Below are positions 1 to 64,000 of a stretch of DNA of 64,000 nucleotides, piece by piece (within the stretch, counting starts at the first letter, position 1; each line of letters begins with the position of its first letter). The notes below the pieces were generated by a model. It made no database searches and was not told the DNA's origin. It was given only the letters and a program-made list of their open reading frames with translations. Origin of the DNA: Bdellovibrio sp. 22V. GTDB taxonomy: Bacteria > Bdellovibrionota > Bdellovibrionia > Bdellovibrionales > Bdellovibrionaceae. The stretch is from NCBI RefSeq assembly GCF_030169785.1, contig NZ_CP125854.1, positions 1,550,001 to 1,614,000 on the forward strand, read 5' to 3'. The position numbers and the translations under genes were made by a program.

Positions 1-772
1 GACGATTTCTTTCAGAACGTGTGGCAATCACACGGCCATCGAGCACGCTTACAATCGGTGTGCCCGTTTTTGCGCGAAGATCGATTCCTTTATGCAAACG
101 GCGCTTCCTCAAAACGGGGTGTCTGCGCATGCCGAATTCACTTGTGGCAACAAGGCAGCCGCGTCCGCAGTTTTGAATCGGGCTGATCACTTGACCACGC
201 ACAGAGATTTTTTCAACAAGGTCCCACGTCTTTTCCTGGCGCAATCTTTCAACATGATTTGAAAGAGTATTAATGTGAGTAAGGTCGCCGGCCAAACGGA
301 AAGAATCATAGGACTGAATCACAGCATCGCCATTAGATTCAAGAGCCGACATCGTACTTAAAGAGTGCAAAGGCGCGCAGAAGTCCGTGCGGTCCGCGAT
401 TTCATCTTCGCGCACGTCTTCGTCCATCGCATCCACAATCGTCAAGCCGCAGATAAATTCAAGATTTGTTTTAATGTCTCTGGAGCCCGCGGGCAAGTAA
501 GGAAACTTCAGACGCTCCGGGCTTGTTTGTGAGTGAGTAAAAGCGCGATTCGCATCCAAAACATCAATCGATAAAATACTTTCTTCAGGAAGTTCTAAGG
601 CTGGTTTTAAAACTTGGCGGCCGTCCGTACGCACTGTTGGAAGATAGAGCTGAACGGAGGAGCTGTTCGTCAGATAAAGGGTGTCGTTGATTTCGTCAAA
701 AGCCATGGCTGCGGGAGCCGCAAGACTTGAAAGAACAAGTGCGCTCAGCGCCTTTGGAATCCATCTTTTCAT
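1..772 (-). CDS. Secreted M23-family (LytM-like) metallopeptidase, 3' part cut by window edge
   Basis: Reading leftwards from an ATG at 772, which has a strong GAGGAGG ribosome site 5 nt upstream, gives a signal peptide (MKRW then a hydrophobic stretch ending near AAPAAMA) and a long region without a recognised domain. It ends in a typical M23 start: FGMRRHPVL, then HKGIDLRAKTGTPIV and DGRVI. The HP and HKGID elements match the first zinc-ligand region of LytM/NlpD-type peptidases, which cleave peptide cross-links in peptidoglycan or act as amidase activators. The second metal motif (HxH) lies beyond base 1, so activity cannot be judged. Likely periplasmic. It stands alone on this strand, about 150 bp upstream of the ClC gene end. 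Confidence 0.85.
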   Translation of the reverse strand, partial: MKRWIPKALSALVLSSLAAPAAMAFDEINDTLYLTNSSSVQLYLPTVRTDGRQVLKPALELPEESILSIDVLDANRAFTHSQTSPERLKFPYLPAGSRDIKTNLEFICGLTIVDAMDEDVREDEIADRTDFCAPLHSLSTMSALESNGDAVIQSYDSFRLAGDLTHINTLSNHVERLRQEKTWDLVEKISVRGQVISPIQNCGRGCLVATSEFGMRRHPVLRKRRLHKGIDLRAKTGTPIVSVLDGRVIATRSERNR

Positions 773-919
773 AAAACCTCCTCAGGGACGTTCCGGTATG
801 GCAAGCCCTATTGCGAAGACCGGGCCAGGAAGGTGAGGAGGCTCTCATTTGCGTGTGAGTGGAAAATGCCCTGTTAAACTTCTTAGCAGAGGGCCCTTTT
901 GGGGCACTCGAAAGAAATC

Positions 920-2290
920 TTAAACGGTCTCCGTTATGGGCTGTGCAGAGGCATTTTGTTTAATGAGCCCGTGTGCGGCCTTTTCGTAAAAGCCCTTCGC
1001 ACTGATAAGACGTGCGGAAAAGTTTGCAATCAACGAGGAAAGCATTAAGTACAAAATGATTTCGTGGGAGTCACTCATCTCAAGCACCAAAACAAATGAA
1101 GTGAAAGGAGTGCGCGAAATTCCCGTGAGGAACGCCACCATTCCCACCATGATCATCAGCTTCATGCTGGCAAAGCCAAAGAGGCTGCTAAGATATTGTC
1201 CCAAAGCTGCGCCACTGGACAGAGCGGGTGCAAACACACCGCCCACCACGCCACCGATATAGGTGAAGAGGTTTCCGAAAATACGCGCAATCGGCAAAAG
1301 AGGATCGACGGGACCGGTGGGATTTTTAAGAAGATCCACCATCACGGTTTTACCTGCTCCAATTGTTGAAGGCCCGCAAAACCAAATCGTCAAACTCAAC
1401 AGAGCACCGCAAAGAGCCGTCAAAAAAACCTTCAGCCAAAAGTTTTTTTGACTGCGCCAGGTTGTGAAACGAAACAGAAATTCAGCAAACAGACTTCCAA
1501 GAACACCGACGATGCCCGCAATGATGATCGTTTGATAAAAGACCTCGCCGGGAAGAGTCCCAAAATTGGAATCACCCAGATAAAGATAATTTCCTAAAAA
1601 CAATTGCGCCAGAATACCCGCGATGATAACCGCCTGGAAAACCGCCGTACGCACGGTGCTAATATGCGCTTTAGAGAGTTCTTCAATCGCAAAAACGATT
1701 CCCCCTAAAGGAGTATTAAACGCTGACGCCAAACCCGCGGCACCTCCCGCCAGAATCATCGCAGGTAATTGCGGTCGCGGAAAACGACGAGGCCACAAGC
1801 GGGAGAATTGATAAAACACCGCAGTTGAAACCTGCAAAGTCGGTCCCTCTCGGCCGGTAACACCGCCGCCTAAAACGCAGATCGAAGACGCGAGGATTTT
1901 AATAAAAATCATGCGCACGCCGAGAAGCTTTTTTAAAAAGGGATGGTTTTCTTGTGAAAGCTCAACGGCCGCGACAACCTGAGGAATCCCACTGCCAATA
2001 GATTCCCGGGAAATAAAATGTCCCAATAAAAAAGACGCGAGCACCGCCAGCGGCGCTGTCCACAGAATGACGGAGCTATGAGCCTGCGTGTGCGCCCAGG
2101 TTTCACAGATCATAAAAAGTTTATTATAAAACACGGAGATCAAAGCGGCGATGCCGGTTGAAATCCAAAAGGGGAGATTAAAAAGTATTTTGTGTTGCGC
2201 GCTTCGCACGCGCTCATGCTTGAGAATTCGTGATGGATGCATTCGAGTAGAAATAACAGCAATGTGCGGACGAAGCACATCCCTCTGCAT
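920..2290 (-). CDS. ClC-family chloride channel / H+/Cl- antiporter
   Basis: A 456-residue polytopic membrane protein carrying the three ClC selectivity-filter signatures in order: GSGIPQV, GREGPTLQ with the gating glutamate, and GVFAP. It would move chloride (or another anion) across the inner membrane, possibly against protons. There is no C-terminal CBS pair, as in other short bacterial ClCs. The segment that carries the central tyrosine in E. coli ClcA (EMTDNYQ) reads EMSDSHE here, so that tyrosine appears to be histidine. The first ATG has no clear ribosome site, and an internal ATG at 2242 is an alternative start. It lies 35 bp downstream of the DUF2914 gene and may share its transcript. 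Confidence 0.9.
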   Translation of the reverse strand: MQRDVLRPHIAVISTRMHPSRILKHERVRSAQHKILFNLPFWISTGIAALISVFYNKLFMICETWAHTQAHSSVILWTAPLAVLASFLLGHFISRESIGSGIPQVVAAVELSQENHPFLKKLLGVRMIFIKILASSICVLGGGVTGREGPTLQVSTAVFYQFSRLWPRRFPRPQLPAMILAGGAAGLASAFNTPLGGIVFAIEELSKAHISTVRTAVFQAVIIAGILAQLFLGNYLYLGDSNFGTLPGEVFYQTIIIAGIVGVLGSLFAEFLFRFTTWRSQKNFWLKVFLTALCGALLSLTIWFCGPSTIGAGKTVMVDLLKNPTGPVDPLLPIARIFGNLFTYIGGVVGGVFAPALSSGAALGQYLSSLFGFASMKLMIMVGMVAFLTGISRTPFTSFVLVLEMSDSHEIILYLMLSSLIANFSARLISAKGFYEKAAHGLIKQNASAQPITETV

Positions 2291-2325
2291 CGAAACGGTG
2301 CATCATTTGTTTATCCGCAATCTTG

Positions 2326-3417
2326 TTAGAAGAACTCTTTGTAAAAAATCCGCTCGGAATTTTCGGCGAGTTTTGTGACGTTAAAATAGATGCGACCGAT
2401 TTCTCGCCCATCGGTGGTTTCAACACTGATGCGCCATTTTCCCTCGGAATAATTCTGTTTCGAGGCGAATCCGCGATAGCCCTCTTTGCGACCGCCGGCA
2501 ATACTCATGGGGATTTTATCTGTCGTTGTCCAGCCTGCAATCGGATCTTTGTAATACCAATGCAAGACAACCGAATCGCTAAAGCGGGCCGGGGAAAAAA
2601 TCTGAGCAAAGAAATAAATTTTGTCTTGTGGCTCGGCTTTGAAATTCTGATCGCCTCTGTGCCAAAACTGCCAGCGAGGCGTTTCGTGCGAAACGATGTA
2701 GCGGCCTTCCAGTTTTTCGATATCGTGATAAATGCCCATCGTTTGAATTGAAAGCGGGACTGGTGGAATCAAACCCACAATATAAAGAAGAAAGAAAAGC
2801 GCCAAAACACCGCCACCCGGGAAAAGAAGCCCCCTCTGCAGTTTTTGTGGATCTTTGATTTTCTTCTGTAACAACTGATAGGCGCCAAAAACACCAAGGC
2901 CAGTGAGGCCCAGCGAAATCAAAAAGGGCACAAGCCCGACGAATCCCAAAAGCACGGGCACCGTCACTGAAAAGAAACAAAACACACAGACGATGTAAAG
3001 ACCCAGCTTGATGTTAAACTCACTTTTTTGCACGCTCTTAAGTTCGTTAGCAACCATCAGAGCCATCAGCAAGGCGACAAAAACCACTGAAGAAAAGAGG
3101 GATGCGCTTTTTAAAAAGAAAAGAGAGTAAACACTGAGCAGGCTTCCTAAAAGGAAATGCACGACGAGCTGGCGATAATTCCAAAATTTTTCAAGACGGG
3201 GAGAAACCTGCCACGCTTGGTGTTTATCCAGGAAATCAAAAAATATAATCGCGCCCAAAATCGCGAGATAGGCTATTTGCTGAGCCACGCCCAGCCAATC
3301 ATCCACAGCGGAAAGAGTTAAAATATCAAAAAAGAAACCGCCCAGAAAAAAGGCGATGTCGACTTTTAGTTCATTCTCTTCGTAGTAACTCAGCAGGCGA
3401 TTCTTTAGATGGGTCAT
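2326..3417 (-). CDS. Multi-pass membrane protein with C-terminal DUF2914 domain
   Basis: The reading frame is open further upstream, but the ATG at 3417 (MTHLKNRLL) is preferred because earlier starts overlap the lipoprotein gene. About 363 residues: a short cytoplasmic N-terminus, roughly seven hydrophobic helices, then a soluble C-terminal region of about 110 residues. That region contains VVLHWYYKD, GGRKEGYRGFASK and SVETTDGREIGR, which resemble DUF2914, a domain with a strand-rich look and no known reaction. The domain probably faces the periplasm. It lies between the lipoprotein operon and the ClC gene on the same strand. Function unknown; the family assignment is from memory of its motif. 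Confidence 0.7.
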   Translation of the reverse strand: MTHLKNRLLSYYEENELKVDIAFFLGGFFFDILTLSAVDDWLGVAQQIAYLAILGAIIFFDFLDKHQAWQVSPRLEKFWNYRQLVVHFLLGSLLSVYSLFFLKSASLFSSVVFVALLMALMVANELKSVQKSEFNIKLGLYIVCVFCFFSVTVPVLLGFVGLVPFLISLGLTGLGVFGAYQLLQKKIKDPQKLQRGLLFPGGGVLALFFLLYIVGLIPPVPLSIQTMGIYHDIEKLEGRYIVSHETPRWQFWHRGDQNFKAEPQDKIYFFAQIFSPARFSDSVVLHWYYKDPIAGWTTTDKIPMSIAGGRKEGYRGFASKQNYSEGKWRISVETTDGREIGRIYFNVTKLAENSERIFYKEFF

Positions 3418-3547
3418 TGATTCATACTCTAACACGAGCGAAGGGGAAACTCTACCAATGTCCCAAAGCGAAAATGGCAGTCCGTTTTGAGAATCATGGA
3501 AACTTTGTCCATTTTGTAGACGATGAGTCCCAGCGTCGCCATACGAT

Positions 3548-4075
3548 TTAGAAAGATCCGCTGACGCTTTCCGCTTTGAGTTTGATATCTCCGTCGGATG
3601 TGGCTGTGTCGAGAGCATTCACGATACTTTGGATGTTCAAGTCAAGATTCTGCGAGGCTGTGAGGATCAGCGTGCCATCAAAACGGATGGTGATCGTATC
3701 GACACTTGTGAAACTTCCATTGGAATTAACGAGCTGAACGGATCGTCCCGAGACGCAATGAGTGTCCAAATCAAATTCCACGCGGGAGTACGTGCCGACG
3801 GGAACGGTGACAGTTGTAACAAGTGTTCCGGAGTTTACGACCGTCACTTCGCCTAAGCTCAAATCAATATTATCGGCGATCCCCGAAACAGGTTTAAAGC
3901 GCAGCCGTTTAAAACACATCTTCAAGCTGGAAACACTTTGTGTATCCGCCTCCATGGCTTTTAAGGATGCGTAGGACGCGAATTGGATTGCAACCACGGG
4001 GTTGCCAGTCGACGTTCCGTCAGAGTTCGCGCAACCGGCAAGAAAAAGTAGTAGGAGGAAATAGATTTTTTTCAT
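3548..4075 (-). CDS. Small lipoprotein, paralogue of the gene at 4911-5498
   Basis: 175 residues with a lipoprotein signal: MKKIYFLLLLFLAGC, lipobox LAGC. The mature part shares a clear scaffold with the lipoprotein two genes upstream: SSLKMCFKRLRFK, then a short acidic stretch, GEVT, VPxGTYxRxEFDLD, a Cys in a CxSGxSxQL motif, NGSF, and an ending KxAESVSGxx. Beta-rich, with two conserved cysteines (one in MCFKR, one in the C-S-G motif) that could pair in the periplasm. Its ATG overlaps the stop of the TIGR02147 regulator by 4 nt, so translation is coupled. No function can be named; the set-up suggests a regulated surface or periplasmic lipoprotein. Confidence 0.85.
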   Translation of the reverse strand: MKKIYFLLLLFLAGCANSDGTSTGNPVVAIQFASYASLKAMEADTQSVSSLKMCFKRLRFKPVSGIADNIDLSLGEVTVVNSGTLVTTVTVPVGTYSRVEFDLDTHCVSGRSVQLVNSNGSFTSVDTITIRFDGTLILTASQNLDLNIQSIVNALDTATSDGDIKLKAESVSGSF

Positions 4076-4911
4076 TTGTTGGCGTCTCCTTTTTTGGCGA
4101 CGGGAAATGTCGATAGTATCACATGATAGACCGGGCCGGCTTCCTGAAAATCAGAACTCAATGCTTCCACTTTTTTGAGGGTGTCATCAAGGATTCTTCG
4201 CAGACTCTCGATCTGATCCTCGGGAATCACGAACGTGTGCCCTAAAAGATTTCTTTGATCGCGAGGAGTCGCGTCGATGGATTCGGCAGCCAGCCTGAAC
4301 ATCTGCTTGTGGAACTCTCCTAATGAAAGACGGTAGACGCCGCTAAAGCAATCGAGTTGTTTTTGCGACTGTATCACCATGCCTGATTTCGTTCGGACAA
4401 GAAAACCCTGCTCCAAAAGAAAGTTTAAGGAGTTTTCAATCTCCTTAAGAGAAGCTTTATACACCAAACGCGCTTGAATCCATGTGGGGTCGGCTTGAAA
4501 GTCCCGACGGTGAGCCATCTCGCGAATCGTCACATGAAGCCAGTTCGCGAGGTATTGGTAGACTTCCAATTCTTTGGGATTCTTCTGACGAAAAGACCGG
4601 CTTTTGCGGATTTCTGCGAAGGCGTGAAGGCGATCCTGGCTTTTGCTGCCATCGGAAAGAATCAGCAAAGAGCGGAAGTAATGAGCTTCTTCTTGATTCA
4701 ACTTCAAGACTTCCTGAAGTTTCAAAAAAGATTTTTCAGAGAGATTTCTTTTTCCAGCAAGAATCATGGGGAGATATCCTGTCGAAAGGCCGCACTTCTC
4801 GGCGATGTCTCGTAAAGAGAGGGACTGGCTCTCTCGTGCATGATCGAACCAGTCCCGAAGGAATTCCCTGTAGTCATGATAATCAAAGATATCCAGGCTT
4901 TTTCTTTTCAT
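4072..4911 (-). CDS. TIGR02147-family regulator (HTH plus DUF4423-like C-terminal domain)
   Basis: 279 residues with the layout of TIGR02147 proteins, which are abundant in Bdellovibrio and Fibrobacter. The N-terminus reads IFDYHDYREFLRDWFDH. A helix-turn-helix follows (LSLRDIAEKCGLSTGYLPMI, then GKRNLSEKS), and then a C-terminal helical domain of about 170 residues. The HTH suggests DNA binding. The gene is sandwiched between two paralogous lipoprotein genes and overlaps both: its ATG shares base 4911 with the upstream stop, and its stop overlaps the next ATG by 4 nt. It may control its own operon through the palindromes at 5606-5706. That role is an inference, since no TIGR02147 protein here is tested. 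Confidence 0.85.
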   Translation of the reverse strand: MKRKSLDIFDYHDYREFLRDWFDHARESQSLSLRDIAEKCGLSTGYLPMILAGKRNLSEKSFLKLQEVLKLNQEEAHYFRSLLILSDGSKSQDRLHAFAEIRKSRSFRQKNPKELEVYQYLANWLHVTIREMAHRRDFQADPTWIQARLVYKASLKEIENSLNFLLEQGFLVRTKSGMVIQSQKQLDCFSGVYRLSLGEFHKQMFRLAAESIDATPRDQRNLLGHTFVIPEDQIESLRRILDDTLKKVEALSSDFQEAGPVYHVILSTFPVAKKGDANK

Positions 4912-5498
4912 TAGTTGGCAAGTTCCCCGCTGACGCTTTCGGCAGCGACTTTAAGGTCCGGGCCATTGTACGAATTAAGCTGATCAAGAATGTTTTGCAC
5001 TCCCAGAGTCAAAGCCCCATCCGTATCCGCCGTAAATGTTCCAGAGAATTTGATCGTGATTGTCTGATTCGTTGAAAAACTGCCATTGCCGTTTGTCAGC
5101 TGGATGCTTTTTCCCGAAGCACAATCGGAATCTAGATCAAATTCAATGCGTTTGTAAGTTCCGGGCGGGACAGATACTGTGCCGAGTGAAGCGCCACTGC
5201 TGCTAATAGTGACTTCACCGATCGCAAAATCCACGTTGTCTTCATTCGTTTCCGGAGACGTCGTGTTCTCGTCAGCCAATTTGAAGCGCAGACGTTTAAA
5301 GCACATCTTCAAAGAGGTCACGGCGGCGTTCGCCTCTTTGATTCCCAAAAGTCTCCACAGCGGCTTGCTGTTTTGGGCCGTTGAATAAGAGCCGAATTGC
5401 AGCTGGATGGTGAGCGGACTCTGTGAGCTGTCTGGGGCACACGCTGAAAGAGACAAACCTATTAAAACGGCTGTTGCAAGGGTCGTTACTTTTCTCAT
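4911..5498 (-). CDS. Lipoprotein, first gene of the TIGR02147 operon
   Basis: 195 residues. The N-terminus MRKVTTLATAVLIGLSLSAC ends in an LSAC lipobox, so the protein should be lipidated after export. The mature part is paralogous to the lipoprotein at 3548-4075 (shared MCFKRLRFK, GEVT, GTYKRIEFDLD, SIQLTNGNGSF, ESVSG). It differs by an insertion of about 25 residues near the N-terminus (SKPLWRLLGIKEANA region). The start has an AGGAGGT-like ribosome site just upstream. It heads the three-gene operon; the promoter must lie in 5499-5808, where the palindromic sites are found. Function unknown. Confidence 0.85.
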   Translation of the reverse strand: MRKVTTLATAVLIGLSLSACAPDSSQSPLTIQLQFGSYSTAQNSKPLWRLLGIKEANAAVTSLKMCFKRLRFKLADENTTSPETNEDNVDFAIGEVTISSSGASLGTVSVPPGTYKRIEFDLDSDCASGKSIQLTNGNGSFSTNQTITIKFSGTFTADTDGALTLGVQNILDQLNSYNGPDLKVAAESVSGELAN

Positions 5499-5605
5499 TC
5501 TAAAACCTCCTGTTTACGCATCGAGAGTTTAGGAATTCTATGCTCCCGATTTCTGCTTTCAGGATAAGGTGTCCCTTTTGGATAGCACATAAATTAATTC
5601 CAAAA

Positions 5606-5706
5606 TGTGATCATGCCATTTCGATAATTAATCCTAATATCAGGTACTTAAAATATATAGTAATTTCAATGTGATCACAAAAAACAACAGAAAAGTGATC
5701 ACTTTT
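5606..5706. promoter_or_regulatory. Three TGATCA-centred palindromes upstream of the lipoprotein operon
   Basis: The 310-bp gap 5499-5808 carries three related sites: TGTGATCA at 5606-5613 (half matching beyond the core), TGTGATCACA at 5670-5679 (perfect 10-bp palindrome) and AAAAGTGATCACTTTT at 5691-5706 (perfect 16-bp palindrome). The last two are centred 24 bp apart, close to two helical turns plus. They resemble CRP/FNR half-sites (TGTGA/TCACA) with the usual 6-bp spacer missing. They lie 110-210 bp before the ATG at 5498 and are plausible operators for this operon. The rest of the gap is AT-rich with a weak hairpin near 5756-5790 after prpB. Confidence 0.55.
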
Positions 5707-5808
5707 GAGACGTTTTTAGGTTGAAAGGCCGGTTTTTTATGGGGGAAAGTGAGAAGGAAGCTGCATGAAGTGATGTTTCCTACAGCTTCCGCTTTATTCA
5801 ATTTAGGA

Positions 5809-6708
5809 TTACTTCAGAGTGAAGTTAAAGATACTCGCGTCGAAAGAGTTGTATTCATCATAACGAGTGAGCGTGTACAAGTCTTTACGGTGTTGCATCT
5901 TATCCAGAAGACCTTCTTGCGTGCCTTTGGTTTTGATCTCGGCCAAGCCGTTGACTGTAGCACCCATCGCAAGACGGAATGTCGTCACAGGGTAGATCAC
6001 GATGTTGTAACCCAGATTTGAAAGCTCTTCGTAAGTGTAAAGACGGCCTTTACCGAACTCAGTCATATTCGCCAAAAGAGGCACAGACACAGCCTTACGG
6101 AATGTTTCAAATTCTTTTTCGTTTTCGAGCGCTTCCGTGAAGATACAATCCGCACCTGCATCAATATAAGCTTTCGCACGGTCGATCGCTTTATCAAGAC
6201 CTTCAACAGCACGAGCATCCGTACGCGCGATCAAAAGAAAGTTTTCGTCCAACTTTTTGCCGCGAGCCGCGGCTGCGACTTTACGAGTCGCTTCGTCACG
6301 AGTCACAAGACCTTTGCCGTCAAGATGACCACAGCGCTTCGGATTGATTTGGTCTTCGATATGACAACCAGCCAAACCCATTTCGATCATCTCTTGCACA
6401 GTGCGAGTGGCACTCATCGGCTCACCAAAGCCTGTGTCGATGTCGATGATCGTCGGAAGTTTTGTCGTACGTGCAATTTGACGACCACGCTGAGCGACTT
6501 CCGTCAAAGAGGTCAAACCGATATCAGGATAACCGAGATCATTGGAAAGCACGGACCCCGAGATGTAAACCCCGTCAAATCCTTGCTTCTCAATCGCCAT
6601 ACTCACAAGTGGGGACCACGAACCCGGAAACTGCAAGAGCTTCCCAGACTTCAAAGCCTCACGAAAATTTTTACGCTTTTGCGCGGGAGTAATTTCAGGA
6701 AATAACAT
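5809..6708 (-). CDS. prpB: Methylisocitrate lyase
   Basis: 299 residues from the ATG at 6708, chosen because GGAGGT lies just upstream; longer in-frame starts have none. It belongs to the isocitrate lyase/PEP mutase superfamily, with the motif sequence FDGVYISGSVLSNDLGYPD, DIDTGFGE (Mg2+ site) and the active loop KRCGHLDGK carrying the catalytic cysteine. It splits 2-methylisocitrate into pyruvate and succinate in the methylcitrate cycle for propionate. prpD is directly upstream on the same strand, but a terminator-like hairpin lies between them, so the two may be transcribed in part separately. No methylcitrate synthase (prpC) is nearby. Confidence 0.93.
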   Translation of the reverse strand: MLFPEITPAQKRKNFREALKSGKLLQFPGSWSPLVSMAIEKQGFDGVYISGSVLSNDLGYPDIGLTSLTEVAQRGRQIARTTKLPTIIDIDTGFGEPMSATRTVQEMIEMGLAGCHIEDQINPKRCGHLDGKGLVTRDEATRKVAAAARGKKLDENFLLIARTDARAVEGLDKAIDRAKAYIDAGADCIFTEALENEKEFETFRKAVSVPLLANMTEFGKGRLYTYEELSNLGYNIVIYPVTTFRLAMGATVNGLAEIKTKGTQEGLLDKMQHRKDLYTLTRYDEYNSFDASIFNFTLK

Positions 6709-6799
6709 AGAACCTCCAAAGTAGCGGGCCCTAGTAATATAGCAGGATCGGGCCCCTGTGAAAACCCTCGTCCTGTTCCTGGAGGAGGGCTCATAAAAC

Positions 6800-6822
6800 A
6801 AAAGGTCCGAAGCGGACCTTTT
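6800..6822 (-). terminator. Rho-independent terminator after prpD
   Basis: A perfect 10-bp inverted repeat (AAAAGGTCCG, 3-nt loop, CGGACCTTTT) sits 14 bp past the prpD stop. On the minus strand it is followed by TTTTGTTTT-like sequence, giving a usable terminator or attenuator ahead of prpB. The symmetric A/T tails mean it could also work on the plus strand, but no plus-strand gene ends there. Confidence 0.75.
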
Positions 6823-6836
6823 GTGAGGCAAAGGAT

Positions 6837-8345
6837 CTAGAAGATACCTTTGTTGTCTCGTTTATTGTTCACCAATTTGTCGATAGGAATCTGTACGTTC
6901 AACTGTTGAACTTCTTCCGCAGTCAAAGATTCCAAACGCTCAACAAGACCGATGAAACGGTTGCGTTCTTCTTTTGTGATGATTCCTTCAGTCAATGTAT
7001 CAAACTTACGGATGTAGTCCGCGCGTTTGAATGGACGGGCACCTGCTGGGTGAGCATCGGCAACGCCCAACTCGTCAACGATCTTAGAGCCGTCTTTCAT
7101 CGTGATTTCTACGCGGCCGCCGAAACGTTTTTTGTCGGGATCTTGCTCGTGGTACCAAGCAGTCCATTGTTTGTCTTCAACTGTAGAAATCTTGTGCCAC
7201 AAAGCCACAGTGTCTGGGCGTTTCGCGCGCTCTGGAGCGTACGAATTAACGTGGTGCCAAGTTCCGTCTTGAAGAGCCACTGCGAAGATGTACATGATTG
7301 AGTGATCAAGAGTTTCGCGAGATGCGTTTGGATCCATTTTTTGAGGATCATTCGCGCCCGTACCGATCACGTAGTGCGTGTGGTGAGACGTGTGGATCAC
7401 GATGTCTTTGATGTCGTCGAAGTTTTTGATCATCGGCTTCATTTTGCGAGCCAAGTCGATCAACGCTTGAGACTGGTACTCTGCAGAGTGTTCTTTTGTG
7501 TACGTCTCAAGGATCGCGCGTTTTTCTTCGCCTACTTCTGGAAGTGGAACTTCGTATTTACCGTCTTTGCCATCAAGCATGTAAGCGATAACAGAGTCTT
7601 CACCTTCATAGATTGGTGATGGAGCGCCTTCACCGCGCATAACACGGTCGACAGCCTCAACAGCCAATTTACCAGCGTGTGCCGGAGCATAAGCTTTCCA
7701 AGAAGAGATTTCACCTTTACGAGATTGACGAGTCGTGAAGGACACGTGCACCGCTTGTTGAACCGCTTGGAAAATAGTTTCAGTTGGAAGTGACAACAAA
7801 GTCCCGATACCCGCCGCTTGCGCTGGGCACAAGTGCGCAATATGGTCTTTTTTATGTTTGTGAAGGCAGATTGCTTTTACAAGGTCTACGTGAACTTCGT
7901 AACCAGTGACGATACCTTTAAGAAGTTCTTTACCGTTTTTACCCATTTGTTGCGCCACTGCCAAGATCGCAGGGATGTTATCGCCAGGGTGAGAATAGTC
8001 TGCCGCCAAGTAAGTATCATGGAAATCCAGCTCACGAACCGCAGTGCCATTCGCCCAAGCCGCCCATTCACAGTCAAATTTTTGATCGTTCGGCATACCG
8101 AATACAGTCGCACCACCATTGCGAGGATGCGCAATCGCCATAGCGCGAGCGGAAGCGACAGGACGGCGGTTTGCAGCCGCGATAGCGACAGAGGCATTGT
8201 CGATGATACGGTTGATAACCATATCTACAACGTCAGCTTTGATCGGCGCATTGTCAGAGGCAATTTCAGCAATTTTCCAAGCAAGCTGATCTTTACGATC
8301 CAACTTTTCTTTGGACGGATAAACACGTACTAAATGTTTCTTCAT
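6837..8345 (-). CDS. prpD: 2-methylcitrate dehydratase (MmgE/PrpD family)
   Basis: 503 residues from the ATG at 8345 ([11 protein letters not shown]), which has a GGGA ribosome site; the open frame continues upstream without one. It shows the MmgE/PrpD pattern: [20 protein letters not shown] near the N-terminus, then [20 protein letters not shown] with the conserved substrate-binding His/Asp, and a C-terminal iron-free dehydratase domain ending in [10 protein letters not shown]. It converts 2-methylcitrate to 2-methylaconitate in the propionate pathway. It precedes prpB. The partner synthase is absent from the window and must be encoded elsewhere if the cycle runs. Confidence 0.93.
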
Positions 8346-8438
8346 GGTAGTCCCTTTCTGGTAATGAAAAACGAAACAGCCAAAACTATCTTGGTGTCCA
8401 GAAAGGGTCAAGAATCAGAGAGAAGACGACCTCTTCAC

Positions 8439-8981
8439 TCAGCGCGTCGCGGAGTGCAGCCAGCCTTGCTTGTCGTGGAAATTCGCGGTCGGAAGAGGAT
8501 GATGAAGGGACCAATAGCTCACGCCTTCGTCTTTGAACTCAATCACGGCTGTCAAACCAACGAGAGTCGCGGTGACGGGAGTTTCGCTGGAAATATCGAA
8601 CTGAAAGCGCGCCTGATGAGAGTCCACCTCGTGATGTCCCAGACGCACGGTGATATTGGCGGGGGCCATGCCTTCGCGATAGCTGCTAAAACTATAAGCA
8701 TTCCAAGATCCATTCGGGGCGCAGTTGATCTCGATATAAGGATCCTGAGGGCGAGATCCCGCAGCAAAAAATACTTCCAGGCACGTGTGTTTCCAAAGCT
8801 CGTCCTGGCGTTGAGGCGAAGTGTCTTTAGGCCAAATAATTTTCGTGAGGTCGCCTTGCAGATGAAAATCGCAGGCCAGCGAGGTTGGCGACGTTTGTGT
8901 CAGATTGGCCGTGATGGCAAGACGGTTGGTTGAAGCCGTCGCTTTAAAGGGAATCAGATTTTTCACTATTTTCTCTCCCAC
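8439..8981 (-). CDS. DOMON-like domain protein
   Basis: 180 residues, no signal peptide. The strings LWKHTCLEVFF, DPYIEINCAPNGSWNAYSFSSYREGM and an ending YWSLHHP fit the small bacterial DOMON-like family (a beta-sandwich related to sugar- and haem-binding DOMON domains). The ligand is unknown. The N-terminus overlaps the end of the acyl-ACP thioesterase gene by 16 nt, so the two are cotranscribed and probably coupled. Family recognition is by motif only, and no reaction can be assigned. Confidence 0.7.
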   Translation of the reverse strand: MGEKIVKNLIPFKATASTNRLAITANLTQTSPTSLACDFHLQGDLTKIIWPKDTSPQRQDELWKHTCLEVFFAAGSRPQDPYIEINCAPNGSWNAYSFSSYREGMAPANITVRLGHHEVDSHQARFQFDISSETPVTATLVGLTAVIEFKDEGVSYWSLHHPLPTANFHDKQGWLHSATR

Positions 8982-9736
8982 TCAAGCAAAACCGTGAATA
9001 AGATTTTCCCGTCAGCGGCACGAACGCCACGATAAGAAGAGACCCCTCGGTTTTCCTGGCGAGCATCCGAAGAGGTGAGGCTTTGCTCCACCACCACTTC
9101 ATCACCTAAATGCGTCTCTGCCAAAAAGTTTACCGAGTACGTCTTTAAAAGCAAAGCCTTGTGAAACTCAAACGGGATCGAGTCCAAAATCCATTGCGCA
9201 TACTTTGTGTTATTCACGTGTTGATTGATATCGAGATCGGAATTGCGCACGCGGTATTTTGCCCGTTTCTCATAACTTCCTTCCACGGCAATTTTTTGCG
9301 GAACAAGGCCGGAAGAGCGCTCCAAAGTGATATCCTGCCAGGGGCGGAGGTTTTGCGCTGGCAGAATTTTTTTCGTCGCCCGATCCAGAGCAAGCCAACT
9401 TGTCGAACACAGTCCGATCTCTTCGCCTTTGTCGTCTAAAAGTGCGAAATCACGGGTGACGAAAGCGCCTTCAGGTGGGCGCAACCATGTTTGAATTGTA
9501 ATAGTCTGCCCAAAGAGCGGCCACTTTCGCATTTGCAATACTTGGCGCGTGAGCACCCAGAAAAGGCCTTCTTTCTCCATATCGGCCATTCCAAAACCGA
9601 GATGTTCGGCATGCATCCATGCCGTTTCCTGGATAAGGTTAAGAGTTCCATACAGTCCCAGCTTGCCCTGAGGGTTCACAAGGAGGCTGGTGATTTGATA
9701 TTTTTCCGTCCAAGGGGCGTTCGGTTTTCTGTCCAT
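8966..9736 (-). CDS. Acyl-ACP thioesterase (FatA-like, double hotdog)
   Basis: 256 residues from the ATG at 9736 (MDRKPNAPW); an alternative upstream start adds 16 basic residues. The first hotdog contains GLFWVLTRQVLQM, typical of acyl-ACP thioesterases. The second contains DINQHVNNTKYAQWILDS, the HVNN motif that carries the catalytic Asn and His of plant FatA/FatB and bacterial homologues. It would release free fatty acids from acyl carrier protein in the cytoplasm. It is the first gene of a two-gene operon with the DOMON-like protein, and the intergenic 9737-9932 region is a divergent promoter shared with the XRE gene. Confidence 0.85.
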   Translation of the reverse strand: MDRKPNAPWTEKYQITSLLVNPQGKLGLYGTLNLIQETAWMHAEHLGFGMADMEKEGLFWVLTRQVLQMRKWPLFGQTITIQTWLRPPEGAFVTRDFALLDDKGEEIGLCSTSWLALDRATKKILPAQNLRPWQDITLERSSGLVPQKIAVEGSYEKRAKYRVRNSDLDINQHVNNTKYAQWILDSIPFEFHKALLLKTYSVNFLAETHLGDEVVVEQSLTSSDARQENRGVSSYRGVRAADGKILFTVLLEWERK

Positions 9737-9932
9737 GATCTTATTTTTCCATAATTTTTTGTGAGAAAACATGAAATAACTCATATATCAAACATAGAAA
9801 TTGCAAAAAAACACAAAGTAATTTAGACCAAACAATGTATACTATATTTAGAAACTCGCTCGAAGCTTAAAGCAAATACTTGTCACGTTCCGCGGGTTGT
9901 GTTTAAGCTTAAGCATTGTTAGGAAAAAACTC

Positions 9933-10211
9933 ATGAGACAAAAAAATATGTTAGCAGATTTCTTGAAGCAAAAGCGTGTGTCAGCTGGCCTTTCACAAAG
10001 AGACGTGGCTGATAAATTGGGCTACTCTACTCCGCAGTTCATTTCTAACTGGGAAAGAGGCGTTTCTCATCCACCAATTAATGCTCTTAAAAAATTGGGT
10101 GAGCTTTACAAAGTGTCCGCTGACGATCTTTTTGAAGTGACTTTGAATGCAACTATTCAAGAGGTTACTCAAGATCTTCGTCGCAAATTCGCAAGCAGTA
10201 AAGCGCGCTAA
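9933..10211 (+). CDS. Small XRE-family transcription regulator
   Basis: 92 residues from the ATG at 9933, which has AGGAAAAA upstream. Almost the whole protein is one helix-turn-helix domain: LADFLKQKRVSAGLSQRDVA, then KLGYSTPQFISNWERG (recognition helix) and PPINALKKLGELYKVSADDLF. A short basic tail (QDLRRKFASSKAR) follows. It should bind DNA as a dimer. It is divergent from the thioesterase operon and followed, after a terminator, by the unknown gene at 10305. Its targets are unknown; autoregulation from the shared upstream region is a reasonable guess. Confidence 0.88.
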   Translation: MRQKNMLADFLKQKRVSAGLSQRDVADKLGYSTPQFISNWERGVSHPPINALKKLGELYKVSADDLFEVTLNATIQEVTQDLRRKFASSKAR

Positions 10212-10241
10212 TCTTGAATTTTAATGACTTTATGATCGTAA

Positions 10242-10272
10242 AAAGAGCTCCAAACTGGGGCTCTTTCTATTT
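10242..10272 (+). terminator. Rho-independent terminator after the XRE gene
   Basis: AAAGAGCTCC and GGGGCTCTTT form a 10-bp stem with one mismatch around a 5-nt loop (10242-10266), followed by CTATTTCT. Only about 35 bp separate it from the next start at 10305, so that gene depends on readthrough or on a promoter inside the hairpin region. Confidence 0.65.
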
Positions 10273-10304
10273 CTAGGTCAATAAATAAGAGTTTGATTCA
10301 TTTT

Positions 10305-10967
10305 ATGACGCCGCAAACATCTCATTCTCTTGCAACTCAATTTCGAGCCCTTAGTGAAGAGCTCTGCCGTTTTATTGAAGAAGAGGGTTTGGCTGTTCGA
10401 CCTTACGCCACTCCAACCCTTCCTTATTTCTTTCAGCTGGATGAAGAAACACAAAAAGAAGTCGTCGGTCGTTTAAGTGATTACCTGAACATCTGTCGTT
10501 CCGTTTACAAGGAAGGCCATCAGCTTAAAGAAAGCTCTTTCTTTATTCGTAAAGCCCTGGAGTACTACGGCTACGAATACAACCCGAATCTTTTTGAGTT
10601 CTTGCGGAACGGCCGTGATGTAGGAGAGTTCTATACTCTTCATCACACGCAGTTTTTCCGCACGTTGAATTATTTTGAGTTTACAAGTTATACAATCGAA
10701 GACATTTACTGCCGTCAATGGATTCATCTCTATCAACGTGACGAAGAAATTTCTCAACTTATGTTCACGAAAATCACAACACTGGTGAAAGAAAATCCGC
10801 AAGGCAGCCTGTATTTTTCGCACCCGCATGTTTTGAAAGAGCGGGCGTCTTTAGAGCGTATCGAGCTGCACATCAACGGCCATCATATTTCCTGTTTAAG
10901 AAAAGACGGGGAAGTGCAGGCTTTGACTTCAATCATTAGCTGCGAAGCTGAATACCAAACTACTTAA
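10305..10967 (+). CDS. Unknown soluble protein, paralogue of 39773-40444
   Basis: 220 residues from the ATG at 10305; a TTG four codons earlier is also in frame. No signal peptide or membrane segment, rich in Glu, Tyr and Phe. The central part (FYTLHHTQFFRTLNYFEFTSYTIEDIY, residues about 110-135) matches the protein at 39773 position by position: FxxY, QxFR, N-aromatic-FEF-x-SYT-x-E, then a Trp and L-aromatic-xR. The two proteins also share similar length and helical layout. I know no named family. The pair could be a lineage-specific signalling or structural family. It lies downstream of an XRE regulator and converges on the Omp85 gene with a 5-bp gap. Confidence 0.8.
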   Translation: MTPQTSHSLATQFRALSEELCRFIEEEGLAVRPYATPTLPYFFQLDEETQKEVVGRLSDYLNICRSVYKEGHQLKESSFFIRKALEYYGYEYNPNLFEFLRNGRDVGEFYTLHHTQFFRTLNYFEFTSYTIEDIYCRQWIHLYQRDEEISQLMFTKITTLVKENPQGSLYFSHPHVLKERASLERIELHINGHHISCLRKDGEVQALTSIISCEAEYQTT

Positions 10968-10972
10968 ATTTC

Positions 10973-13762
10973 TTAGAACGTTCCGATAGATAAGTGGAAG
11001 CGCCAAGGTTCTTCGTCAGGACGGGCATCCAACTTCCAAGCCCATTCTAAGCTCAGAGGACCCACGGGCGTGTTATAGCGCACGCCAAAGCCGGCAGAGT
11101 CACGATAGTAATCGGTGAACTCAAGGTCTTGGATTTTCACGTAACCACCGTCATAGAAAACCGCGCCGCCAAGATTTTCATAAATACCTAGGGGAAAGCG
11201 CAGTTCCGATTTAAACAAGCCCATCACGGATTCAGTTGTTAGATAATACGTGGATTGACTGTCGCTCAAACCGAGGTCGTTACGGTTCGGGAAGACCTCT
11301 TGGGTTCCGGCTTCGTAACCGCGAATCGTGGATTGACCACCAAGAGTGAAACCTTTTTTATCCCAAGGAACGCCGCCATCAGGTTCATCGCTCAAGTTTT
11401 GCAGATAGCCGCCGCGCACTTGATTCGCCCACACAACCGGCTGTCCTGTGATACGGCCCAGAGTGGAGTAGTGGGTGAAACTCAACGTCGTTCTCCAGTA
11501 TTTGATCGTGCGACTGCTGCCGATATTGGGGTCTGAATACTCGGCATTCCAGCGCGTGAAGTTTCCACGTGTCGGGTTGAAGGGATTGTCACGGAAGTCG
11601 ATATCCAGTGTCGGTCCCGTCGTCGCGATATCCTGAGTTACGGAAGGGAACTTGTCAGACAAGCTAAAGTCTTTGATTGTTGCCAAAGACCAGACATCCC
11701 AGATACCCAGAATATGCGACGTAAAGTCTTTTTCGATCGAATACGTTGTCGAGTTCACTTCCGAGATCTTTTCCAAATCATAGTCCGTCACAGTTTGCGA
11801 CCGAGATACGTTGATACGACCGCGCAGACGCGAGCCGAAAAGATAAGGCTCTAAGTAACCAAGCACGATGCGGCTTTCGAGGTATTTAAGATCGGCGATA
11901 TTATAATTACCTTCCACACGCGCGGAAACTCCGCGGCCTGTACCAAAGAGGTTGCGGTAGGCAACGCCGATGTAACCACGCAAAGTCAGTGTTCTTTCAT
12001 TCGTCGCACCGGCACCCATCGAGAAGATGCCCGGATCACGCTCGCTGACTTTCACAAGCACAGTGCGATTCGCGACGTTGGTTTTTTCTTCCAGAGTGCG
12101 CACTTCGACAGTTCCGAAAAATCCTGTGCGCTGCAGGCGGGCCGTGGACTCGTCGATTTTGTACGGAGTCACAAGATCGCCTTCTTTAAACTCAAGCTCT
12201 TTCCGAATGACAGAGTCTTTTGTGAAGTCGTTGCCCTCAAGGATGATGGAGGCGACGCGGACTTGCGGACCTTCAAGAATTTTGAAGTTCAGCTGCGCTT
12301 GCGTGTTGGATTCATCATACGTGACCAGGTCTTCACGCTCGTTCAGAAGAATCATCTCGATGTAACCGCGATCGCGATAAAATTCTTTAAGGCGGCCAAT
12401 CGCGTTTTCAATTTGGTTCAGACGTAAAGCGCCTGGTTCCAAACGCGTGGCTTTCAAAAGCTCTTCTTTGCTAAAGTCTTTATTGCCTGAAAAATTAATG
12501 GATTGAATCTGAGTCAGCGGGCCTTCATCCAAGTTCACGTGCAAAGTGACTTCGTTTTTTTCTTTATTGTACTGTGTGCGCGTAGAAACGATTTTGGCCT
12601 GTAAGAAGCCGTTGTTTTGCAGTTCAAGCGTCAGGTTTTTAAGTCCGGTTTCAAAATCGTCTTTATTGTAGTGGCCGCTATCAATAAGTTTCGAGCTGTG
12701 GTTTTCAATAAAGTTCGCATAATAGCGTTCGCTTTTTGTAAAGCGGCCGGTGACGGCAATCTTTTGGATTTTAACTTTCGGGCCTTCCTCAATGAAGAAC
12801 GTCACTTTGCGCTGGAAAGGCTTTTCTTCTTTCTCCTCGAACTTAACGTCGACGCGGGCATGACCTTCCGAAAGGTAATAGTTGCGAATTTTCTGCGCAA
12901 GTTCCGATCCGACGGAAGGATTCGCCGAATAGAAATTATCCAAGTCCAAAGCATTGCGAATCTTGCGCACCGTAAGAATTTTCACGCCCTGGAAGTCGAA
13001 CGTATATTTGTCCGTTTTTTCCAGACGATAAAGCAGGGTGACAAGAGATTCGTCAGCGTTGAACTCGGTCGTCGGTCCTAAAATATCCGCACGGATGTAG
13101 CGCTCTTCAATAAGAAACTCGCGCGCCTTTTTTTGCAAGTCGGCGAGGTTCTTTTCTGTAAACGGATCGTTGAGATAACTTGTGAGTTCCTTCGCCACGG
13201 CATGGTTTAAAGTCGCATTCGTACTTTGCAAAAGGATATTGCCGATGCGAGTAAGCTTGTTCTCTGTGATTTTGACGTTGATGCCGACTTGGTCGTTGTC
13301 CTCAGGAGGCATTTCAATATCAACAACCGCGTTTAAGTAACCTCTTTCGCGATAAATCTGACGGATTTTTTCGCCGCCTTCAGCCAAAGCGTCTTGATCA
13401 AAGACGTCTCCTTGTTTTACGCCGAATGCATTTTCCGTCTCGTTGTCGGAAATATTATTCACGCCCGAGAATTCGATTTTTGAAATACGTCGCGTTTTTT
13501 GGAAATCCAAGCGGTAAGGGCCAGTGCCACCGTCGTCATAGACGCGTAAGAATTTGTAATCGGGCTTGAGTTGCAAAAAGCGCAGAATCTCGTCGACTTG
13601 ATCCAATGGGATCTTTTCGTTTTGCACTTGCGGGAAGCGTTTGACCAGCTCGGCTTGAACGTCGCTAGGCAAATTCGAATAATTCAAAGTCTTCTTCGCC
13701 CACACCGGGCCGCTGAAGGAAAGCACTAAAAGAAGATTTGCGAGGGTTCTGAAATGAGGCAC
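10973..13762 (-). CDS. Omp85-family outer-membrane assembly protein (TamA-like), about six POTRA domains
   Basis: 929 residues starting at a GTG (13762) that shares one base with the TamB stop (TAGTG). Signal peptide to about residue 22 (VWA). Repeated POTRA-like units then follow, starting near residues 70, 156, 241, 321, 407 and 490; many end in EGP or a similar turn. The C-terminal barrel starts near residue 570 and contains the Omp85 loop signature IRGYEAG. TamA normally has three POTRAs and BamA five, so six is unusual. Being coupled to tamB argues for a TamA-type role in outer-membrane protein or lipid transport, while a BamA role cannot be excluded. Confidence 0.9.
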   Translation of the reverse strand: MPHFRTLANLLLVLSFSGPVWAKKTLNYSNLPSDVQAELVKRFPQVQNEKIPLDQVDEILRFLQLKPDYKFLRVYDDGGTGPYRLDFQKTRRISKIEFSGVNNISDNETENAFGVKQGDVFDQDALAEGGEKIRQIYRERGYLNAVVDIEMPPEDNDQVGINVKITENKLTRIGNILLQSTNATLNHAVAKELTSYLNDPFTEKNLADLQKKAREFLIEERYIRADILGPTTEFNADESLVTLLYRLEKTDKYTFDFQGVKILTVRKIRNALDLDNFYSANPSVGSELAQKIRNYYLSEGHARVDVKFEEKEEKPFQRKVTFFIEEGPKVKIQKIAVTGRFTKSERYYANFIENHSSKLIDSGHYNKDDFETGLKNLTLELQNNGFLQAKIVSTRTQYNKEKNEVTLHVNLDEGPLTQIQSINFSGNKDFSKEELLKATRLEPGALRLNQIENAIGRLKEFYRDRGYIEMILLNEREDLVTYDESNTQAQLNFKILEGPQVRVASIILEGNDFTKDSVIRKELEFKEGDLVTPYKIDESTARLQRTGFFGTVEVRTLEEKTNVANRTVLVKVSERDPGIFSMGAGATNERTLTLRGYIGVAYRNLFGTGRGVSARVEGNYNIADLKYLESRIVLGYLEPYLFGSRLRGRINVSRSQTVTDYDLEKISEVNSTTYSIEKDFTSHILGIWDVWSLATIKDFSLSDKFPSVTQDIATTGPTLDIDFRDNPFNPTRGNFTRWNAEYSDPNIGSSRTIKYWRTTLSFTHYSTLGRITGQPVVWANQVRGGYLQNLSDEPDGGVPWDKKGFTLGGQSTIRGYEAGTQEVFPNRNDLGLSDSQSTYYLTTESVMGLFKSELRFPLGIYENLGGAVFYDGGYVKIQDLEFTDYYRDSAGFGVRYNTPVGPLSLEWAWKLDARPDEEPWRFHLSIGTF

Positions 13763-16700
13763 TACTTAAACTCCCTCTTAAACTCAAGATCCAAACCGAA
13801 CACGCTTTGCGCCGCCGGCTGCGTGTTTTGCAACGTCGTATTGTCTTCGGCTCCGCGGTTTTCGTACGAACCGATCGCAGTCCAGTTGCTATTTAGGAAG
13901 TATTCTAATTTCAAATCATAAGACGAGGAGTCACCCACAGGACGGCTGCCTGACATTTTTACGCGTTCTGAAAGCGGGCGGCTCAAAGTGATTTTAGGTA
14001 CCGAGATATTGCGAGTGGAATCGTACTCGGAAGTCACTTGCACGTTGACGCCCAAAGCGCTTTCAGTAAAGCGGCTGATCGGTTTTGCGAGAACCGCACC
14101 GCCGATCTCTGCACCCAGCTGTTCCGCTTGTTGGCGGGACTGCATGTTTTGTTCCATCGACGACGAAGTGATGCCAAGAGCGATCAAAGAAATAATATCT
14201 TGTTCCGACAGAGGCGGCACCGAGTTCAAGCGAATCGCCAGATTTTTGGCCGTTCCCTGCGCAATCACCGTGATGTCATATTCATCGATACGTGAAATCG
14301 CGGACACATAAAGATTCGGATTGATTTCGTCTGGATCCGTAAACTCGACAATGCCGCTTTGCACGTTAAAGACTTTGTCTTTAAAGATCAGCTTTGAATT
14401 TTTATCCATGGCGATTTTGCCAAGCAGAACCGGATTTCCCGGAGGCCCTTTCACTTGCAGATTTCCGTTCACAGAGCCGTCGATCAGCGAGTTCTTAACG
14501 ATAATATTTCGCTCCATAATGAGCTGCAAATCCAAAATCACCGGTTCGAAATTGCTCTCTTTGATCACTTTCGGAAGATACAAGCTTTGACGGACCCCCG
14601 CCACACCGCCGTCTTCGGTGAATTCTTTTTCAACCACGCCGTTTGAGATAAAGTACGTTCCCGATAGAACAAACGGGAACCAGCGCCCTGCAAATAATAA
14701 ATCCGCACGACCGCTGCTTTTCACTTTATCTGGTACGTTGAAAGTAACACCTTCCATATGCAAACGGATCGAGGTCGGAAGATCTTTGATGCCGTTGATC
14801 GAAACGCCGCCGTCGCCTGAAAGAGTCCCGCCGGCGATATTTCCTTTGATCGAGTTGATCAGGATTTTACTTTGTGAGAATACCACATCCGTTGAAAGTT
14901 TCTCGATCGGGTGCGGGAAACCTTTGATTTTTATAAACGTATTGCGTGTATTCGCATTTCCAATCACTTCCGGTTTAAGAAGCGGTCCCGAAACAGTCGC
15001 CGTTACATCGACGGGACCACCGAGATCTTCCAAGAATGGTGTGAAGATTTGGAACAAACGCAGATCCGCTTTCAGATTCAATCCTACGTTCAGGTTCTGC
15101 GAAGTGAAATTTTCACCGCGCAAAGAAAGGGAGTTTTGTGGTCCTTCCAAACGGAAGTTACGGATATTCATAAGACCGTTGTCGCTTGTGATCTCCATCG
15201 GCCCTTGGTTGCTGAAGCTCATCGGCCCGCGTTTTAACGAGAAATTCTGGATCGTTAACTTGCCCGTGGATTTAAAAAGCTCGCCGCTTTCAGAGCGCAG
15301 ATCAATCGTCGAAGTCAAATTGGACTGATATTCATTGGCAAGGCTTGCTCCGCCGACAATGCCCAGGAGGTTTGAGAAATTCCAGTTGAGCGTTTTCATT
15401 TTTACGATCAACGGCGCTTTTCTTTCAAATGGAATCTGGAACTCACCTTGAACTTTGTCGCCAAACAAGCTGAGCTGCGCACTGAAGGCGTCTTTATTGG
15501 TGCGCAAGATAAAATTCGAGTTTGGAAATTCTTGTTCTTCAAGGAAGGTGTCGGTGATGGCGCCTTTGACTAAAATATTTGGCGAGGTCACGGCGTCTTT
15601 AAGTTCCGCTGCGAAATTCAAATTACCTGCGATGGTCGAATTGATTTTGTTGATGAAGTCGGACTCTTCCAGTTTCCAGTTTTTACCGTCGGCATAAAGG
15701 TTCATGATTTGTGTATTGCCGATACCGCCTTGAACCGTGACCGTGCTGGCGCCTTTTTGCAGAATCACGTTGTCAGCGCGAATATTTCCGTTATCCGCGG
15801 AAGCATTGAAAATCAACGAGTCAAAAATCTCGGGCCCGATGATGACTTTCTTAAACGCGGACTCCAAATGATAATTCATGCGCCAGAAGTTGAGCGGGCC
15901 GTCGACGCGCGCCTTGGCTGCGCCCAAACCTTGAACCGCGAAGGGGAGTTTGTAAATGCGTTCAAAGACCACGGCAATGTCAGCCAAGTCGGCGGTGGGG
16001 ATGCTGAATTCGCCGCCCAAAGTGTTTTTATTTAAATTCACTTCAAGATCACCCAAGTACTGAGTTTTGTTGACGGCTCCGGCGATGTCTTCAAACAACA
16101 AACGGCCGCCACGGTATTTTAGTTTCGTGATTAGATTTCCTAGGGAGAAATCTTCAAACACGAAGTTGCGTGCATTAAGACTCATATCAAAGATCGCCGC
16201 GTTTGAATCGCCGGAAGTGGAACCGTCAATACTGGCAAAACCCTGCAGCTTTAAGCCGGCAAGATTTTTAATATCTTTCATATCGAGTTTTTTCGTGCCG
16301 TAATTGATTCTAAATCCTGTGGCAAAATCAATCACGCCGTCCGTTGCCCCTGAGCTGTCGCCGACAGAAAGGTTCGCGGCATAACTGACCGCTTTCGTCG
16401 TCACTTGCACTTGGCCTTGTGCCGTTAAACGACCGACATTGAGAATCGCAGTGCCCTTGCTGTTGTTTGCCGACTTCACCCACAAGTCCTGGCCTGACAT
16501 ACGAACACCGGTGCAGGTCACTTGGAAAGTCGGGTAGATCTGTCCTTCGCAAGGAAGTTCTGCGGCGATTTCAACACCGACAGGAATTCCGCCTAAGTCC
16601 AAACTCTGAAATAATTTTTGCAGATCTAGATTCGGAACGGAGATTTTAGATTTGAATTGGTAGCTGCGATCCAATTCAATTTCCGATTTTGTTAATACCG

Positions 16701-17718
16701 CTTCACCAGCCGGGTGTTGCACTTTCACTTCAGACAAACGGATGATCTGGTCTTTGTATTCACCTTGGATGCGCGAGTCACCCAATTCGAATTTATCAAT
16801 AACCAAAGCGCGCGTGTTAATGTCCGCTTTCGCGACGATGTTATCAAGACCGTCAAAGCGGCCTTCCACTTCCGTATTCAGCTCGCCTGAAAAAGCGGGA
16901 AGTTTGACGTTTAGTTTTTTCAATTCTTTTTGGACGTCACTTAGATTGATTTTTGCCGAAAGATCTAAAACTCCGGAAGGACGAATCAAGACCTGACTGA
17001 ATTTCGTCAACTCACCACGCGCCAGAAGTTCGGACTCGTCCAAGCGCAGACCCAATTGAATAATTCGCAAAGACTGGCGAGTCAGATACAAGTGCGTGTC
17101 GAGCGAACCCTGGAAGTGCCCCATACGAGTTAAACCCAGATCCAAAGAAGGAATGTTCACCTTCGCCGTCAGGTTTTTCCCCATGTTTGTAACAAGGAGG
17201 TCGCCGCTTTTGACCGTGACATCGAATTTCAATTCTTGCGAACTGACTTTGACATGGATGTTTTGCAAAAAGATCCTTTGCAAAGGAAGCTGTTCCAATT
17301 GATTGAAGATTGCATCCATTGGAAGTTCTTTGGGCGGCGTATCTTTCTTCATGAACGGATCGACATTGATATCCGCTTCCGGAGAATCCACAACAATCGC
17401 AGAAAGTTTGAGCTTTCCCGCAAGAAGATGGAAAACGTCGATGTAAATGCGCACACTCGCCACTTTGATCTGACGAAGACTTTCCGCCAATTCGCCTTTG
17501 CCCGTGACTTCAATTCCTTCCAACGTCGCCGACGGACGGAAAAGTTTCAGATGAAGTTTCTCTGCACGAATATTTACGGGAAGAGAATTTGCTGAATAAG
17601 TTTGAATTTGATTGAGGGCCCAGCTTTCAACTTGCGGAGCCACCCACCACGAAAGCACTAACCATAAAACTAAGAAGCCCGCCAGCGGCGTGATAAGAAT
17701 CCAGAAAGCGCGCTTCAT
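13762..17718 (-). CDS. TamB-like inner-membrane-anchored envelope-spanning protein
   Basis: 1318 residues from the ATG at 17718, which overlaps the previous stop as ATGA. One N-terminal membrane helix (residues about 3-22) is followed by more than 1000 residues of AsmA/TamB-type beta-strand repeats and a C-terminal DUF490-like part. That part has LSEQDIISLIALGI, GVNVQVTSEYD and LSRPLSERVKMSGSRPVGD. Such proteins form a long hydrophobic groove bridging inner and outer membranes and work with TamA, or in bulk phospholipid transport. Position between an unknown gene and the Omp85 gene, both coupled, supports a single complex. Confidence 0.9.
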   Translation of the reverse strand: MKRAFWILITPLAGFLVLWLVLSWWVAPQVESWALNQIQTYSANSLPVNIRAEKLHLKLFRPSATLEGIEVTGKGELAESLRQIKVASVRIYIDVFHLLAGKLKLSAIVVDSPEADINVDPFMKKDTPPKELPMDAIFNQLEQLPLQRIFLQNIHVKVSSQELKFDVTVKSGDLLVTNMGKNLTAKVNIPSLDLGLTRMGHFQGSLDTHLYLTRQSLRIIQLGLRLDESELLARGELTKFSQVLIRPSGVLDLSAKINLSDVQKELKKLNVKLPAFSGELNTEVEGRFDGLDNIVAKADINTRALVIDKFELGDSRIQGEYKDQIIRLSEVKVQHPAGEAVLTKSEIELDRSYQFKSKISVPNLDLQKLFQSLDLGGIPVGVEIAAELPCEGQIYPTFQVTCTGVRMSGQDLWVKSANNSKGTAILNVGRLTAQGQVQVTTKAVSYAANLSVGDSSGATDGVIDFATGFRINYGTKKLDMKDIKNLAGLKLQGFASIDGSTSGDSNAAIFDMSLNARNFVFEDFSLGNLITKLKYRGGRLLFEDIAGAVNKTQYLGDLEVNLNKNTLGGEFSIPTADLADIAVVFERIYKLPFAVQGLGAAKARVDGPLNFWRMNYHLESAFKKVIIGPEIFDSLIFNASADNGNIRADNVILQKGASTVTVQGGIGNTQIMNLYADGKNWKLEESDFINKINSTIAGNLNFAAELKDAVTSPNILVKGAITDTFLEEQEFPNSNFILRTNKDAFSAQLSLFGDKVQGEFQIPFERKAPLIVKMKTLNWNFSNLLGIVGGASLANEYQSNLTSTIDLRSESGELFKSTGKLTIQNFSLKRGPMSFSNQGPMEITSDNGLMNIRNFRLEGPQNSLSLRGENFTSQNLNVGLNLKADLRLFQIFTPFLEDLGGPVDVTATVSGPLLKPEVIGNANTRNTFIKIKGFPHPIEKLSTDVVFSQSKILINSIKGNIAGGTLSGDGGVSINGIKDLPTSIRLHMEGVTFNVPDKVKSSGRADLLFAGRWFPFVLSGTYFISNGVVEKEFTEDGGVAGVRQSLYLPKVIKESNFEPVILDLQLIMERNIIVKNSLIDGSVNGNLQVKGPPGNPVLLGKIAMDKNSKLIFKDKVFNVQSGIVEFTDPDEINPNLYVSAISRIDEYDITVIAQGTAKNLAIRLNSVPPLSEQDIISLIALGITSSSMEQNMQSRQQAEQLGAEIGGAVLAKPISRFTESALGVNVQVTSEYDSTRNISVPKITLSRPLSERVKMSGSRPVGDSSSYDLKLEYFLNSNWTAIGSYENRGAEDNTTLQNTQPAAQSVFGLDLEFKREFK

Positions 17719-18767
17719 TGCCCACCACTCCAAATGCTCAGAAGAGCACTCGCCGCGCGATAGTGTGGACGGGAAGCCAGCAAGCCTTCCATCACTTCAA
17801 TCGCCGTGTGTTTTTGACCCAAGCCCCACAGGGCTTGCGCGCGCAGGTAAGCCGTCGCAAAAAAAGTTTCCGGTTCGTGAGCGAGTGTCAGCTCAACGCG
17901 GGAGATCTCATTTAGCAACTCCACGAAGCGACGGCATTTCAGCAAGACTTCCAAACGGAACCACAAAAGCGTTTCGGTTTCTTCGTTGCTATAGTTCAAA
18001 AGAGACAAAGACGCTTCGTAAGCCTCCAGCATGAAGGCGGCGATCGAAAAATCAAAAGCCATTTCCGGTAACTGCTCGGCATGTTCGTGAAAACTTGTCA
18101 TCAGCGCTTCGAGGGCGGCTTCCACTTCCGGATCTTTGGGAATGAAGTCGGTTTTCACGGTGCGCGCTTTGGGTGAACGTCTTTGCAAGACTTCTAAAGC
18201 GTAACGCTGTTTGTGTTCGTTCACCTCGGCGCGAATTTCTTTGTCGCCGGGATAGAGCTTCTGCAAACGCTGCAAAAGATTTTTCTCTTGTTCGTACAAC
18301 TGCTGAGTTCGCAGTGTGATCAACTGATCCAAGAGCTGTCTTTTGTTGTTCAGATAATCTTTGTGAATTTTATATTTACGATTGCTGCGCCATTCGCCGA
18401 ACTCAGAGAGTTGTTTGTTCAGTGCTTGCGAGCGAGCTGCTTCCGATTCCGCGTGATCTTCAACGATGCCCTCAATCAACGCGCGCAAAGTTTTTTCTTC
18501 CAAGTCTTCCGATAACGGGCCTAGTGCTTCGATGAAGTACGGCCAAGGAATTGGAAAGCTTTCGTTATCGATGTGACGAAGAACAAATTCGACAAGTTTC
18601 AAAGATTGGCGTGATTGAATTAAAAAACGCGCGAGAGAGTTGATGTTGTCGAGTGTGAAACGATCCGGATTGGATTCGAGGCTTTGGATAAGACGGTCTG
18701 CCACCTGGTCGAGTTCTTCAACCTCATTGAGTAAATTTTGAATTTCCAACTCAATATATGTGGACAC
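17715..18767 (-). CDS. Unknown helical-repeat protein, first gene of the tamB-tamA operon
   Basis: 350 residues from a GTG at 18767 with a GGAGG ribosome site 5 nt upstream. No signal peptide or membrane helix. Highly charged and almost all helical: an acidic N-terminal part, a likely coiled coil around residues 110-200 (NKRQLLDQLITLRTQQLYEQ region), and TPR-like helices at the end (AYLRAQALWGLGQKHTAIEV). I do not recognise a named family. Its stop overlaps the tamB start by 4 nt, so production is tied to TamB. It may be a cytoplasmic partner for the TamB N-terminus or an unrelated passenger. Confidence 0.75.
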   Translation of the reverse strand: MSTYIELEIQNLLNEVEELDQVADRLIQSLESNPDRFTLDNINSLARFLIQSRQSLKLVEFVLRHIDNESFPIPWPYFIEALGPLSEDLEEKTLRALIEGIVEDHAESEAARSQALNKQLSEFGEWRSNRKYKIHKDYLNNKRQLLDQLITLRTQQLYEQEKNLLQRLQKLYPGDKEIRAEVNEHKQRYALEVLQRRSPKARTVKTDFIPKDPEVEAALEALMTSFHEHAEQLPEMAFDFSIAAFMLEAYEASLSLLNYSNEETETLLWFRLEVLLKCRRFVELLNEISRVELTLAHEPETFFATAYLRAQALWGLGQKHTAIEVMEGLLASRPHYRAASALLSIWSGGQ

Positions 18768-18844
18768 CGAGCCTCCGCGACCAAACCCCTCTTATTTTGC
18801 GATAAAATTGAGTGGTTGCGGAGACTTAATACGATGCGCTAGAC

Positions 18845-19411
18845 CTATTTTTGAGTCACGCGTTCTACGTAGTCACCAGACGCTGTATCGATACGAAGAA
18901 CGTCGCCTTCGTTGATGTGAAGTGGAACGTTCACAACAAGTCCAGTTTCCATTGTTGCAGGCTTCGTCGCGCCCGTCACACGGTCCCCTTTGATACCTGG
19001 ATCTGCTTTAGCCACAGTCAAGTTCACGGCTTTTGGTACGTCACAAGCAACGGCTTTTTCGTTGTAGAACAAGATCACAACTTTAAGATTTTCAGTGAGG
19101 TAGTACTTAGACTCGCCCAAGTCTTCTTCAGACATAGCGATTTGCTCGTAAGACTCTGGAGACATGAAGTTATAGCCGGAGTCGTCCTTGTAAAGGAACG
19201 TCATCTCTTTGTTTTCTACGTTAGGAACTTCAAACTTTTCGCCAGATTTGAAAGTCGATTCCAAATTTTGGCCTGTCAGCATGTTTCTAAGTTTTGTGCG
19301 CGTGAATTGGTTGCCTTTACCTGGCTTAACGTGTTGGAAATCCACGATCACATAGGGCTTGCCCTCGATCATGATTTTAAGACCTTTTTTAAAATCCGAC
19401 GTTTCGTACAT
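18845..19411 (-). CDS. efp: Translation elongation factor P
   Basis: 188 residues from the ATG at 19411, with AAGGAT as ribosome site; the longer frame upstream has none. Three EF-P domains: KOW-like N-terminal (MYETSDFKKGLKIMIEGKPY), the middle OB domain, and the C-terminal OB domain ending GDYVERVTQK. The loop VKPGKGNQF places a lysine at residue 32, the site that is beta-lysylated or otherwise modified in many bacteria. EF-P binds stalled ribosomes and promotes peptide bonds at polyproline stretches; several proline-rich envelope proteins occur in this window. A promoter-like pair lies upstream. Confidence 0.95.
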   Translation of the reverse strand: MYETSDFKKGLKIMIEGKPYVIVDFQHVKPGKGNQFTRTKLRNMLTGQNLESTFKSGEKFEVPNVENKEMTFLYKDDSGYNFMSPESYEQIAMSEEDLGESKYYLTENLKVVILFYNEKAVACDVPKAVNLTVAKADPGIKGDRVTGATKPATMETGLVVNVPLHINEGDVLRIDTASGDYVERVTQK

Positions 19412-19447
19412 GTTTAATCCTTTTAAATTTTTAAATGCAGAGGAGCC

Positions 19448-19477
19448 ATATTGGCCTAAGTGGCTGTATTTGGTCAA
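19448..19477 (-). promoter_or_regulatory. Predicted sigma-70-like promoter of efp
   Basis: On the minus strand TTGACC (19477-19472) and CAATAT (19453-19448) are separated by 18 bp and lie about 35 bp before the efp ATG. GGAGCC and GGCTCC bracket the same region (19442-19490) and could form a weak stem. Confidence 0.5.
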
Positions 19478-19532
19478 CAAGCGGCTCCTTCCGTCCGCTG
19501 GTCGAGGTGCGTTATTTCATATTGCGCCGTGG

Positions 19533-20222
19533 TTATTGGCTCTTCTTGAGCACCCAGATTTGCAGCATGGGCTGGCCAAGGTGGCGGGACCACTTGGGAT
19601 GGATCTGCGCAAGCTCTTCGTTCCCGTAAATGGTCTCGCATTTTTCGATGGAAAAGCCCGCCAGAGCGGCGGCCCGGTCAATCTGCTCCTCCGTGTGCGG
19701 GTGGCTAGTCAGATGGATTTCTTGTTCATCGGGAGTTTTAAAGTGCGCAAGCACGCCTTTCGCAGTTCGCTCCGGATGAATTTCTGAAAGGAAAACCTCG
19801 CCCTGGGGTTTCAGTAAGGACGCCACTTTCTTAAAGTACGCCGAGAGATTTTCGATATGTTCTAAAACCAAACTCGAAACCACGGCGTCAAAAGGAGCGC
19901 CGGGAAATTCCGTCAGTGTCATGAAATCGCCATGCACCAGTTTCACGCGGTTGTCTTCGGGAGGAAATTTTTCGCGCGCCACCTGCAACATACCTTCCGA
20001 GACATCGACACCTAAGATGTGATTTCCTTTCGCCGCCAACTTTTCAGTATTCCGACCTGTGCCACAGCCGATTTCCAGAACGTTCTTGTTACCTAAGTTT
20101 TGCCAATAATTCGCAAAGGACAATTCATCCATCGCGACGGTTGGGTTAGGATACTGATCGTAAAATTTTGACCACGCATTGTAGCCGTCTCGATTGTCTG
20201 TGAGTTTTTTATCTTGAGACAT
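19533..20222 (-). CDS. Class I SAM-dependent methyltransferase
   Basis: 229 residues, soluble. Motif I is VLEIGCGTGRNTEKLAAKG, followed by the acidic motif II GVDVSEGM and motif III-like DAVVSSLVLEHIENL, which define the Rossmann-fold methyltransferase core. The substrate cannot be read from sequence. The N-terminus (DGYNAWSKFYDQYPNP) resembles small-molecule methyltransferases of the UbiE/BioC type. It lies about 120 bp upstream of efp on the same strand; a link to translation or EF-P is not supported by the sequence. Confidence 0.88.
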   Translation of the reverse strand: MSQDKKLTDNRDGYNAWSKFYDQYPNPTVAMDELSFANYWQNLGNKNVLEIGCGTGRNTEKLAAKGNHILGVDVSEGMLQVAREKFPPEDNRVKLVHGDFMTLTEFPGAPFDAVVSSLVLEHIENLSAYFKKVASLLKPQGEVFLSEIHPERTAKGVLAHFKTPDEQEIHLTSHPHTEEQIDRAAALAGFSIEKCETIYGNEELAQIHPKWSRHLGQPMLQIWVLKKSQ

Positions 20223-20448
20223 TTATGACTCCCACGAACTTCGTTAACCAAAAAAACGAAAAGGAGCATAAATTTTGTGAATTTTGCACACGCAAAAAAC
20301 GCAGCGCCACTGCAGGTTTTATCTTAAAAAATCAAGCGGACTAATTCAAGAGTTTCTGTCAAAAAGCTGATCAGAATTCTGTGAATTCTCGCCTTGGCAT
20401 TCTTAAATTTGTTAATAGGTTTGCTCTTTAAGTTCATTTTTAAGGTCC

Positions 20449-20461
20449 TATAATTAGGTCT
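20449..20461 (+). promoter_or_regulatory. TATAAT box immediately before an ATG (possible leaderless start)
   Basis: A perfect TATAAT at 20449-20454 lies only 7 nt before the ATG at 20462. No convincing -35 box sits at the standard spacing (closest is TCTTTA/CTTTAA near 20425-20431). If this box is used, transcription would start at or next to the start codon. The upstream 20223-20448 stretch is otherwise without a recognisable gene. Confidence 0.4.
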
Positions 20462-21385
20462 ATGACACAAACCATCCGACACCTTGTTGCCGTTGTTTTC
20501 ATCTTGAGTTTGTCCTCCGTTGCGCTCGCGGAGTGGAGTTCGAGAAATAGAATGGAACTAGGAATGACCGACAATGCTTTATTGACTGACACAAACAAAG
20601 AGAGCGACTTCTTTTACGTTTTTGGCACGCGAAACACCCTGGATTGGAATCAACATGTTCTGGGGTTGCGCTTGGGTTACAGCGATTACAGTAAAGAAAA
20701 TGCCAACGACGTTCTGTCGTGGGGGCTTTCGGATCGCCTGAAATGTTTCACGGATAAAAATTGTGAAATTGAATTGCGCGGCCAGGAATACGTCTATGGT
20801 GAACCGATGACGACAGATAGTTCTTTCAGTAATTATGGTCTGCGCTTGGCGATGGAAAAGTCGCTGAACCTGCACTTTGCTTCGTCCTTTGATTTGGCGA
20901 CGACCTATGAAGCGAAGAATTACTATTCTTTGGGACGCCTCGATCATGTCCTCAGTGAGGTGGCGACCTTGGGATATGAAGTCAGCCCTGTGCTTTACCT
21001 GGAAGGTATTGGAGAGGCGGGACTCGCTCTATCTTCCGCCAGCGAATACAGTTCTTATTTTTTACAAATTTCAGGAGCCCTTGAATACCAACTCGATGCC
21101 AAATGGGTGTTGAGCGGGGAACTTGGATTTAAACAAACGTCATTCTTGTCGCGTGACCTTACAACAGAAACGCAAGTGACAAGAAAAAATGGACGAGTTG
21201 TCAGTCAGGTGGATACGTCAAAAGAAGCGTACACGAACGTCTTTCTTTACTTCGACGCCACAAGATCTTTGTTTGCAAATGGCTCTGCGGGAGTGTCGCT
21301 GCAAAGTTCGCAGCAGAAATCACGCAGTGGCTATCAAGATTACAATGAATTGGTTCTTGCAGGGAAATTTCTCATTAACTACTAA
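20462..21385 (+). CDS. Exported beta-barrel-like outer-membrane protein
   Basis: 307 residues with a signal peptide (MTQTIRHLVAVVFILSLSSV, cleaved near ALA). The mature part alternates polar and hydrophobic residues in strand-length runs (for example NALLTD, HVLGLRLGYSDY, YLEGIGEAGLALSS) and ends LVLAGKFLINY with a terminal aromatic, as in small outer-membrane barrels. No family is recognised. A gene for a small secreted protein follows after 14 bp and is likely cotranscribed. It may be a porin-like or structural surface protein; the substrate is unknown. Confidence 0.75.
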   Translation: MTQTIRHLVAVVFILSLSSVALAEWSSRNRMELGMTDNALLTDTNKESDFFYVFGTRNTLDWNQHVLGLRLGYSDYSKENANDVLSWGLSDRLKCFTDKNCEIELRGQEYVYGEPMTTDSSFSNYGLRLAMEKSLNLHFASSFDLATTYEAKNYYSLGRLDHVLSEVATLGYEVSPVLYLEGIGEAGLALSSASEYSSYFLQISGALEYQLDAKWVLSGELGFKQTSFLSRDLTTETQVTRKNGRVVSQVDTSKEAYTNVFLYFDATRSLFANGSAGVSLQSSQQKSRSGYQDYNELVLAGKFLINY

Positions 21386-21399
21386 CAAAGGAGTGTTGT

Positions 21400-21897
21400 A
21401 TGAGTAAGAAAGCTCTTCTCTTATTGCTGGTGTGCGCTTTGGCGAGCCCTTTGATGGCGCAAGCTGAAGACGAAATCGCGACAGCGGAAACGCAGATTTC
21501 CGAAGAGGCAACAAAGCCCGACTATGTTTCGCGTCTGAAAGAAAAATACAATCTGACAGACGAGCAGATTCAAGCGATGAAAGACTCTAAAATTTCGGAG
21601 TCGCAGTTCGCGGTTGTTGGAGCCCTGGCGAAAGAGTCCGGCAAGACGGTCGAAGAAATTCTTAAGATGCGTACCGAAGACAAAATGGGCTGGGGCAAGA
21701 TTGCCAAAGAGTTGGGTCTTCATCCAAAAATGATTGGTCAGTCCGTGTCTTCAATGCATCGTCAAGATGATGTGGAGGCGAAAAAAGAAAGAAAGGAAGC
21801 GCGCGAAGCTCGCAAAGAAGAGCGAAAGCAAAAGCGGGAAGATAAAAAACAAGCCCGCAAAGAAGCCCGCTCCCAAAAGAAAAACAAAGATATCTAA
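21400..21897 (+). CDS. Small secreted protein with a highly basic/acidic C-terminal tail
   Basis: 165 residues; AAAGGAG ribosome site, signal peptide ending near LMAQA. A compact helical domain (residues about 40-115: LKEKYNLTDEQIQAMKDS, then GKTVEEILKMR and MGWGKIAKELGLHPKMIGQ) looks like a small three-helix bundle. The last 40 residues are almost only Lys, Arg, Glu, Ala and Gln, and would form a long charged helix. It could bind nucleic acid, lipopolysaccharide or peptidoglycan; none is shown. It probably forms an operon with the barrel protein and ends at a strong terminator. Confidence 0.78.
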   Translation: MSKKALLLLLVCALASPLMAQAEDEIATAETQISEEATKPDYVSRLKEKYNLTDEQIQAMKDSKISESQFAVVGALAKESGKTVEEILKMRTEDKMGWGKIAKELGLHPKMIGQSVSSMHRQDDVEAKKERKEAREARKEERKQKREDKKQARKEARSQKKNKDI

Positions 21898-21899
21898 TA

Positions 21900-21926
21900 A
21901 AAAAGGCTCCCTCGGGAGCCTTTTTA
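21900..21926. terminator. Bidirectional Rho-independent terminator
   Basis: AAAAAGGCTCCC and GGGAGCCTTTTT form a stem around a TC centre, with A and T runs on both sides. It lies between the converging genes ending at 21897 and 21931 and should stop both transcripts. Confidence 0.88.
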
Positions 21927-21930
21927 GTTT

Positions 21931-22761
21931 TTAGCTTTGCATGCGATAATCTTGAATTCTGCGAAGCATCATTTCCAACACTTCCAATTTGCGCTCGCGA
22001 ATCAGCTTCTCGCGAGGTTGCAACGGACGCAGGGGCGTTGCCTCATCAGAATCGTTATAACGCACTTGCAGCGTCTTCATTCGGCGCTGAATTTCAGGAT
22101 GATCGCCAAATTCGATGCGGGTGTCCTTCAAAAGGGCATGCGCTTTTTCCAGGTCGTTACGCACGATAAAGGCGTCAATCAAAGACAACATTCTTTCCAA
22201 AGCTTTGTTGGGCGTGACGGGTGTGGGTTTCACCACCATCTCATCTTGTTTTTCCTGCAAACGCGGCGTCGGAGTCGGCGGATTGTCGAGCAAAACTTCA
22301 GGCAGTTTTGTCATCGCAAAAACGTCTTCATCGTATTCGTCCGCCGTCAAAGATTCTAATTTTTGTACGGCTCTTTGCGCGCTTTTCGAGTTAGGATTGA
22401 GGAATAAAACCATCTTAAAGGCCTTAAGAGCATCCTTCGGATTTTTATTCGCCAACTCCACTTCGGCAAGTAATTGATGCGCTAAAATATTCTCTGGAGC
22501 CAGGGAAGTCGCTTTCTTCAAGGCTTCCAGGGCTTTTCCTAAATGACCGAGATCGCGGAAAATTTTTGCGTAGGTGACAAGTCCGCCGACAAATTGCGGG
22601 TGGCGTTGAACGCCCGCAGTCACAGTTTTCTGCGCTTCTGAGAGCATGCCCATTTCCCTATAAGCCTCCGCCAATGGAGCGAAAACCTGAGAGTTGGGAT
22701 CTTTCTCAAGAATCATTTGGTACTTTTCAACTGTGCTTGCATCTATTTTCATCACTTCCAT
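21931..22761 (-). CDS. TPR-repeat protein
   Basis: 276 residues, no signal peptide. Three to four tetratricopeptide repeats occupy residues about 8-135 (for example VFAPLAEAYREMGMLSEAQK, then LVTYAKIFRDLGHLGKALEA, and LAHQLLAEVELANKNPKDAL with slight variation). A proline-rich linker (PPTPTPRL, KPTPVTPN) leads to a helical C-terminal part. Such repeats mediate protein contacts. It is divergent from ruvCAB across a 70-bp gap. No partner is indicated by context. Confidence 0.85.
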   Translation of the reverse strand: MEVMKIDASTVEKYQMILEKDPNSQVFAPLAEAYREMGMLSEAQKTVTAGVQRHPQFVGGLVTYAKIFRDLGHLGKALEALKKATSLAPENILAHQLLAEVELANKNPKDALKAFKMVLFLNPNSKSAQRAVQKLESLTADEYDEDVFAMTKLPEVLLDNPPTPTPRLQEKQDEMVVKPTPVTPNKALERMLSLIDAFIVRNDLEKAHALLKDTRIEFGDHPEIQRRMKTLQVRYNDSDEATPLRPLQPREKLIRERKLEVLEMMLRRIQDYRMQS

Positions 22762-22832
22762 TAATACTATTTCAGATTCGTTGACTAAGCAATAGCTTCA
22801 GCTTCAAATAAGGGCGACGGATTGGTGTTTTG

Positions 22833-23339
22833 ATGTCATTGACGATTCTCGGGGTCGACCCCGGTTCCCGCATTACAGGTTTTGGAGTTGTTCGAGTTGA
22901 GAACGGCCGGATTGAGCATATCAATCATGGCGTGATCTTGCTGGATGCGGATCAGGCGTTTCCAAAACGCATGATCGAATTGGGATCGGCGTTTCGCGAA
23001 GTGATGGAGAAATACAAACCGCAACAAGTGGTGATTGAAAAAATCTTCTTGGGTAAAAATGCGGACAGCGCTTTCAAACTCGGCCATGCCCGCGGGGTTG
23101 TGATGTACGAAGCCGGCGCTGGTGGAGCTGATGTCCTTGAGTATGCGACACGTGTGGTGAAAAAAGGTGTCACAGGAAATGGCGGAGCCTCCAAAGAAGA
23201 CGTGCAAGCCATTTTGAAGGCGATCCTCAACCTGAAGACCATCAATCGTATTGACGCTTCGGATGCTTTAGCGATGGCTTGTCACCACGCTTTTGAATTG
23301 AAAAAGAAATCTATCCTGCAAAGAGCGGTGAGTTTATGA
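22833..23339 (+). CDS. ruvC: Holliday junction resolvase RuvC
   Basis: 168 residues from the ATG at 22833; a TTG one codon earlier is also in frame. The catalytic acidic residues are in place: Asp in ILGVDPGS, Glu in VVIEKIF, and two Asp in DASDALAMACHHA. RuvC cuts four-way junctions symmetrically after RuvAB branch migration. Its stop overlaps the ruvA start by 4 nt (ATGA), beginning a fully coupled ruvC-ruvA-ruvB operon. Length is normal for the family. Confidence 0.97.
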   Translation: MSLTILGVDPGSRITGFGVVRVENGRIEHINHGVILLDADQAFPKRMIELGSAFREVMEKYKPQQVVIEKIFLGKNADSAFKLGHARGVVMYEAGAGGADVLEYATRVVKKGVTGNGGASKEDVQAILKAILNLKTINRIDASDALAMACHHAFELKKKSILQRAVSL

Positions 23340-23917
23340 TCGGTTATTTACGTGGAAAAATTATTGAAGTTTTGAGCGACTCTGCTTTGCTGGATGTTCA
23401 CGGTGTCGGTTACGAGATCTTTGCATCCGCAAACACCCTGGAAGATCTGCAAACGCTGTTGGGAAAAGATATCATCGTGTGGGTGCATACGCATGTGCGC
23501 GAAGATGCGTTGATGCTTTTTGGTTTTCACTCGAAAGATGAAAAAAATCTTTTTCTTTCTTTGCTTAAAGTGAATGGCGTCGGGCCGAAAATGGCTTTGA
23601 GCATTCTTTCCGGCGGACGTCCCGCGCAGATTCAGGAAATGATCGAAGCTGGAAATGCCAAAGCGCTTTCGGGACTTCCTAAAGTTGGTAAGAAAACGGC
23701 GGAGCAAATTATTCTTACACTCAAAGGAAAACTTGTTTCGATCGAAGAGACAATCAAGTCTAAATCAGAATCGCATACGCAAATCACTTCGGCTTTGCTC
23801 AACTTGGGTTATAAATCGCAATTGGTCGATCAATTCGTGTCTTCTTTGCCGATAGAAATTTCTTTGGAAGAAGGCGTGCGTAAAGGTCTGCAGACATTGT
23901 CTGGGAGCTTGTCATGA
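23336..23917 (+). CDS. ruvA: Holliday junction branch migration protein RuvA
   Basis: 193 residues. N-terminal OB fold ([20 protein letters not shown]), central helix-hairpin-helix region ([19 protein letters not shown] and [20 protein letters not shown]), flexible acidic linker and the small C-terminal domain III that contacts RuvB. The tetramer binds the junction and guides RuvB. It overlaps both neighbours by 4 nt. Confidence 0.97.
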
Positions 23918-24906
23918 GTCGCATTCTTGAAGGCGATCCGGTTGAAGGCGAAAAGAGTTGGGAAAACGAACTTCGTCCCCAGCACTTCGAAGAATTCCCA
24001 GGGCAGGATGACGTTAAAGAAAAACTAAAAGTCTTTGTGGCTGCGGCAAAACATCGTGGCGAATCCTTGGATCACGTTCTTCTGTGCGGTCCTCCAGGTT
24101 TGGGTAAAACGACGTTATCGAAAATCATCGCCAATGATATGGGTGCGGAGATCAAAATGACTTCGGCTCCCGCAATTGACAAAAAAGGCGACCTTGCCGC
24201 TGTTTTGACGTCGTTGAAACCTCACTCTGTGTTGTTCATTGATGAGATTCATCGTCTTAGCCGTCACGTGGAAGAGTATCTTTACACGGCGATGGAAGAC
24301 TACTACATCGACATCGTCACCGGCGAGGGCCTGGGCGCGCGTTCAATGAAATTTCAATTAGCGCCGTTTACTTTGGTAGGGGCGACGACGCGTGCGGGAT
24401 TGCTCAATCCTCCGTTTCGCGATCGTTTTGGCATTGTCGAGCGTTTGCAGTTTTACGACAAAAGCGCTTTACAAAAAATTCTTCTTCGTTCCGCAGACAT
24501 CTTAAAAGTCAAAATGGATGAAGAGGGTGCGGAAGAGATCGCACGACGTGCGCGCGGAACTCCGCGTGTGGCGAACCGTTTGTTGAAACGCGTGCGCGAC
24601 TATGCGCAGGTCAAAGGCAATGGCACCGTCACGAAAGACATCGCGGTCTATGCTTTGAATCAGTTGGGTGTCGATCAGTTCGGTCTGGATTTGATGGATC
24701 GGAAAATTCTCAGTTTGATCCAAGAAAAATACAACGGTGGCCCTGTGGGTATTGATACTATTGCCGCAGCTTTGAGCGAGGAGCGCGACACTCTTGAGGA
24801 AGTTTACGAGCCTTTCTTGATTCAAGAAGGTTTCATTCAGAAGACGCAGCGAGGCCGCGTAATCACTGAGTTTGCTAAGAATACTATTCTAAACGTGAAT
24901 TCGTAA
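23914..24906 (+). CDS. ruvB: Holliday junction branch migration ATPase RuvB
   Basis: 330 residues with the AAA+ signatures in order: Walker [10 protein letters not shown], Walker [10 protein letters not shown], sensor GATTRAG, arginine finger region PPFRDRFG, and the C-terminal winged-helix DNA-binding domain. The hexamer pumps DNA through the RuvA-bound junction. It starts within the ruvA stop (ATGA) and ends the operon; a compound hairpin follows. Confidence 0.97.
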
Positions 24907-24952
24907 TCGCAAACCCGTCCTGTTTTGAGTCTGGTTTAAGAAAAATATTATG

Positions 24953-24996
24953 AGGGCTAAAGAGGTATTGTTACAATATCTCGGGCCCTTTATTTG
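24953..24996 (+). terminator. Compound terminator hairpin after ruvCAB
   Basis: An inner 9-bp stem (GAGGTATTG / CAATATCTC with a TTA loop, 24962-24982) lies within an outer AGGGC / GCCCT stem (24953-24957 and 24985-24989), followed by TTATTTGTTTTC. This fits a two-part intrinsic terminator at the end of ruvB. Confidence 0.65.
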
Positions 24997-25055
24997 TTTT
25001 CAGTCGAAGGGCTTTCAACTCAATTTGAACGTACTATTTTTTGGGAGTGGTTGAT

Positions 25056-26060
25056 ATGGCTTCTAAGCAACCGTTGGTTGTTGAAGTGTTGCGAGGCCCG
25101 GTTGTCGAGAGTCTCCACCAAGTCATGGCTGTTGTGGTCAATGAACTAGGACATGTGAAAGAGTATTGGGGGCATCCGCAGTTTTTAACGATGCCTCGAA
25201 GTGCTATTAAAATGCTTCAAGCTCTTCCGTTGATTGAATCGGGCGCGGCTGAAAAGTTTGGCCTTGATGACAAACATATTGCTTTGGCATGTGCGTCTCA
25301 CCGCGGAGAAAAAGATCATCTTGCCGCGCTCTCGCAGTGGCTGGAAAAAGTCGGAATTAAAGAATCACAATATGTCTGCGCTCCGCATTTGCCTTATGAC
25401 GAAGCCAGTGCTTTGGATATGAACCGTCGTGGTGTCAAGCCCACTGCTCTTTGCAATAACTGCGCTGGTAAGCACGCGGCGATCATCACCACGTGTTTGC
25501 ATTTGGGTGAAGACCCTGCCGGTTATGAAAAGTACGAACATAATGCGCAAAAAAGATTGCGCAAAGTTTTGAGTGAAACCATGAAAGTCGATCACTCGAA
25601 AGTTCCGCACGGTATTGATGGCTGCGGAATTCCGACCTACGCTGTCCCTTTGCAGGCGATGGCTGCAGGCATGTCGACGTTCATTAATTCTAAAGAGGCT
25701 CCGGCCCGAAAAGCCGCTGCCGAGCGTATCTTGCGAGCGGTGCGCAGCTATCCGTTTTACATTTCAGGAAGTGACAATTTCGCCACAGCTGTGATTGAAA
25801 AGACACAGGGACGCGCCATTATCAAGGGTGGCGCCGAAGGTGTTTTTTGTGGTGTTTTGCCTGAAAAGAAAGTCGCCTTCGCAATCAAGGCCTCCGACGG
25901 AGCTGGTCGCGCGGCTCAGGTCGCAGCAGCCACGCTTCTATTGCAATTAGGCGGTCTTACAGAGGCGGAGTTTAAGAGCTTAGCAAAATACACTCAACCT
26001 TCGGTCACAAACTGGAAGGGCGACGTGGTCGGGCAAATGCGCATTGCGAAGGTAGGCTAG
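25056..26060 (+). CDS. L-asparaginase II (Rhizobium etli AnsA-like type)
   Basis: 334 residues from the ATG at 25056 with GGGAG upstream. It has the signature of the serine-hydrolase-like asparaginases unrelated to E. coli AnsA/B: MPRSAIKMLQALPLIESGAA with an SxxK pair (reminiscent of class A beta-lactamases), then CNNCAGKHAA, and HGIDGCGIPTYAVPL. It would hydrolyse asparagine to aspartate and ammonia in the cytoplasm (no signal peptide). It lies 21 bp before lpxC and is probably cotranscribed, though the functions are unrelated. Confidence 0.88.
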   Translation: MASKQPLVVEVLRGPVVESLHQVMAVVVNELGHVKEYWGHPQFLTMPRSAIKMLQALPLIESGAAEKFGLDDKHIALACASHRGEKDHLAALSQWLEKVGIKESQYVCAPHLPYDEASALDMNRRGVKPTALCNNCAGKHAAIITTCLHLGEDPAGYEKYEHNAQKRLRKVLSETMKVDHSKVPHGIDGCGIPTYAVPLQAMAAGMSTFINSKEAPARKAAAERILRAVRSYPFYISGSDNFATAVIEKTQGRAIIKGGAEGVFCGVLPEKKVAFAIKASDGAGRAAQVAAATLLLQLGGLTEAEFKSLAKYTQPSVTNWKGDVVGQMRIAKVG

Positions 26061-26081
26061 TTAGAGTAATGTCTAACTAGT

Positions 26082-26990
26082 ATGTTTTTACAGAAAACGA
26101 TTCGTAAAAAGACAGTTGTTCATGGAATCGGAATTCACTCCGGTGATTCCTGCACATTGACCTTTAAGCCGGCGCCTCCTGATTCCGGTGTTTACTTTAT
26201 CCGCAGCGATCTCCCTGGAAATCCTTCTCTCAAAGTCACAGCGAAGAACGTGCAAGCGACTTCGCACCAGACAACTATTGGCGGAGAATTCTTTTCTGTC
26301 GCAACTATCGAGCACTGTCTTTCGGCATTGTCTGCGTTGCGCATTGATAATTTATTTATCGAACTCGACGGTCCCGAAATTCCCATCGGCGACGGCAGTG
26401 CTCGTGATTTTCTGCAAGCTTTGCTAGCTGTAGGAATCGTCGAGCAAGATCAACCGCGTAAGTATTGCTACATCACTGAGCCGATTTATTTCAGTGAAGG
26501 TGAGAAGCACGCTTACGTCGTTCCTTATCACGGACTGCGTTTAACTGTGACAATCGATTTCCCGAATCCTGTGATCGGCAAACAGACAATCGATCTTGAT
26601 ATCAACGAACAGTCTTTCGGTCGCGACGTTGCTAACGCCAGAACCTTTGGTTTTATGAAGGACGTCGAAGCTTTAAAAGCCCGCGGCCTTGCAAAAGGGG
26701 GAAGCCTCGATAACTGCATCGTTCTTGATGGCGATCAGGTTGTCAACCCTGAAGGCCTGCGCTGGGCGGATGAATTCGTTCGTCACAAAGCTTTGGATGC
26801 TCTCGGCGATTTAGTGACATTGGAAATGCCTTTAATGGGGCACGTAGTCCTTTACAAAGCCGGCCACGACATCATGAACAAACTTGTCAAAAAAATCTGG
26901 GACTCACCAACGAGCTACCGCCACGTCGAACTCGGGGCCGACATCTCCGAAGAAGTCCAACGCTACTCGGGCTGGAGCGTTCCTCTCTAA
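26082..26990 (+). CDS. lpxC: UDP-3-O-acyl-N-acetylglucosamine deacetylase LpxC
   Basis: 302 residues, the usual length. The zinc ligands are present: His in ATIEHCLSALSAL, and His and Asp in EFVRHKALDALGDL. GDGSARDF carries the catalytic glutamate neighbourhood, and NARTFGF the substrate loop. It performs the committed step of lipid A synthesis in the cytoplasm. It follows the asparaginase gene closely and is followed by a long imperfect palindrome rather than a simple terminator. Confidence 0.97.
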   Translation: MFLQKTIRKKTVVHGIGIHSGDSCTLTFKPAPPDSGVYFIRSDLPGNPSLKVTAKNVQATSHQTTIGGEFFSVATIEHCLSALSALRIDNLFIELDGPEIPIGDGSARDFLQALLAVGIVEQDQPRKYCYITEPIYFSEGEKHAYVVPYHGLRLTVTIDFPNPVIGKQTIDLDINEQSFGRDVANARTFGFMKDVEALKARGLAKGGSLDNCIVLDGDQVVNPEGLRWADEFVRHKALDALGDLVTLEMPLMGHVVLYKAGHDIMNKLVKKIWDSPTSYRHVELGADISEEVQRYSGWSVPL

Positions 26991-27013
26991 ATTCATTCTT
27001 CCTCTGAACGACG

Positions 27014-27175
27014 GAACTTCCCGAGGAGCGAAGCTTACCTCTGTCTCCTCGCTACGTCGGCACGCTCATCCATGAGGCTCTGCCGCCATCGCCCGCTGGC
27101 GCGGTCGAACGCATCACGCTTGGCGGAGGCCGACTTCGGAGAAGACAGAGGTAAGCTCCGCTCCTCAGGAAATTC
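27014..27175. repeat. Long imperfect palindrome A (162 bp) after lpxC
   Basis: The 319-bp gap between lpxC and the gene at 27310 contains two 37-bp arms, 27014-27050 and 27139-27175, that match in inverted orientation at 33 of 37 positions. The core GCTTACCTCTGTC is perfect. After a one-base shift TCGGC also pairs, and the 80-bp centre is GC-rich. It has no T tract. A 77-codon frame running through it is not credible as a gene. From 27176 to 27309 I see only a weak AT-rich promoter region for the next gene. Confidence 0.8.
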
Positions 27176-27309
27176 TCGTAGGGGTTATAAGCAGAAAGAT
27201 CTTTTGAGGGCTTCTAAAAAAATATATCCTGTTTCATTGGTGAAAACATGGTTCTGTTTTATGGTCTTGTATGCAGACTCAGGTTATGTGAAACTTGGTA
27301 AATAGGAAT

Positions 27310-27687
27310 ATGGACTTCATTGCTAGTATTGTTTTTGAGTTTTTTGTTGAGATAATTATTCAGGTTCTTTTTGAACTCGGTTTTCATAGTATTGCGGAAA
27401 CATTTAAAAGAAAACCGAACCCTTTTGTTGCCCTTATTGGTTATGCCGTCGTCGGCGCCATTTGTGGTGGTCTCAGTTTGTTAATCGTTCGAAATCATTT
27501 TGTGAATGAGGGCTCTTTAAGAGTGGCGAACCTAATTCTAACTCCATTGATTGTGGGTGCATTAGTTTCGATTCTTGGTGCTCGTCGTGCGAAAAAAGGT
27601 ATGGAACTGATTCGTCTAGACAAGTTTAGTTACGGATATATTTTTGCGTTCGCAATGGCCCTTGTCCGATACTTTTTTGCGTCTTAG
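27310..27687 (+). CDS. Small membrane protein of unknown function
   Basis: 125 residues from the ATG at 27310 (an AGGA lies only 2 nt upstream, so translation may be weak; a TTG at 27295 is an alternative). Three or four hydrophobic segments: an N-terminal amphipathic stretch (FIASIVFEFFVEIIIQVLF), a clear helix at ALIGYAVVGAICGGLSLLIV, another at LTPLIVGALVSILGA, and a C-terminal one. A basic RRAKKG turn should be cytoplasmic. No family recognised. It sits between two long palindromes. Confidence 0.65.
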   Translation: MDFIASIVFEFFVEIIIQVLFELGFHSIAETFKRKPNPFVALIGYAVVGAICGGLSLLIVRNHFVNEGSLRVANLILTPLIVGALVSILGARRAKKGMELIRLDKFSYGYIFAFAMALVRYFFAS

Positions 27688-27757
27688 GCCGCAAACGCTT
27701 TAACGAGGATCGTTGTTTTTTTGATTTTCAATCTATGTTCATGGGAAAGATTCCGTC

Positions 27758-27896
27758 GGCTGGCAAGGGCCAAGCTTTGGCTTAGAGCCCGGAGGCAGGC
27801 CTCCGCGCCGACACGATGTCGTACCAAAGCGCGGCGAGGCCTGGAGGGCCGTGTCTGCCGGAGCGGCTCTAAGCCAAAGCTTGGCCCTTGGTAGCC
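27758..27896. repeat. Long imperfect palindrome B (139 bp) between convergent genes
   Basis: Arms 27758-27789 and 27865-27896 match in inverted orientation at 30 of 32 positions; the core CAAGGGCCAAGCTTTGGC is perfect. The 75-bp centre holds nested GC-rich stems (for example CGACA / TGTCG near 27810-27822). It fills most of the 232-bp gap between the plus-strand gene ending at 27687 and the minus-strand gene ending at 27920. The arm sequence is unrelated to palindrome A. Confidence 0.82.
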
Positions 27897-27919
27897 GCAT
27901 CGGGAGCTCTCGCATGAGC

Positions 27920-29581
27920 TTAGCGCTGAGATTTCAAATAGCCAACGATATCAATATCCGGAGGAGTCGCGATACCAACACCACCTGGCAATGGACCCGT
28001 GAGTTCGTAAACGGAATAGTCCATTCTCGCATCGTACTTTCTCTCGTACTGATAGCGCATCCATTTTTGATTTTCGTACCAAAGACGTTTATTCGAATCA
28101 TCCGTACAAGCCGCCAACTCTTGGGCAATACGTGCACCCCAGCGGTGCTCGATGCAATGATAGGGATCGAAGCTCATCGCGAAAAGTCTTTGGCGAGCGG
28201 CCTCCAAATTCATCTTCACAGTCAGATTGTTTGTCGTTGTGTAAGAGAATTGGCAAGCTTGCGCTTTCTGAGCGTAGACTTTAAAGAGATCCTCGGCCAA
28301 ATTCACGCCGTTGTAGCGAATGGAAGATTCGCCGCGCTTGTAGCGTTCAATATTAGCTTTTGTTTGGCTGAGCAAATCCATGAACGCGACTTTCAAACGC
28401 GCATCACGGGATGGCGTTGCGTAGGCTTCCCATTCTCCTTCAGTTCCGAAGATATTAACCGGAAGTCTTTCAGGATGCGGTTTTAGATAAACGCCGGAAG
28501 TGCGTGCGGCTTCCACGGCAGCGACACGGTCTTTTAAGCTCACGCAGATATCGTCTACGATTTGCGCCATATCTTTTAATGGATCAATGTGCAATTCACC
28601 TTGAGTAAGACTCAGGCGCACATAATCATAGAAGCCGACTTGTTGACCTTGAACGACGAATTTTCCTTTATTCCAAACTCCGCCGGGATCTCTTTCTGTG
28701 CCGTAGTACTGCTCGGTGCTGAAATCAATAAGCTGGGAGTTTGGATACGACAGAACCTGGCCGCCGGTGTGATGGCCCGAAGAATCGACTTTTGCTCCCG
28801 CTAAATAAAGAGGACGGAAGTTTTTGAAACCGGCACCTTGATAAGGATTACTGCGCGAAAACTTCGGCGTGAACATACCCATCGTCAAAGAGTTGTCAGG
28901 GTGAGAGTCGATGTAAAAAATGCGACCGTCGTCAGTCACCTTATAAACGATGGCGACGTGACCGTTGGGATCGTAAATCACAGTGCCGGGTCTAATGCCT
29001 TCGCGAGAAATTCGCGCAGGATAGAAGTCAGCAAAAAGTCCCGTGTCCTCGTGACCCATCATACGGAATGTTCCAGAGAACGTTAATTGTGGAACCGTCT
29101 CATTCAAAATTTCGCGAGCATCTGCGTAAGTGTTTTTAAAAATTCCGCTCTTCGTGACGACGTCAAAACGCTTCGTCACATAGTTGCCTAGCGGAGAGTA
29201 GCGAACGTCACGCACGGATTTAATGTCATCTCCCGGAGCCACGTTCGGTTTGACTTCACTCACGATAGAAAAAGGCAGTTCGTTTTTCCACGCGAAGTAG
29301 GCGCGCAAATAATAGGGAAGATCCGCGCAATCCGCGAAATATTTTAAACCTGAAGGATCCGTGCCGTAATATTTGTTGGCGGTGCTTTGCAGACACGTGT
29401 CGACTTTGGCGCACTCGCGGCGTTCGACAGCCTCGCCGAGTTGTGCGACGAAGTTACCGAATTGTTCCTCGTGGGAATTTGTCCAGGCCGGTTGGGTGAT
29501 ACGCCATTGGGGCGTTGTGTTTTGCGCCAATGCATTCGCCGAAGCCAGCAACAGGAACGGTAATAGCCGTGTCAGTTTCAT
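27920..29581 (-). CDS. Large secreted protein with a papain/NlpC-P60-like Cys-His-Asp arrangement
   Basis: 553 residues; signal peptide of 20 residues ending ANALAQ. A candidate catalytic cysteine sits at residue 85 in YFADCADLPYYLRAYFAW, at the start of a helix as in papain-fold enzymes. A His follows at residue 208 in DPNGHVAIVYKV, heading a strand, and an Asp at residue 225 in IFYIDSHPD. This order (Cys, His, polar) is that of NlpC/P60 and CHAP amidases. The C-terminal 250 residues are helical, without a known domain. It may be a periplasmic or secreted peptidase or amidase acting on peptidoglycan or host protein. Family not recognised; the active-site reading is an inference. Confidence 0.7.
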   Translation of the reverse strand: MKLTRLLPFLLLASANALAQNTTPQWRITQPAWTNSHEEQFGNFVAQLGEAVERRECAKVDTCLQSTANKYYGTDPSGLKYFADCADLPYYLRAYFAWKNELPFSIVSEVKPNVAPGDDIKSVRDVRYSPLGNYVTKRFDVVTKSGIFKNTYADAREILNETVPQLTFSGTFRMMGHEDTGLFADFYPARISREGIRPGTVIYDPNGHVAIVYKVTDDGRIFYIDSHPDNSLTMGMFTPKFSRSNPYQGAGFKNFRPLYLAGAKVDSSGHHTGGQVLSYPNSQLIDFSTEQYYGTERDPGGVWNKGKFVVQGQQVGFYDYVRLSLTQGELHIDPLKDMAQIVDDICVSLKDRVAAVEAARTSGVYLKPHPERLPVNIFGTEGEWEAYATPSRDARLKVAFMDLLSQTKANIERYKRGESSIRYNGVNLAEDLFKVYAQKAQACQFSYTTTNNLTVKMNLEAARQRLFAMSFDPYHCIEHRWGARIAQELAACTDDSNKRLWYENQKWMRYQYERKYDARMDYSVYELTGPLPGGVGIATPPDIDIVGYLKSQR

Positions 29582-29689
29582 ATAAGTCTCCAGACGGATG
29601 AAGTCATTCGGTAGGGTGCAAGCCTCCTGCCACGGAAAAAGGGACTGGAAACGAGTTTGTTTTGATTTGAGGCACTTGTTTACAGACCT

Positions 29690-29759
29690 TAGAGCCCCGT
29701 TTGGGGCCTATGTTTAAGTCTTAAACACCCTCCTAAAGAAGGGTTCTCGCGATCGAGGA
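29690..29759. other. Four tandem hairpins in the divergent gap before ald
   Basis: Within the 356-bp gap 29582-29937, four adjacent stem-loops follow each other: TAG-a-GCCCC / GGGGCCTA (29690-29710), TGTTTAA / TTAAACA (29711-29727), ACCCT / AGGGT (29727-29744) and TTCTCG / CGAGGA (29744-29759). Either strand could be transcribed. The remainder of the gap holds the 30-bp repeat at 29805 and the ald ribosome site. Confidence 0.5.
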
Positions 29760-29804
29760 CTTTCAAATCCCAACCCTATACCAGCATACTAACGCAGCGC
29801 CACC

Positions 29805-29834
29805 AAAAAAGGTGCCTGCTTGTTTTTTCTGGCT
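29805..29834 (+). repeat. 30-bp repeat, copy 1
   Basis: This 30-mer begins AAAAAAGGTGCCTGCTT and ends TTTTTTCTGGCT. Its inverted copy is at 31673-31702 with 29 of 30 bases the same. It lies about 100 bp upstream of ald. It does not fold into a strong hairpin by itself. Confidence 0.75.
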
Positions 29835-29937
29835 ACATAGCGACAAACGGCCCGTTCTCCGTTCCGGGGGTTTCTTGCTTTTTGTTACCAATCTGGCATA
29901 GTCCGGAGTTGTCATTTGAAATACATGGGAGTGAAAA

Positions 29938-31044
29938 ATGATTATCGGTGTTCCTAAGGAAATTAAGATTTCTGAAAATCGCGTGGGTCTTACTGAAGCG
30001 GGTGCTCGTCAGTACGTAAAAGAAGGTCACACAGTTCTTATCGAGAAAGATGCAGGTCTTGGATCTGGCATCACAAACGAGCAGTACGAAAAAGCGGGCG
30101 CGAAAATTATCGACACGAAAAAAGAAGTCTACGCGAAAGCCGACATGATTCAGAAAGTGAAAGAACCACTTCCTGATGAATATGAATTGATGCGCGAAAA
30201 CCAAATCCTTTACACATACCTTCACTTGGCAGCAGAGCCGAAACTCACAAAAGTTTTGTGCGAGCGTAAAGTGAAAGCGATCGCTTACGAAACGATCCAA
30301 TTGGACAACGGTTCATTGCCACTTTTGACTCCTATGTCTGAAGTTGCAGGTCGTATGGCAACTCAAATCGGTGCTTTCTACTTGCAAAAAGATCACGGCG
30401 GTAAAGGGATTCTTTTGGGCGGCGTGACGGGCGTTAAACCAGGTAAAGTGACAATCATCGGTGGTGGTGTTGTTGGTACGAACGCAGCGAAAATGGCAGT
30501 AGGTCTTGGCGCTTCTGTAACTATCCTTGATGTAAACACTGCACGTCTTGAGTACTTGGATGATATCTTCCAAGGTCGTTGCCAAACTTTGTATTCTAAC
30601 GCGAAAAATATCGAAGAATCTGTGAAAGATTCTGACCTTGTTGTTGGTGGCGTTTTGATCACAGGTCACAAAGCTCCAACTCTTGTTTCGAAAGAGATGA
30701 TCTCTTCCATGTCTAAAGGCTCTGTTGTTGTTGACGTTGCGGTTGACCAAGGTGGCTGTATCGAAACTTGCCGTCCGACGTCTCACCAAAACCCAACTTA
30801 CGAAGTAGACGGAGTGATCCACTACTGCGTGCCTAACATGCCAGGTGTTGCACCAAGAACTTCAACTTACGCTTTGACGAACGTAACTATGAAGTACGGT
30901 TCAATGATCGCTGCTATGGGAGTTGAAGACTCTGTAGCGAAATCTCCAGCCTTGATGAAAGGTTTGAACGTTTACGGCGGATACGTATGTTATGAGCCGG
31001 TAGCGAAAGATCTTCACATGGAGTATCGCCCTTACAAAGGTTAA
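29938..31044 (+). CDS. ald: Alanine dehydrogenase
   Basis: 368 residues. N-terminal [20 protein letters not shown] is typical of Ald/PntA proteins. [10 protein letters not shown] and YLHLAAEP carry the pyruvate-binding Lys and catalytic His. The NAD site is [20 protein letters not shown]. It reversibly deaminates L-alanine to pyruvate and ammonia in the cytoplasm, useful to an organism living on amino acids from prey. A GGAG ribosome site is 7 nt upstream. Codon use is even and strongly biased, suggesting high expression. It is followed by palindrome C and a terminator. Confidence 0.95.
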
Positions 31045-31050
31045 TACGGC

Positions 31051-31173
31051 GGCTGATGAGAAGCGGCCATCCGACTTCGTTGTCGGGTACCGCGAATCGC
31101 TCCGACGTACTGGGAGTACACCTCCGCGCTTCGCGGAGCCCTCCGCCTCGCGGCTGACCACTTTTGATCAGCC
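31051..31173. repeat. Imperfect palindrome C (123 bp) after ald
   Basis: Outer arms 31051-31073 and 31151-31173 pair at 18 of 23 positions, starting with a perfect GGCTGAT / ATCAGCC. Inside are three independent small stems: CCGAC / GTCGG near 31070-31085, GTAC / GTAC near 31107-31119, and CTCCGCG / CGCGGAG at 31122-31138. It starts 6 bp after the ald stop and precedes a normal terminator. Confidence 0.7.
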
Positions 31174-31201
31174 TTGGTTTTGGGTAAATTGAGAAAATAT
31201 A

Positions 31202-31236
31202 AACCCCGCAAGTTTCTTGCGGGGTTTTCTTTTTTA
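31202..31236. terminator. Rho-independent terminator between ald and the zinc-ribbon gene
   Basis: AAACCCCGCAA and TTGCGGGGTTT pair perfectly (11 bp, 5-nt loop, 31202-31228), followed on the plus strand by TTTCTTTTTT. It lies between convergent genes and can serve both. Confidence 0.9.
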
Positions 31237-31260
31237 ATTACTTACTTTTCTAAGTTCCTT

Positions 31261-31527
31261 TTAGTCGAAGAGTTCTTCTAAGAAGGACTTTTTTCTTTTG
31301 TAGTGTTGGGGGTAGTGTTGTTGATAAGGGTTCGGTTGCTGGTGATGCTGTGAATGTGATTCCTGAGCGGCGCGGGAAGGGCTTGTGTGTTGTTGTGAGC
31401 GCTCAAGAATTTTGTCGAGCTCGCCACGATCCAACCAAACACCGCGGCATTCAGGGCAATAGTCGATTTCGATTCCCTGTCTTTCAGAGATCACCAGATT
31501 TACTTCTTTGCATGTTGGACATTTCAT
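31261..31527 (-). CDS. Small TFIIB-type zinc-ribbon protein
   Basis: 88 residues with an optimal GGAGGT ribosome site. The N-terminal half is a zinc ribbon: MKCPTCKE, a 17-residue spacer, YCPECRGVWLDRGELDKI. That matches the short zf-TFIIB bacterial family (CPxC, CPxCxGxWLDxGEL). The remainder is a His/Gln-rich tail (QQPNPYQQHYPQHY) ending in a basic patch and FLEELFD. The tail might bind metal. The biological role of this family is not known. Confidence 0.85.
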   Translation of the reverse strand: MKCPTCKEVNLVISERQGIEIDYCPECRGVWLDRGELDKILERSQQHTSPSRAAQESHSQHHQQPNPYQQHYPQHYKRKKSFLEELFD

Positions 31528-31672
31528 AAAAACCTCCGACCTCTAGTTTCCCGAAATTCGAGTGTTTTGAAAAATAGATAATAAAAATGAAGATCTTCGT
31601 TTTTACAAAACATCTATCTATGGAGAGTGATCTGCCCGAGGCTCGGAAGTTCGGACGGATTTGCTGCGGCTT

Positions 31673-31702
31673 AGCCAGAAAAAAGAAGCAGGCACCTTTT
31701 TT
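31673..31702 (-). repeat. 30-bp repeat, copy 2 (inverted relative to copy 1)
   Basis: Read on the minus strand this is the same 30-mer as 29805-29834 with one substitution. Its first bases overlap the stop codon of the ComEC-like metallo-hydrolase gene (TAAAAAAAGG). The two copies bracket ald and the zinc-ribbon gene, 1.9 kb. Confidence 0.75.
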
Positions 31703-32418
31703 TATTGTTCTAGCCAGATGTTGCCCCAGTCTTCGGTGCGGAGGAGGGGGAGGTTGTGGGATTTGAGGCGTCTGAGGACTTCTGGGTGCGGGTGTTTGTA
31801 GCGGGCCCAACGTGCGGAGCTGATGGTTAGACGCAGGCGTGGAAGGCGCTGCAGAAGCGGTTCTGAGGTGCTTGTGTTGGAGCCGTGATGACCTAGGATT
31901 AAAACTTTGGCAAAGGACAGCCATGGGCGATCCTTCCACAGATGTTCTTGTGCGATTGGCGAATCGCCCGGAATAAGTAAACCCTCAGTATAAACGACCT
32001 GGCTTTGGGAGTTTGAGTTTTTAGAGCGAAGTGGCGACCAGACTCGCAACTTATTTGGAATGTCGGCGCAATCAGGAAGAGTTTTTAACAATTTCATTTT
32101 CCGTTTCGAAGACCCGCCCAGCGGACGCAGTTTTGCGCAAAGATTAAGAAAGCGCACTGAGGGCTTGCTCACAGCGCCAATGTGATCCCAGTCCCAATGA
32201 CTGAAGACCGCAGAGTTTGTTTTTCCGCGGCATGCTTGCAAAATTTTTTTCCAGGGAAAGAATTCGCCGCCCATGTCGAAGTGCTGACACTGCGTCGCCG
32301 AAATTTTCGTGACCCATTGTCCTTGCCCGACATTCCAAACAACGACATAGCCTCGCACGACATCTTGGCCAATAAAACTGGCGCTCAAAGTGATAAGCAA
32401 AAGAATAAAAACTTTCAT
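31702..32418 (-). CDS. ComEC-like C-terminal metallo-beta-lactamase domain, separate gene
   Basis: 238 residues from the ATG at 32418, which overlaps the upstream stop as ATGA. A hydrophobic helix (MKVFILLLITLSASFIG) is followed by the beta-lactamase-fold domain of ComEC/Rec2: VVWNVGQGQW, SHWDWDHIG with the metal-binding HxDxDH, ILGHHGSNTSTS, and ISSARWARYKHPHPEVLRRL. In full-length ComEC this domain is fused to the channel and is thought to degrade the non-transported DNA strand in the periplasm. All main metal motifs are kept, so it looks functional. The frame is open upstream to 32496, so a frameshift fusion with the channel gene is also possible. Confidence 0.85.
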   Translation of the reverse strand: MKVFILLLITLSASFIGQDVVRGYVVVWNVGQGQWVTKISATQCQHFDMGGEFFPWKKILQACRGKTNSAVFSHWDWDHIGAVSKPSVRFLNLCAKLRPLGGSSKRKMKLLKTLPDCADIPNKLRVWSPLRSKNSNSQSQVVYTEGLLIPGDSPIAQEHLWKDRPWLSFAKVLILGHHGSNTSTSEPLLQRLPRLRLTISSARWARYKHPHPEVLRRLKSHNLPLLRTEDWGNIWLEQ

Positions 32419-33335
32419 CGCGTGGAATCTTTTCCCTGCCACAAATGCAGTCGTAAGAAATGAAACACCAAGTGCCAAAGAAGAATCCACAGCCACAGAA
32501 AACCAACGGAGGGAGGGGAGCCGCGCACAATTTGAACCGGCTCTGCCAGCAACGGCAGCACGAATGTAAAGCTCGTCATAACTTTATCAAAGAAGGTTAA
32601 GCAAAGACCTTTAAAAAGAACGGCTAAAAAACTTAAAGGCAAAAGAACGTAAGAAACCACTGGGGCAAGAAATAAATTGTATAGAAGCCCGAGCGGATGA
32701 AGGCTGCCAAGCCCCCAAAGGGGAGCACTCATAAATAGAAAAATGGAAAACTGAGCGGCGAGAATTCGCGCCATCGAGCCGCGCAAACGTAAGAGTTCCG
32801 GCACACCCAATGCCAAAGCCGCGCACCAACTCATTTGCAACGACAGAGAATTCCACCACGCGGGAAACAAAAACAAAACACTTAAGCCCGTTAGTAAAAC
32901 AACAAGATCAGCGGGGAAAAAATGTTTTTTGCGGCGAAAAAACTCACGCAGACAAAGACCCAAAAAAGCCCGCACAGCGGGCGCTTGCCAACCGACGGCG
33001 AGTGAATAGCCGCCAAGAAAAAGAAATCTTAAAAAGACTGGAATCCGCAAGATGCTCAAAAGTTGATCAAGCAAAATTAAGTGAGAGCCCGAGACAACGA
33101 AGATGTGAATCAAAGATGTTTTGCTCAAATTTGTTTTCAAATTTTCGTCTGTGATTTTTTCACCACAAACGAGCGCTGCTAATGAAACGTGATTTTCTGT
33201 TTCGTGCGGAAGATTCTGAAGACAGCTTTGCTGAAGTTTGTGAGATAGAGCTGATATGTTTCTCAGCAAAGTGCTGGGAAGTGAAATGCTTACGCTTAAT
33301 GCAAGGGTGAAGAGAAAGATCATAGTTACAAACAC
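32415..33335 (-). CDS. ComEC/Rec2-type DNA uptake channel, membrane part only
   Basis: 306 residues, starting at GTG 33335 or ATG 33323; neither has a strong ribosome site. It contains the Competence domain: HIFVVSGSHLILLDQLL, WQAPAVRAFLGL and about eight membrane helices, ending LWQGKDSTR. The usual N-terminal OB-like DUF4131 region is absent and the metallo-beta-lactamase part is in the next gene. ComEC carries single-stranded DNA across the inner membrane during natural transformation. DprA lies 2.5 kb away on the other strand, which supports a competence role. Confidence 0.85.
   Translation of the reverse strand: MFVTMIFLFTLALSVSISLPSTLLRNISALSHKLQQSCLQNLPHETENHVSLAALVCGEKITDENLKTNLSKTSLIHIFVVSGSHLILLDQLLSILRIPVFLRFLFLGGYSLAVGWQAPAVRAFLGLCLREFFRRKKHFFPADLVVLLTGLSVLFLFPAWWNSLSLQMSWCAALALGVPELLRLRGSMARILAAQFSIFLFMSAPLWGLGSLHPLGLLYNLFLAPVVSYVLLPLSFLAVLFKGLCLTFFDKVMTSFTFVLPLLAEPVQIVRGSPPSVGFLWLWILLWHLVFHFLRLHLWQGKDSTR
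32430..32436 (-). other. Possible -1 frameshift heptamer G GGA AAA in comEC
   Basis: Reading leftwards in the frame of the channel gene the codons are CAG GGA AAA GAT TCC ACG CGA TGA. G GGA AAA fits the X XXY YYZ slippery pattern, five codons before the stop. A slip of -1 continues as AGA TTC CAC GCG ATG AAA, straight into the hydrolase frame without a stop. No strong downstream stem or upstream stimulatory Shine-Dalgarno is obvious. Confidence 0.4.
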
Positions 33336-33638
33336 TTAGCAAATTTCATAACGCACCTGATTTCTAAAATAATCTGTCTTCGGGTCCGCGCGTCTTCTGA
33401 GGTCGGATTTTAAGATCTGAAATTTGTAAGCTTAATTGCACGGCTGTAATTGGATATATTTTAGTAAAATCATATACTTAATTGATGCACAAGGAAGAGG
33501 CAATCCGCTGAAACCCTTGAAAACAAACAGGTCTAAGGTCCAGCATTACATTAACTCAACATTTTATGTGGATAACTCCTGCTTGTTTGCACTTCTCTGT
33601 ACGTGTCATACTTTAAAAAGATCAAGAGGTGTCGATAG
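33336..33638. other. Divergent intergenic region between comEC and the secreted TPR gene
   Basis: 303 bp, AT-rich, no credible gene (a 68-codon frame has no ribosome site). CAAGG (33490-33494) and CCTTG around 33519 could pair around an 20-nt loop. TTGTTT and CATACT about 18 bp apart, near 33587-33613, are a weak promoter for the gene at 33639, whose AGAGGTG ribosome site is clear. Confidence 0.4.
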
Positions 33639-34166
33639 ATGAAGCAACTTAGACTATTAGCAGCAACGGTCCTTTTAAGCATTCCGTTAAGTGTTTTAGC
33701 AAAGCCTACTGCCAAGATGAAAAGCCCTTCAGCAAAAGACTTGGCGCAAGAATCCTTGCTCGTAGAGCTGACAGGGAAAGACATTTCGAAAGAAAATGAC
33801 ATCACTCTCTATGCTGAAATGGTGAGCGCTTACAACAATGATGATGAAATTGCATTTAAGAGTCGTCTGCAAAGTTTGCTGACCCGTTTCCCGCAAAGTT
33901 CTTACGCGGATAATGCTCTTTTCCTCGCGGGACGCATGGCTGTCGACCACAGCAATTACGCGGAAGCCGTCAAACATTTCGCGCAAATCGAACAAAAGTA
34001 TCCTCGCAGCAACAAAGTCGTCGCTGCCAAGTTTGCGAAGGCCATGACTTACAAACGCATGAATCTTCCTGATTTCGCGAAGCGCGCTTTGAAAGAGGTT
34101 CGCGCAAAGTATCCAGGCAGCCCGGAATCTTTCCGTGCCGATGCTGAACTAAGAATGTTCAACTAA
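33639..34166 (+). CDS. Secreted TPR/outer-membrane-assembly-like protein
   Basis: 175 residues; AGAGGTG ribosome site; signal peptide ending near SVLA, without a lipobox. The mature part has three degenerate tetratricopeptide units of the BamD/YbgF kind: LQSLLTRFPQSSYADNALFL, YAEAVKHFAQIEQKYPRSNK, and FAKRALKEVRAKYPGSPESF. The repeated YP-x-S turn is characteristic. It likely acts as a periplasmic scaffold. It is 17-26 bp before the LysM gene and probably in one operon with it. Confidence 0.82.
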   Translation: MKQLRLLAATVLLSIPLSVLAKPTAKMKSPSAKDLAQESLLVELTGKDISKENDITLYAEMVSAYNNDDEIAFKSRLQSLLTRFPQSSYADNALFLAGRMAVDHSNYAEAVKHFAQIEQKYPRSNKVVAAKFAKAMTYKRMNLPDFAKRALKEVRAKYPGSPESFRADAELRMFN

Positions 34167-34191
34167 AAAACTCCCTGCAAGGATGCAAAGA

Positions 34192-35808
34192 GTGAAGAAC
34201 AAAAAAATCTCTGTGATGTTAGCCCTCATCTTTTGTGCGTTGCTCGCACAAGCTCAAGACGTGCCTCCGGATGCACCTTGGGAGTCAGATCCTTTAGATG
34301 TTCTTGAACCTCAACAACGTGAAGTGGTTGAGCCGACGGTGCCAGAGTTTAAAGAGATCCCGGAGCCTGGACAGGAAGAAATCGCGCCTCCAGCTCCTGA
34401 AGTGGCGGAGCCTTCTATGCCGACGGAATTGCCGCCAGAGGCAACGCCGACAGAAGTGGCGTCACCAGCACTCGGTGGTTCGACGGAGCCCGATTATTCG
34501 CGCGAGGCGGAGTTTCACCGCATTTACAAAACTTATAACGAACAACCAACTTCCGAAGAAGTGTGGGAAAAAGCCGTCGGAGGTCGTGAGTCCGAAGTGT
34601 ATGCTGTACAAAAAGGCGATACTCTTTCGGGCATTTCGCAAACCTTCTTCGGTGATCCGCTTTTTTGGCCGAAGGTGTGGTCTTTCAACAATGGTCAAAT
34701 CTTAAATCCGCATGAGATTGATCCGGGTATGAATATTCAGTTCTTCCCAGGAAGTATGGATGATGCTCCCACAGTGCAAGTTGCTGAGGCACCTGCGGCG
34801 GGAGCTGAAGAGGCTGTAACACCTGGCGCTCCGAAAGTTATCGAGGGGGCTCCAGCGCAAATTCCTCGTCCAAAGAAAAGAGCGCCGCTTTTAAAAAATC
34901 TTCCGGGCAGTTTGCCATTGTATCGCATGGGGGCCGTGAATACGCCACCCGTGCAGGTCGAAATCGCGTTGCCGAAAACGCAATTCCCAACGGCGATGGA
35001 AAATCTTGAGTACTACATTCAGGATGCGCCGATTGCAGGTGTGGGTAAGGTCACGGGTGTAGAGATGAATATGCAAACGGCCGGCGACTATCAGTACATC
35101 TATGTCACATTGGACGGCGCTGCTGGTGGCAAAAACTACGTCGCGCAAAGAAATGTCTCTGCGGTGAAAGATCCGCAAGTCAAAGATCGCGTGGGTCACA
35201 TGGTCGAGATACAAGGCGAGATCGAAGTTTTGGAACGCGTGAACGATCATAAGAATGTGTATCGCGCGATTGTAAAGAAAACGATCCAGCCGGTTACAGT
35301 CGGCTCTGTTTTGACTGAAGGCAAGATGCCGATGATCGATCCGTCAGTGGGGCCGGTTACTTCAGGTGTGGGCGCAAAAATCATGGGCGGACAGTTTGAT
35401 ACCAAACGCACACTCTTTGGTTCGAACAGTCTTGTTTTCTTGGACGGTGGCGCAAGCCAAGGTCTGCAAGAGGGACAAACGCTGAATATTTTCGCAGATG
35501 AGCGCGTGCGCAATAAAAACACGGAAGCTGTGATCAACGACCGCGTGATCGGTTTGATTAAAGTTGTCAGAGTCGCTCCGAATTTTGCGACAGGATACGT
35601 GATCAAATCTACAGATGATATTTTGCTCGGCGATTACGTCGGCAAGTCCGTGGTGCATGCCTTGAACGAAGCAGCTCCTGCCATCGAAAGACAAAGCGAG
35701 GCACCCGCGAACGACGACTTTGAAAAAGAATTTGAAGAGGACACCTCTACGGAAGCACCGGCTCCAGCACCGGAATCCGGAGGCGATGACTCCGATCTTG
35801 ATTTCTAG
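34192..35808 (+). CDS. Secreted LysM-domain protein with proline/glutamate-rich linker
   Basis: 538 residues from the GTG at 34192, preferred because AAGG lies 8 nt upstream; an ATG at 34183 has the AAGG too close. Signal peptide (KNKKISVMLALIFCALLAQA), then a Pro/Glu-rich stretch of about 80 residues. A LysM domain follows (YAVQKGDTLSGISQTFFGDP, then WPKVWSFNNGQILNPHEIDPG), which binds peptidoglycan or chitin. A large beta-rich region without a known domain makes up the rest, and the tail is acidic (DDFEKEFEEDTS). Cell-wall-associated. Its stop shares a base with a possible dprA GTG, and a terminator-like hairpin follows. Confidence 0.85.
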   Translation: MKNKKISVMLALIFCALLAQAQDVPPDAPWESDPLDVLEPQQREVVEPTVPEFKEIPEPGQEEIAPPAPEVAEPSMPTELPPEATPTEVASPALGGSTEPDYSREAEFHRIYKTYNEQPTSEEVWEKAVGGRESEVYAVQKGDTLSGISQTFFGDPLFWPKVWSFNNGQILNPHEIDPGMNIQFFPGSMDDAPTVQVAEAPAAGAEEAVTPGAPKVIEGAPAQIPRPKKRAPLLKNLPGSLPLYRMGAVNTPPVQVEIALPKTQFPTAMENLEYYIQDAPIAGVGKVTGVEMNMQTAGDYQYIYVTLDGAAGGKNYVAQRNVSAVKDPQVKDRVGHMVEIQGEIEVLERVNDHKNVYRAIVKKTIQPVTVGSVLTEGKMPMIDPSVGPVTSGVGAKIMGGQFDTKRTLFGSNSLVFLDGGASQGLQEGQTLNIFADERVRNKNTEAVINDRVIGLIKVVRVAPNFATGYVIKSTDDILLGDYVGKSVVHALNEAAPAIERQSEAPANDDFEKEFEEDTSTEAPAPAPESGGDDSDLDF

Positions 35809-35816
35809 TGATTCTC

Positions 35817-35845
35817 AAAGGGCTCTGCAGATTGCAGGGCCCTTT
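35817..35845 (+). terminator. Stem-loop at the LysM/dprA junction
   Basis: AAAGGGCTCTGCA and TGCAGGGCCCTTT form a 13-bp stem with one mismatch and a 3-nt loop, followed by GTCTATG, the preferred dprA start. It looks like an intrinsic terminator without a long U tract, and it would also hide the dprA ribosome-binding region. Confidence 0.6.
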
Positions 35846-35849
35846 GTCT

Positions 35850-36791
35850 ATGAACGATCTTTACTCTCTTTCCCAGCTAATTAAAAACCATCCTCTGTAC
35901 ACGGTGCATAGAGACGCCATTCACCAGCTTTATCTTCGCTTAGGACGTGCGCAAGAGCTGACCGCCGACGTTCTTTTGTGTGAACTTAAAGAACTGCTGC
36001 CAGAGCTTTGCGAAGCACTTCAGAAAAATCATGCGCTTTTTAAAAAACACTGCGAAGAAAGCCTGAAGTTAAAAATGCAAGGAATTCAGCTCGTGGTTTA
36101 TGGTGAGGATCTTTTTCCCGCGGCTTGCTATTGGATGTCCGAACCGCCGCTGACTCTGAGTTATTGGGGATCGCCGGCTTGGCTCACGCAAAGAACACTG
36201 GCGGTTGTCGGAAGTCGCGAACCTTGTTTTGATTCTATTCAATGGATGGAAAAAGAGTTCACGACTTTTTGTGACCAGGAAAAACCTTGTGTGGTCAGCG
36301 GGGGAGCACGCGGTGTAGATCAAAAATCCCATTCGATTGCTTTACGCAAAAGTGCAAGCACGGTGATTGTGCTGCCCTCGGGACTGGGGCAGCTCTATCC
36401 GGAAAGTCTGTACGAGTGGAAAGACTCTGTGTTGAATGGCGGCGGTTGTTTTTTAAGTGAATATGTCTTTGAGCAAAGAATGCATAAGCATCTTTTTCAT
36501 CACCGCAATCGCCTGATTGCGGCTCTGGGCAAAGCGACATTGTTAGTTGAAGCCAAAAGACGCAGTGGCACTTTGATCACGGCACAACAGGCGCTGCAAT
36601 TGGGACGTTCTTTGTGGGTTGTTCCCGGTCATCCGCAAGATCCGCATTTTTTAGGAAGTTTGGATTTGCTGGCGGAGGGAGCAGGGCTTGTCCGCGATGC
36701 TCAAGATTTATCCATGTATTTTCGTGCGGAACTCAGCGGCGAAAACATGTCCCCAGTAGGGATAGCGGACTTATCGAAGGTCTCGCACTAG
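35850..36791 (+). CDS. dprA: DNA processing protein DprA (Smf)
   Basis: 313 residues from the ATG at 35850; a GTG at 35808 overlapping the LysM stop would add 14 residues that are read through the hairpin. The Rossmann-like DprA core shows LAVVGSREP, VVSGGARGVDQKSHSIAL, VIVLPSGLGQLYP, HHRNRLIAALGKATLLVEA, SGTLITAQQALQLGR and VPGHPQDP. DprA takes incoming single-stranded DNA and loads RecA during transformation. The normal C-terminal winged-helix domain is essentially absent. It is near the comEC genes. Confidence 0.93.
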   Translation: MNDLYSLSQLIKNHPLYTVHRDAIHQLYLRLGRAQELTADVLLCELKELLPELCEALQKNHALFKKHCEESLKLKMQGIQLVVYGEDLFPAACYWMSEPPLTLSYWGSPAWLTQRTLAVVGSREPCFDSIQWMEKEFTTFCDQEKPCVVSGGARGVDQKSHSIALRKSASTVIVLPSGLGQLYPESLYEWKDSVLNGGGCFLSEYVFEQRMHKHLFHHRNRLIAALGKATLLVEAKRRSGTLITAQQALQLGRSLWVVPGHPQDPHFLGSLDLLAEGAGLVRDAQDLSMYFRAELSGENMSPVGIADLSKVSH

Positions 36792-36856
36792 CCCTAGTGG
36801 CTGTGCTAAGTGACCAAAATCTCTCAGAAAAAAATGAAATGTTCTAAAAAAATCTT

Positions 36857-36885
36857 TTGCAAGGCCATCGGATTGCCCCTAACAT
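36857..36885 (+). promoter_or_regulatory. Predicted promoter of the candidate small RNA
   Basis: TTGCAA (36857-36862) and TAACAT (36880-36885) are exactly 17 bp apart, each matching the sigma-70 consensus at four of six positions. A start near 36892 would begin a transcript just before the three-way fold. No open reading frame follows on this strand. Confidence 0.5.
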
Positions 36886-36891
36886 TTGAGT

Positions 36892-36960
36892 TAAGGGAGG
36901 GGCGATGTGGTCAAGGATGACCGTGGTAGTATGGATGCTACTGCATCGCTCTAATTTTTC
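36892..36960 (+). ncRNA. Candidate CsrB/RsmZ-like small RNA with two GGA tetraloops
   Basis: The sequence folds as a three-way junction. A closing stem pairs 36900-36907 with 36944-36951 (GGGCGATG / CATCGCTC). Hairpin 1 is GGTCA-AGGA-TGACC at 36909-36922. Hairpin 2 is GTAGTA-TGGA-TGCTAC at 36926-36941. TAATTTTT follows and could end transcription. Both loops present GGA; CAAGGATG resembles the known CsrA/RsmA target consensus. It lies between convergent dprA and lptF. It might instead be an elaborate terminator; expression is not shown. Confidence 0.5.
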
Positions 36961-36969
36961 GACCACAGC

Positions 36970-38073
36970 CTAGTTCCAATTTCTTCTTAACGCTTCAATT
37001 CCTAAGATTCCAAAAATAACATTAGGTGCCCAGATCGCAAGTACCACAGGTGCAGTTCCGGAACGAGCCATGCCTTCTGCGGCGACGTAAAGAGCCCAAT
37101 AGAAGATGATGATAAGAATACACATGATCATGCCACCGGCTTTAGCTGCGCGGCGATTCGTCGTTGTTCCGAGGCCCACGCCGATCATCGCGAAAACCAG
37201 GCACAGAACGCTGATGGCCCAGCGCTTGTGATACTCCGTGCGTAAGGTGCGTTCCATTTCTTTGTCTTTGATCTCTTCCTTCAAACGATTGCGAACCTCT
37301 TGCAGAGTCAAAGACTGCGGCGATTTTGCTTTTTCAGAAAGCACGAGGGGCTCGGAAAATTTTACGTCGTAGGTGTCGAAACTGATTTTCGTGTGAGTTT
37401 TTGCCTGACGGTGAATTTCGCCTTCTTTTAAACGCAGAAGCAACTCGTGTCCTGGTTTATCGGGATCGGGGATGATCTGACCTTCTTTGGAGATAATCGT
37501 TAACGGAGCATCTCCGGTTTTTTCGTCATAAATAAAAACGTTCGTCAGGAGACCTTTTTCCGAGTCCACCTTGTTGGCGTAAACCACCATATTGAAAAAA
37601 CCTTCTGAGAATGTTCCCTCTTTGATGACAGCGGCGGCCTTGGTGTCGGAAAGACGATTGAAAAGAACTTCGAACTGACGATTGCCCCAAGGGGCAATAT
37701 TGAATGACATTTGCGCGGAGATCACGCCGACGAATGTCGCCAAGATCACCGCCGGCAGAAGCAAAGTGCCCATCGGAAGACCCGACGCTTTCATCGCGAC
37801 GATTTCAGAATCTTGGCTAAGCCGTCCGTATGTTAATAAGACAGAAAACAAAAGGGCCATGGGAAAAAGTACCGGCAAAAGTGAGATAACGACATATCCG
37901 ATGATTTCGGCGATCGTTTTGATCGTCACGCCATGAATCAAGGCGAACTCAGTCAGGCGCAAGACCTGAAACATGAGAATGATTGAAATGAACACCAGCA
38001 GTCCCAGAATAAAACTAGGCAGCATCTCAAAGAAAATATATTGGGCTGCTTTTTTTCCGTTAAAGATACTCAA
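36970..38073 (-). CDS. lptF: LptF/LptG-family lipopolysaccharide export permease
   Basis: 367 residues from a TTG at 38073 with GGAGA 6 nt upstream. Six membrane helices, three on each side of a periplasmic domain (residues about 125-260). The N-terminus FFEMLPSFILGLLVFISIIL and the cytoplasmic SQDSEIVAMKASGLPMG coupling region are characteristic. It forms the inner-membrane LptB2FG ABC transporter that extracts lipopolysaccharide. LptF is preferred to LptG by the coupling-region wording, with moderate certainty. The partner genes are not in the window. Confidence 0.85.
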   Translation of the reverse strand: MSIFNGKKAAQYIFFEMLPSFILGLLVFISIILMFQVLRLTEFALIHGVTIKTIAEIIGYVVISLLPVLFPMALLFSVLLTYGRLSQDSEIVAMKASGLPMGTLLLPAVILATFVGVISAQMSFNIAPWGNRQFEVLFNRLSDTKAAAVIKEGTFSEGFFNMVVYANKVDSEKGLLTNVFIYDEKTGDAPLTIISKEGQIIPDPDKPGHELLLRLKEGEIHRQAKTHTKISFDTYDVKFSEPLVLSEKAKSPQSLTLQEVRNRLKEEIKDKEMERTLRTEYHKRWAISVLCLVFAMIGVGLGTTTNRRAAKAGGMIMCILIIIFYWALYVAAEGMARSGTAPVVLAIWAPNVIFGILGIEALRRNWN

Positions 38074-38152
38074 AAAGGTCTCCGTGTGAGTTTTAATTGT
38101 AGACCGACCTTCGCGGCCGAGTCATCGCGTCCATTGTCCAGTTGAAGCCTTA

Positions 38153-38181
38153 TTGACCCCAATGACTCCTTATCTGACAAT
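38153..38181 (+). promoter_or_regulatory. Predicted promoter ending 6 nt before an ATG
   Basis: TTGACC (38153-38158), 17-bp spacer, GACAAT (38176-38181), then the ATG at 38188 with no Shine-Dalgarno in between. The spacing predicts a transcript starting at or within a base or two of the start codon. Confidence 0.45.
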
Positions 38182-38187
38182 AAAGAT

Positions 38188-39213
38188 ATGAACAAGATAC
38201 TTTTGGTTTACGAGGATTACGCAGACTTGATGGCCGTTGAAGCCACTCTGAAAAGAGTCGGATTTGATGTCATCGGGGTTACCAGTGAATATGCAATGGC
38301 GGATCAGATGGTGGCGTTCAATCCCGATCTTGTTGTTGGCTCGGGCCGCGGCGGTAAGGTCAACTCTTTGGGAGTTGGAAAAAGATTGAAAGAGGCGACG
38401 CGCTGGCAGGGAAAGTCCGTGCTTATTTTCCCGGCAAACTTCAAACCGACACCGCAAGATCTTATCAAGATTCGTGTCGACATGATTCTGGAGGCTCCGG
38501 TGCCTCCTCTGCGTCTTGTGCAAGTTCTTGGAAAAATTCTCGGTCACGATGAAGCTGTTTTGCTGGAACGTCTTAACAAGGCGATGCATGTCGAAAGCCC
38601 TCAGCAAAAAGGGGCTGCCACTGGCGGTTCCAATTCGAAATTCAATCTTGAAGAAGAAGCGATCTACGTTAAAGGAACAGTTGAAGGCGACGCAGACGAG
38701 GCCTCTTTGCGTCCCGAAAGAGTTCGTGAAGATTCTCAATCTTTTGATCTAAATAACGAAGAACAGGAGAAAAAAATCTCTTTTCGTTTCGGTGATCGCA
38801 TGTCTTCCGTCAATGAAGAAGAACGTGTGAGTGGTGCCGCGGAAGAGGCGTTTCCCGATGTCGATTTGAAGTCCTTGGAGCGCGAACTTTTAGGCGGAGG
38901 AGCTCCCGAAGTTGAACGGATTGAACCGGCTTTAGAGGAAGAAGCCGCGCCAATGAACGCGGTCGAAACGGAAGAGGCGGAACTGCAGGCAAAAGCGCGG
39001 GCGGACCTCGAAAAATCGGAAGAGAAGCTCAAAGAGCGTATTGCGAAATACCAGGAAATGGTCGCAGATGTGAAGGTCCCTCCTAAAAGTACGATCAGTC
39101 GAGTGGAGGCGCGTCGACGTCTCAAAGAGCTACAAGTGGACCCAGAAGATAAAAACCTTAACGAAATAGATAAGTTACGTCGCGAATTCACCAAAGCCAT
39201 GTTTAAAAAGTGA
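38188..39213 (+). CDS. Pseudo-receiver-domain protein with long charged tail
   Basis: 341 residues, soluble. Residues 1-125 fit a CheY-like receiver (ILLVYEDYADLMAVEATLKR with the acidic pair at 9-10, and ILEAPVPPLRLVQVLGKIL as the last helix). At the position of the phosphorylated aspartate, however, the sequence is PDLVVGSGRGG, giving glycine 51. Phosphorylation there is therefore unlikely. The remaining 200 residues are acidic and low-complexity, ending in a coiled coil (residues about 265-340) with DLEKSEEKLKERIAKYQEM. It may be a scaffold that has lost phospho-signalling. Single gene upstream of trxA. Confidence 0.78.
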   Translation: MNKILLVYEDYADLMAVEATLKRVGFDVIGVTSEYAMADQMVAFNPDLVVGSGRGGKVNSLGVGKRLKEATRWQGKSVLIFPANFKPTPQDLIKIRVDMILEAPVPPLRLVQVLGKILGHDEAVLLERLNKAMHVESPQQKGAATGGSNSKFNLEEEAIYVKGTVEGDADEASLRPERVREDSQSFDLNNEEQEKKISFRFGDRMSSVNEEERVSGAAEEAFPDVDLKSLERELLGGGAPEVERIEPALEEEAAPMNAVETEEAELQAKARADLEKSEEKLKERIAKYQEMVADVKVPPKSTISRVEARRRLKELQVDPEDKNLNEIDKLRREFTKAMFKK

Positions 39214-39298
39214 TTGATCCTAGACCACCTTGACGATAAGGTTTTCATATACAAATTAAGTATAGAATTTGGTATTTGATTAGTTACGGAGGCCATTC

Positions 39299-39625
39299 AT
39301 GGGCACATTTACAAAACCAGTGACAGACAGTTCTTTCGAAGCAGAAGTTTTAAATTCCTCAACTCCAGTACTTGTTGATTTCTGGGCAGAGTGGTGTGGA
39401 CCTTGCCGTGCCTTGGCTCCAAAGTTGGAAGAAGTAGCACAAGAGCTTGGACAAAAAGTTAAAATCGTTAAAGTGAACGTGGACGAGAATCCTGGAACTC
39501 CAGGCAAGTACGGTATCCGCGGTATCCCTGCGATGTTGCTTTTCAAAGGCGGCAGTGAAGTGGGACAACTTGTTGGAAATCACCCTAAAGACGCGATCGT
39601 TGATTTCCTAAATAAGAATGTTTAA
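39299..39625 (+). CDS. trxA: Thioredoxin
   Basis: 108 residues with the active site WCGPC at 32-36 inside VDFWAEWCGPCRALAPKLEE, the cis-proline loop RGIPAMLLFKGG, and conserved PGTPGKYGI. It reduces disulphides in the cytoplasm with NADPH via thioredoxin reductase. GGAGG ribosome site. A strong terminator follows. Codon bias suggests steady expression. Confidence 0.96.
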   Translation: MGTFTKPVTDSSFEAEVLNSSTPVLVDFWAEWCGPCRALAPKLEEVAQELGQKVKIVKVNVDENPGTPGKYGIRGIPAMLLFKGGSEVGQLVGNHPKDAIVDFLNKNV

Positions 39626-39670
39626 TCACATCTAGCTGCGATCGTATTTAGAAAGATTAAATTTATGAAA

Positions 39671-39701
39671 TGGGAGCCTTTTTGGCTCCCATTTTTTATG
39701 T
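39671..39701 (+). terminator. Rho-independent terminator after trxA
   Basis: AATGGGAGCC and GGCTCCCATT (39671-39680, 39686-39695) with a five-T loop and a following TTTTTA tract. Confidence 0.9.
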
Positions 39702-39772
39702 CATTTATGGACATGATTAAACCTCTATACTAAGATCTGTGTCTGTTAAATGGGCACTGGCCGAAGGTGATT

Positions 39773-40444
39773 ATGTCGTTGTCATTAGGTGTACGTTCAT
39801 CAGAAGACATTCTCTTAGAAGAGAAATTCAAAACTCTGACACAGAAGATTTCTATGCTTCTTGCCTGCGAAGGAGTTCACCGTAAGCCCTATCTTGACGG
39901 TCTACCGCATTTCTCAAAACTGACTGTTGAAAAAAAGAAAATCGCTGTCGACCACGTGCAGTTTTACCATGATCTTTGTGTAGAACAGGTGTCTGACGGT
40001 TACAAAATCAAAGACAGTTTGTCTTTCACTTGGCGTGCATTGTCCAAATTGGGTTTGGCGCCGAAAGCGGATCTTTTCCAACATTTGACAGAAGAACACA
40101 TCTTCGAAATCTATTCCGATGAAAACGTTCAGTTGTTCCGCAACTTCAACTTTTTTGAGTTCTGCTCTTACACTTTGGAAGAGCTGCATTCTTTAGAGTG
40201 GTGGTCTTTGTTTGAGCGTGAGCCGCACGTCACTCGTCAACTTTTCGACTATGCTTCTCGCATTTTCTCGGGCGAATTGACAGGGAACTTCAAGCCGAAT
40301 GTTGAAAACCATGTCCTTCGTGAATTGCAATCGACAGATCGTTTGGTGATGGAGCATCGAGTGGATTGGATGGGACCTTTGTTGAAGGCTCGTCGCCCTC
40401 GCGCGCTGCTCATTATGAGCAACGCACGTTTGTTGAATAACTAA
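39773..40444 (+). CDS. Unknown soluble protein, paralogue of 10305-10967
   Basis: 223 residues from the ATG at 39773 with AAGGTGA upstream. No signal peptide. It resembles the 10305 protein across the centre: FEIYSDENVQLFRNFNFFEF, then SYTLEELHSLEWWSLFER against the partner's SYTIEDIYCRQWIHLYQR. The N-terminal helices also line up roughly (HFSKLTVEKKKIAVDHVQFY against YFFQLDEETQKEVVGRLSDY). No family is known to me. It ends in a 4-bp tail-to-tail overlap with the diiron-protein gene, which is not a regulatory link by itself. Confidence 0.8.
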   Translation: MSLSLGVRSSEDILLEEKFKTLTQKISMLLACEGVHRKPYLDGLPHFSKLTVEKKKIAVDHVQFYHDLCVEQVSDGYKIKDSLSFTWRALSKLGLAPKADLFQHLTEEHIFEIYSDENVQLFRNFNFFEFCSYTLEELHSLEWWSLFEREPHVTRQLFDYASRIFSGELTGNFKPNVENHVLRELQSTDRLVMEHRVDWMGPLLKARRPRALLIMSNARLLNN

Positions 40445-41085
40445 GCGACTTTCTTTACGGGTTGCGCGGCAAAGTTCGCGCAACTTTCCAGAATCTTTTC
40501 GTAGTTCTCAAAACTCTGAATCATATTTCTTAGAACAATCTCCTGAACTTCTTCGGGAAATTTCTCGACTCGCGAAACGGCCTCTTCCACGTGACCGGGA
40601 TCTTCTTCCGAGTGCACGCGCCAGAAGTGGGCTCCCTTCGGGCCATAGTGCTCGGTCAGTTTTTTGGTGATTGGCGGGCCGAACTGCGCGGCCAAGCACT
40701 CCAGGCAGAGGATATACCCATAAAAGGCCATGGGTGACACTTTCTCGATCCAATAATACTGTGGCTGATAAAACGATTGTGTCGCCGCGAACTCGGGGAT
40801 GTTTTCAATTTTGCGATCCAGATGTTTGAGATCTAACAGCGTCAGATTCTCGTGACCTTTTTCTTCGGCGGCATGTTTTAGAAAACGATTGTGAAACTCT
40901 TGATCTTTCCAAGCCGTATGCGCTCCTGCCAAGGCGAGCAGACGGGTGGAGTGGCGCACGTAATAAGTCGTTTGCGCGCACCAAGCCGCATAGAAGTTAG
41001 GATCTGTCCATGGAGCCTTCACAAGTTTTTCACCAGTTCTTTCCAGGTATTTGTTAAGCTCGGTAAAGATTTTTTTGTTTTTCAC
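40441..41085 (-). CDS. Haem-oxygenase-like diiron oxidase/oxygenase family protein
   Basis: 214 residues from a GTG at 41085 with AAAGGAG upstream. All-helical. Metal-ligand-like motifs fit the HDO family (iron-containing redox enzymes such as CADD and UndA): HAAEEKGHENLTLLDL (residues about 71-86) and VHSEEDPGHVEEAVSRV (about 154-170), each with Glu/Asp and His spaced along one helix. Members cleave C-C, C-N or N-O bonds of small substrates with O2. It is 15 bp downstream of a GNAT-like acyltransferase, suggesting a two-step pathway whose product is unknown. Confidence 0.72.
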   Translation of the reverse strand: MKNKKIFTELNKYLERTGEKLVKAPWTDPNFYAAWCAQTTYYVRHSTRLLALAGAHTAWKDQEFHNRFLKHAAEEKGHENLTLLDLKHLDRKIENIPEFAATQSFYQPQYYWIEKVSPMAFYGYILCLECLAAQFGPPITKKLTEHYGPKGAHFWRVHSEEDPGHVEEAVSRVEKFPEEVQEIVLRNMIQSFENYEKILESCANFAAQPVKKVA

Positions 41086-41100
41086 AGGGGACTCCTTTAA

Positions 41101-41778
41101 TTAAACGGCTTTTTTGAAAATTTGTTTTTGGAAAGGAGCAATGCCGACAATCTCGCGTGACTTCCACAGCGACTGTACGTACTGCTCGGTGATTTCATTT
41201 TTAAAGCGACGCTTATCTTGCTTATTAAAAATCAACACTGCGCACGGATAATTCATTTTCGAAATCGGCGCCTGAATTTCATATCCTTCAAGGTTCTGGC
41301 ATATTTGATCCACTTTGCGGTCGATCCGAGGCATGCCAATAATGACGTCGGCCACGGATTCGTCCATAAATTTAAGACCCATGCCTATAAGTACTTCCGT
41401 CCACGCGACATTCGAATGACTTTTGCGCCACTCGGGAAGCACATTCAGATATTCAATACTAATAAGACGGGAAATACCTCTTTTTAGAAGCTGCTCCTGG
41501 GTTGGATTCTCGAGGGCGCGGATGTAGTGATGTTCGACGGAGGAATGCAATTTCAAATCGAACATCGTGAGCAAAGAAAGTCCGACGATTTCATTCTTAT
41601 GTGTGATCACGCCCACGTGATCGCAACGAAAGAAATCATCCGGATCTAAAACTCCACCGGCGCTTTCAACAACCTCTTTAAAAGTGACTTTCCAAGCCGC
41701 GTAAATTTTATTGAAGAACTCGCTGTGATTATCTGGAACATAGTGCGGGCTGAGAAGATGATACTTAAACCCAAACAT
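41101..41778 (-). CDS. GNAT-like N-acyltransferase
   Basis: 225 residues from the ATG at 41778 with a strong GGAGGT site. The layout fits acyltransferases of the N-acyl amino acid synthase / autoinducer-synthase side of the GNAT fold: FFRCDHVGVITHKNEIVGLS (strands 2-4), then ISRLISIEYLNVLPEWRKSH (active strand and acyl-CoA loop) and a C-terminal half with IIGMPRIDRKVDQICQNLEG. The acyl donor and acceptor are unknown. It probably forms a two-gene operon with the diiron protein. The GNAT assignment is by fold-like pattern, not strict motif. Confidence 0.6.
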   Translation of the reverse strand: MFGFKYHLLSPHYVPDNHSEFFNKIYAAWKVTFKEVVESAGGVLDPDDFFRCDHVGVITHKNEIVGLSLLTMFDLKLHSSVEHHYIRALENPTQEQLLKRGISRLISIEYLNVLPEWRKSHSNVAWTEVLIGMGLKFMDESVADVIIGMPRIDRKVDQICQNLEGYEIQAPISKMNYPCAVLIFNKQDKRRFKNEITEQYVQSLWKSREIVGIAPFQKQIFKKAV

Positions 41779-41911
41779 ACCACGACCTCCAAAGCACAAA
41801 TCTTTTCGGAGGAGCTGTCAAAATTTGAAGAGCGATTTTGAGAAACGGTAAAGTTTTTTTTGTTTTAGAGTTCTGATTACTTTTTGTAATGTTCGCGTGC
41901 CAGAAAGAGCC

Positions 41912-41938
41912 GCACCCACAGCGGAAATTCGTGGGTGC
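41912..41938 (-). terminator. Hairpin after the lytic transglycosylase
   Basis: GCACCCAC (41912-41919) and GTGGGTGC (41931-41938) pair perfectly with an 11-nt loop, 18 bp past the stop of the gene at 41957. The following minus-strand sequence (GGCTCTTTC) has only a short T run, so termination strength is uncertain. Confidence 0.55.
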
Positions 41939-41956
41939 ATATTATTTGTTTAGATA

Positions 41957-42676
41957 CTAGTTAGACGCAATTTGAATAAATGCCGGAGTATTGATTTTCG
42001 CGTAGATCTCGCTGTAATTCTTCATCACACGAGAGTTGTACTCTGCAGGCGTGACGTTCTTAGCAAGCAAGCGGCGGACGTTGGAAGGACCCATGTTGTA
42101 AGCGCTCACATATTTCATCGCTTTACCTTGGAAAGAGCTGCGCAGGTAATTCATGTAAGCCAAGCCAATACGGATGTTCGCGCTTGGATTCTCAAGTGTT
42201 TTCTTGCCGTTCCAAGGAAGATTGAATTTCTTGGAAATCCATTCCGCCGTGTCTGGTTTGATTTGCATTAAACCGATTTCGCCATGACGGCCTACAACCA
42301 CAGGATTAAACTTACTTTCCGTTTTGATCACCGCTAAAACGAAAACTGGGTCCATGTGGTACTTCGCGCTTTCAGTAATCACGGTGCGAGCAATACCACG
42401 TGAGTAAGCCTTCCATTTAGGCGCTAATGACGTTTGCACCTTACGGTGGATCATTTCATTCAAGGTCGCTTCGCCCTCCAGCTTTTGCGCTGTAGAGCCT
42501 TTATATTCAAAGCCTAAAAGCTCTTTAGCGTGAGCTACACGAGAAGCTTCGTTCACGCTTTCAATAGAAGCGATGACGGGCTTGTCCCAGCTCAAGAACG
42601 CGAAATTGTTAAAAAGAACGGACGTGAGTGTTGCGGCAACTAGCGTAAGTCCTAAATTGAGATGTTTCGTTTTCAT
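41957..42676 (-). CDS. Lytic transglycosylase (SLT family)
   Basis: 239 residues with an N-terminal signal or anchor helix (LGLTLVAATLTSVLFNNFAF). The catalytic domain carries VLAVIKTESKFNP with the catalytic Glu, GEIGLMQIKPDTAEW, NPSANIRIGLAYMNYL and YVSAYNMGPSNV, the full SLT motif set. It cuts peptidoglycan glycan strands forming 1,6-anhydro ends, either for self-remodelling or, in a predator, prey entry. Single gene; its upstream region has a 22-bp-spaced direct repeat (TTCGAGA...TTTCTAA at 42846-42882). Confidence 0.92.
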   Translation of the reverse strand: MKTKHLNLGLTLVAATLTSVLFNNFAFLSWDKPVIASIESVNEASRVAHAKELLGFEYKGSTAQKLEGEATLNEMIHRKVQTSLAPKWKAYSRGIARTVITESAKYHMDPVFVLAVIKTESKFNPVVVGRHGEIGLMQIKPDTAEWISKKFNLPWNGKKTLENPSANIRIGLAYMNYLRSSFQGKAMKYVSAYNMGPSNVRRLLAKNVTPAEYNSRVMKNYSEIYAKINTPAFIQIASN

Positions 42677-42932
42677 ATCCGCGACCTCCTGTTACTAGGA
42701 GATAGTTCAAGGCGCGTGCCGAGAATTTAAGTTCGCGGAATGTTTGGGTTCTTAGAATGAATCACCCATGAAAACGAATCCTTTCACGTTGGCAAATCAA
42801 GGTGTCAAACAAAGTATCGACAATGTCTGATAGATAGTTAGTCGATTCGAGATTATTTCTAACTTCGAGACGTTCTTTCTAATACACGTGGAGACGCGAG
42901 GGAATCGCAGCTTTTTTCGTTGTACAGAAAGA

Positions 42933-42967
42933 AAAAACGGAACCTTTTAGGTTCCGTTTTTATTTAT
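42933..42967 (-). terminator. Terminator of the mreC-rodA operon
   Basis: AAAAACGGAACCT and AGGTTCCGTTTTT form a perfect 13-bp stem (42933-42961) directly after the rodA stop, with T runs on both sides. The rest of 42677-42932 has no gene; it is the upstream region of the transglycosylase. Confidence 0.92.
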
Positions 42968-42968
42968 T

Positions 42969-44093
42969 TTAGAAGAGATATCTGCGGTAGGCGACGCTGG
43001 AGACGATTCCCAAGCCCGCCATGGTGGTCAGCATGGATGAGCCTCCGTAACTGAGTAGAGGCAGCGGGACACCCACGATGGGGAGGAGTCCGATAACCAT
43101 TCCGATATTTACGAACATATGCCAGAAGACGTAACAGAGAACGCCGACGGTGAGCAGCGCCCCGAATTTATCGCGAGCATTGGAAGCGATGCGCACCCCT
43201 GTGATGAAAAGGAATGCGAAAAGTCCCATCACGGCGATAGAGCCGACGAAGCCGTGTTCTTCGCTGAGCACGGAATAAATAAAGTCCGTGTGACGCTCCG
43301 GCAGGAATTCAAGTTGGGATTGAGTTCCTTTCATAAAACCTTTTCCAAAGAAGCGGCCCGAGCCTACGGCGATTTTAGATTGAATGCTGTTATATCCCGT
43401 TCCGCGCGGATCGCTTGTCGGTGACAAGAATGTGAGGACGCGGTTCTTTTGGTAGTCATGCAGAACGAACTTCCACGCGATCGGCAAGGCAATAATCCCC
43501 AAAACAATCGCAGAAACCATGATAATGCGTTTCACCTTGGCGAAGATCAGCATCGAGCCACCGATAGCAGCTAACATCATCGCGGTTCCCAAGTCGGGCT
43601 GTTCAACGACGAACACAAAGGGAATTCCCAAAACAATCAATGGAACGAACATCTCTTTAAAGCCCATGCCCGCGCCCAACGAATTGCGGGTCGCAAGGAT
43701 TTTCGCCATCAGCATGATCAGTGCAAGTTTCATTGTTTCCGAAGGCTGGTAACGGAAAAAACCCAGGTCAATCCAACGTTGAGCACCCAGAGCGACTTTA
43801 CCGAAGAAGGTCACGTAAATAATCGCGCCCAGATTCAGAACATAGATAACGATAGCGATCCTGCTCACGATCGAATAATCAAGCAGCGTCATCACCAGGA
43901 ACACGGTCCAGCCGACAATCAACCACATGATTTGGGAGATAAACAAGGACGCGACGTCCGTGGACGTTGGGCCGTGGGTGGCACTGTAGAGATTGATCAA
44001 GCCAATCACGTTCAGGGCCAAAATCACGATCATTAAATTGATATCTAATTTTTTGAAAAGAGTTCTTTCCTCGACATGCAAAGATGTAAACAC
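42969..44093 (-). CDS. rodA: Rod-shape glycan polymerase RodA (SEDS family)
   Basis: 374 residues from a GTG at 44093, AGGAG 8 nt upstream, 2 bp after the mrdA stop. About ten helices; SEDS signatures include KLALIMLMAKIL, VVEQPDLGTAMMLAAIGGSM, ERHTDFIYSVLSEEHGFVGS with the catalytic Asp/Glu, and GVPLPLLSYGGSSML. It polymerises lipid II into glycan strands in the elongasome, with PBP2 as partner transpeptidase, encoded directly upstream. Confidence 0.96.
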   Translation of the reverse strand: MFTSLHVEERTLFKKLDINLMIVILALNVIGLINLYSATHGPTSTDVASLFISQIMWLIVGWTVFLVMTLLDYSIVSRIAIVIYVLNLGAIIYVTFFGKVALGAQRWIDLGFFRYQPSETMKLALIMLMAKILATRNSLGAGMGFKEMFVPLIVLGIPFVFVVEQPDLGTAMMLAAIGGSMLIFAKVKRIIMVSAIVLGIIALPIAWKFVLHDYQKNRVLTFLSPTSDPRGTGYNSIQSKIAVGSGRFFGKGFMKGTQSQLEFLPERHTDFIYSVLSEEHGFVGSIAVMGLFAFLFITGVRIASNARDKFGALLTVGVLCYVFWHMFVNIGMVIGLLPIVGVPLPLLSYGGSSMLTTMAGLGIVSSVAYRRYLF

Positions 44094-44095
44094 TC

Positions 44096-46084
44096 TTATT
44101 CTCCTTCCGCAGGTTCAGGGACAACGACAGGAGCTGTCGCTCTTTTGCCGCCTTTGGCTTTGAGTGCGGCCTCAATAACCTCAGGATGATATTTTTGGAA
44201 GTAAGCTTGCACGATATCGCGAACGATCGGCGCGGCGCCGGTACTTCCGTGGCAAGAGTGCTCTGCCAGAGCAGCAATTGTGATTTCAGGATTTTGTGCG
44301 GGCGCGAAAGCCACGAACCAACCGTGGTGGCGCATGTGAATAGGGCGGCCTTCACACTTCGCATAGATTTGATCGGCCGAGAAGCCCATCACCTGTGCGG
44401 TTCCAGTTTTACCAGCCATCTCGACGCCGGGAACTTTCCAGTGTTTCGCAGTTCCACGTTCACCATTGGCCACGCGACGCATACCTTCTTTAACAACCTT
44501 GAAAGTTTCTGCAGAGACATGCACGCCGTTGGGTTGCGTCTGTTGCAGATCGCGCACCACTTGCGGGAAATTTTCGCGCAAAACTTTGCCGTCTTGGTCG
44601 ATGATTTTACGCACCAAGAAAGGTTTCACGACTTTGCCTTCGGTGCCGATTGTGTTGTAGGCAATCGCCATCGACAAAGGAGTCACGTTCACGAAGCCTT
44701 GCCCGATTGCTGTGCTCAGGTTTTCCCCTGGTTGCCATTCTTCACCGACAGTCGCTTTTTTCCATGCTGAGTTCGGCATCGTACCGGAAACTTCACGCGA
44801 CAACTCAATGCCGGTTTTTTGTCCGATACCTAAAAGGCTGATGTAGTCATACATTTTATCTACACCCAGTGCGATACCCATTTTATAGAAGAAAACGTTA
44901 GAGGATCTTTCCAAAGCTTCATACACTGTGATGTTACCGTGACCGCCTTTTAAGTGGTCATGGTAAGGACGGCGACCAAAGTAAAACACGCCCGGTGCAC
45001 TGACGATCGTTGTTGGTGTAATCACTTTTTCCTGCAAGGCAGGAACAGCCACCAAAGGTTTAAATGTCGAACCTGGAGAGTTGTGATCCTGAATAATTTT
45101 ATTACGCAAAGGTTTAAACGGATCGTTGATCAAGCGCGACCATGTCTGCGCCGAGATACCCGTTGAAAACTCGTTCGGGTCGAATGACGGCGTGCTGACC
45201 CAAGCCAGAACTTCGCCGTTGGTTCGCATCGCCACAACCGCGCCGATACGATTCAAAGCCATGAAAGACTTAAACGCCGCTTCTTGAATATCGCGGTCGA
45301 TGGTCAAGACAGCGTTGTTCCCGTGGACAGGAATTTGATCCTTGATTTGTTCACCGTAAATATTCGGAGTCTGCGTGACAGTTTCGCGACCGTGAGCATC
45401 GACTTGCAAGAAGCTGACGCCATCAGTTCCGCGTATGTCTTTTTCCAGGGTCTCTTCCAAACCGCTCTTACCGATGATATCACCTTGTTCAAAGCGAATC
45501 GTGCCCTTGTAAAGGTCGTTCAAGACGGGAAGCTGACGTTTAGAGATCTCGCCGACGTAACCGAAAAGCTGCGCGCCATTGTCCTTTAATGGATAGTAGC
45601 GGATGATGGACTCGCGGATTTCAAGACCCGGAGTATCCAAGCGCATGCGTTTAAGGCGAAAGACTTCTTCACGGCTTAGGTTTTCTTTAAGACGGATTTG
45701 CGCGAACGGTCCGTTTTGACGGCGACTTTTTGTGACCTTCAAAACGACTTTGTCGGGCTCCATGCTCAAGACAGGGCCGACGGTTTTTGCAAGCTCATCC
45801 AGATTCTCGATATACTGTGGAGAAAGAATGGCTTCGAAACCTGGCAGGTTTTCGACCAAAACTTTTCCGTCGCGATCCAGCATCAAGCCGCGAGGTGCGG
45901 AGATTTTATTTTGTTTGATACGGTTCTTCTCAGAGAACTCGCGCAACTCATTTCCCGAAATAATTTGCAGATACCACAAGCGCATCGAGAAAACGGTGAG
46001 CGTAAAGATGATGGCGAAGTAAAACAGTTTGTATCGACTCTGATACTCTTTAGCCTCATCCGGATTACTGACGTAAGTACTCAT
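44096..46084 (-). CDS. mrdA: Penicillin-binding protein 2, elongation transpeptidase
   Basis: 662 residues. N-terminal membrane helix (LFYFAIIFTLTVFSMRLWYL), dimerisation/pedestal region with APRGLMLDRDG, and transpeptidase domain with SPGSTFKPL (SxxK), RSSNVFFYKMG (SxN) and AGKTGTAQV (KTG). It cross-links new wall for side-wall growth. It starts within the mreD stop (4-nt overlap) and is followed by rodA. A Pro/Val-rich tail ends at AEGE. Confidence 0.96.
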   Translation of the reverse strand: MSTYVSNPDEAKEYQSRYKLFYFAIIFTLTVFSMRLWYLQIISGNELREFSEKNRIKQNKISAPRGLMLDRDGKVLVENLPGFEAILSPQYIENLDELAKTVGPVLSMEPDKVVLKVTKSRRQNGPFAQIRLKENLSREEVFRLKRMRLDTPGLEIRESIIRYYPLKDNGAQLFGYVGEISKRQLPVLNDLYKGTIRFEQGDIIGKSGLEETLEKDIRGTDGVSFLQVDAHGRETVTQTPNIYGEQIKDQIPVHGNNAVLTIDRDIQEAAFKSFMALNRIGAVVAMRTNGEVLAWVSTPSFDPNEFSTGISAQTWSRLINDPFKPLRNKIIQDHNSPGSTFKPLVAVPALQEKVITPTTIVSAPGVFYFGRRPYHDHLKGGHGNITVYEALERSSNVFFYKMGIALGVDKMYDYISLLGIGQKTGIELSREVSGTMPNSAWKKATVGEEWQPGENLSTAIGQGFVNVTPLSMAIAYNTIGTEGKVVKPFLVRKIIDQDGKVLRENFPQVVRDLQQTQPNGVHVSAETFKVVKEGMRRVANGERGTAKHWKVPGVEMAGKTGTAQVMGFSADQIYAKCEGRPIHMRHHGWFVAFAPAQNPEITIAALAEHSCHGSTGAAPIVRDIVQAYFQKYHPEVIEAALKAKGGKRATAPVVVPEPAEGE

Positions 46085-46617
46085 AACTCCAATCCTCCGG
46101 GCTCATGCATAAGTTCGTCCTGCGTAACTTTGTCGATTTTCGCCAAGACCCAGTACATCGGGAAGGCAAAGGAAGGAGTCAGGATGATTTGTACAAGTCG
46201 ATCGACGATTTCAAAACTCGCAGGGTTTTTCTCCATCACCATTGAACTGAAGAAATAAATTAGGTGATAAGCCACGGCAGAGAAAGCACACATGATAGTA
46301 TAGTATCCAGAGCCGCTCCAAAAGACGCGAGTTTTAATTCCATAGACCAAGGTAAAGAGAATCAGCAAACTGATCCACATCATCTTCAAAGGCATCGCCG
46401 TGAATGCGAGCAAAATGAAGCCCATGGCGTAAATCGTGAGGATCGCCGGACCTGGTTTGCGATAAAGAGTCACATACACAATAAGATTCAGCCAGAGAAG
46501 CGGTGACGGCACGTTGCCAAAAAGTTGGAACCAAAACGTCGTTTGAAACCCGGCTACTAAAATCAAAACTGCGAATAGAACGAGAAAATTCAGAATGGCG
46601 TTCCAGCGGATCTTCAC
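46081..46617 (-). CDS. mreD: Rod shape-determining membrane protein MreD
   Basis: 178 residues with about five hydrophobic helices: FLVLFAVLILVAGFQTTFWF, PSPLLWLNLIVYVTLYRKPG, then ILTIYAMGFILLAFTAM, a fourth and a fifth. Low sequence conservation is normal for MreD; identification rests on topology and position between mreC and mrdA. It overlaps both by 4 nt. It links MreC to the other elongasome parts in the inner membrane. Confidence 0.88.
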   Translation of the reverse strand: MKIRWNAILNFLVLFAVLILVAGFQTTFWFQLFGNVPSPLLWLNLIVYVTLYRKPGPAILTIYAMGFILLAFTAMPLKMMWISLLILFTLVYGIKTRVFWSGSGYYTIMCAFSAVAYHLIYFFSSMVMEKNPASFEIVDRLVQIILTPSFAFPMYWVLAKIDKVTQDELMHEPGGLEL

Positions 46618-47576
46618 TGTCTTTTCTCCTCAGGTTTTTTCGGAGTGGATGGAGAAGCGGCTGGAGTCGCTGCTGGCGCCGGTGTTGCAGTCGCGGCCGG
46701 CGCATCGCCTTCCGGAGTTTCCGTTGCCGCTTGCGGAGCATACTTGTCGCCGAAGTCTTCGTTCGCCGCAGAAAGCACGACAAAAACTTCTTCGACCTTG
46801 TAAGGATCCACCACAGGGCGCAAATCTACTTTAAGAGAAACGCTGAAAGTTTTGCGTTCGACGGATTCCACGACCGCCACCGGGAAACCTTTCGGGAAGA
46901 TGTTATCAAGGCCGCCCGTGACAACAAGGTCGCCTTCTTTAACGTCTTCTGTTTTTTCCACGTACTTCAAAGAACAACCGTACTGGCTTTTTCCCTCAAC
47001 GATACCGTGTGCGCGAGTTCTTTGCACGATACCATCCACCACCGCATAGCGGTCCGTGATCAACATCACGTGCGACGTGAAAGCTTCAGGTTTAAAGATA
47101 TAACCCAAAACACCGCCGGTGGTGATTACCGCTTGACCGGCTTTCAAACCATCGTTGGTGCCTTTATTGATTGTCACGGTGTTGTGATCGATCACCAGAT
47201 CACGGCCGATCACTTGCGCCGCCATCAAGCTCATCTTCGTTTGTTCTTTGAACGTCAAAAGTCCGCGCAGACGATCATTCTCCATAAGAAGCTCGTTCAT
47301 TTTTTCCAAACGCGCCTGCAATTCGTTATTGCTGCTTTTGAGTTCTTCGCTGTGTTTCTTAATATTAATCAAATCCACGTACATTGCCGTCGTGCCTTTG
47401 ACCCCGCTGCTGAAGCCATAGAAAGTTTCGGACACAGCGCTACCAAGAAGGGAGAAAGGTTTCGAAAGCCAATTAGATTCTTGCTGTCTTTGCTGCATGT
47501 TGATGGAAATGAGCGGCAAAGCCAAAACAATCCCGATCATCACCAATTTTTTGAGATCAAAGTTGAAAAAGTTCAA
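46614..47576 (-). CDS. mreC: Rod shape-determining protein MreC
   Basis: 320 residues: N-terminal membrane helix, a coiled coil (residues about 70-105, SEELKSSNNELQARLEKMNE), and the two beta-barrel domains with AAQVIGRDLV, NKGTNDGLKAGQAVI and GDLVVTGGLDNIFPKG. An Ala/Pro-rich tail of about 45 residues follows. MreC organises the elongasome on the periplasmic side. First gene of mreC-mreD-mrdA-rodA. mreB, often directly upstream, is absent; a divergent PpiD-like gene is there instead. Confidence 0.94.
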   Translation of the reverse strand: MNFFNFDLKKLVMIGIVLALPLISINMQQRQQESNWLSKPFSLLGSAVSETFYGFSSGVKGTTAMYVDLINIKKHSEELKSSNNELQARLEKMNELLMENDRLRGLLTFKEQTKMSLMAAQVIGRDLVIDHNTVTINKGTNDGLKAGQAVITTGGVLGYIFKPEAFTSHVMLITDRYAVVDGIVQRTRAHGIVEGKSQYGCSLKYVEKTEDVKEGDLVVTGGLDNIFPKGFPVAVVESVERKTFSVSLKVDLRPVVDPYKVEEVFVVLSAANEDFGDKYAPQAATETPEGDAPAATATPAPAATPAASPSTPKKPEEKRQ

Positions 47577-47720
47577 AAGTCACCTTCTGTTGCATTTATC
47601 TTTATTTCCCAACGCTATCAAAAGACCTTGAGAATTCAACAATTTCCCCTTGAAAAAATGCAAAAATCGTTGGGTAATGGAACCGCTTATTTGAAAGCTT
47701 GTTTAAGGAAGGAAAAGTTT

Positions 47721-48758
47721 ATGAGCGAGAATATGGTAGAAAAGATGAAAAGAAAGCTCTCTGCAAAGAGCATCACAGCGATGGTTCTCTTCGGTGCGAT
47801 CGTTCTTGTGTTTGTCTTTTCGGGAGTGTCCGACCGTATGAGCGGGGGCGTGGGTTCTGTTGCTCGTGTGAACAACACTTTGATCTCTATTGCTGACTTT
47901 CAACAGGAAGAAAATCGCATTCAGCAGTACTACCAAAACCTCTTTGGGGGCTCGATGGATTTCAGCTCTCAGCGTCAACTTCTGCGCCAGCAAGCTCTGG
48001 AGAACTTGATCCGCATGGAATTGGTCTCTCAAGCTGCGCAAAAAAATGGCATTATGGCGACAGACGCGGAAGTTCGCGACTTTATCGTGAAAGACATTCC
48101 GTTCTTCCAGCAAAACGGCCAATTCCAAAGAGAGTTCTACAGCCGCTATCTTGAGTCGACTCGTATGAATCCGGGCGATTTCGAAAATAAAGTTCGTAAA
48201 GACATCGCAAACGTCCGTACGCGTCAGATGTTCGAGATCGTTGCTGTGCCGACAGCCGTGGAAATGGCGAAGTTGCAGCAATTGCGTGCACAAAAAATCA
48301 ATGTTCTTTTTGTGAAGATCGATTCTGAAGCCGCTTCTAAGGCGATGACGAAAGAAAAAGCCGAAGCCGCGATCAAAGCTTTGGACGAAGCTCTTGTAAA
48401 GGGTGACGAAGCTGCGGTGAATGCGCAGTTGAAGGAACTTAAAGCTTCGTGGGAAGAAACAGGTTTGGTGGAGTTGGGTGCGGAAAGCTTCCCGAAAATC
48501 ACAAGCTCTGTGGCGACAGAAGCAATCTTCGAACTTAAAAAGGACGAGCCTTTGTTGAAGCGTTTGGTGCGCGACGGAAGTGCGAAGTACGTTTTGAAAT
48601 TGAAAGAGTCTAAAGTTGAAGAAGTAAAGGCTCTTGAGCCAATGTCTGTTGAAATGACTCAGAAGCGTCGTGGCGACGGTTTGTTCGAAGCCTGGGTGAA
48701 CCAATTCCGCGCGAAATCATTGGTGACAATGAATACGCAAGCGTTGCAATTGAACTAA
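47721..48758 (+). CDS. PpiD-like membrane-anchored chaperone lacking the PPIase domain
   Basis: 345 residues from the ATG at 47721 with GGAAGGA upstream; the frame stays open far upstream, antisense to mreC, but that part is not coding. An N-terminal cytoplasmic segment and single helix (SITAMVLFGAIVLVFVFSGV) precede a SurA-N/PpiD-like domain (VARVNNTLISIADFQQEENR, LRQQALENLIRMELVSQAA, NPGDFENKVRKDI). The C-terminal part has a dimerisation look. PpiD is about 620 residues with a parvulin domain; that domain is missing here. It probably holds newly exported proteins at the Sec translocon. Confidence 0.8.
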   Translation: MSENMVEKMKRKLSAKSITAMVLFGAIVLVFVFSGVSDRMSGGVGSVARVNNTLISIADFQQEENRIQQYYQNLFGGSMDFSSQRQLLRQQALENLIRMELVSQAAQKNGIMATDAEVRDFIVKDIPFFQQNGQFQREFYSRYLESTRMNPGDFENKVRKDIANVRTRQMFEIVAVPTAVEMAKLQQLRAQKINVLFVKIDSEAASKAMTKEKAEAAIKALDEALVKGDEAAVNAQLKELKASWEETGLVELGAESFPKITSSVATEAIFELKKDEPLLKRLVRDGSAKYVLKLKESKVEEVKALEPMSVEMTQKRRGDGLFEAWVNQFRAKSLVTMNTQALQLN

Positions 48759-49396
48759 TGCTTCAATTCGTTCGCGAGATTCCTATTTTGATAGTTATCC
48801 AAGGAGCCCTGTCTTCACGACGGGGCTTTCTATTTCATCTTGCTGCCGGATTTACAAAAGAAATCGATCCTCTTTCGGGAATGTCGGTCAACTTGATGCT
48901 TGTGGACGAGTGGTTGAAGGATCTTAAAACAGATCTTGAAGCAACTCTGTTCGAATCTTCTTCCGAAAGTGTGAATCATGCGTTTGCCGAAGTGATGGCT
49001 GTCGCACGCCTGAATCTCACGGAAAAAGCAGAAAAAGAAGGCGCACAACTGGCAAGTCTGCGTTTCTGCGAAGAGCGCGGTTGGTCTTTTTCATGGAGTC
49101 ATGAACAGTCTCCCGAAGAAATGATGTTCACTTATCCGCACTATATTGAAAGTCTGCCAAAAAACGAAAAATTCGATCTCCTTCGCGTGAACTTCGAGTG
49201 GCACCGAGTGCAAGGATGTGAAGCCGACTATCAGCACGAGGGTTTTTTGCTTTTAAAGAAACTCGCGCAGAAAGAGGCTTCTGAATTGCAAAATTCTTTG
49301 CCGTCTCTTTTGCAGACGAAGCTTCCTTCCGGCAGCTCGTTGCAAAATATCGAGATTGAATATCTCGGCGCCAACTACAAGGTCGCTTTCAAGTAA
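48758..49396 (+). CDS. Unknown protein, faintly like 6-pyruvoyl-tetrahydropterin synthase
   Basis: 212 residues; its ATG overlaps the PpiD-like stop (TAATG). The segment FHLAAGFTKEIDPLSGMSVN followed by VDEWLKDLK recalls the GMVxDFxxLK region of the PTPS/QueD fold, and later RVNFEWHRVQGCEADYQHEG gives paired beta strands. The zinc-binding HxH pair of true PTPS enzymes is not evident, so an enzymatic role is doubtful. No signal peptide. Coupling suggests shared expression with the chaperone. Confidence 0.55.
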   Translation: MLQFVREIPILIVIQGALSSRRGFLFHLAAGFTKEIDPLSGMSVNLMLVDEWLKDLKTDLEATLFESSSESVNHAFAEVMAVARLNLTEKAEKEGAQLASLRFCEERGWSFSWSHEQSPEEMMFTYPHYIESLPKNEKFDLLRVNFEWHRVQGCEADYQHEGFLLLKKLAQKEASELQNSLPSLLQTKLPSGSSLQNIEIEYLGANYKVAFK

Positions 49397-49410
49397 TCTT
49401 TGAAGGAAAC

Positions 49411-50193
49411 TTAAATCTTTAGCGCTCTCGTCGCGATGAAGCAGGGAAGGAAGTCGTGGATAGGAGCCGTGCCTTTCCAGGAATCTTCATAAAATCCCGT
49501 AATCGCAAAGCCGACATCTGTCTGGCCACCAATGAGATCTTGTAAAGTATGCCCGAAATTCAAAGGTTCATTCGGTCCGAAATATTTCAGACGCTCTTCT
49601 TCCGTAAGGCTCGTGGCATCGGAAAAGGGGACTTTGTACTTCATTTGTACGATGCCTTGTTTTTCTAAATCCAGATCTATGGTGAAAAGAACCGGATTGC
49701 AAAAGCCTGCGATCATCGTGCCGCCTTTTTTCAAAACGCGGTAAGCTTCTTTCCACACAGGTTTCGCATCGGGAACAAAACAGTTTGAGCAAGGATGAAA
49801 GATAAAATCGAAAGAGCTGTCGGCAAAACAAGACAAGTCAGCCATATCGCCTTCAACGGTTGTGAGGGCGAGTTTGTCTCTGTCTGCAACCATACGATCT
49901 TGCGCCAACTGACTGGGAGAGTTGTCAAAAACGGTGACTTTAGCGCCTGCCGCCGCAAAGAGCGGCGCTTGTTGGCCTCCGCCGGAAGCCAGCGCTAAGA
50001 CTTGCAAATTTGTCATCTTCGGAAACCACGAAGATGGCACCGGTTTTTCCGGAGTTAAAAGGACAGACCATTCGCCGTTGCGAGCTTTGTTAACTGCTTC
50101 AGATGTAACGGGAATTGTCCAAGGATTGTTGTTGTCGACTTGCCAGTTCCAGGCTTTTTTGTTGAAGGCTGTGATATCCATGTGAACAGTCAT
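49411..50193 (-). CDS. SAM-dependent methyltransferase (class I)
   Basis: 260 residues. Motif I is LQVLALASGGGQQAPLFAAA, acidic motif VTVFDNSPSQL, then VEGDMADL and FDFIFHPCSNCFV, fitting the class I core. The N-terminal 60 residues (AFNKKAWNWQVDNNNPWTIP) are typical of a group of uncharacterised Bacillus/Bdellovibrio methyltransferases that act on small molecules. Convergent with the gene before it, with a 14-bp gap. Substrate unknown. Confidence 0.85.
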   Translation of the reverse strand: MTVHMDITAFNKKAWNWQVDNNNPWTIPVTSEAVNKARNGEWSVLLTPEKPVPSSWFPKMTNLQVLALASGGGQQAPLFAAAGAKVTVFDNSPSQLAQDRMVADRDKLALTTVEGDMADLSCFADSSFDFIFHPCSNCFVPDAKPVWKEAYRVLKKGGTMIAGFCNPVLFTIDLDLEKQGIVQMKYKVPFSDATSLTEEERLKYFGPNEPLNFGHTLQDLIGGQTDVGFAITGFYEDSWKGTAPIHDFLPCFIATRALKI

Positions 50194-50290
50194 AATCCAT
50201 TTGTCGAAATTTGATTACTGAAAAGTAAATAGGGTGATGACACGACTCAGTGGTAAATATACCTCATCCCAAAATCTGGCGGAGGATTTT

Positions 50291-50737
50291 ATGAAAACGG
50301 TCTGTTTTCTCATGGGCGCTTTATTGGTCGGCCCTTCTGTTCACGCAGCGGTCGATAGAGATGCGCAGGTTGTAGCGAAGTTTATCTCTTTGGCGAATGA
50401 CGGTTCCACGGACATCGCCAAAAAATTGCAGACGGTCCGCCAAGAAAAAGCCAACGGTTTTCGCAATGAAGAACAAGTGATTCCGAAAGTTCTTAAAGCC
50501 GCCGATTTTAAAATCATCGAAACAGAGAATGAAACCTACTATGGAAAAGTGACCGGTCCCGACGAGGGCGATCGCGAACCCGGCTATGAAGATCGCGTTT
50601 ACAGCGTCTTTGTTCCTGCCGAGGAAACCTCTTATGGCGGTCGGATCAATGCCATCAGCACCGTGAAGTTTGAGTGCATCTTGCACGCTGACGATTTCGA
50701 AGCGCCTCAAGCTGACGTCACTTGCAAAGAAAAATAA
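50291..50737 (+). CDS. Small secreted protein of unknown function
   Basis: 148 residues from the ATG at 50291, which follows an excellent GGAGGA site; the longer frame (from 50234) lacks one. Signal peptide ending SVHAA. Mature part has a helical stretch (DRDAQVVAKFISLANDGSTD) and a beta part (ETYYGKVTGPDEGDREPGYE to EFECILHADD-like end) with two cysteines that could form a disulphide. No family. 18 bp before an ankyrin gene, so likely an operon. Confidence 0.72.
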   Translation: MKTVCFLMGALLVGPSVHAAVDRDAQVVAKFISLANDGSTDIAKKLQTVRQEKANGFRNEEQVIPKVLKAADFKIIETENETYYGKVTGPDEGDREPGYEDRVYSVFVPAEETSYGGRINAISTVKFECILHADDFEAPQADVTCKEK

Positions 50738-50755
50738 GCGCCGAGTGGAGAAGAG

Positions 50756-51226
50756 ATGATTACTTGGGAAGAGTACAAAAGATCTGTCGTTTCCGAAGCC
50801 CCCATTTTTGAAAATGTCCGTAAAGGTGAGAGAGAAAGCGTTCTGGAATATCTTGAGCGCGGCGGTTCTCTTGAAGAGAAAAACCGACGTGGCCACAGTC
50901 TTCTGATGATTGCCGCTTACAATGATCAGATGGATCTGGTGCGCCTTCTTTTGGATAAAGGCGCTGACGTGGATGCGATGGACACCGGAGGCAATACGGC
51001 TTTGATGGGCGTGGCGTTTAAAGGTCTCACGGGAATTGTAGCTCTTCTGTTGCAGCGAGGCGCTGATCCTTTTTTAAAAAATGCTCAAGGCATGATGGCC
51101 ATCGACTTCGCGAAAATGTTCTCTCGCCGTGATGTCAGTATGCTTCTTTCCGGAGAGGTTCCTTGGTCGGAGCCGTTGCCAATGCCGTCATCGGAAGGGC
51201 GCGGAAAGTCCCTGTCTTATTATTAG
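50756..51226 (+). CDS. Ankyrin-repeat protein
   Basis: 156 residues with three ankyrin units: the second is GHSLLMIAAYNDQMDLVRLL, LDKGADVDAMD, the third GNTALMGVAFKGLTGIVALL with LQRGADPFLKN. An N-terminal capping helix and a Pro/Ser-rich tail frame them. Ankyrins bind proteins. No signal peptide, so cytoplasmic. Similar small ankyrin proteins accompany catalases in some bacteria, but none is here; it follows a small secreted protein. Confidence 0.9.
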   Translation: MITWEEYKRSVVSEAPIFENVRKGERESVLEYLERGGSLEEKNRRGHSLLMIAAYNDQMDLVRLLLDKGADVDAMDTGGNTALMGVAFKGLTGIVALLLQRGADPFLKNAQGMMAIDFAKMFSRRDVSMLLSGEVPWSEPLPMPSSEGRGKSLSYY

Positions 51227-51311
51227 ACAGCCAAGAACCTTTTAAAGGGCCTCTCGGCTTTGTATAAAACTTGAAAGATCAGACGCCAAAGACGTTTGTT
51301 GGCGAGGGTGT

Positions 51312-52388
51312 ATGAATCTTTCAAAGCTTTTAGTCCTTGGTACATTGTTGCTGGGTTCCCAGGTCCATGCCGAGCAGTATTGGCAGCCTGACAATCGCCC
51401 GCCGCGTTTTTGCCTGCAAAACTTCAATGCCTATGGGCCCGTCTATGCAAGTGGTCTTGAAGAGCGTACCGAGCGGATGACGGGATTTTTGCAGGCCCTT
51501 CCCAAGTGTGATGTCGTGCATTTGCAAGAAGTCTGGAATGAGTCTCACATCAATAAAATCGAAAAAAATCTGCGTCACCAATATTCTATGACGACGCCTA
51601 ATCGCGACTCGCGCATCGGCGTGATGTCGTTGTTTATGGGCGACATTAAAGGCAAAGAAACAGTGAATTTCACTGTGAACAACGAAGGTGGCGTCATGGA
51701 CAGTGTTCGTGATGCGTTGAATGTTAAAAAAGCCTTCCATGTTGTGCGCGCGGGTTTCTTTGGTATCGATGAAGATTTCTTTTTTATGAATACACATCTG
51801 CATCCCTCTAGCTCCTCTGTGCGGATTACGCAGATTTTGGATTTGTTGCGCTGGCGGATGGAGAATCCGCAACTGAAACTTCTTTTGTCAGGTGATTTTA
51901 ATGCCGATGTCGACAGTCTTGAGCGCAAGCTTGTGATGCTGACGTTGGGTATGCATGATTCGATGGAGGAATTTCTCGGCGGTTACCCGAAAGGCTACTG
52001 CACTTATTGCGCGGGAAATCCTTTGGGTTGGCTTCTTTCGGATCACACGTTTGACTATATCTTTTTCTCGAATGTGGGCGAATCTGCGACGACGTTGAAA
52101 GCCATCGAAGGACAGGTGAATATGCGGGGGACTCCGCGCAAGCCATGGTCGGATCACTATGGAGTGCGTGTGAATTTTTCCGTCGAGCCTGCAAAGTCAG
52201 CTCTGACCTCTGAACAAACGGAAGCGCGCCGTATAGAAGCCCTCGAAACTTTGGCGGTCGCAGCGCACGTTCTGAAAAAAGAAAAGGGCGAAGAATTTCG
52301 CCTGTACTTAAAGGCTTTAGAAGAGCTTTCGGCACAACTGAAAGCCCGCTCGGGAAAATTCAACGCCTACTTCGAAAGTTACCGCTAG
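51312..52388 (+). CDS. Secreted endonuclease/exonuclease/phosphatase-family hydrolase
   Basis: 358 residues; signal peptide ending SQVHA. The EEP fold motifs are all present: CLQNFNAYG, VVHLQEVWN with the metal Glu, FMNTHLHP with the catalytic His, LLLSGDFNADVDS, and the terminal PWSDHYGVRVNF (SDH). Family members are secreted DNases, sphingomyelinases or phosphatases; for a predator degradation of prey DNA or lipid is plausible. The last 70 residues form a helical tail (TEARRIEALETLAVAAHVLK). Ends at a perfect hairpin. Confidence 0.9.
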   Translation: MNLSKLLVLGTLLLGSQVHAEQYWQPDNRPPRFCLQNFNAYGPVYASGLEERTERMTGFLQALPKCDVVHLQEVWNESHINKIEKNLRHQYSMTTPNRDSRIGVMSLFMGDIKGKETVNFTVNNEGGVMDSVRDALNVKKAFHVVRAGFFGIDEDFFFMNTHLHPSSSSVRITQILDLLRWRMENPQLKLLLSGDFNADVDSLERKLVMLTLGMHDSMEEFLGGYPKGYCTYCAGNPLGWLLSDHTFDYIFFSNVGESATTLKAIEGQVNMRGTPRKPWSDHYGVRVNFSVEPAKSALTSEQTEARRIEALETLAVAAHVLKKEKGEEFRLYLKALEELSAQLKARSGKFNAYFESYR

Positions 52389-52389
52389 C

Positions 52390-52443
52390 GGTACGGCCTT
52401 ACTTTTGGTTGAGCAGTTGCACAACCAAAAGTAAGGCCGTACC
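52390..52443. repeat. Perfect 22-bp inverted repeat between convergent genes
   Basis: Arms 52390-52411 and 52422-52443 are perfectly complementary with a 10-nt loop (AGCAGTTGCA); each arm begins GGTACGGCCTTAC when read inward. It starts 2 bp after the EEP stop and ends 8 bp before the cdd stop. No U tract follows on either strand, so it is not a standard terminator. Confidence 0.9.
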
Positions 52444-52450
52444 TCAAGAA

Positions 52451-52855
52451 TTAATCTAAATGTTTTGGTGTGAACGCTTCCGGGAAGATCTCGGGGAAGG
52501 CGAAGGTTTTCATTTTGCCTTGCAGGTTGGCCGTGTGAATGACGGTTTGTTCGTTGGCGAATTCTGCAATCACTTGACGACAAAAGCCGCATGGAGGCCA
52601 GGGTTTTTCAGCATCACTGATCACCAGGACTTCTTTGATTTGTTTGTGAGCGCCTTCACTGACCGCTTTAAAAATCGCCACGCGTTCCGCGCAAACAGTT
52701 CCACCGAAAGAGGCATTTTCAACATTGCATCCGGCATGAATGGTGCCGTCGCTCATTAAAACGGCTGCGCCGATGTGAGCGTTCGAGTAGGGGGCGTGTG
52801 CGCGTTTTTGTGCGGTCGCCGCAGCTTCAAAAAGTTTTTTTTGTATCTCTGTCAT
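52451..52855 (-). CDS. cdd: Cytidine deaminase
   Basis: 134 residues. HAGCNVENASFGGTVCAERV carries the CAE zinc ligand and catalytic Glu, and PCGFCRQVIAEF supplies the other two zinc cysteines, the pattern of homotetrameric Cdd. It deaminates cytidine and deoxycytidine, useful for salvage of nucleosides from prey. Its ATG overlaps the Maf stop by 4 nt. Confidence 0.95.
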   Translation of the reverse strand: MTEIQKKLFEAAATAQKRAHAPYSNAHIGAAVLMSDGTIHAGCNVENASFGGTVCAERVAIFKAVSEGAHKQIKEVLVISDAEKPWPPCGFCRQVIAEFANEQTVIHTANLQGKMKTFAFPEIFPEAFTPKHLD

Positions 52856-53421
52856 AGACCTAAATTCTCTAATATTTTGCTGAGTTCAATCAAGGGCAAA
52901 CCTTGAATCGCCGTGAAATCTTGGCTTTCGATTTTTTCAAAAAGCTGGATTCCGTGTTTTTCAATTTTATAACTGCCGGCACAATCGGTCGCCTGATCCA
53001 AATCCACGTAGCGCTCGATTTTTTCGCGGCTTAAAGGCTTCATGTGCATGCGTGTGATATCGGTATAAGGAATGGGCTTGTCGCCGTCAAAAACACAGAT
53101 CGCCGTGATCAGCTCGTGCGTCTTGCCTTGCATCGCAAGAAGCTGTTCGACGGCTTTTTCGCGCGTGTGTGATTTGCCAATGATGCGGCCTTCGAAGGAG
53201 ACCAACTGGTCGCCGCCAATAACGACGCGGCCCGGAGCTTTGAGGCTTGCGGCTTTCAAATACGCGAGTTTTTCGGCCAGAGCTCTTGGAGAAAGGCTCG
53301 GATCTTTCTCTTTTTCTTCGTCGATCAAGGGCGCTTGGGACGTAAAAGTGTAAGCCAATCGAGAAAGAAGCTCTTGGCGGTATTTAGAAGTGCTTGCGAG
53401 AATGAGTTGTTTTTGTGCCAT
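52852..53421 (-). CDS. maf: Maf-family nucleotide pyrophosphatase
   Basis: 189 residues with LILASTSKYRQELLSRL (phosphate loop with R), IDEEKEKDPSLSPRALAEKL, VVIGGDQLVSFEGRIIGK and YVDLDQATDCAGSYKIEKHG. The fold removes pyrophosphate from non-canonical or methylated nucleoside triphosphates. Whether it is of the dTTP/UTP or m7GTP type is not clear from motif reading. Coupled to cdd, forming a small nucleotide-handling operon. Confidence 0.92.
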   Translation of the reverse strand: MAQKQLILASTSKYRQELLSRLAYTFTSQAPLIDEEKEKDPSLSPRALAEKLAYLKAASLKAPGRVVIGGDQLVSFEGRIIGKSHTREKAVEQLLAMQGKTHELITAICVFDGDKPIPYTDITRMHMKPLSREKIERYVDLDQATDCAGSYKIEKHGIQLFEKIESQDFTAIQGLPLIELSKILENLGL

Positions 53422-53558
53422 ACCCTTTCAACCTAAAGGCTTGTTGAGTTTTTGGGTAGGTAGTAGCGCCGCGCCATCATTCCTTCTCTGTAAAAACTAT
53501 AATTTAAGAGCCAACGGAGGGAAATTGCGGTAGAAGCTTAAGTCAGTTGGACCAAGTT

Positions 53559-54470
53559 ATGACGAAAAAAAATCTTCCCGATGTAGCAAAAGAAACCCAT
53601 TCTGAAAAGTATGCGCCCATTGACTGGGTTGGGATGGGTTCCATTGAAGTTCCTCTTTTACTCAAACAAAGTGATGGCGTGTACAGGATTCCTGCACGTG
53701 TGGATGCCAAGGTAAGTCTTGATAAAAAGCCTTCTCGTGGCATTCACATGTCTCGTCTGTATCTCATCACGCAAGAGACGATCTCTAAAAATGAAATGTC
53801 TTTGGATCTTCTCGGCAAAACCACCGACGAGTTTTTGAAAACTCACGAAGACCTTTCCACGCAAGCATTGGTGCAGGTGCAGTTCGAAGCTCCTCTTGTG
53901 CGCAAGGCTTTGAAAAGTGCGAATCAGGCGTGGCGCTCTTATCCAGTGATTCTTTCGGCCTTCAATGAAGAGGGTGTGAAGAGTTACTATGTCGAAGTCG
54001 TCGTGACTTATTCAAGCACGTGCCCGGCTTCGGCGGCGTTGTCGAGACAGCTCATTCAAGACGGTTTTAAGCAGCAGTTTGAAAATCAGTCTTTGGATTA
54101 TGATGTTGTTCACTCGTGGTTGGGAACTCCGCAGGGGATTGTGGCAACACCTCATGCGCAAAGAAGTTTTGCGCGCGTGAAGGCGGAAGTCGGCCCGAAT
54201 TACGATTATGGCGCTTTGATCGACATCGTTGAAGAAGCCTTGCAGACGGCGGTGCAGGGAGCGGTGAAGAGAGAAGACGAGCAGGAGTTTGCTCTTCGTA
54301 ACGGACAGAACTTGATGTTCTGTGAAGATGCTGCTCGCCGCGTGAAAGAAGCGTTGGACGAGAAAGCCGAAATCTTGGATTACGTTGCTGAGTTCAGTCA
54401 TGTCGAGAGTTTGCATCCGCACAACGCGGTTTCGCACATCTCGAAGGGGCTAAAGCTGCGTCATTTTTAG
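53559..54470 (+). CDS. folE2: GTP cyclohydrolase FolE2 (type IB)
   Basis: 303 residues from the ATG at 53559; an in-frame TTG at 53547 has no better signal. Signatures: DWVGMGSIEVPLLL, RGIHMSRLYLIT, VVVTYSSTCPASAALSRQLI with the active Cys, TPHAQRSFARV and GQNLMFCEDAARRV. It makes dihydroneopterin triphosphate for folate (and queuosine) synthesis, and can use metals other than zinc. In several bacteria folE2 is a zinc-starvation gene, which fits with a Fur-family regulator gene next to it. Confidence 0.95.
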   Translation: MTKKNLPDVAKETHSEKYAPIDWVGMGSIEVPLLLKQSDGVYRIPARVDAKVSLDKKPSRGIHMSRLYLITQETISKNEMSLDLLGKTTDEFLKTHEDLSTQALVQVQFEAPLVRKALKSANQAWRSYPVILSAFNEEGVKSYYVEVVVTYSSTCPASAALSRQLIQDGFKQQFENQSLDYDVVHSWLGTPQGIVATPHAQRSFARVKAEVGPNYDYGALIDIVEEALQTAVQGAVKREDEQEFALRNGQNLMFCEDAARRVKEALDEKAEILDYVAEFSHVESLHPHNAVSHISKGLKLRHF

Positions 54471-54516
54471 GGTTTCTCGGTTTTTGCGCCCTTTCCGCCG
54501 TGTAATAATAACCAAT

Positions 54517-54531
54517 TGAAAATGATTCTTA
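54517..54531. promoter_or_regulatory. Possible Fur-type box upstream of the Fur-family gene
   Basis: TGAAAATGATTCTTA matches the TGATAAT-n-ATTATCA 7-1-7 pattern at 11 of 14 positions. It lies 55 bp before the proposed start at 54586, where it could mediate autoregulation. A single match of this quality in AT-rich DNA can arise by chance. Confidence 0.4.
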
Positions 54532-54585
54532 ATAAAAATGGACTTCAAAGGATCTTTCCTCTATAAAAGTTCCTTTGAGGTGTTC

Positions 54586-55086
54586 ATGGGTAAAGACTCC
54601 GTTCCATTCCTGCCAAGACAACATGATGAAGATATCGTCGTTCACCAGGACGAGTTCGATGACTCGGAATTAAAGCGTATTATTCGTGCTTTAAACCTGA
54701 AGGTGACGACACAGAGAATGGCGATCTTGAAGTCCTTGCACGAGGGCCGTCGTCACGTCACCGCTCAAGAACTTTACGAAAAACTCAATAAAGATCATCC
54801 TGATATTGGCTTTGCGACGGTGTACCGTTTTCTTCGTACTTTGACAGAGGGTGCTTTCGTAACGGAAGTTCGTATGGGCGGATTGCCGGCTCGTTATGAA
54901 TTAACACCAAAGGGTCACCATGACCATTTAACGTGTGTAAAATGCGGTAAGATCTGTGAATTCGAAAATAAAGCGATTGAGAGTTTGCAAGAGAAGGTCG
55001 CGAACCAATTTGGTTTCAAACTGACTCATCATATTCTTGAGCTTTACGGCGTATGTCCAGCTTGCCAGGCGAAGTCTGCGACATAA
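54586..55086 (+). CDS. Fur-family metal-dependent regulator (Fur or Zur type)
   Basis: 166 residues from the ATG at 54586 with GAGG upstream; an earlier ATG (54538) lacks a site. Winged helix: LKVTTQRMAILKSLHEGRRH, then FATVYRFLRTLTEGAFVTEV. The metal region has GHHDHLTCVKCGKICEFENK and HHILELYGVCPAC, with both CxxC pairs of the structural zinc and the HHDH regulatory site. An acidic N-terminal extension (DEDIVVHQDEFDDSELKR) precedes. Fur and Zur cannot be separated by eye; folE2 next door slightly favours zinc. Confidence 0.85.
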   Translation: MGKDSVPFLPRQHDEDIVVHQDEFDDSELKRIIRALNLKVTTQRMAILKSLHEGRRHVTAQELYEKLNKDHPDIGFATVYRFLRTLTEGAFVTEVRMGGLPARYELTPKGHHDHLTCVKCGKICEFENKAIESLQEKVANQFGFKLTHHILELYGVCPACQAKSAT

Positions 55087-55127
55087 ACATTTAAGACTTA
55101 ATTTGATACGACCGATACGAAGAGGAC

Positions 55128-56420
55128 ATGAAGAACACTTTGAAAAGTGGGGCGCTCGTCCTCTTCGCATTTTTAAGCTTTGGTTTTAAGGGCAATGACA
55201 TCATTGAACTGCAAGGCTATTTCAATGCGCGCTACTCTGCGAACTTTTTAAAATCCACGAAAAACGTTAAATATGTTCTTCCTCCCGGCACTAAAGCCCG
55301 CATTCAAGAAAGCAAAGCTTTTAGTTCGGGTAACTATGGTTTGAAAGTCGAAGTCATGACTGGCTCACGTAAAGGGCAAAGCGTCTGGGTTTATTATAAA
55401 TCTTCGGACCCTGCGATGAAGCTTTATCCGAGCGAAGACAAAATGCAGGAAGAAAAACCCGTGACTCGGGTTGAAGACGCAAGTCACGTCAAAACCACGC
55501 AAGAAACGGAAGCCCTTCGTGTGCCTGCGGTGGAAGACGCGGCAGAGATTGTCAATGAAGCCGTTAAAAAAGGAAATGAAGCCGTCAAGGCTTCGGAACT
55601 TCCCGGTGGACCTTGTGACGATTGTAAAGTCGCGAATGAATATGCCCGTGATATTGCGCCTCCTCCGATTTGGGGAACACCGCTGCCGGAACCGTTGGGC
55701 GCTCCTCAAGCAGGTCAAGAAACTCCCACCTTGAATCCTCCCAAGAGGACAATCAATCCGCATAGTATCCGTCCCGTGCGTTGCGGTTCGCATCCTGACA
55801 GCTATGATGTTTGCACGTTTGAAGGCGATACGGAGCCAGGTCGTTTTAAGTTTATGAATCGCGGACCGAACGCGATCGTGCCGGGTGGTGGCGATCGTTC
55901 ACGCATGCGTGAGTGGTCTTTTGATTTTGAAGCCGGGGCCCGGCAGGATTTGGGTTTTGCGATCAGCGACATGCCGAATTCGACGATCAGTCAAACGCAG
56001 GAAAGTTATTTTATTTTACTGCCACGCAAAACGTTGCCGCATGTGCGCACGCAAGGAAACAAACACATCGTGACATTGCCGACGGGTGAAACTGTGGTCT
56101 TTGATAAAAATACCAAAGAGGTTCTTGGCGGCGTGCTTTCTGAAAACGGTCCGATCACTCGCGGCGTGCGCGAATTGGACCCTGCCAAAATCTCGTATAA
56201 AGGTTCTGGTGTGATGATTCGTGTGGATCGCCGTGGAGAAGAGCCGCGTTTGCAGGCTAAAGGCTTGGCAACTGTCACAAAAGGCTCGCGCACATGTCGC
56301 GTGCCGGTGAAAGAACTTTGGCCTGACCAAAGCCAAAGATCTGCGGTGCATTTCAAGTATTTCTCAGACTCTGACGCTGATGCGTATTTAAAACGCAAAT
56401 GCGGCTTTGGTTTTCAATAG
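55128..56420 (+). CDS. Secreted protein with an SH3-like N-terminal domain
   Basis: 430 residues; AGAGGAC site; signal peptide ending near FGFKG. Residues about 35-95 (RYSANFLKSTKNVKYVLPPG, KARIQESKAFSSGNYGLKVE, KGQSVWVYYK) look like a bacterial SH3 wall-binding domain. A low-complexity Pro/Glu linker follows. A beta-rich C-terminal domain (residues about 200-430) contains two cysteine pairs (VRCGSHPDSYDVCTF, RTCRVP and KRKCGFGFQ). No known family. Periplasmic or exported; wall targeting is a modest inference. Confidence 0.72.
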   Translation: MKNTLKSGALVLFAFLSFGFKGNDIIELQGYFNARYSANFLKSTKNVKYVLPPGTKARIQESKAFSSGNYGLKVEVMTGSRKGQSVWVYYKSSDPAMKLYPSEDKMQEEKPVTRVEDASHVKTTQETEALRVPAVEDAAEIVNEAVKKGNEAVKASELPGGPCDDCKVANEYARDIAPPPIWGTPLPEPLGAPQAGQETPTLNPPKRTINPHSIRPVRCGSHPDSYDVCTFEGDTEPGRFKFMNRGPNAIVPGGGDRSRMREWSFDFEAGARQDLGFAISDMPNSTISQTQESYFILLPRKTLPHVRTQGNKHIVTLPTGETVVFDKNTKEVLGGVLSENGPITRGVRELDPAKISYKGSGVMIRVDRRGEEPRLQAKGLATVTKGSRTCRVPVKELWPDQSQRSAVHFKYFSDSDADAYLKRKCGFGFQ

Positions 56421-56462
56421 TCTCTTGCGAAGCGCATTGTCCTCGGCCTAGAATGAGGACTT

Positions 56463-59063
56463 ATGTCACAAGCTGAAGATGGAATCGTAGTCAAGGGCGC
56501 CAAAGAACACAATCTCAAGGATGTGAGTGTCACCATTCCTCGTAACAAGATCACGGTCTTTACAGGTTTGAGTGGCAGTGGAAAATCCTCTTTAGCTTTC
56601 GATACGGTGTATGCCGAAGGTCAGCGCCGTTATGTCGAAAGTCTTTCGGCGTACGCCCGCAATTTTCTTGAACAGTTGAAAAAACCGGAAGTGGATTCGA
56701 TTACGGGGCTTTCTCCGGCGATTGCGATCGATCAAAAATCGGTGAGCACGAATCCGCGCTCTACTGTCGGAACGGTGACAGAGATTTACGATTATTTGCG
56801 TTTGCTTTACGCAAAGCTCGGCGTGCCAGAGTGCCCCATTCATCATATTCCGGTGAGCAGTCAAACTCCGCAGCAAATCATCGAAGAGGTGATGAAGAAA
56901 AGCGCGGGAACAAAATTCTATGTTCTGGCGCCGATGGCTTCCGGAAAAAAAGGGGAGTTCTTAGCGGAGTTCCAGCGTTGGGCGAAAAAAGGTTTCGTGA
57001 AAGCGAAAGTCGACGGCAAGATGATTGATCTTGATAAAGCGACGAAGCTTGCGAAAACGAAAACGCATGACATTGATCTTGTCGTGGACCAGTTGATTTT
57101 GAAAGACACGATGAAACTCCGTCTTTCAGAGAGCATCAACACAGCTCTTTCCATGGCAAATGGCCGTGTGATCATTGAAACTCTTGATGGGCAAAGAACG
57201 TCTTATTCGCTGCACTCGGCCTGTCCTGAGTGCGGTTACAGCTTCCCGGAAATTGAACCGCGTCTTTTTAGTTTCAACAATCCTCGTGGCGCTTGTGCTA
57301 CTTGTAATGGCTTAGGCACTATTGACCTTGTTGAGGAAGAACAGTTTTCTGATTCAGAGGTTGGCGGCAAAAAACTCGATAAAGTTGTCTATAAATACAA
57401 AGGCAAAAAAACCTCTGACGAAGATGAAGAAGAAGGCGAGGAGATGGAGCTTTCCGCGTGCCCCGATTGTCACGGCTCGCGTTTGAAACAAGAAGCTTTG
57501 AATATTCGTCTGGGCGGAAAGACGATTGCGGAACTTTCTGATTTGGGTGCCGTTGAATTGCGCGAGTGGATTTCGAAAATTCAATGGAAGAGCAAAGATC
57601 AACTGATTGCGGAAAAAATCGTTAAACAAATTCTTGGCCGCTTGGATTATTTGATCCGGGTGGGCACGGGGTATTTGTCGCTGAGCCGTCCTTCGCGCAC
57701 GCTTTCGGGCGGGGAAGCTCAGCGTATTCGTTTGGCGACGCAAGTGGGTTCTTCTTTGATCGGCGTTCTTTACGTGATGGACGAACCAAGTATCGGTTTG
57801 CATCCGCGTGATCACCACAGACTTTTGCATATCATCGGAGAGTTGAAGGATCGCGGGAATACGATTTTGTTGGTCGAGCACGATGAAGACACGATTCGCT
57901 ATGCCGATTTCGTTGTCGACCTGGGCCCGCGCGCGGGTGTCCTTGGCGGAGAAAAAATGGCGTCAGGCACTCCCGATGAATTGGCGAACGATCCGCGTTC
58001 GCTGACAGGACGTTACCTAAAAGGGGAGCTGCGTATTCCAGTTCCTAAAGAACGTCGCAAAGGGAACGGCGAAGAGCTGCGTATTATCGGCGCATCGGGA
58101 AACAATTTGCAGAATGTCGATATGACGATTCCATTGGGAACGTTCACCGCTGTGACCGGTGTTTCCGGCTCTGGGAAAAGTACGCTGATTATCGATACGC
58201 TTTATAAAATTTTAGCGAAACATTTCTTTAAAGCGTTGGCGAGTCCGTCTCCCTACAAAAAAATCGAGGGCTTGGATAAGCTCGATAAGGTCATCGATAT
58301 CAACCAAAGACCGATCGGAAGAACGCCGCGTTCAACTCCTGCGACGTATGTCGGTTTGTTCCCGATGATTCGTGATCTGTTTGCGAACTTACCGGACTCG
58401 AAACTGCGGGGTTATGAACCGGGCCGTTTTAGTTTCAACGTCAAAGGCGGTCGCTGTGAAACGTGTTTGGGGCATGGGCAGATCCGTGTCGAAATGCACT
58501 TCCTTAGCGATGTCTTTGTCACGTGCGACACGTGCCAAGGCCGTCGGTACAATCGCGAGACTTTAAATATTAAATACAAAGGCAAGTCGATTGCCGACGT
58601 CTTGGAAATGAGTGTGGGGGAAGCTCTCGAGTTTTTCCGCAATCACACGCAGATTTACCGTAAGCTGGATACTTTGCACCGAGTAGGCTTGGATTATATG
58701 ACGCTTGGGCAAAGCTCGACGACATTGTCGGGTGGGGAAGCTCAGCGCGTGAAGCTTTCTAAGGAGCTTTCTCGTCGCGGCACCGGCAAGACTTTATATA
58801 TCCTCGATGAACCGACAACAGGTTTGCACTTTGACGATGTTCGTAAGCTTGTGGAATTGATTCAAGAGCTTGCGGATCAGGGCAACACCGTTCTCGTGAT
58901 CGAACACAATCTGGAGGTCATTAAGACCGCAGATCACGTGATTGACTTGGGACCGGATGGTGGAAAGGGCGGCGGCCGCATCGTGGCGGTGGGTACTCCT
59001 GAACAAGTTGCTAAAGTTTCGAGCAGTGAAACCGGCAAATTCTTAAAGTCCGTTTTGAAGTGA
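56463..59063 (+). CDS. uvrA: UvrABC system protein A
   Basis: 866 residues, shorter than the roughly 940 of E. coli UvrA. Two ABC ATPase halves: Walker A GLSGSGKSSLAFDT and GVSGSGKSTLIIDT; signatures LSGGEAQRIRLA and LSGGEAQRVKLS; Walker B VLYVMDEPSIGLHPRD and LYILDEPTTGLHFDD. Zinc modules: CPECGYSFPEIEPRLFSFNN to CATCNGLG, CPDCHGSRL, and CETCLGHGQIRVEMH to CDTCQGRRY. An acidic insert (SDEDEEEGEEME, residues about 317-330) precedes the CPDC module. It scans DNA for bulky damage and loads UvrB. No LexA-like box is seen upstream. Confidence 0.96.
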   Translation: MSQAEDGIVVKGAKEHNLKDVSVTIPRNKITVFTGLSGSGKSSLAFDTVYAEGQRRYVESLSAYARNFLEQLKKPEVDSITGLSPAIAIDQKSVSTNPRSTVGTVTEIYDYLRLLYAKLGVPECPIHHIPVSSQTPQQIIEEVMKKSAGTKFYVLAPMASGKKGEFLAEFQRWAKKGFVKAKVDGKMIDLDKATKLAKTKTHDIDLVVDQLILKDTMKLRLSESINTALSMANGRVIIETLDGQRTSYSLHSACPECGYSFPEIEPRLFSFNNPRGACATCNGLGTIDLVEEEQFSDSEVGGKKLDKVVYKYKGKKTSDEDEEEGEEMELSACPDCHGSRLKQEALNIRLGGKTIAELSDLGAVELREWISKIQWKSKDQLIAEKIVKQILGRLDYLIRVGTGYLSLSRPSRTLSGGEAQRIRLATQVGSSLIGVLYVMDEPSIGLHPRDHHRLLHIIGELKDRGNTILLVEHDEDTIRYADFVVDLGPRAGVLGGEKMASGTPDELANDPRSLTGRYLKGELRIPVPKERRKGNGEELRIIGASGNNLQNVDMTIPLGTFTAVTGVSGSGKSTLIIDTLYKILAKHFFKALASPSPYKKIEGLDKLDKVIDINQRPIGRTPRSTPATYVGLFPMIRDLFANLPDSKLRGYEPGRFSFNVKGGRCETCLGHGQIRVEMHFLSDVFVTCDTCQGRRYNRETLNIKYKGKSIADVLEMSVGEALEFFRNHTQIYRKLDTLHRVGLDYMTLGQSSTTLSGGEAQRVKLSKELSRRGTGKTLYILDEPTTGLHFDDVRKLVELIQELADQGNTVLVIEHNLEVIKTADHVIDLGPDGGKGGGRIVAVGTPEQVAKVSSSETGKFLKSVLK

Positions 59064-59100
59064 TTTGACATCCCCTCAAGAATCGAAGAAATCTTGAGGG

Positions 59101-60138
59101 ATGAAATACTTTACGGGCTCCTTTATCTTTACAATTATTGGTTTGATCGCGTCTTACTTTGTAGGTCATTACTACGGTGGGACTGTGGGAGCAGGGCTGC
59201 AAGCTTTGTTCATCGCCTCGGTTTTGGCGGTTCTTGAAATTTCTCTTTCCTTCGACAATGCGATCGTGAATGCGGTTGTTTTGAAAGAGATGACTCCGGT
59301 GTGGCGTCATCGCTTCCTGACTTGGGGTATGTTGATCGCCGTCTTCGGAATGCGTTTGGTTTTCCCTCTGCTCATCGTCACGTTTATTGCTCATGTCAGT
59401 CCGTGGGAAGCTCTTGTGATGGCGGCAACTCGTCCGGACGATTATGCGCAGTTGATGTTGTCGGCGCACTTGGAAGTCGCGGCCTTCGGGGGCGCGTTCC
59501 TGTTGATGGTGGCGCTGAAGTATTTCTACGACGAAAGCAAAGACCTGCATTGGATTCCTTTTATCGAAAAACCGACGGCGTTTTTGGGCAGCAAAGTCGA
59601 AGCGATCGAAGTGGCACTCAGCTTGATTATTCTTGCGATCATCGCGCACTTCTTGCCGGATGAAAAAGCGTTGCCATTTATTATGGCGGGTATGGCGGGT
59701 CTGATCACTTACGTGATCGTGGACGGGATCGGTTCTTGGTTGGAAGCTTCTGACGGGCAAATGAAAGACGTGCACAAAGCAAGCGCGGGCATGTTCTTGT
59801 ATCTTGAAGTCTTGGATGCTTCATTCAGCTTTGACGGTGTCGTTGGCGCGTTCGCGATCACGCACAATCTGTTCATCATCATGATTGGTTTAAGTATCGG
59901 CGCCTTCTTCGTTCGTAGTTTAACGATCATGTTTGTTGAAAAAGAAGCTTTGACGAAATTCGCGTTCCTTGAGCACGGCGCTTTCTACGCGATCGGTTTA
60001 TTGGCAATGATCATGCTTTCAGATCCATTCTTGCACATCCCTGAATGGTTTACGGGCCTTAGTGGCGGCATCATCATCATCACGTCCTTCTTCTGGTCAC
60101 TCAAAAAGGGCAACGACCTCCAAAACAACCATCACTAG
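59101..60138 (+). CDS. DUF475 / TerC-like integral membrane protein
   Basis: 345 residues, nine to ten helices. Two internally similar Asp-containing motifs in membrane helices, LEISLSFDNAIVNAVVLKEM and LEVLDASFSFDGVVGAFAIT, are the hallmark of the DUF475/TerC families, proposed to move metal ions (Mn2+ in TerC/Alx relatives). A cytoplasmic loop (FIEKPTAFLGSK) separates the halves. Function in Bdellovibrio is unknown; metal export is an inference. It stands alone, 38 bp after uvrA. Confidence 0.82.
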   Translation: MKYFTGSFIFTIIGLIASYFVGHYYGGTVGAGLQALFIASVLAVLEISLSFDNAIVNAVVLKEMTPVWRHRFLTWGMLIAVFGMRLVFPLLIVTFIAHVSPWEALVMAATRPDDYAQLMLSAHLEVAAFGGAFLLMVALKYFYDESKDLHWIPFIEKPTAFLGSKVEAIEVALSLIILAIIAHFLPDEKALPFIMAGMAGLITYVIVDGIGSWLEASDGQMKDVHKASAGMFLYLEVLDASFSFDGVVGAFAITHNLFIIMIGLSIGAFFVRSLTIMFVEKEALTKFAFLEHGAFYAIGLLAMIMLSDPFLHIPEWFTGLSGGIIIITSFFWSLKKGNDLQNNHH

Positions 60139-60174
60139 AAAAGGGCCCAGGGCCCTGTTTCTGAAGTCCGAGGG

Positions 60175-61050
60175 CTATTTTTTGTTGGCGGGGTCGAGCC
60201 AGATTTGGAGGACTGACGCCAGCAGAATGATCAGGGCGCCGGAGGTTTGGAAAAGGCTCAGGCGTTCGCTCAGAATCAGGAATCCGAAGAGCGCCGCGAA
60301 AGGGGATTCGAGAAGGAACAGCATGCTTGCTGTCGAATCCGAGAGAATCCTTTGTGTGCGGATTTGTAAGTAAAAGGCAATCACGCTGGAACCGATACCG
60401 AGGCAAAGAATCCCCAGCCACGGCAGGACCTCAACAACAGGCAAAGAGGTTTTTTCTTGCGCCAGCAAAAGCGGCGTTAAAGCGAGCAAACACCACATCG
60501 ACTGAAAATTGTTAAAACGAAAAGCGTTGCCGACTTTGTTCGAGATTTTCCCGATATAAATAATATGAAAAGCCGCAAAGAGGGAGCAACCGATCGTCCA
60601 CAGATCGCCGACGTTAACGCCTTCAATACGCCCGCCGATCAAAATAAAAGTTCCAATCAGAGCAAGAACCGTCAAAGCATAGTTCTGCCACGAGCTTTTC
60701 GTCTTAAAGAACCACGAATTCAAAACGGGAACAAGAATGACGTAAAGACTGGTCAGAAATCCGCTCTTGCTGGCTGTGGTGTATTTCAAACCGATAGTTT
60801 GCAGAAGCAGCATTCCACCCAACAACAAACCTGCGGGAAGGGCGCGCAGGAGTTCTTCGCGAAGACTTGTGAAGTTGGGACCTTTAAACGAAAGATAAAG
60901 AATTTCGCCGATAAAAAAAGCGACGACAAAGCGATAAAAAAGAGTTTCAACGGGAGTAAAAGCGCGCAAGGCAAAGACCGTCGCGACGAAGCCGAAACCC
61001 CAAAGGATTCCGGCCAAAATCATCTCAAGCACGGCCTGCTTTTTAGTCAA
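60175..61050 (-). CDS. DMT-superfamily (EamA) transporter
   Basis: 291 residues with ten hydrophobic helices forming two EamA repeats; the first has AGILWGFGFVATVFALRAFT and ends near residue 140, the second starts DLWTIGCSLFAAFHIIYIGK. The end ILSERLSLFQTSGALIILLA is typical. It exports or imports small metabolites (amino acids, nucleosides); the substrate is not predictable. It overlaps the flavoprotein gene by 8 nt, so the two are coupled. Confidence 0.9.
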   Translation of the reverse strand: MTKKQAVLEMILAGILWGFGFVATVFALRAFTPVETLFYRFVVAFFIGEILYLSFKGPNFTSLREELLRALPAGLLLGGMLLLQTIGLKYTTASKSGFLTSLYVILVPVLNSWFFKTKSSWQNYALTVLALIGTFILIGGRIEGVNVGDLWTIGCSLFAAFHIIYIGKISNKVGNAFRFNNFQSMWCLLALTPLLLAQEKTSLPVVEVLPWLGILCLGIGSSVIAFYLQIRTQRILSDSTASMLFLLESPFAALFGFLILSERLSLFQTSGALIILLASVLQIWLDPANKK

Positions 61051-61765
61051 AAGCTTCGGCCCAAATTTTTGTTTTGTCGAAACCGTCGACTTCGATCAAC
61101 TGATGCTTCACTTCTTTGATCATGCCGCCGTTGCCGCAAAGGTAGAACGTTGTCGGAATGTTTTTATAGTCAAACTCAGAAAGAAAATGCTGAACGTAAC
61201 CTTTTTTTCCAGTCCACGTTTCAGAAGGGCGGCTCAGTACAAACTCGAACTTAAAGTCCTTGAGTTCTGACTGCAAAGCCTCGATCTCTTTTTGATAGTA
61301 CATGTCTTTTTCCGTGCGCACTCCGAAGAGCATGCGGTACTTCAAATTCGGATATTGCTCTTTCTTGGAAAGAAGATAGCAAAGGTGCTGCGAAAGGCCT
61401 GTGCCGGTATTGAGGAAAACGATTTGCTCTGTCGGCGGCTCTTGAAAGAACACTTTACCGAAAGGTCCTGTGAAGTTGATGAGCTCGCCGCCTTTGAGGT
61501 TCCAAACAAAAGTCGAGGCTACGCCGTTTTCGACGAATTTAAAAAGAAGACGGAAGCCATTCTTAATGCGGTCATCGGAAGAGATAGAATAAGCACGCAA
61601 AATCGGCTTCGCTTCACCTTGAGGGATGTTAAGCATGACGAATTGGCCTGCTTTAAAGCTAAATTCAGCCGGAGTTTCTGTTTTGAGAACCAACTCACGC
61701 ACCGTGGGCGTGTGATCGATGATTTGTTCGACTCTCATGTGGTAGATCGTACGAGCGGAAGACAT
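61043..61765 (-). CDS. Ferredoxin-NADP reductase-like flavoprotein
   Basis: 240 residues. FAD domain with AGQFVMLNIPQGEAKPILRA, YSISS (RxYS FAD motif) and GPFGKVFF. NAD(P) domain with FLNTGTGLSQHLCYLL, where the usual GTG-I-xP is GTGLSQ, and the terminal CGNGGMIKEV. It transfers electrons between NAD(P)H and a ferredoxin, flavodoxin or another acceptor. No iron-sulphur domain is attached. Coupled to an EamA transporter downstream. Confidence 0.85.
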   Translation of the reverse strand: MSSARTIYHMRVEQIIDHTPTVRELVLKTETPAEFSFKAGQFVMLNIPQGEAKPILRAYSISSDDRIKNGFRLLFKFVENGVASTFVWNLKGGELINFTGPFGKVFFQEPPTEQIVFLNTGTGLSQHLCYLLSKKEQYPNLKYRMLFGVRTEKDMYYQKEIEALQSELKDFKFEFVLSRPSETWTGKKGYVQHFLSEFDYKNIPTTFYLCGNGGMIKEVKHQLIEVDGFDKTKIWAEAFD

Positions 61766-61887
61766 AAGGCTCCTTCGGGTTTAAGACGTCTTAATAATCC
61801 GAAAATCCCAGACAGTCCAATATTTTAGCTTGTTACGAAACCTCGCATTTACTAAAATTTTAAAAGAACAATCAAAGAGGTATCATC

Positions 61888-63948
61888 GTGAATATTGCGC
61901 AGCATCTTGTTTTGTCCCTCGTAATGACTTTTGGAACGCTCGCACAGGCTCAAGAACAAACCGCTCCATCGGCGGCACCTCCGGCGGCTCCCGCGGAAAC
62001 TCAAGAAGAGATTCCAGCACCGCAAAAATCTTTGCTAAAAACCGCGGCAACCCGGGAATTTAATAAACCCCTCTATTTCGATCAGCTCGATAACGGTGTG
62101 ATTCTTCCGCCTTTGGAGTTGGAGTACGATCTTTCCGCGGCAAATGGAAAGGTATTGAGAATCGGGAATGTTCTTTTTAGCGAGAAGAATTTTTTCTTCG
62201 CATTGCTTCCTTTGGGTAAAACTCATTCTCAGTTGAACCAAGTATTGAGCAGCGGTGAGGCCGAGAAGTTTGCTTTGGTCATGGCCTGGCCTGACAAGCT
62301 GATGACTCACGGAACGCTGGAGATGATTTCACGCACGGGCACAGTTTTATGGACGTACTCGTTTTCGCAAGACGATCACGTGCGCTGGCAGAAACAACTC
62401 GATGAATGGCGTAAGGGCTTGATCACGCGCGGAGCTGCTGCCAAGGACGTGGCTCGCTCTGGAATTTTCGGCTCTGCTTATGCGATCACGGACGTGAAGT
62501 CCACGAATGCGCCATTCTGGGGGCAAAAAGATTCATTCCGTTTTTGTATCACGCAAACAGATGGTCGCAATCAAACGAAGATGTGTTCGCAACGTTATGG
62601 GACGAAGTCTTCCGGTAACAACGTGATCATGGGAAAAGTTCGTCAAGATCCAACAACGCCACGTGTGCTCGTGCAAAATGAAGAAGCGGCATTGAAAAAC
62701 TCCGTGCCGGTGGCTGTTGATATGCCCACCGCTTTCTTTGCGGAGCTTGGTACGGGAGAGTCTTACGAATTCGTGACAGTTCCAAACAAACTGGAGCTGA
62801 TGGATATTTCCGATACCAAGAAACCCGGCGTTTTGCGCATCGTTGGTTATGACACACGCCCCTTGGGGCGCTCGATTATTTTGAATCCGGATCAATACAG
62901 TTCTTTGACGAAGATGTTGGGTTTTGAAGCGACGATCGGGGATCCTCGCAAATTCTGGGCGTCCGTTATTAAAAAAGACGATCCTAAAATTTATCTTCCA
63001 GGCCAGGGCGGCGGGGTTTTCAAACAGAAATTTGAACTTTCTGAAATTCCGCGCGCACAATCACGTGTGTATTTAAGCCGTAGAACTCCGACAGGAACGT
63101 ACATTGACGGCATCAAGCTGGAGGGACGGAAGCAACCTCTGGCGAATATCAGCTCGGAACAAAACGCGGTCGAAACAAATGAAAGAGATCCCGCTGCTTT
63201 TGTGTGGCACTTCAAAGCGACAGAGCGTGGGCAGATCAATCGTTCGTACTTGAACGTTGAATTCGAAGGCAAAACTTATAAATCTTATTTCGAACTTTAT
63301 AAAGGCTATCCGCGCGAGCTTTCAGGCCGCTTCACGGGTGTTCAAGCTTCGAGCGATTTTGTAATCATGGGCGAGCTGGCCTACAATCAGTGGTTCGAAG
63401 ATCTTTTTGGTTGGACGAATTATTGGTTGTCTCGTCAGCGTTGGGGCGTGAGCTTCAAGTACTTCCAGTCCTTCAATCAGTTGAAGGTGGATACGGCGGG
63501 TAATACGGCTCCATTGAGCGTTATGACGTTGGACTTCAAATACCGTGCGACTCCGGGATTGTGGGGCCGCGATGAATCCGTCGGCGGTATGGTTTCTTAT
63601 CAGAATGTGACGTTTGATGAATTGAAAGCACCGATGTTGGGTGTGGGTGCCTTCTGGGCGCGTTCGATGCCGAAAGTATTTGATGACTTCTTTAACTTGC
63701 TTCCAATTTTCCGTTATCCAAAATGGGTGGACATGGAATTCATTTACTATGTGAGCTCGATGGACAGCAAAGTGAAGCTGGATGCTCCGATGTCATTGAA
63801 CTTCCACGGTAAAGTTTTATGGACGGACCGTTACTTTGGTGAGGCGGGCTTCGGTATGAAACGCTACAGCTTCACCGATACTTCCTTGAATCAAAAAGCC
63901 GAGCTGAACACGTTCTACGGCACTGTCGGTCTTGGTATTAACTTCTAG
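61888..63948 (+). CDS. Large secreted protein with C-terminal barrel-like region
   Basis: 686 residues from a GTG at 61888 with AGAGG upstream. Signal peptide ending LAQA, then an Ala/Pro-rich linker. The middle (residues about 60-480) is beta-rich without known domains. The last 200 residues alternate hydrophobic and polar in strand lengths, with many aromatics (QWFEDLFGWTNYWLSRQRWG, MTLDFKYRATPGLW) and end GTVGLGINF with a terminal Phe. This strongly resembles an outer-membrane beta-barrel anchor. It may display the N-terminal part on the surface or in the periplasm. No family known. Confidence 0.72.
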   Translation: MNIAQHLVLSLVMTFGTLAQAQEQTAPSAAPPAAPAETQEEIPAPQKSLLKTAATREFNKPLYFDQLDNGVILPPLELEYDLSAANGKVLRIGNVLFSEKNFFFALLPLGKTHSQLNQVLSSGEAEKFALVMAWPDKLMTHGTLEMISRTGTVLWTYSFSQDDHVRWQKQLDEWRKGLITRGAAAKDVARSGIFGSAYAITDVKSTNAPFWGQKDSFRFCITQTDGRNQTKMCSQRYGTKSSGNNVIMGKVRQDPTTPRVLVQNEEAALKNSVPVAVDMPTAFFAELGTGESYEFVTVPNKLELMDISDTKKPGVLRIVGYDTRPLGRSIILNPDQYSSLTKMLGFEATIGDPRKFWASVIKKDDPKIYLPGQGGGVFKQKFELSEIPRAQSRVYLSRRTPTGTYIDGIKLEGRKQPLANISSEQNAVETNERDPAAFVWHFKATERGQINRSYLNVEFEGKTYKSYFELYKGYPRELSGRFTGVQASSDFVIMGELAYNQWFEDLFGWTNYWLSRQRWGVSFKYFQSFNQLKVDTAGNTAPLSVMTLDFKYRATPGLWGRDESVGGMVSYQNVTFDELKAPMLGVGAFWARSMPKVFDDFFNLLPIFRYPKWVDMEFIYYVSSMDSKVKLDAPMSLNFHGKVLWTDRYFGEAGFGMKRYSFTDTSLNQKAELNTFYGTVGLGINF

Positions 63949-63963
63949 TTCTTTGAAATCCGA

Positions 63964-63990
63964 AGGGCCGTGTTCCGCGGCCCTCTAAAG
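63964..63990 (+). terminator. Weak terminator-like hairpin after the last gene
   Basis: AGGGCCG and CGGCCCT (63964-63970, 63978-63984) pair around a 7-nt loop 15 bp past the stop. The following CTAAAG lacks a U tract, so its strength is uncertain. Confidence 0.45.
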
Positions 63991-64000
63991 TCACCTGTCA

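Follow-up and report, generated by a model that had tools for sequence, protein, structure and literature searches.

What, if anything, is encoded in the short interval between two convergent genes, dprA and an lptF/lptG-type gene, in the 64,000-nucleotide stretch of the Bdellovibrio sp. 22V genome analysed here (the window, from whose first letter all positions are counted)? A first-pass annotation, made from the letters of the window, had read this interval as a gene-free gap holding a promoter-like pair, a compact fold with two GGA-bearing loops and a terminal U-tract, and had suggested a short RNA that could sequester CsrA through two sites. The question has three parts, namely whether there is an RNA gene at this locus, whether its loops resemble CsrA sites, and what might control its expression.

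The locus and its transcription signals

The gap extends from the end of dprA (+ strand, 36791) to that of the lptF/lptG-type gene (- strand, 36970), and it is indeed devoid of genes. Within it, the candidate small RNA (36893-36959, + strand) is about 65 nt long, with a start predicted at 36892-36894 from the position of the -10 element and an end in the U-tract. The promoter-like pair with 17-bp spacing can be read directly from the sequence, much as the first-pass annotation had it, in the form of a -35-like TTGCAA (36857-36862, +) and a -10-like TAACAT (36880-36885, +). The former is kept in the alignment, and TANCAT or TACACT occupies the place of the latter across the Bdellovibrio family (hereafter the family) and the order; across the genus the two hexamers and the distance between them are conserved, and the order shows the same in a looser form. 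When scanned with a generic sigma-70 consensus, 36857-36885 does not pass as a promoter, so that the support for this candidate comes from its conservation. A sigma-54 promoter was also considered and discarded, its GG-N10-GC signature being present in one species and not conserved.

Abutting the -35 on its upstream side, the family alignment reveals an A-rich element (36828-36856, +) that is UP-element-like and might possibly be another site. Its block AAAATGAAATNNTCTAAAAAA is conserved in the family and its AAAATGAAATGTTCT part recurs in family f6; this appears to exceed the specificity of a simple UP element. At the opposite end, AATTTTT directly follows the closing stem, and the U-tract of the putative intrinsic terminator (AATTTTTC, 36953-36960, +) thereby lies just where it had been placed from the sequence; a U-rich tail is seen in nearly all homologues.

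Secondary structure and covariation

Both the minimum free energy and the centroid structures obtained with RNAfold are exactly the three-way fold that had been recognized in the first-pass annotation, with its AGGA and TGGA loops (-26 kcal/mol, z = -3.6), and 0 of 200 shuffled sequences were as stable. The predicted stems measure 5, 6-7 and 8-10 bp. The closing stem pairs GGGGCGATGT (36899-36908) with GCATCGCTCT (36943-36952) on the + strand over 8-10 bp, of which up to three are G-U. Hairpin 1 (GGTCA-AGGA-TGACC, 36909-36922, +) has 5 bp, all five with compensatory changes (5/5), and a loop of the A-N-GGA-N type with its GGA at 36915-36917. Hairpin 2 (GGTAGTA-TGGA-TGCTACT, 36925-36942, +) has 6-7 bp including G-U pairs, compensatory changes at 7/7 pairs, and a second A-N-GGA-N loop with its GGA at 36933-36935. 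A third GGA (36896-36898, +), contained in GGGAGGGG, is outside the loops in the single-stranded 5' part; it is invariant in the family, and a G-run stands in its stead in family f4. An RNA from the minus strand was considered as well, which also folds (z -4.4), yet the promoter and the U-tract point to the plus strand.

Among 37 close relatives, double-sided changes are found at 4 pairs. In a wider set of 69 distinct sequences, 93 double-sided changes were counted, where shuffled controls gave 17 (sd 3) and slid ones no more than 28, 94.6% of the cells pair, and every pair of both hairpins shows double-sided changes; these figures, like the counts of GGA given below, rest partly on sequences found and aligned with the covariance model, and the alignment, being fitted to the model, is biased towards it.

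The pattern of change also bears on the notion that a short peptide is encoded in the hairpin region, with GGGAGGGG as the ribosome site of a frame beginning ATG TGG TCA. A start codon does follow a ribosome-site-like sequence here (MWSRMTVVVWMLLHRSNF), but the substitutions are evenly spread over the three codon positions (9, 10, 11) and change residues with no synonymous bias, single-base insertions and deletions occur, and the frame runs on through the terminator. To our reading the pattern of change already refutes the peptide, to which we assign a vanishingly small probability.

Phyletic distribution

A blastn search with 103 bases recovered the RNA in all of the family genomes searched (37/37). 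The first covariance model, built from 37 sequences, detected the RNA in 62 of 66 family genomes, once in each, and in 91 of 369 genomes of the phylum. The second, built from 70 sequences, gave convincing scores in about 100 phylum genomes, belonging to the families f1, f4, f6 and f10 of the order and including one genome of f12 (G153, E 4.8e-9), which was counted as a homologue; weak matches of this model in f12, f26 and f29 (E ~1e-4 to 0.05), the majority of which fall far short of the model in length, were left out. Such a covariance search in related genomes was one of the checks that the first-pass annotation had proposed, and both its yield and the excess of double-sided changes (93 against 17 expected) speak for the structured RNA. 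A pattern scan of 84,980 species returned 83 matches, of which 54 score at least 39 bits with the covariance model and carry nearly always Bdellovibrio-type titles, with a few vague ones (Proteobacteria or Deltaproteobacteria bacterium); the remaining matches, including all those outside the phylum, reach at most 18 bits or fall below the report limit and were taken as chance. Phage records contained no match to the RNA, and our literature searches of open-licence papers retrieved no earlier report of it.

In the family the neighbours of the RNA always include dprA, together with lptF either directly or one gene further, while other families differ. As synteny is limited to the family, the RNA seems to be a unit of its own rather than a leader, and would act in trans; judged by sequence only, the locus is non-coding, has its own promoter and terminator, and is located in trans. 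Taken together, these comparisons argue strongly for a genuine RNA gene of about 65 nt that has been kept for a very long time across the Bdellovibrio-type predatory bacteria.

One feature of this conservation calls for separate consideration. Across the whole order the sequence of the closing-helix core, CGATG/CATCG, stays almost the same, which points to constraint and is not by itself proof of pairing. This near-invariance appears to go beyond what a scaffold or a terminator would need, and CsrA binding does not seem to account for it. It would be in keeping with a structured RNA serving a different protein or machinery, such as a housekeeping RNA, whose GGA loops resemble CsrA sites by convergence. 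Against this, some complete genomes, G063 for one, have lost the RNA, so that it can hardly be an essential housekeeping RNA, and no Rfam family, CsrB and RsmX/Y/Z included, provided a match at the gathering score, with chance matches alone up to E = 10. We accordingly regard an unrelated structured RNA as improbable. The same search places the RNA outside all named Csr RNA families in Rfam.

The GGA loops as potential CsrA sites

The first-pass annotation had held that homologous gaps keeping the stems while losing the GGA would speak against its proposal. In the family both loop GGAs are kept in 41 of 41 aligned members, with the stems drifting around them; beyond the family the first is kept in 28 of 29 sequences, the second in 24 of 29 and both in 23 of 29. 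The second GGA is lost in four sequences of f10 and one of f4, the first in a single sequence. In most of f10 the stem of hairpin 2 stays without its GGA while the GGA of hairpin 1 stays, making this a lineage with one loop site. The matches of the covariance models are biased in this respect, as these models contain the GGA; the pattern scan of genomes demanded the second GGA only. In that scan the first GGA is present in 52 of the 54 true copies, with 18 of the 20 that come from outside the family having it, and in 1 of the 26 chance matches. When the distant set is anchored on CGATG and left ungapped, the first GGA forms the information peak (0.9, 1.1 and 0.9 bits), and most of the positions flanking it carry 0 to 0.3 bits.

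Within the family the loops have the form A-N-GGA-N, in which N is A, G, C or T, the last base is T, C or A, and the GGA is fixed. RsmE recognises an ANGGAN hexaloop, and the SELEX site is RUACARGGAUGU (PMC7652899); the variation of the loops around a fixed GGA would fit both of these. On 76 distinct sequences, RNAfold presents two loop GGAs in 57 and one or more in 68. The starts of the two GGAs lie 18 nt apart in the window RNA, 17-19 nt in the family and 15-23 nt elsewhere. One CsrA dimer is known to bridge sites 10-63 nt apart, the optimum being given as >18 nt (PMC7652899), and the 17-19 nt of the family fall inside this range. The RNA hence offers at least two loop GGAs of the A-N-GGA-N type, the second being missing in most of f10.

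The G-rich loops and the 5' GGGAGGGG could alternatively pair with C-rich stretches of mRNAs or with the 3' end of 16S rRNA, in a base-pairing small RNA in which CsrA is uninvolved or merely assisting. The RNA does stand alone, its unpaired G-rich 5' end is invariant, a conservation otherwise unaccounted for, and CCUCC-type sequences would be complementary partners for both GGA and GGGAGGGG. However, the neighbours of the fixed GGA vary freely in the loops, which suits recognition of A-N-GGA-N by a protein better, and f4 has a G-run in place of the 5' element. We deem a base-pairing role of this kind unlikely, and favour display of the loops to CsrA.

CsrA, FliW and expression in Bdellovibrio bacteriovorus

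A canonical csrA was identified in 334 of 369 genomes of the phylum, usually as a single copy, and a strong RNA without csrA was seen only in the incomplete assemblies G061, G220 and G244. The CsrA of the window genome belongs to PF02599 and resembles the solved CsrA and RsmE (chains 2jpp and 2mf0), so that the host encodes the RNA-binding fold. Its csrA adjoins fliW. FliW occurs in 118 of 141 genomes of the order and coexists with the RNA in most genomes; in the reduced genomes G240, G254 and G255, csrA and the RNA are retained and FliW was not detected. Two family members, G063 and G082, present the opposite picture of natural losses that lend themselves to comparison, having csrA and fliW and no RNA detectable by the model at the dprA locus or elsewhere. 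In the relative G020, contig 2, which is a second contig or replicon, encodes an additional ribonucleotide reductase as well as a divergent second FliW (79365-79736).

In G006, which we take to be B. bacteriovorus HD100, the covariance model places the RNA at 2,374,941-2,375,011 (-). The c-di-GMP-I riboswitch of G006 lies inside the published coordinates of merRNA (PMC3627812), so its coordinates agree with those of HD100. Karunker 2013 (PMC3627812) gives a list of eight small RNAs, confined to the attack phase, and the RNA does not appear in it; a phase-independent or growth-phase RNA would fit.

Upstream palindromes and their probable link to NrdR

In most of the family a palindrome lies about 100 bp upstream of the RNA (CACTAGCCCTAGTG, 36786-36799, in the window), and a weaker distal box, CAGTAGGGATAGCG (36754-36767), is placed 32 bp further upstream in the window. 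Some members have this second copy 31-32 bp further up, and in many species it is weak or not seen. The palindrome CACTANNNNTAGTG, of the form CACTA-N4-TAGTG, has a single exact match in the 3.6 Mb window genome. In G006, G025 and G066, which represent three genera, another exact match occurs upstream of nrdA, the gene for the large subunit of class I ribonucleotide reductase; in G000, G007, G011 and G020 the nrdA box is CCCTAGATATAGGG. This is the form found in the window genome, where it is not identical to the box of the RNA. In the genus Bdellovibrio the NrdR-like box of nrdA comes after a conserved leader element resembling GAGATCGATACCCGCCTTATTGATGAGGCACC, which could be a further regulatory element.

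NrdR sites have been described as two 16-bp palindromes ~31-32 bp apart (PMC2892513; PMC12051234). NrdR is encoded in 11 of 11 genomes checked, and this, along with the match at the nrdA promoter and the agreement with the published tandem spacing, indicates that the boxes are probably those of NrdR. In sequence terms, then, the locus has the tandem boxes 31-32 bp apart, the likeness to nrd promoters and the NrdR in the genome that characterize members of its regulon, and the RNA promoter of the family is probably under NrdR control via two tandem boxes. As NrdR is also known to act as an activator, namely at topA of P. aeruginosa (PMC4409342), its effect on the RNA promoter could be of either sign. 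No exact box of the CACTA-N4-TAGTG type was seen in families f4, f6 and f10, and no conserved copy of a GacA-form site (TGTAAG-N6-CTTACA) was apparent by eye in the aligned 150 bp upstream. Our searches of open-licence papers found no earlier link between NrdR and CsrA.

The palindromes might instead belong to another regulator or to dprA, an alternative that concerns the control step only. Their distance from the RNA, about 100-130 bp, is unlike the situation at nrdA, and the centre of the RNA box is variable, whereas nrdA boxes have GATA/GATC-type centres. Conversely, the identical palindrome, otherwise rare in the three genera concerned, recurs there upstream of nrdA, the tandem spacing is 31-32 bp, and the position of the box is fixed relative to the RNA while the dprA stop shifts by 60 bp. 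We consider this alternative rather unlikely, though clearly worth retaining, and continue with NrdR as the preferred candidate.

A possible one-dimer CsrA sponge

On the whole, comparison lends good support to the short, two-site, CsrA-sequestering RNA suggested in the first-pass annotation, through covariation, retention of the GGAs and the presence of CsrA in nearly every genome, and we think it likely that the RNA works like a Csr/Rsm sponge. The proposed mechanism envisages an independent, trans-acting RNA of ~65 nt with two A-N-GGA-N hairpins, spaced by 18 nt, and a further GGA in its 5' part. Such an RNA would bind one CsrA dimer in bridging mode and thereby withdraw CsrA from the mRNAs that it targets, with the closing stem and the U-tract doubling as the terminator. 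In the Bdellovibrio family NrdR, probably acting at its two tandem boxes, would tie CsrA activity to the dATP/ATP state, and FliW would feed a second, flagellar signal into the same CsrA. Transcription, CsrA binding, sequestration, and the NrdR link with its sign are what we infer from these comparisons. As two to three sites are few for a sponge, the RNA would have to be abundant. Counting against this explanation are the absence of the RNA from the published attack-phase list, the scarcity of the second GGA in f10, the near-invariance of the closing-stem sequence, and the mismatch of the nrdA box in the window genome. Somewhat more speculatively, and with appreciable doubt on our part, we propose that the Bdellovibrionota possess a minimal one-dimer sponge beside FliW, and that in the family NrdR puts this sponge under a dATP/ATP signal, such that the supply of DNA precursors, in cells replicating in prey as against the non-replicating attack phase, would set CsrA activity.

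Comparison with known systems

The closest parallels are CsrB/CsrC and RsmX/RsmY/RsmZ of Gammaproteobacteria, with which the Bdellovibrio RNA shares a stand-alone nature, a putative intrinsic terminator, A-N-GGA-N loops and regulator sites upstream of the promoter. Unlike those RNAs, which have many hairpin sites, it has two in ~65 nt; it has a three-way junction closed by an invariant helix, and no relation to them by Rfam covariance models; and it occurs in Bdellovibrionota, where FliW is present and NrdR-like boxes take the place of the GacA/UvrY site. McaS and GadY of E. coli, which have two or more GGA and also bind CsrA, are similar in being small RNAs with few GGA sites, but they are base-pairing RNAs, and no pairing role is known for the Bdellovibrio RNA. 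Within the genus itself, merRNA of Bdellovibrio bacteriovorus is likewise a proposed sponge RNA, yet it is 445 nt long, contains a c-di-GMP-I riboswitch, and differs in locus and ligand.

The FliW-CsrA partner switch has the same target protein, with the difference that FliW is a protein acting allosterically, whereas the Bdellovibrio RNA would be an RNA mimic coexisting with it. RNA sponges and FliW have been called mutually exclusive routes of CsrA antagonism (PMC7366521), and the joint action of FliW and small RNAs in any species is undetermined according to another review (PMC7652899). The RNA, csrA and fliW are found together in most of the predatory order, rendering such joint action directly testable in a laboratory strain. 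Should the proposal hold, the RNA would rank with the smallest Csr sponges and, within the literature searched, would furnish the first case of one CsrA under the double control of an RNA and FliW, and likewise of a small RNA linked to NrdR, with the boxes offering a route from nucleotide pools to the attack/growth switch in predators. The coexistence with FliW and the probable control by NrdR are the two features of this system that would come as a surprise to specialists.
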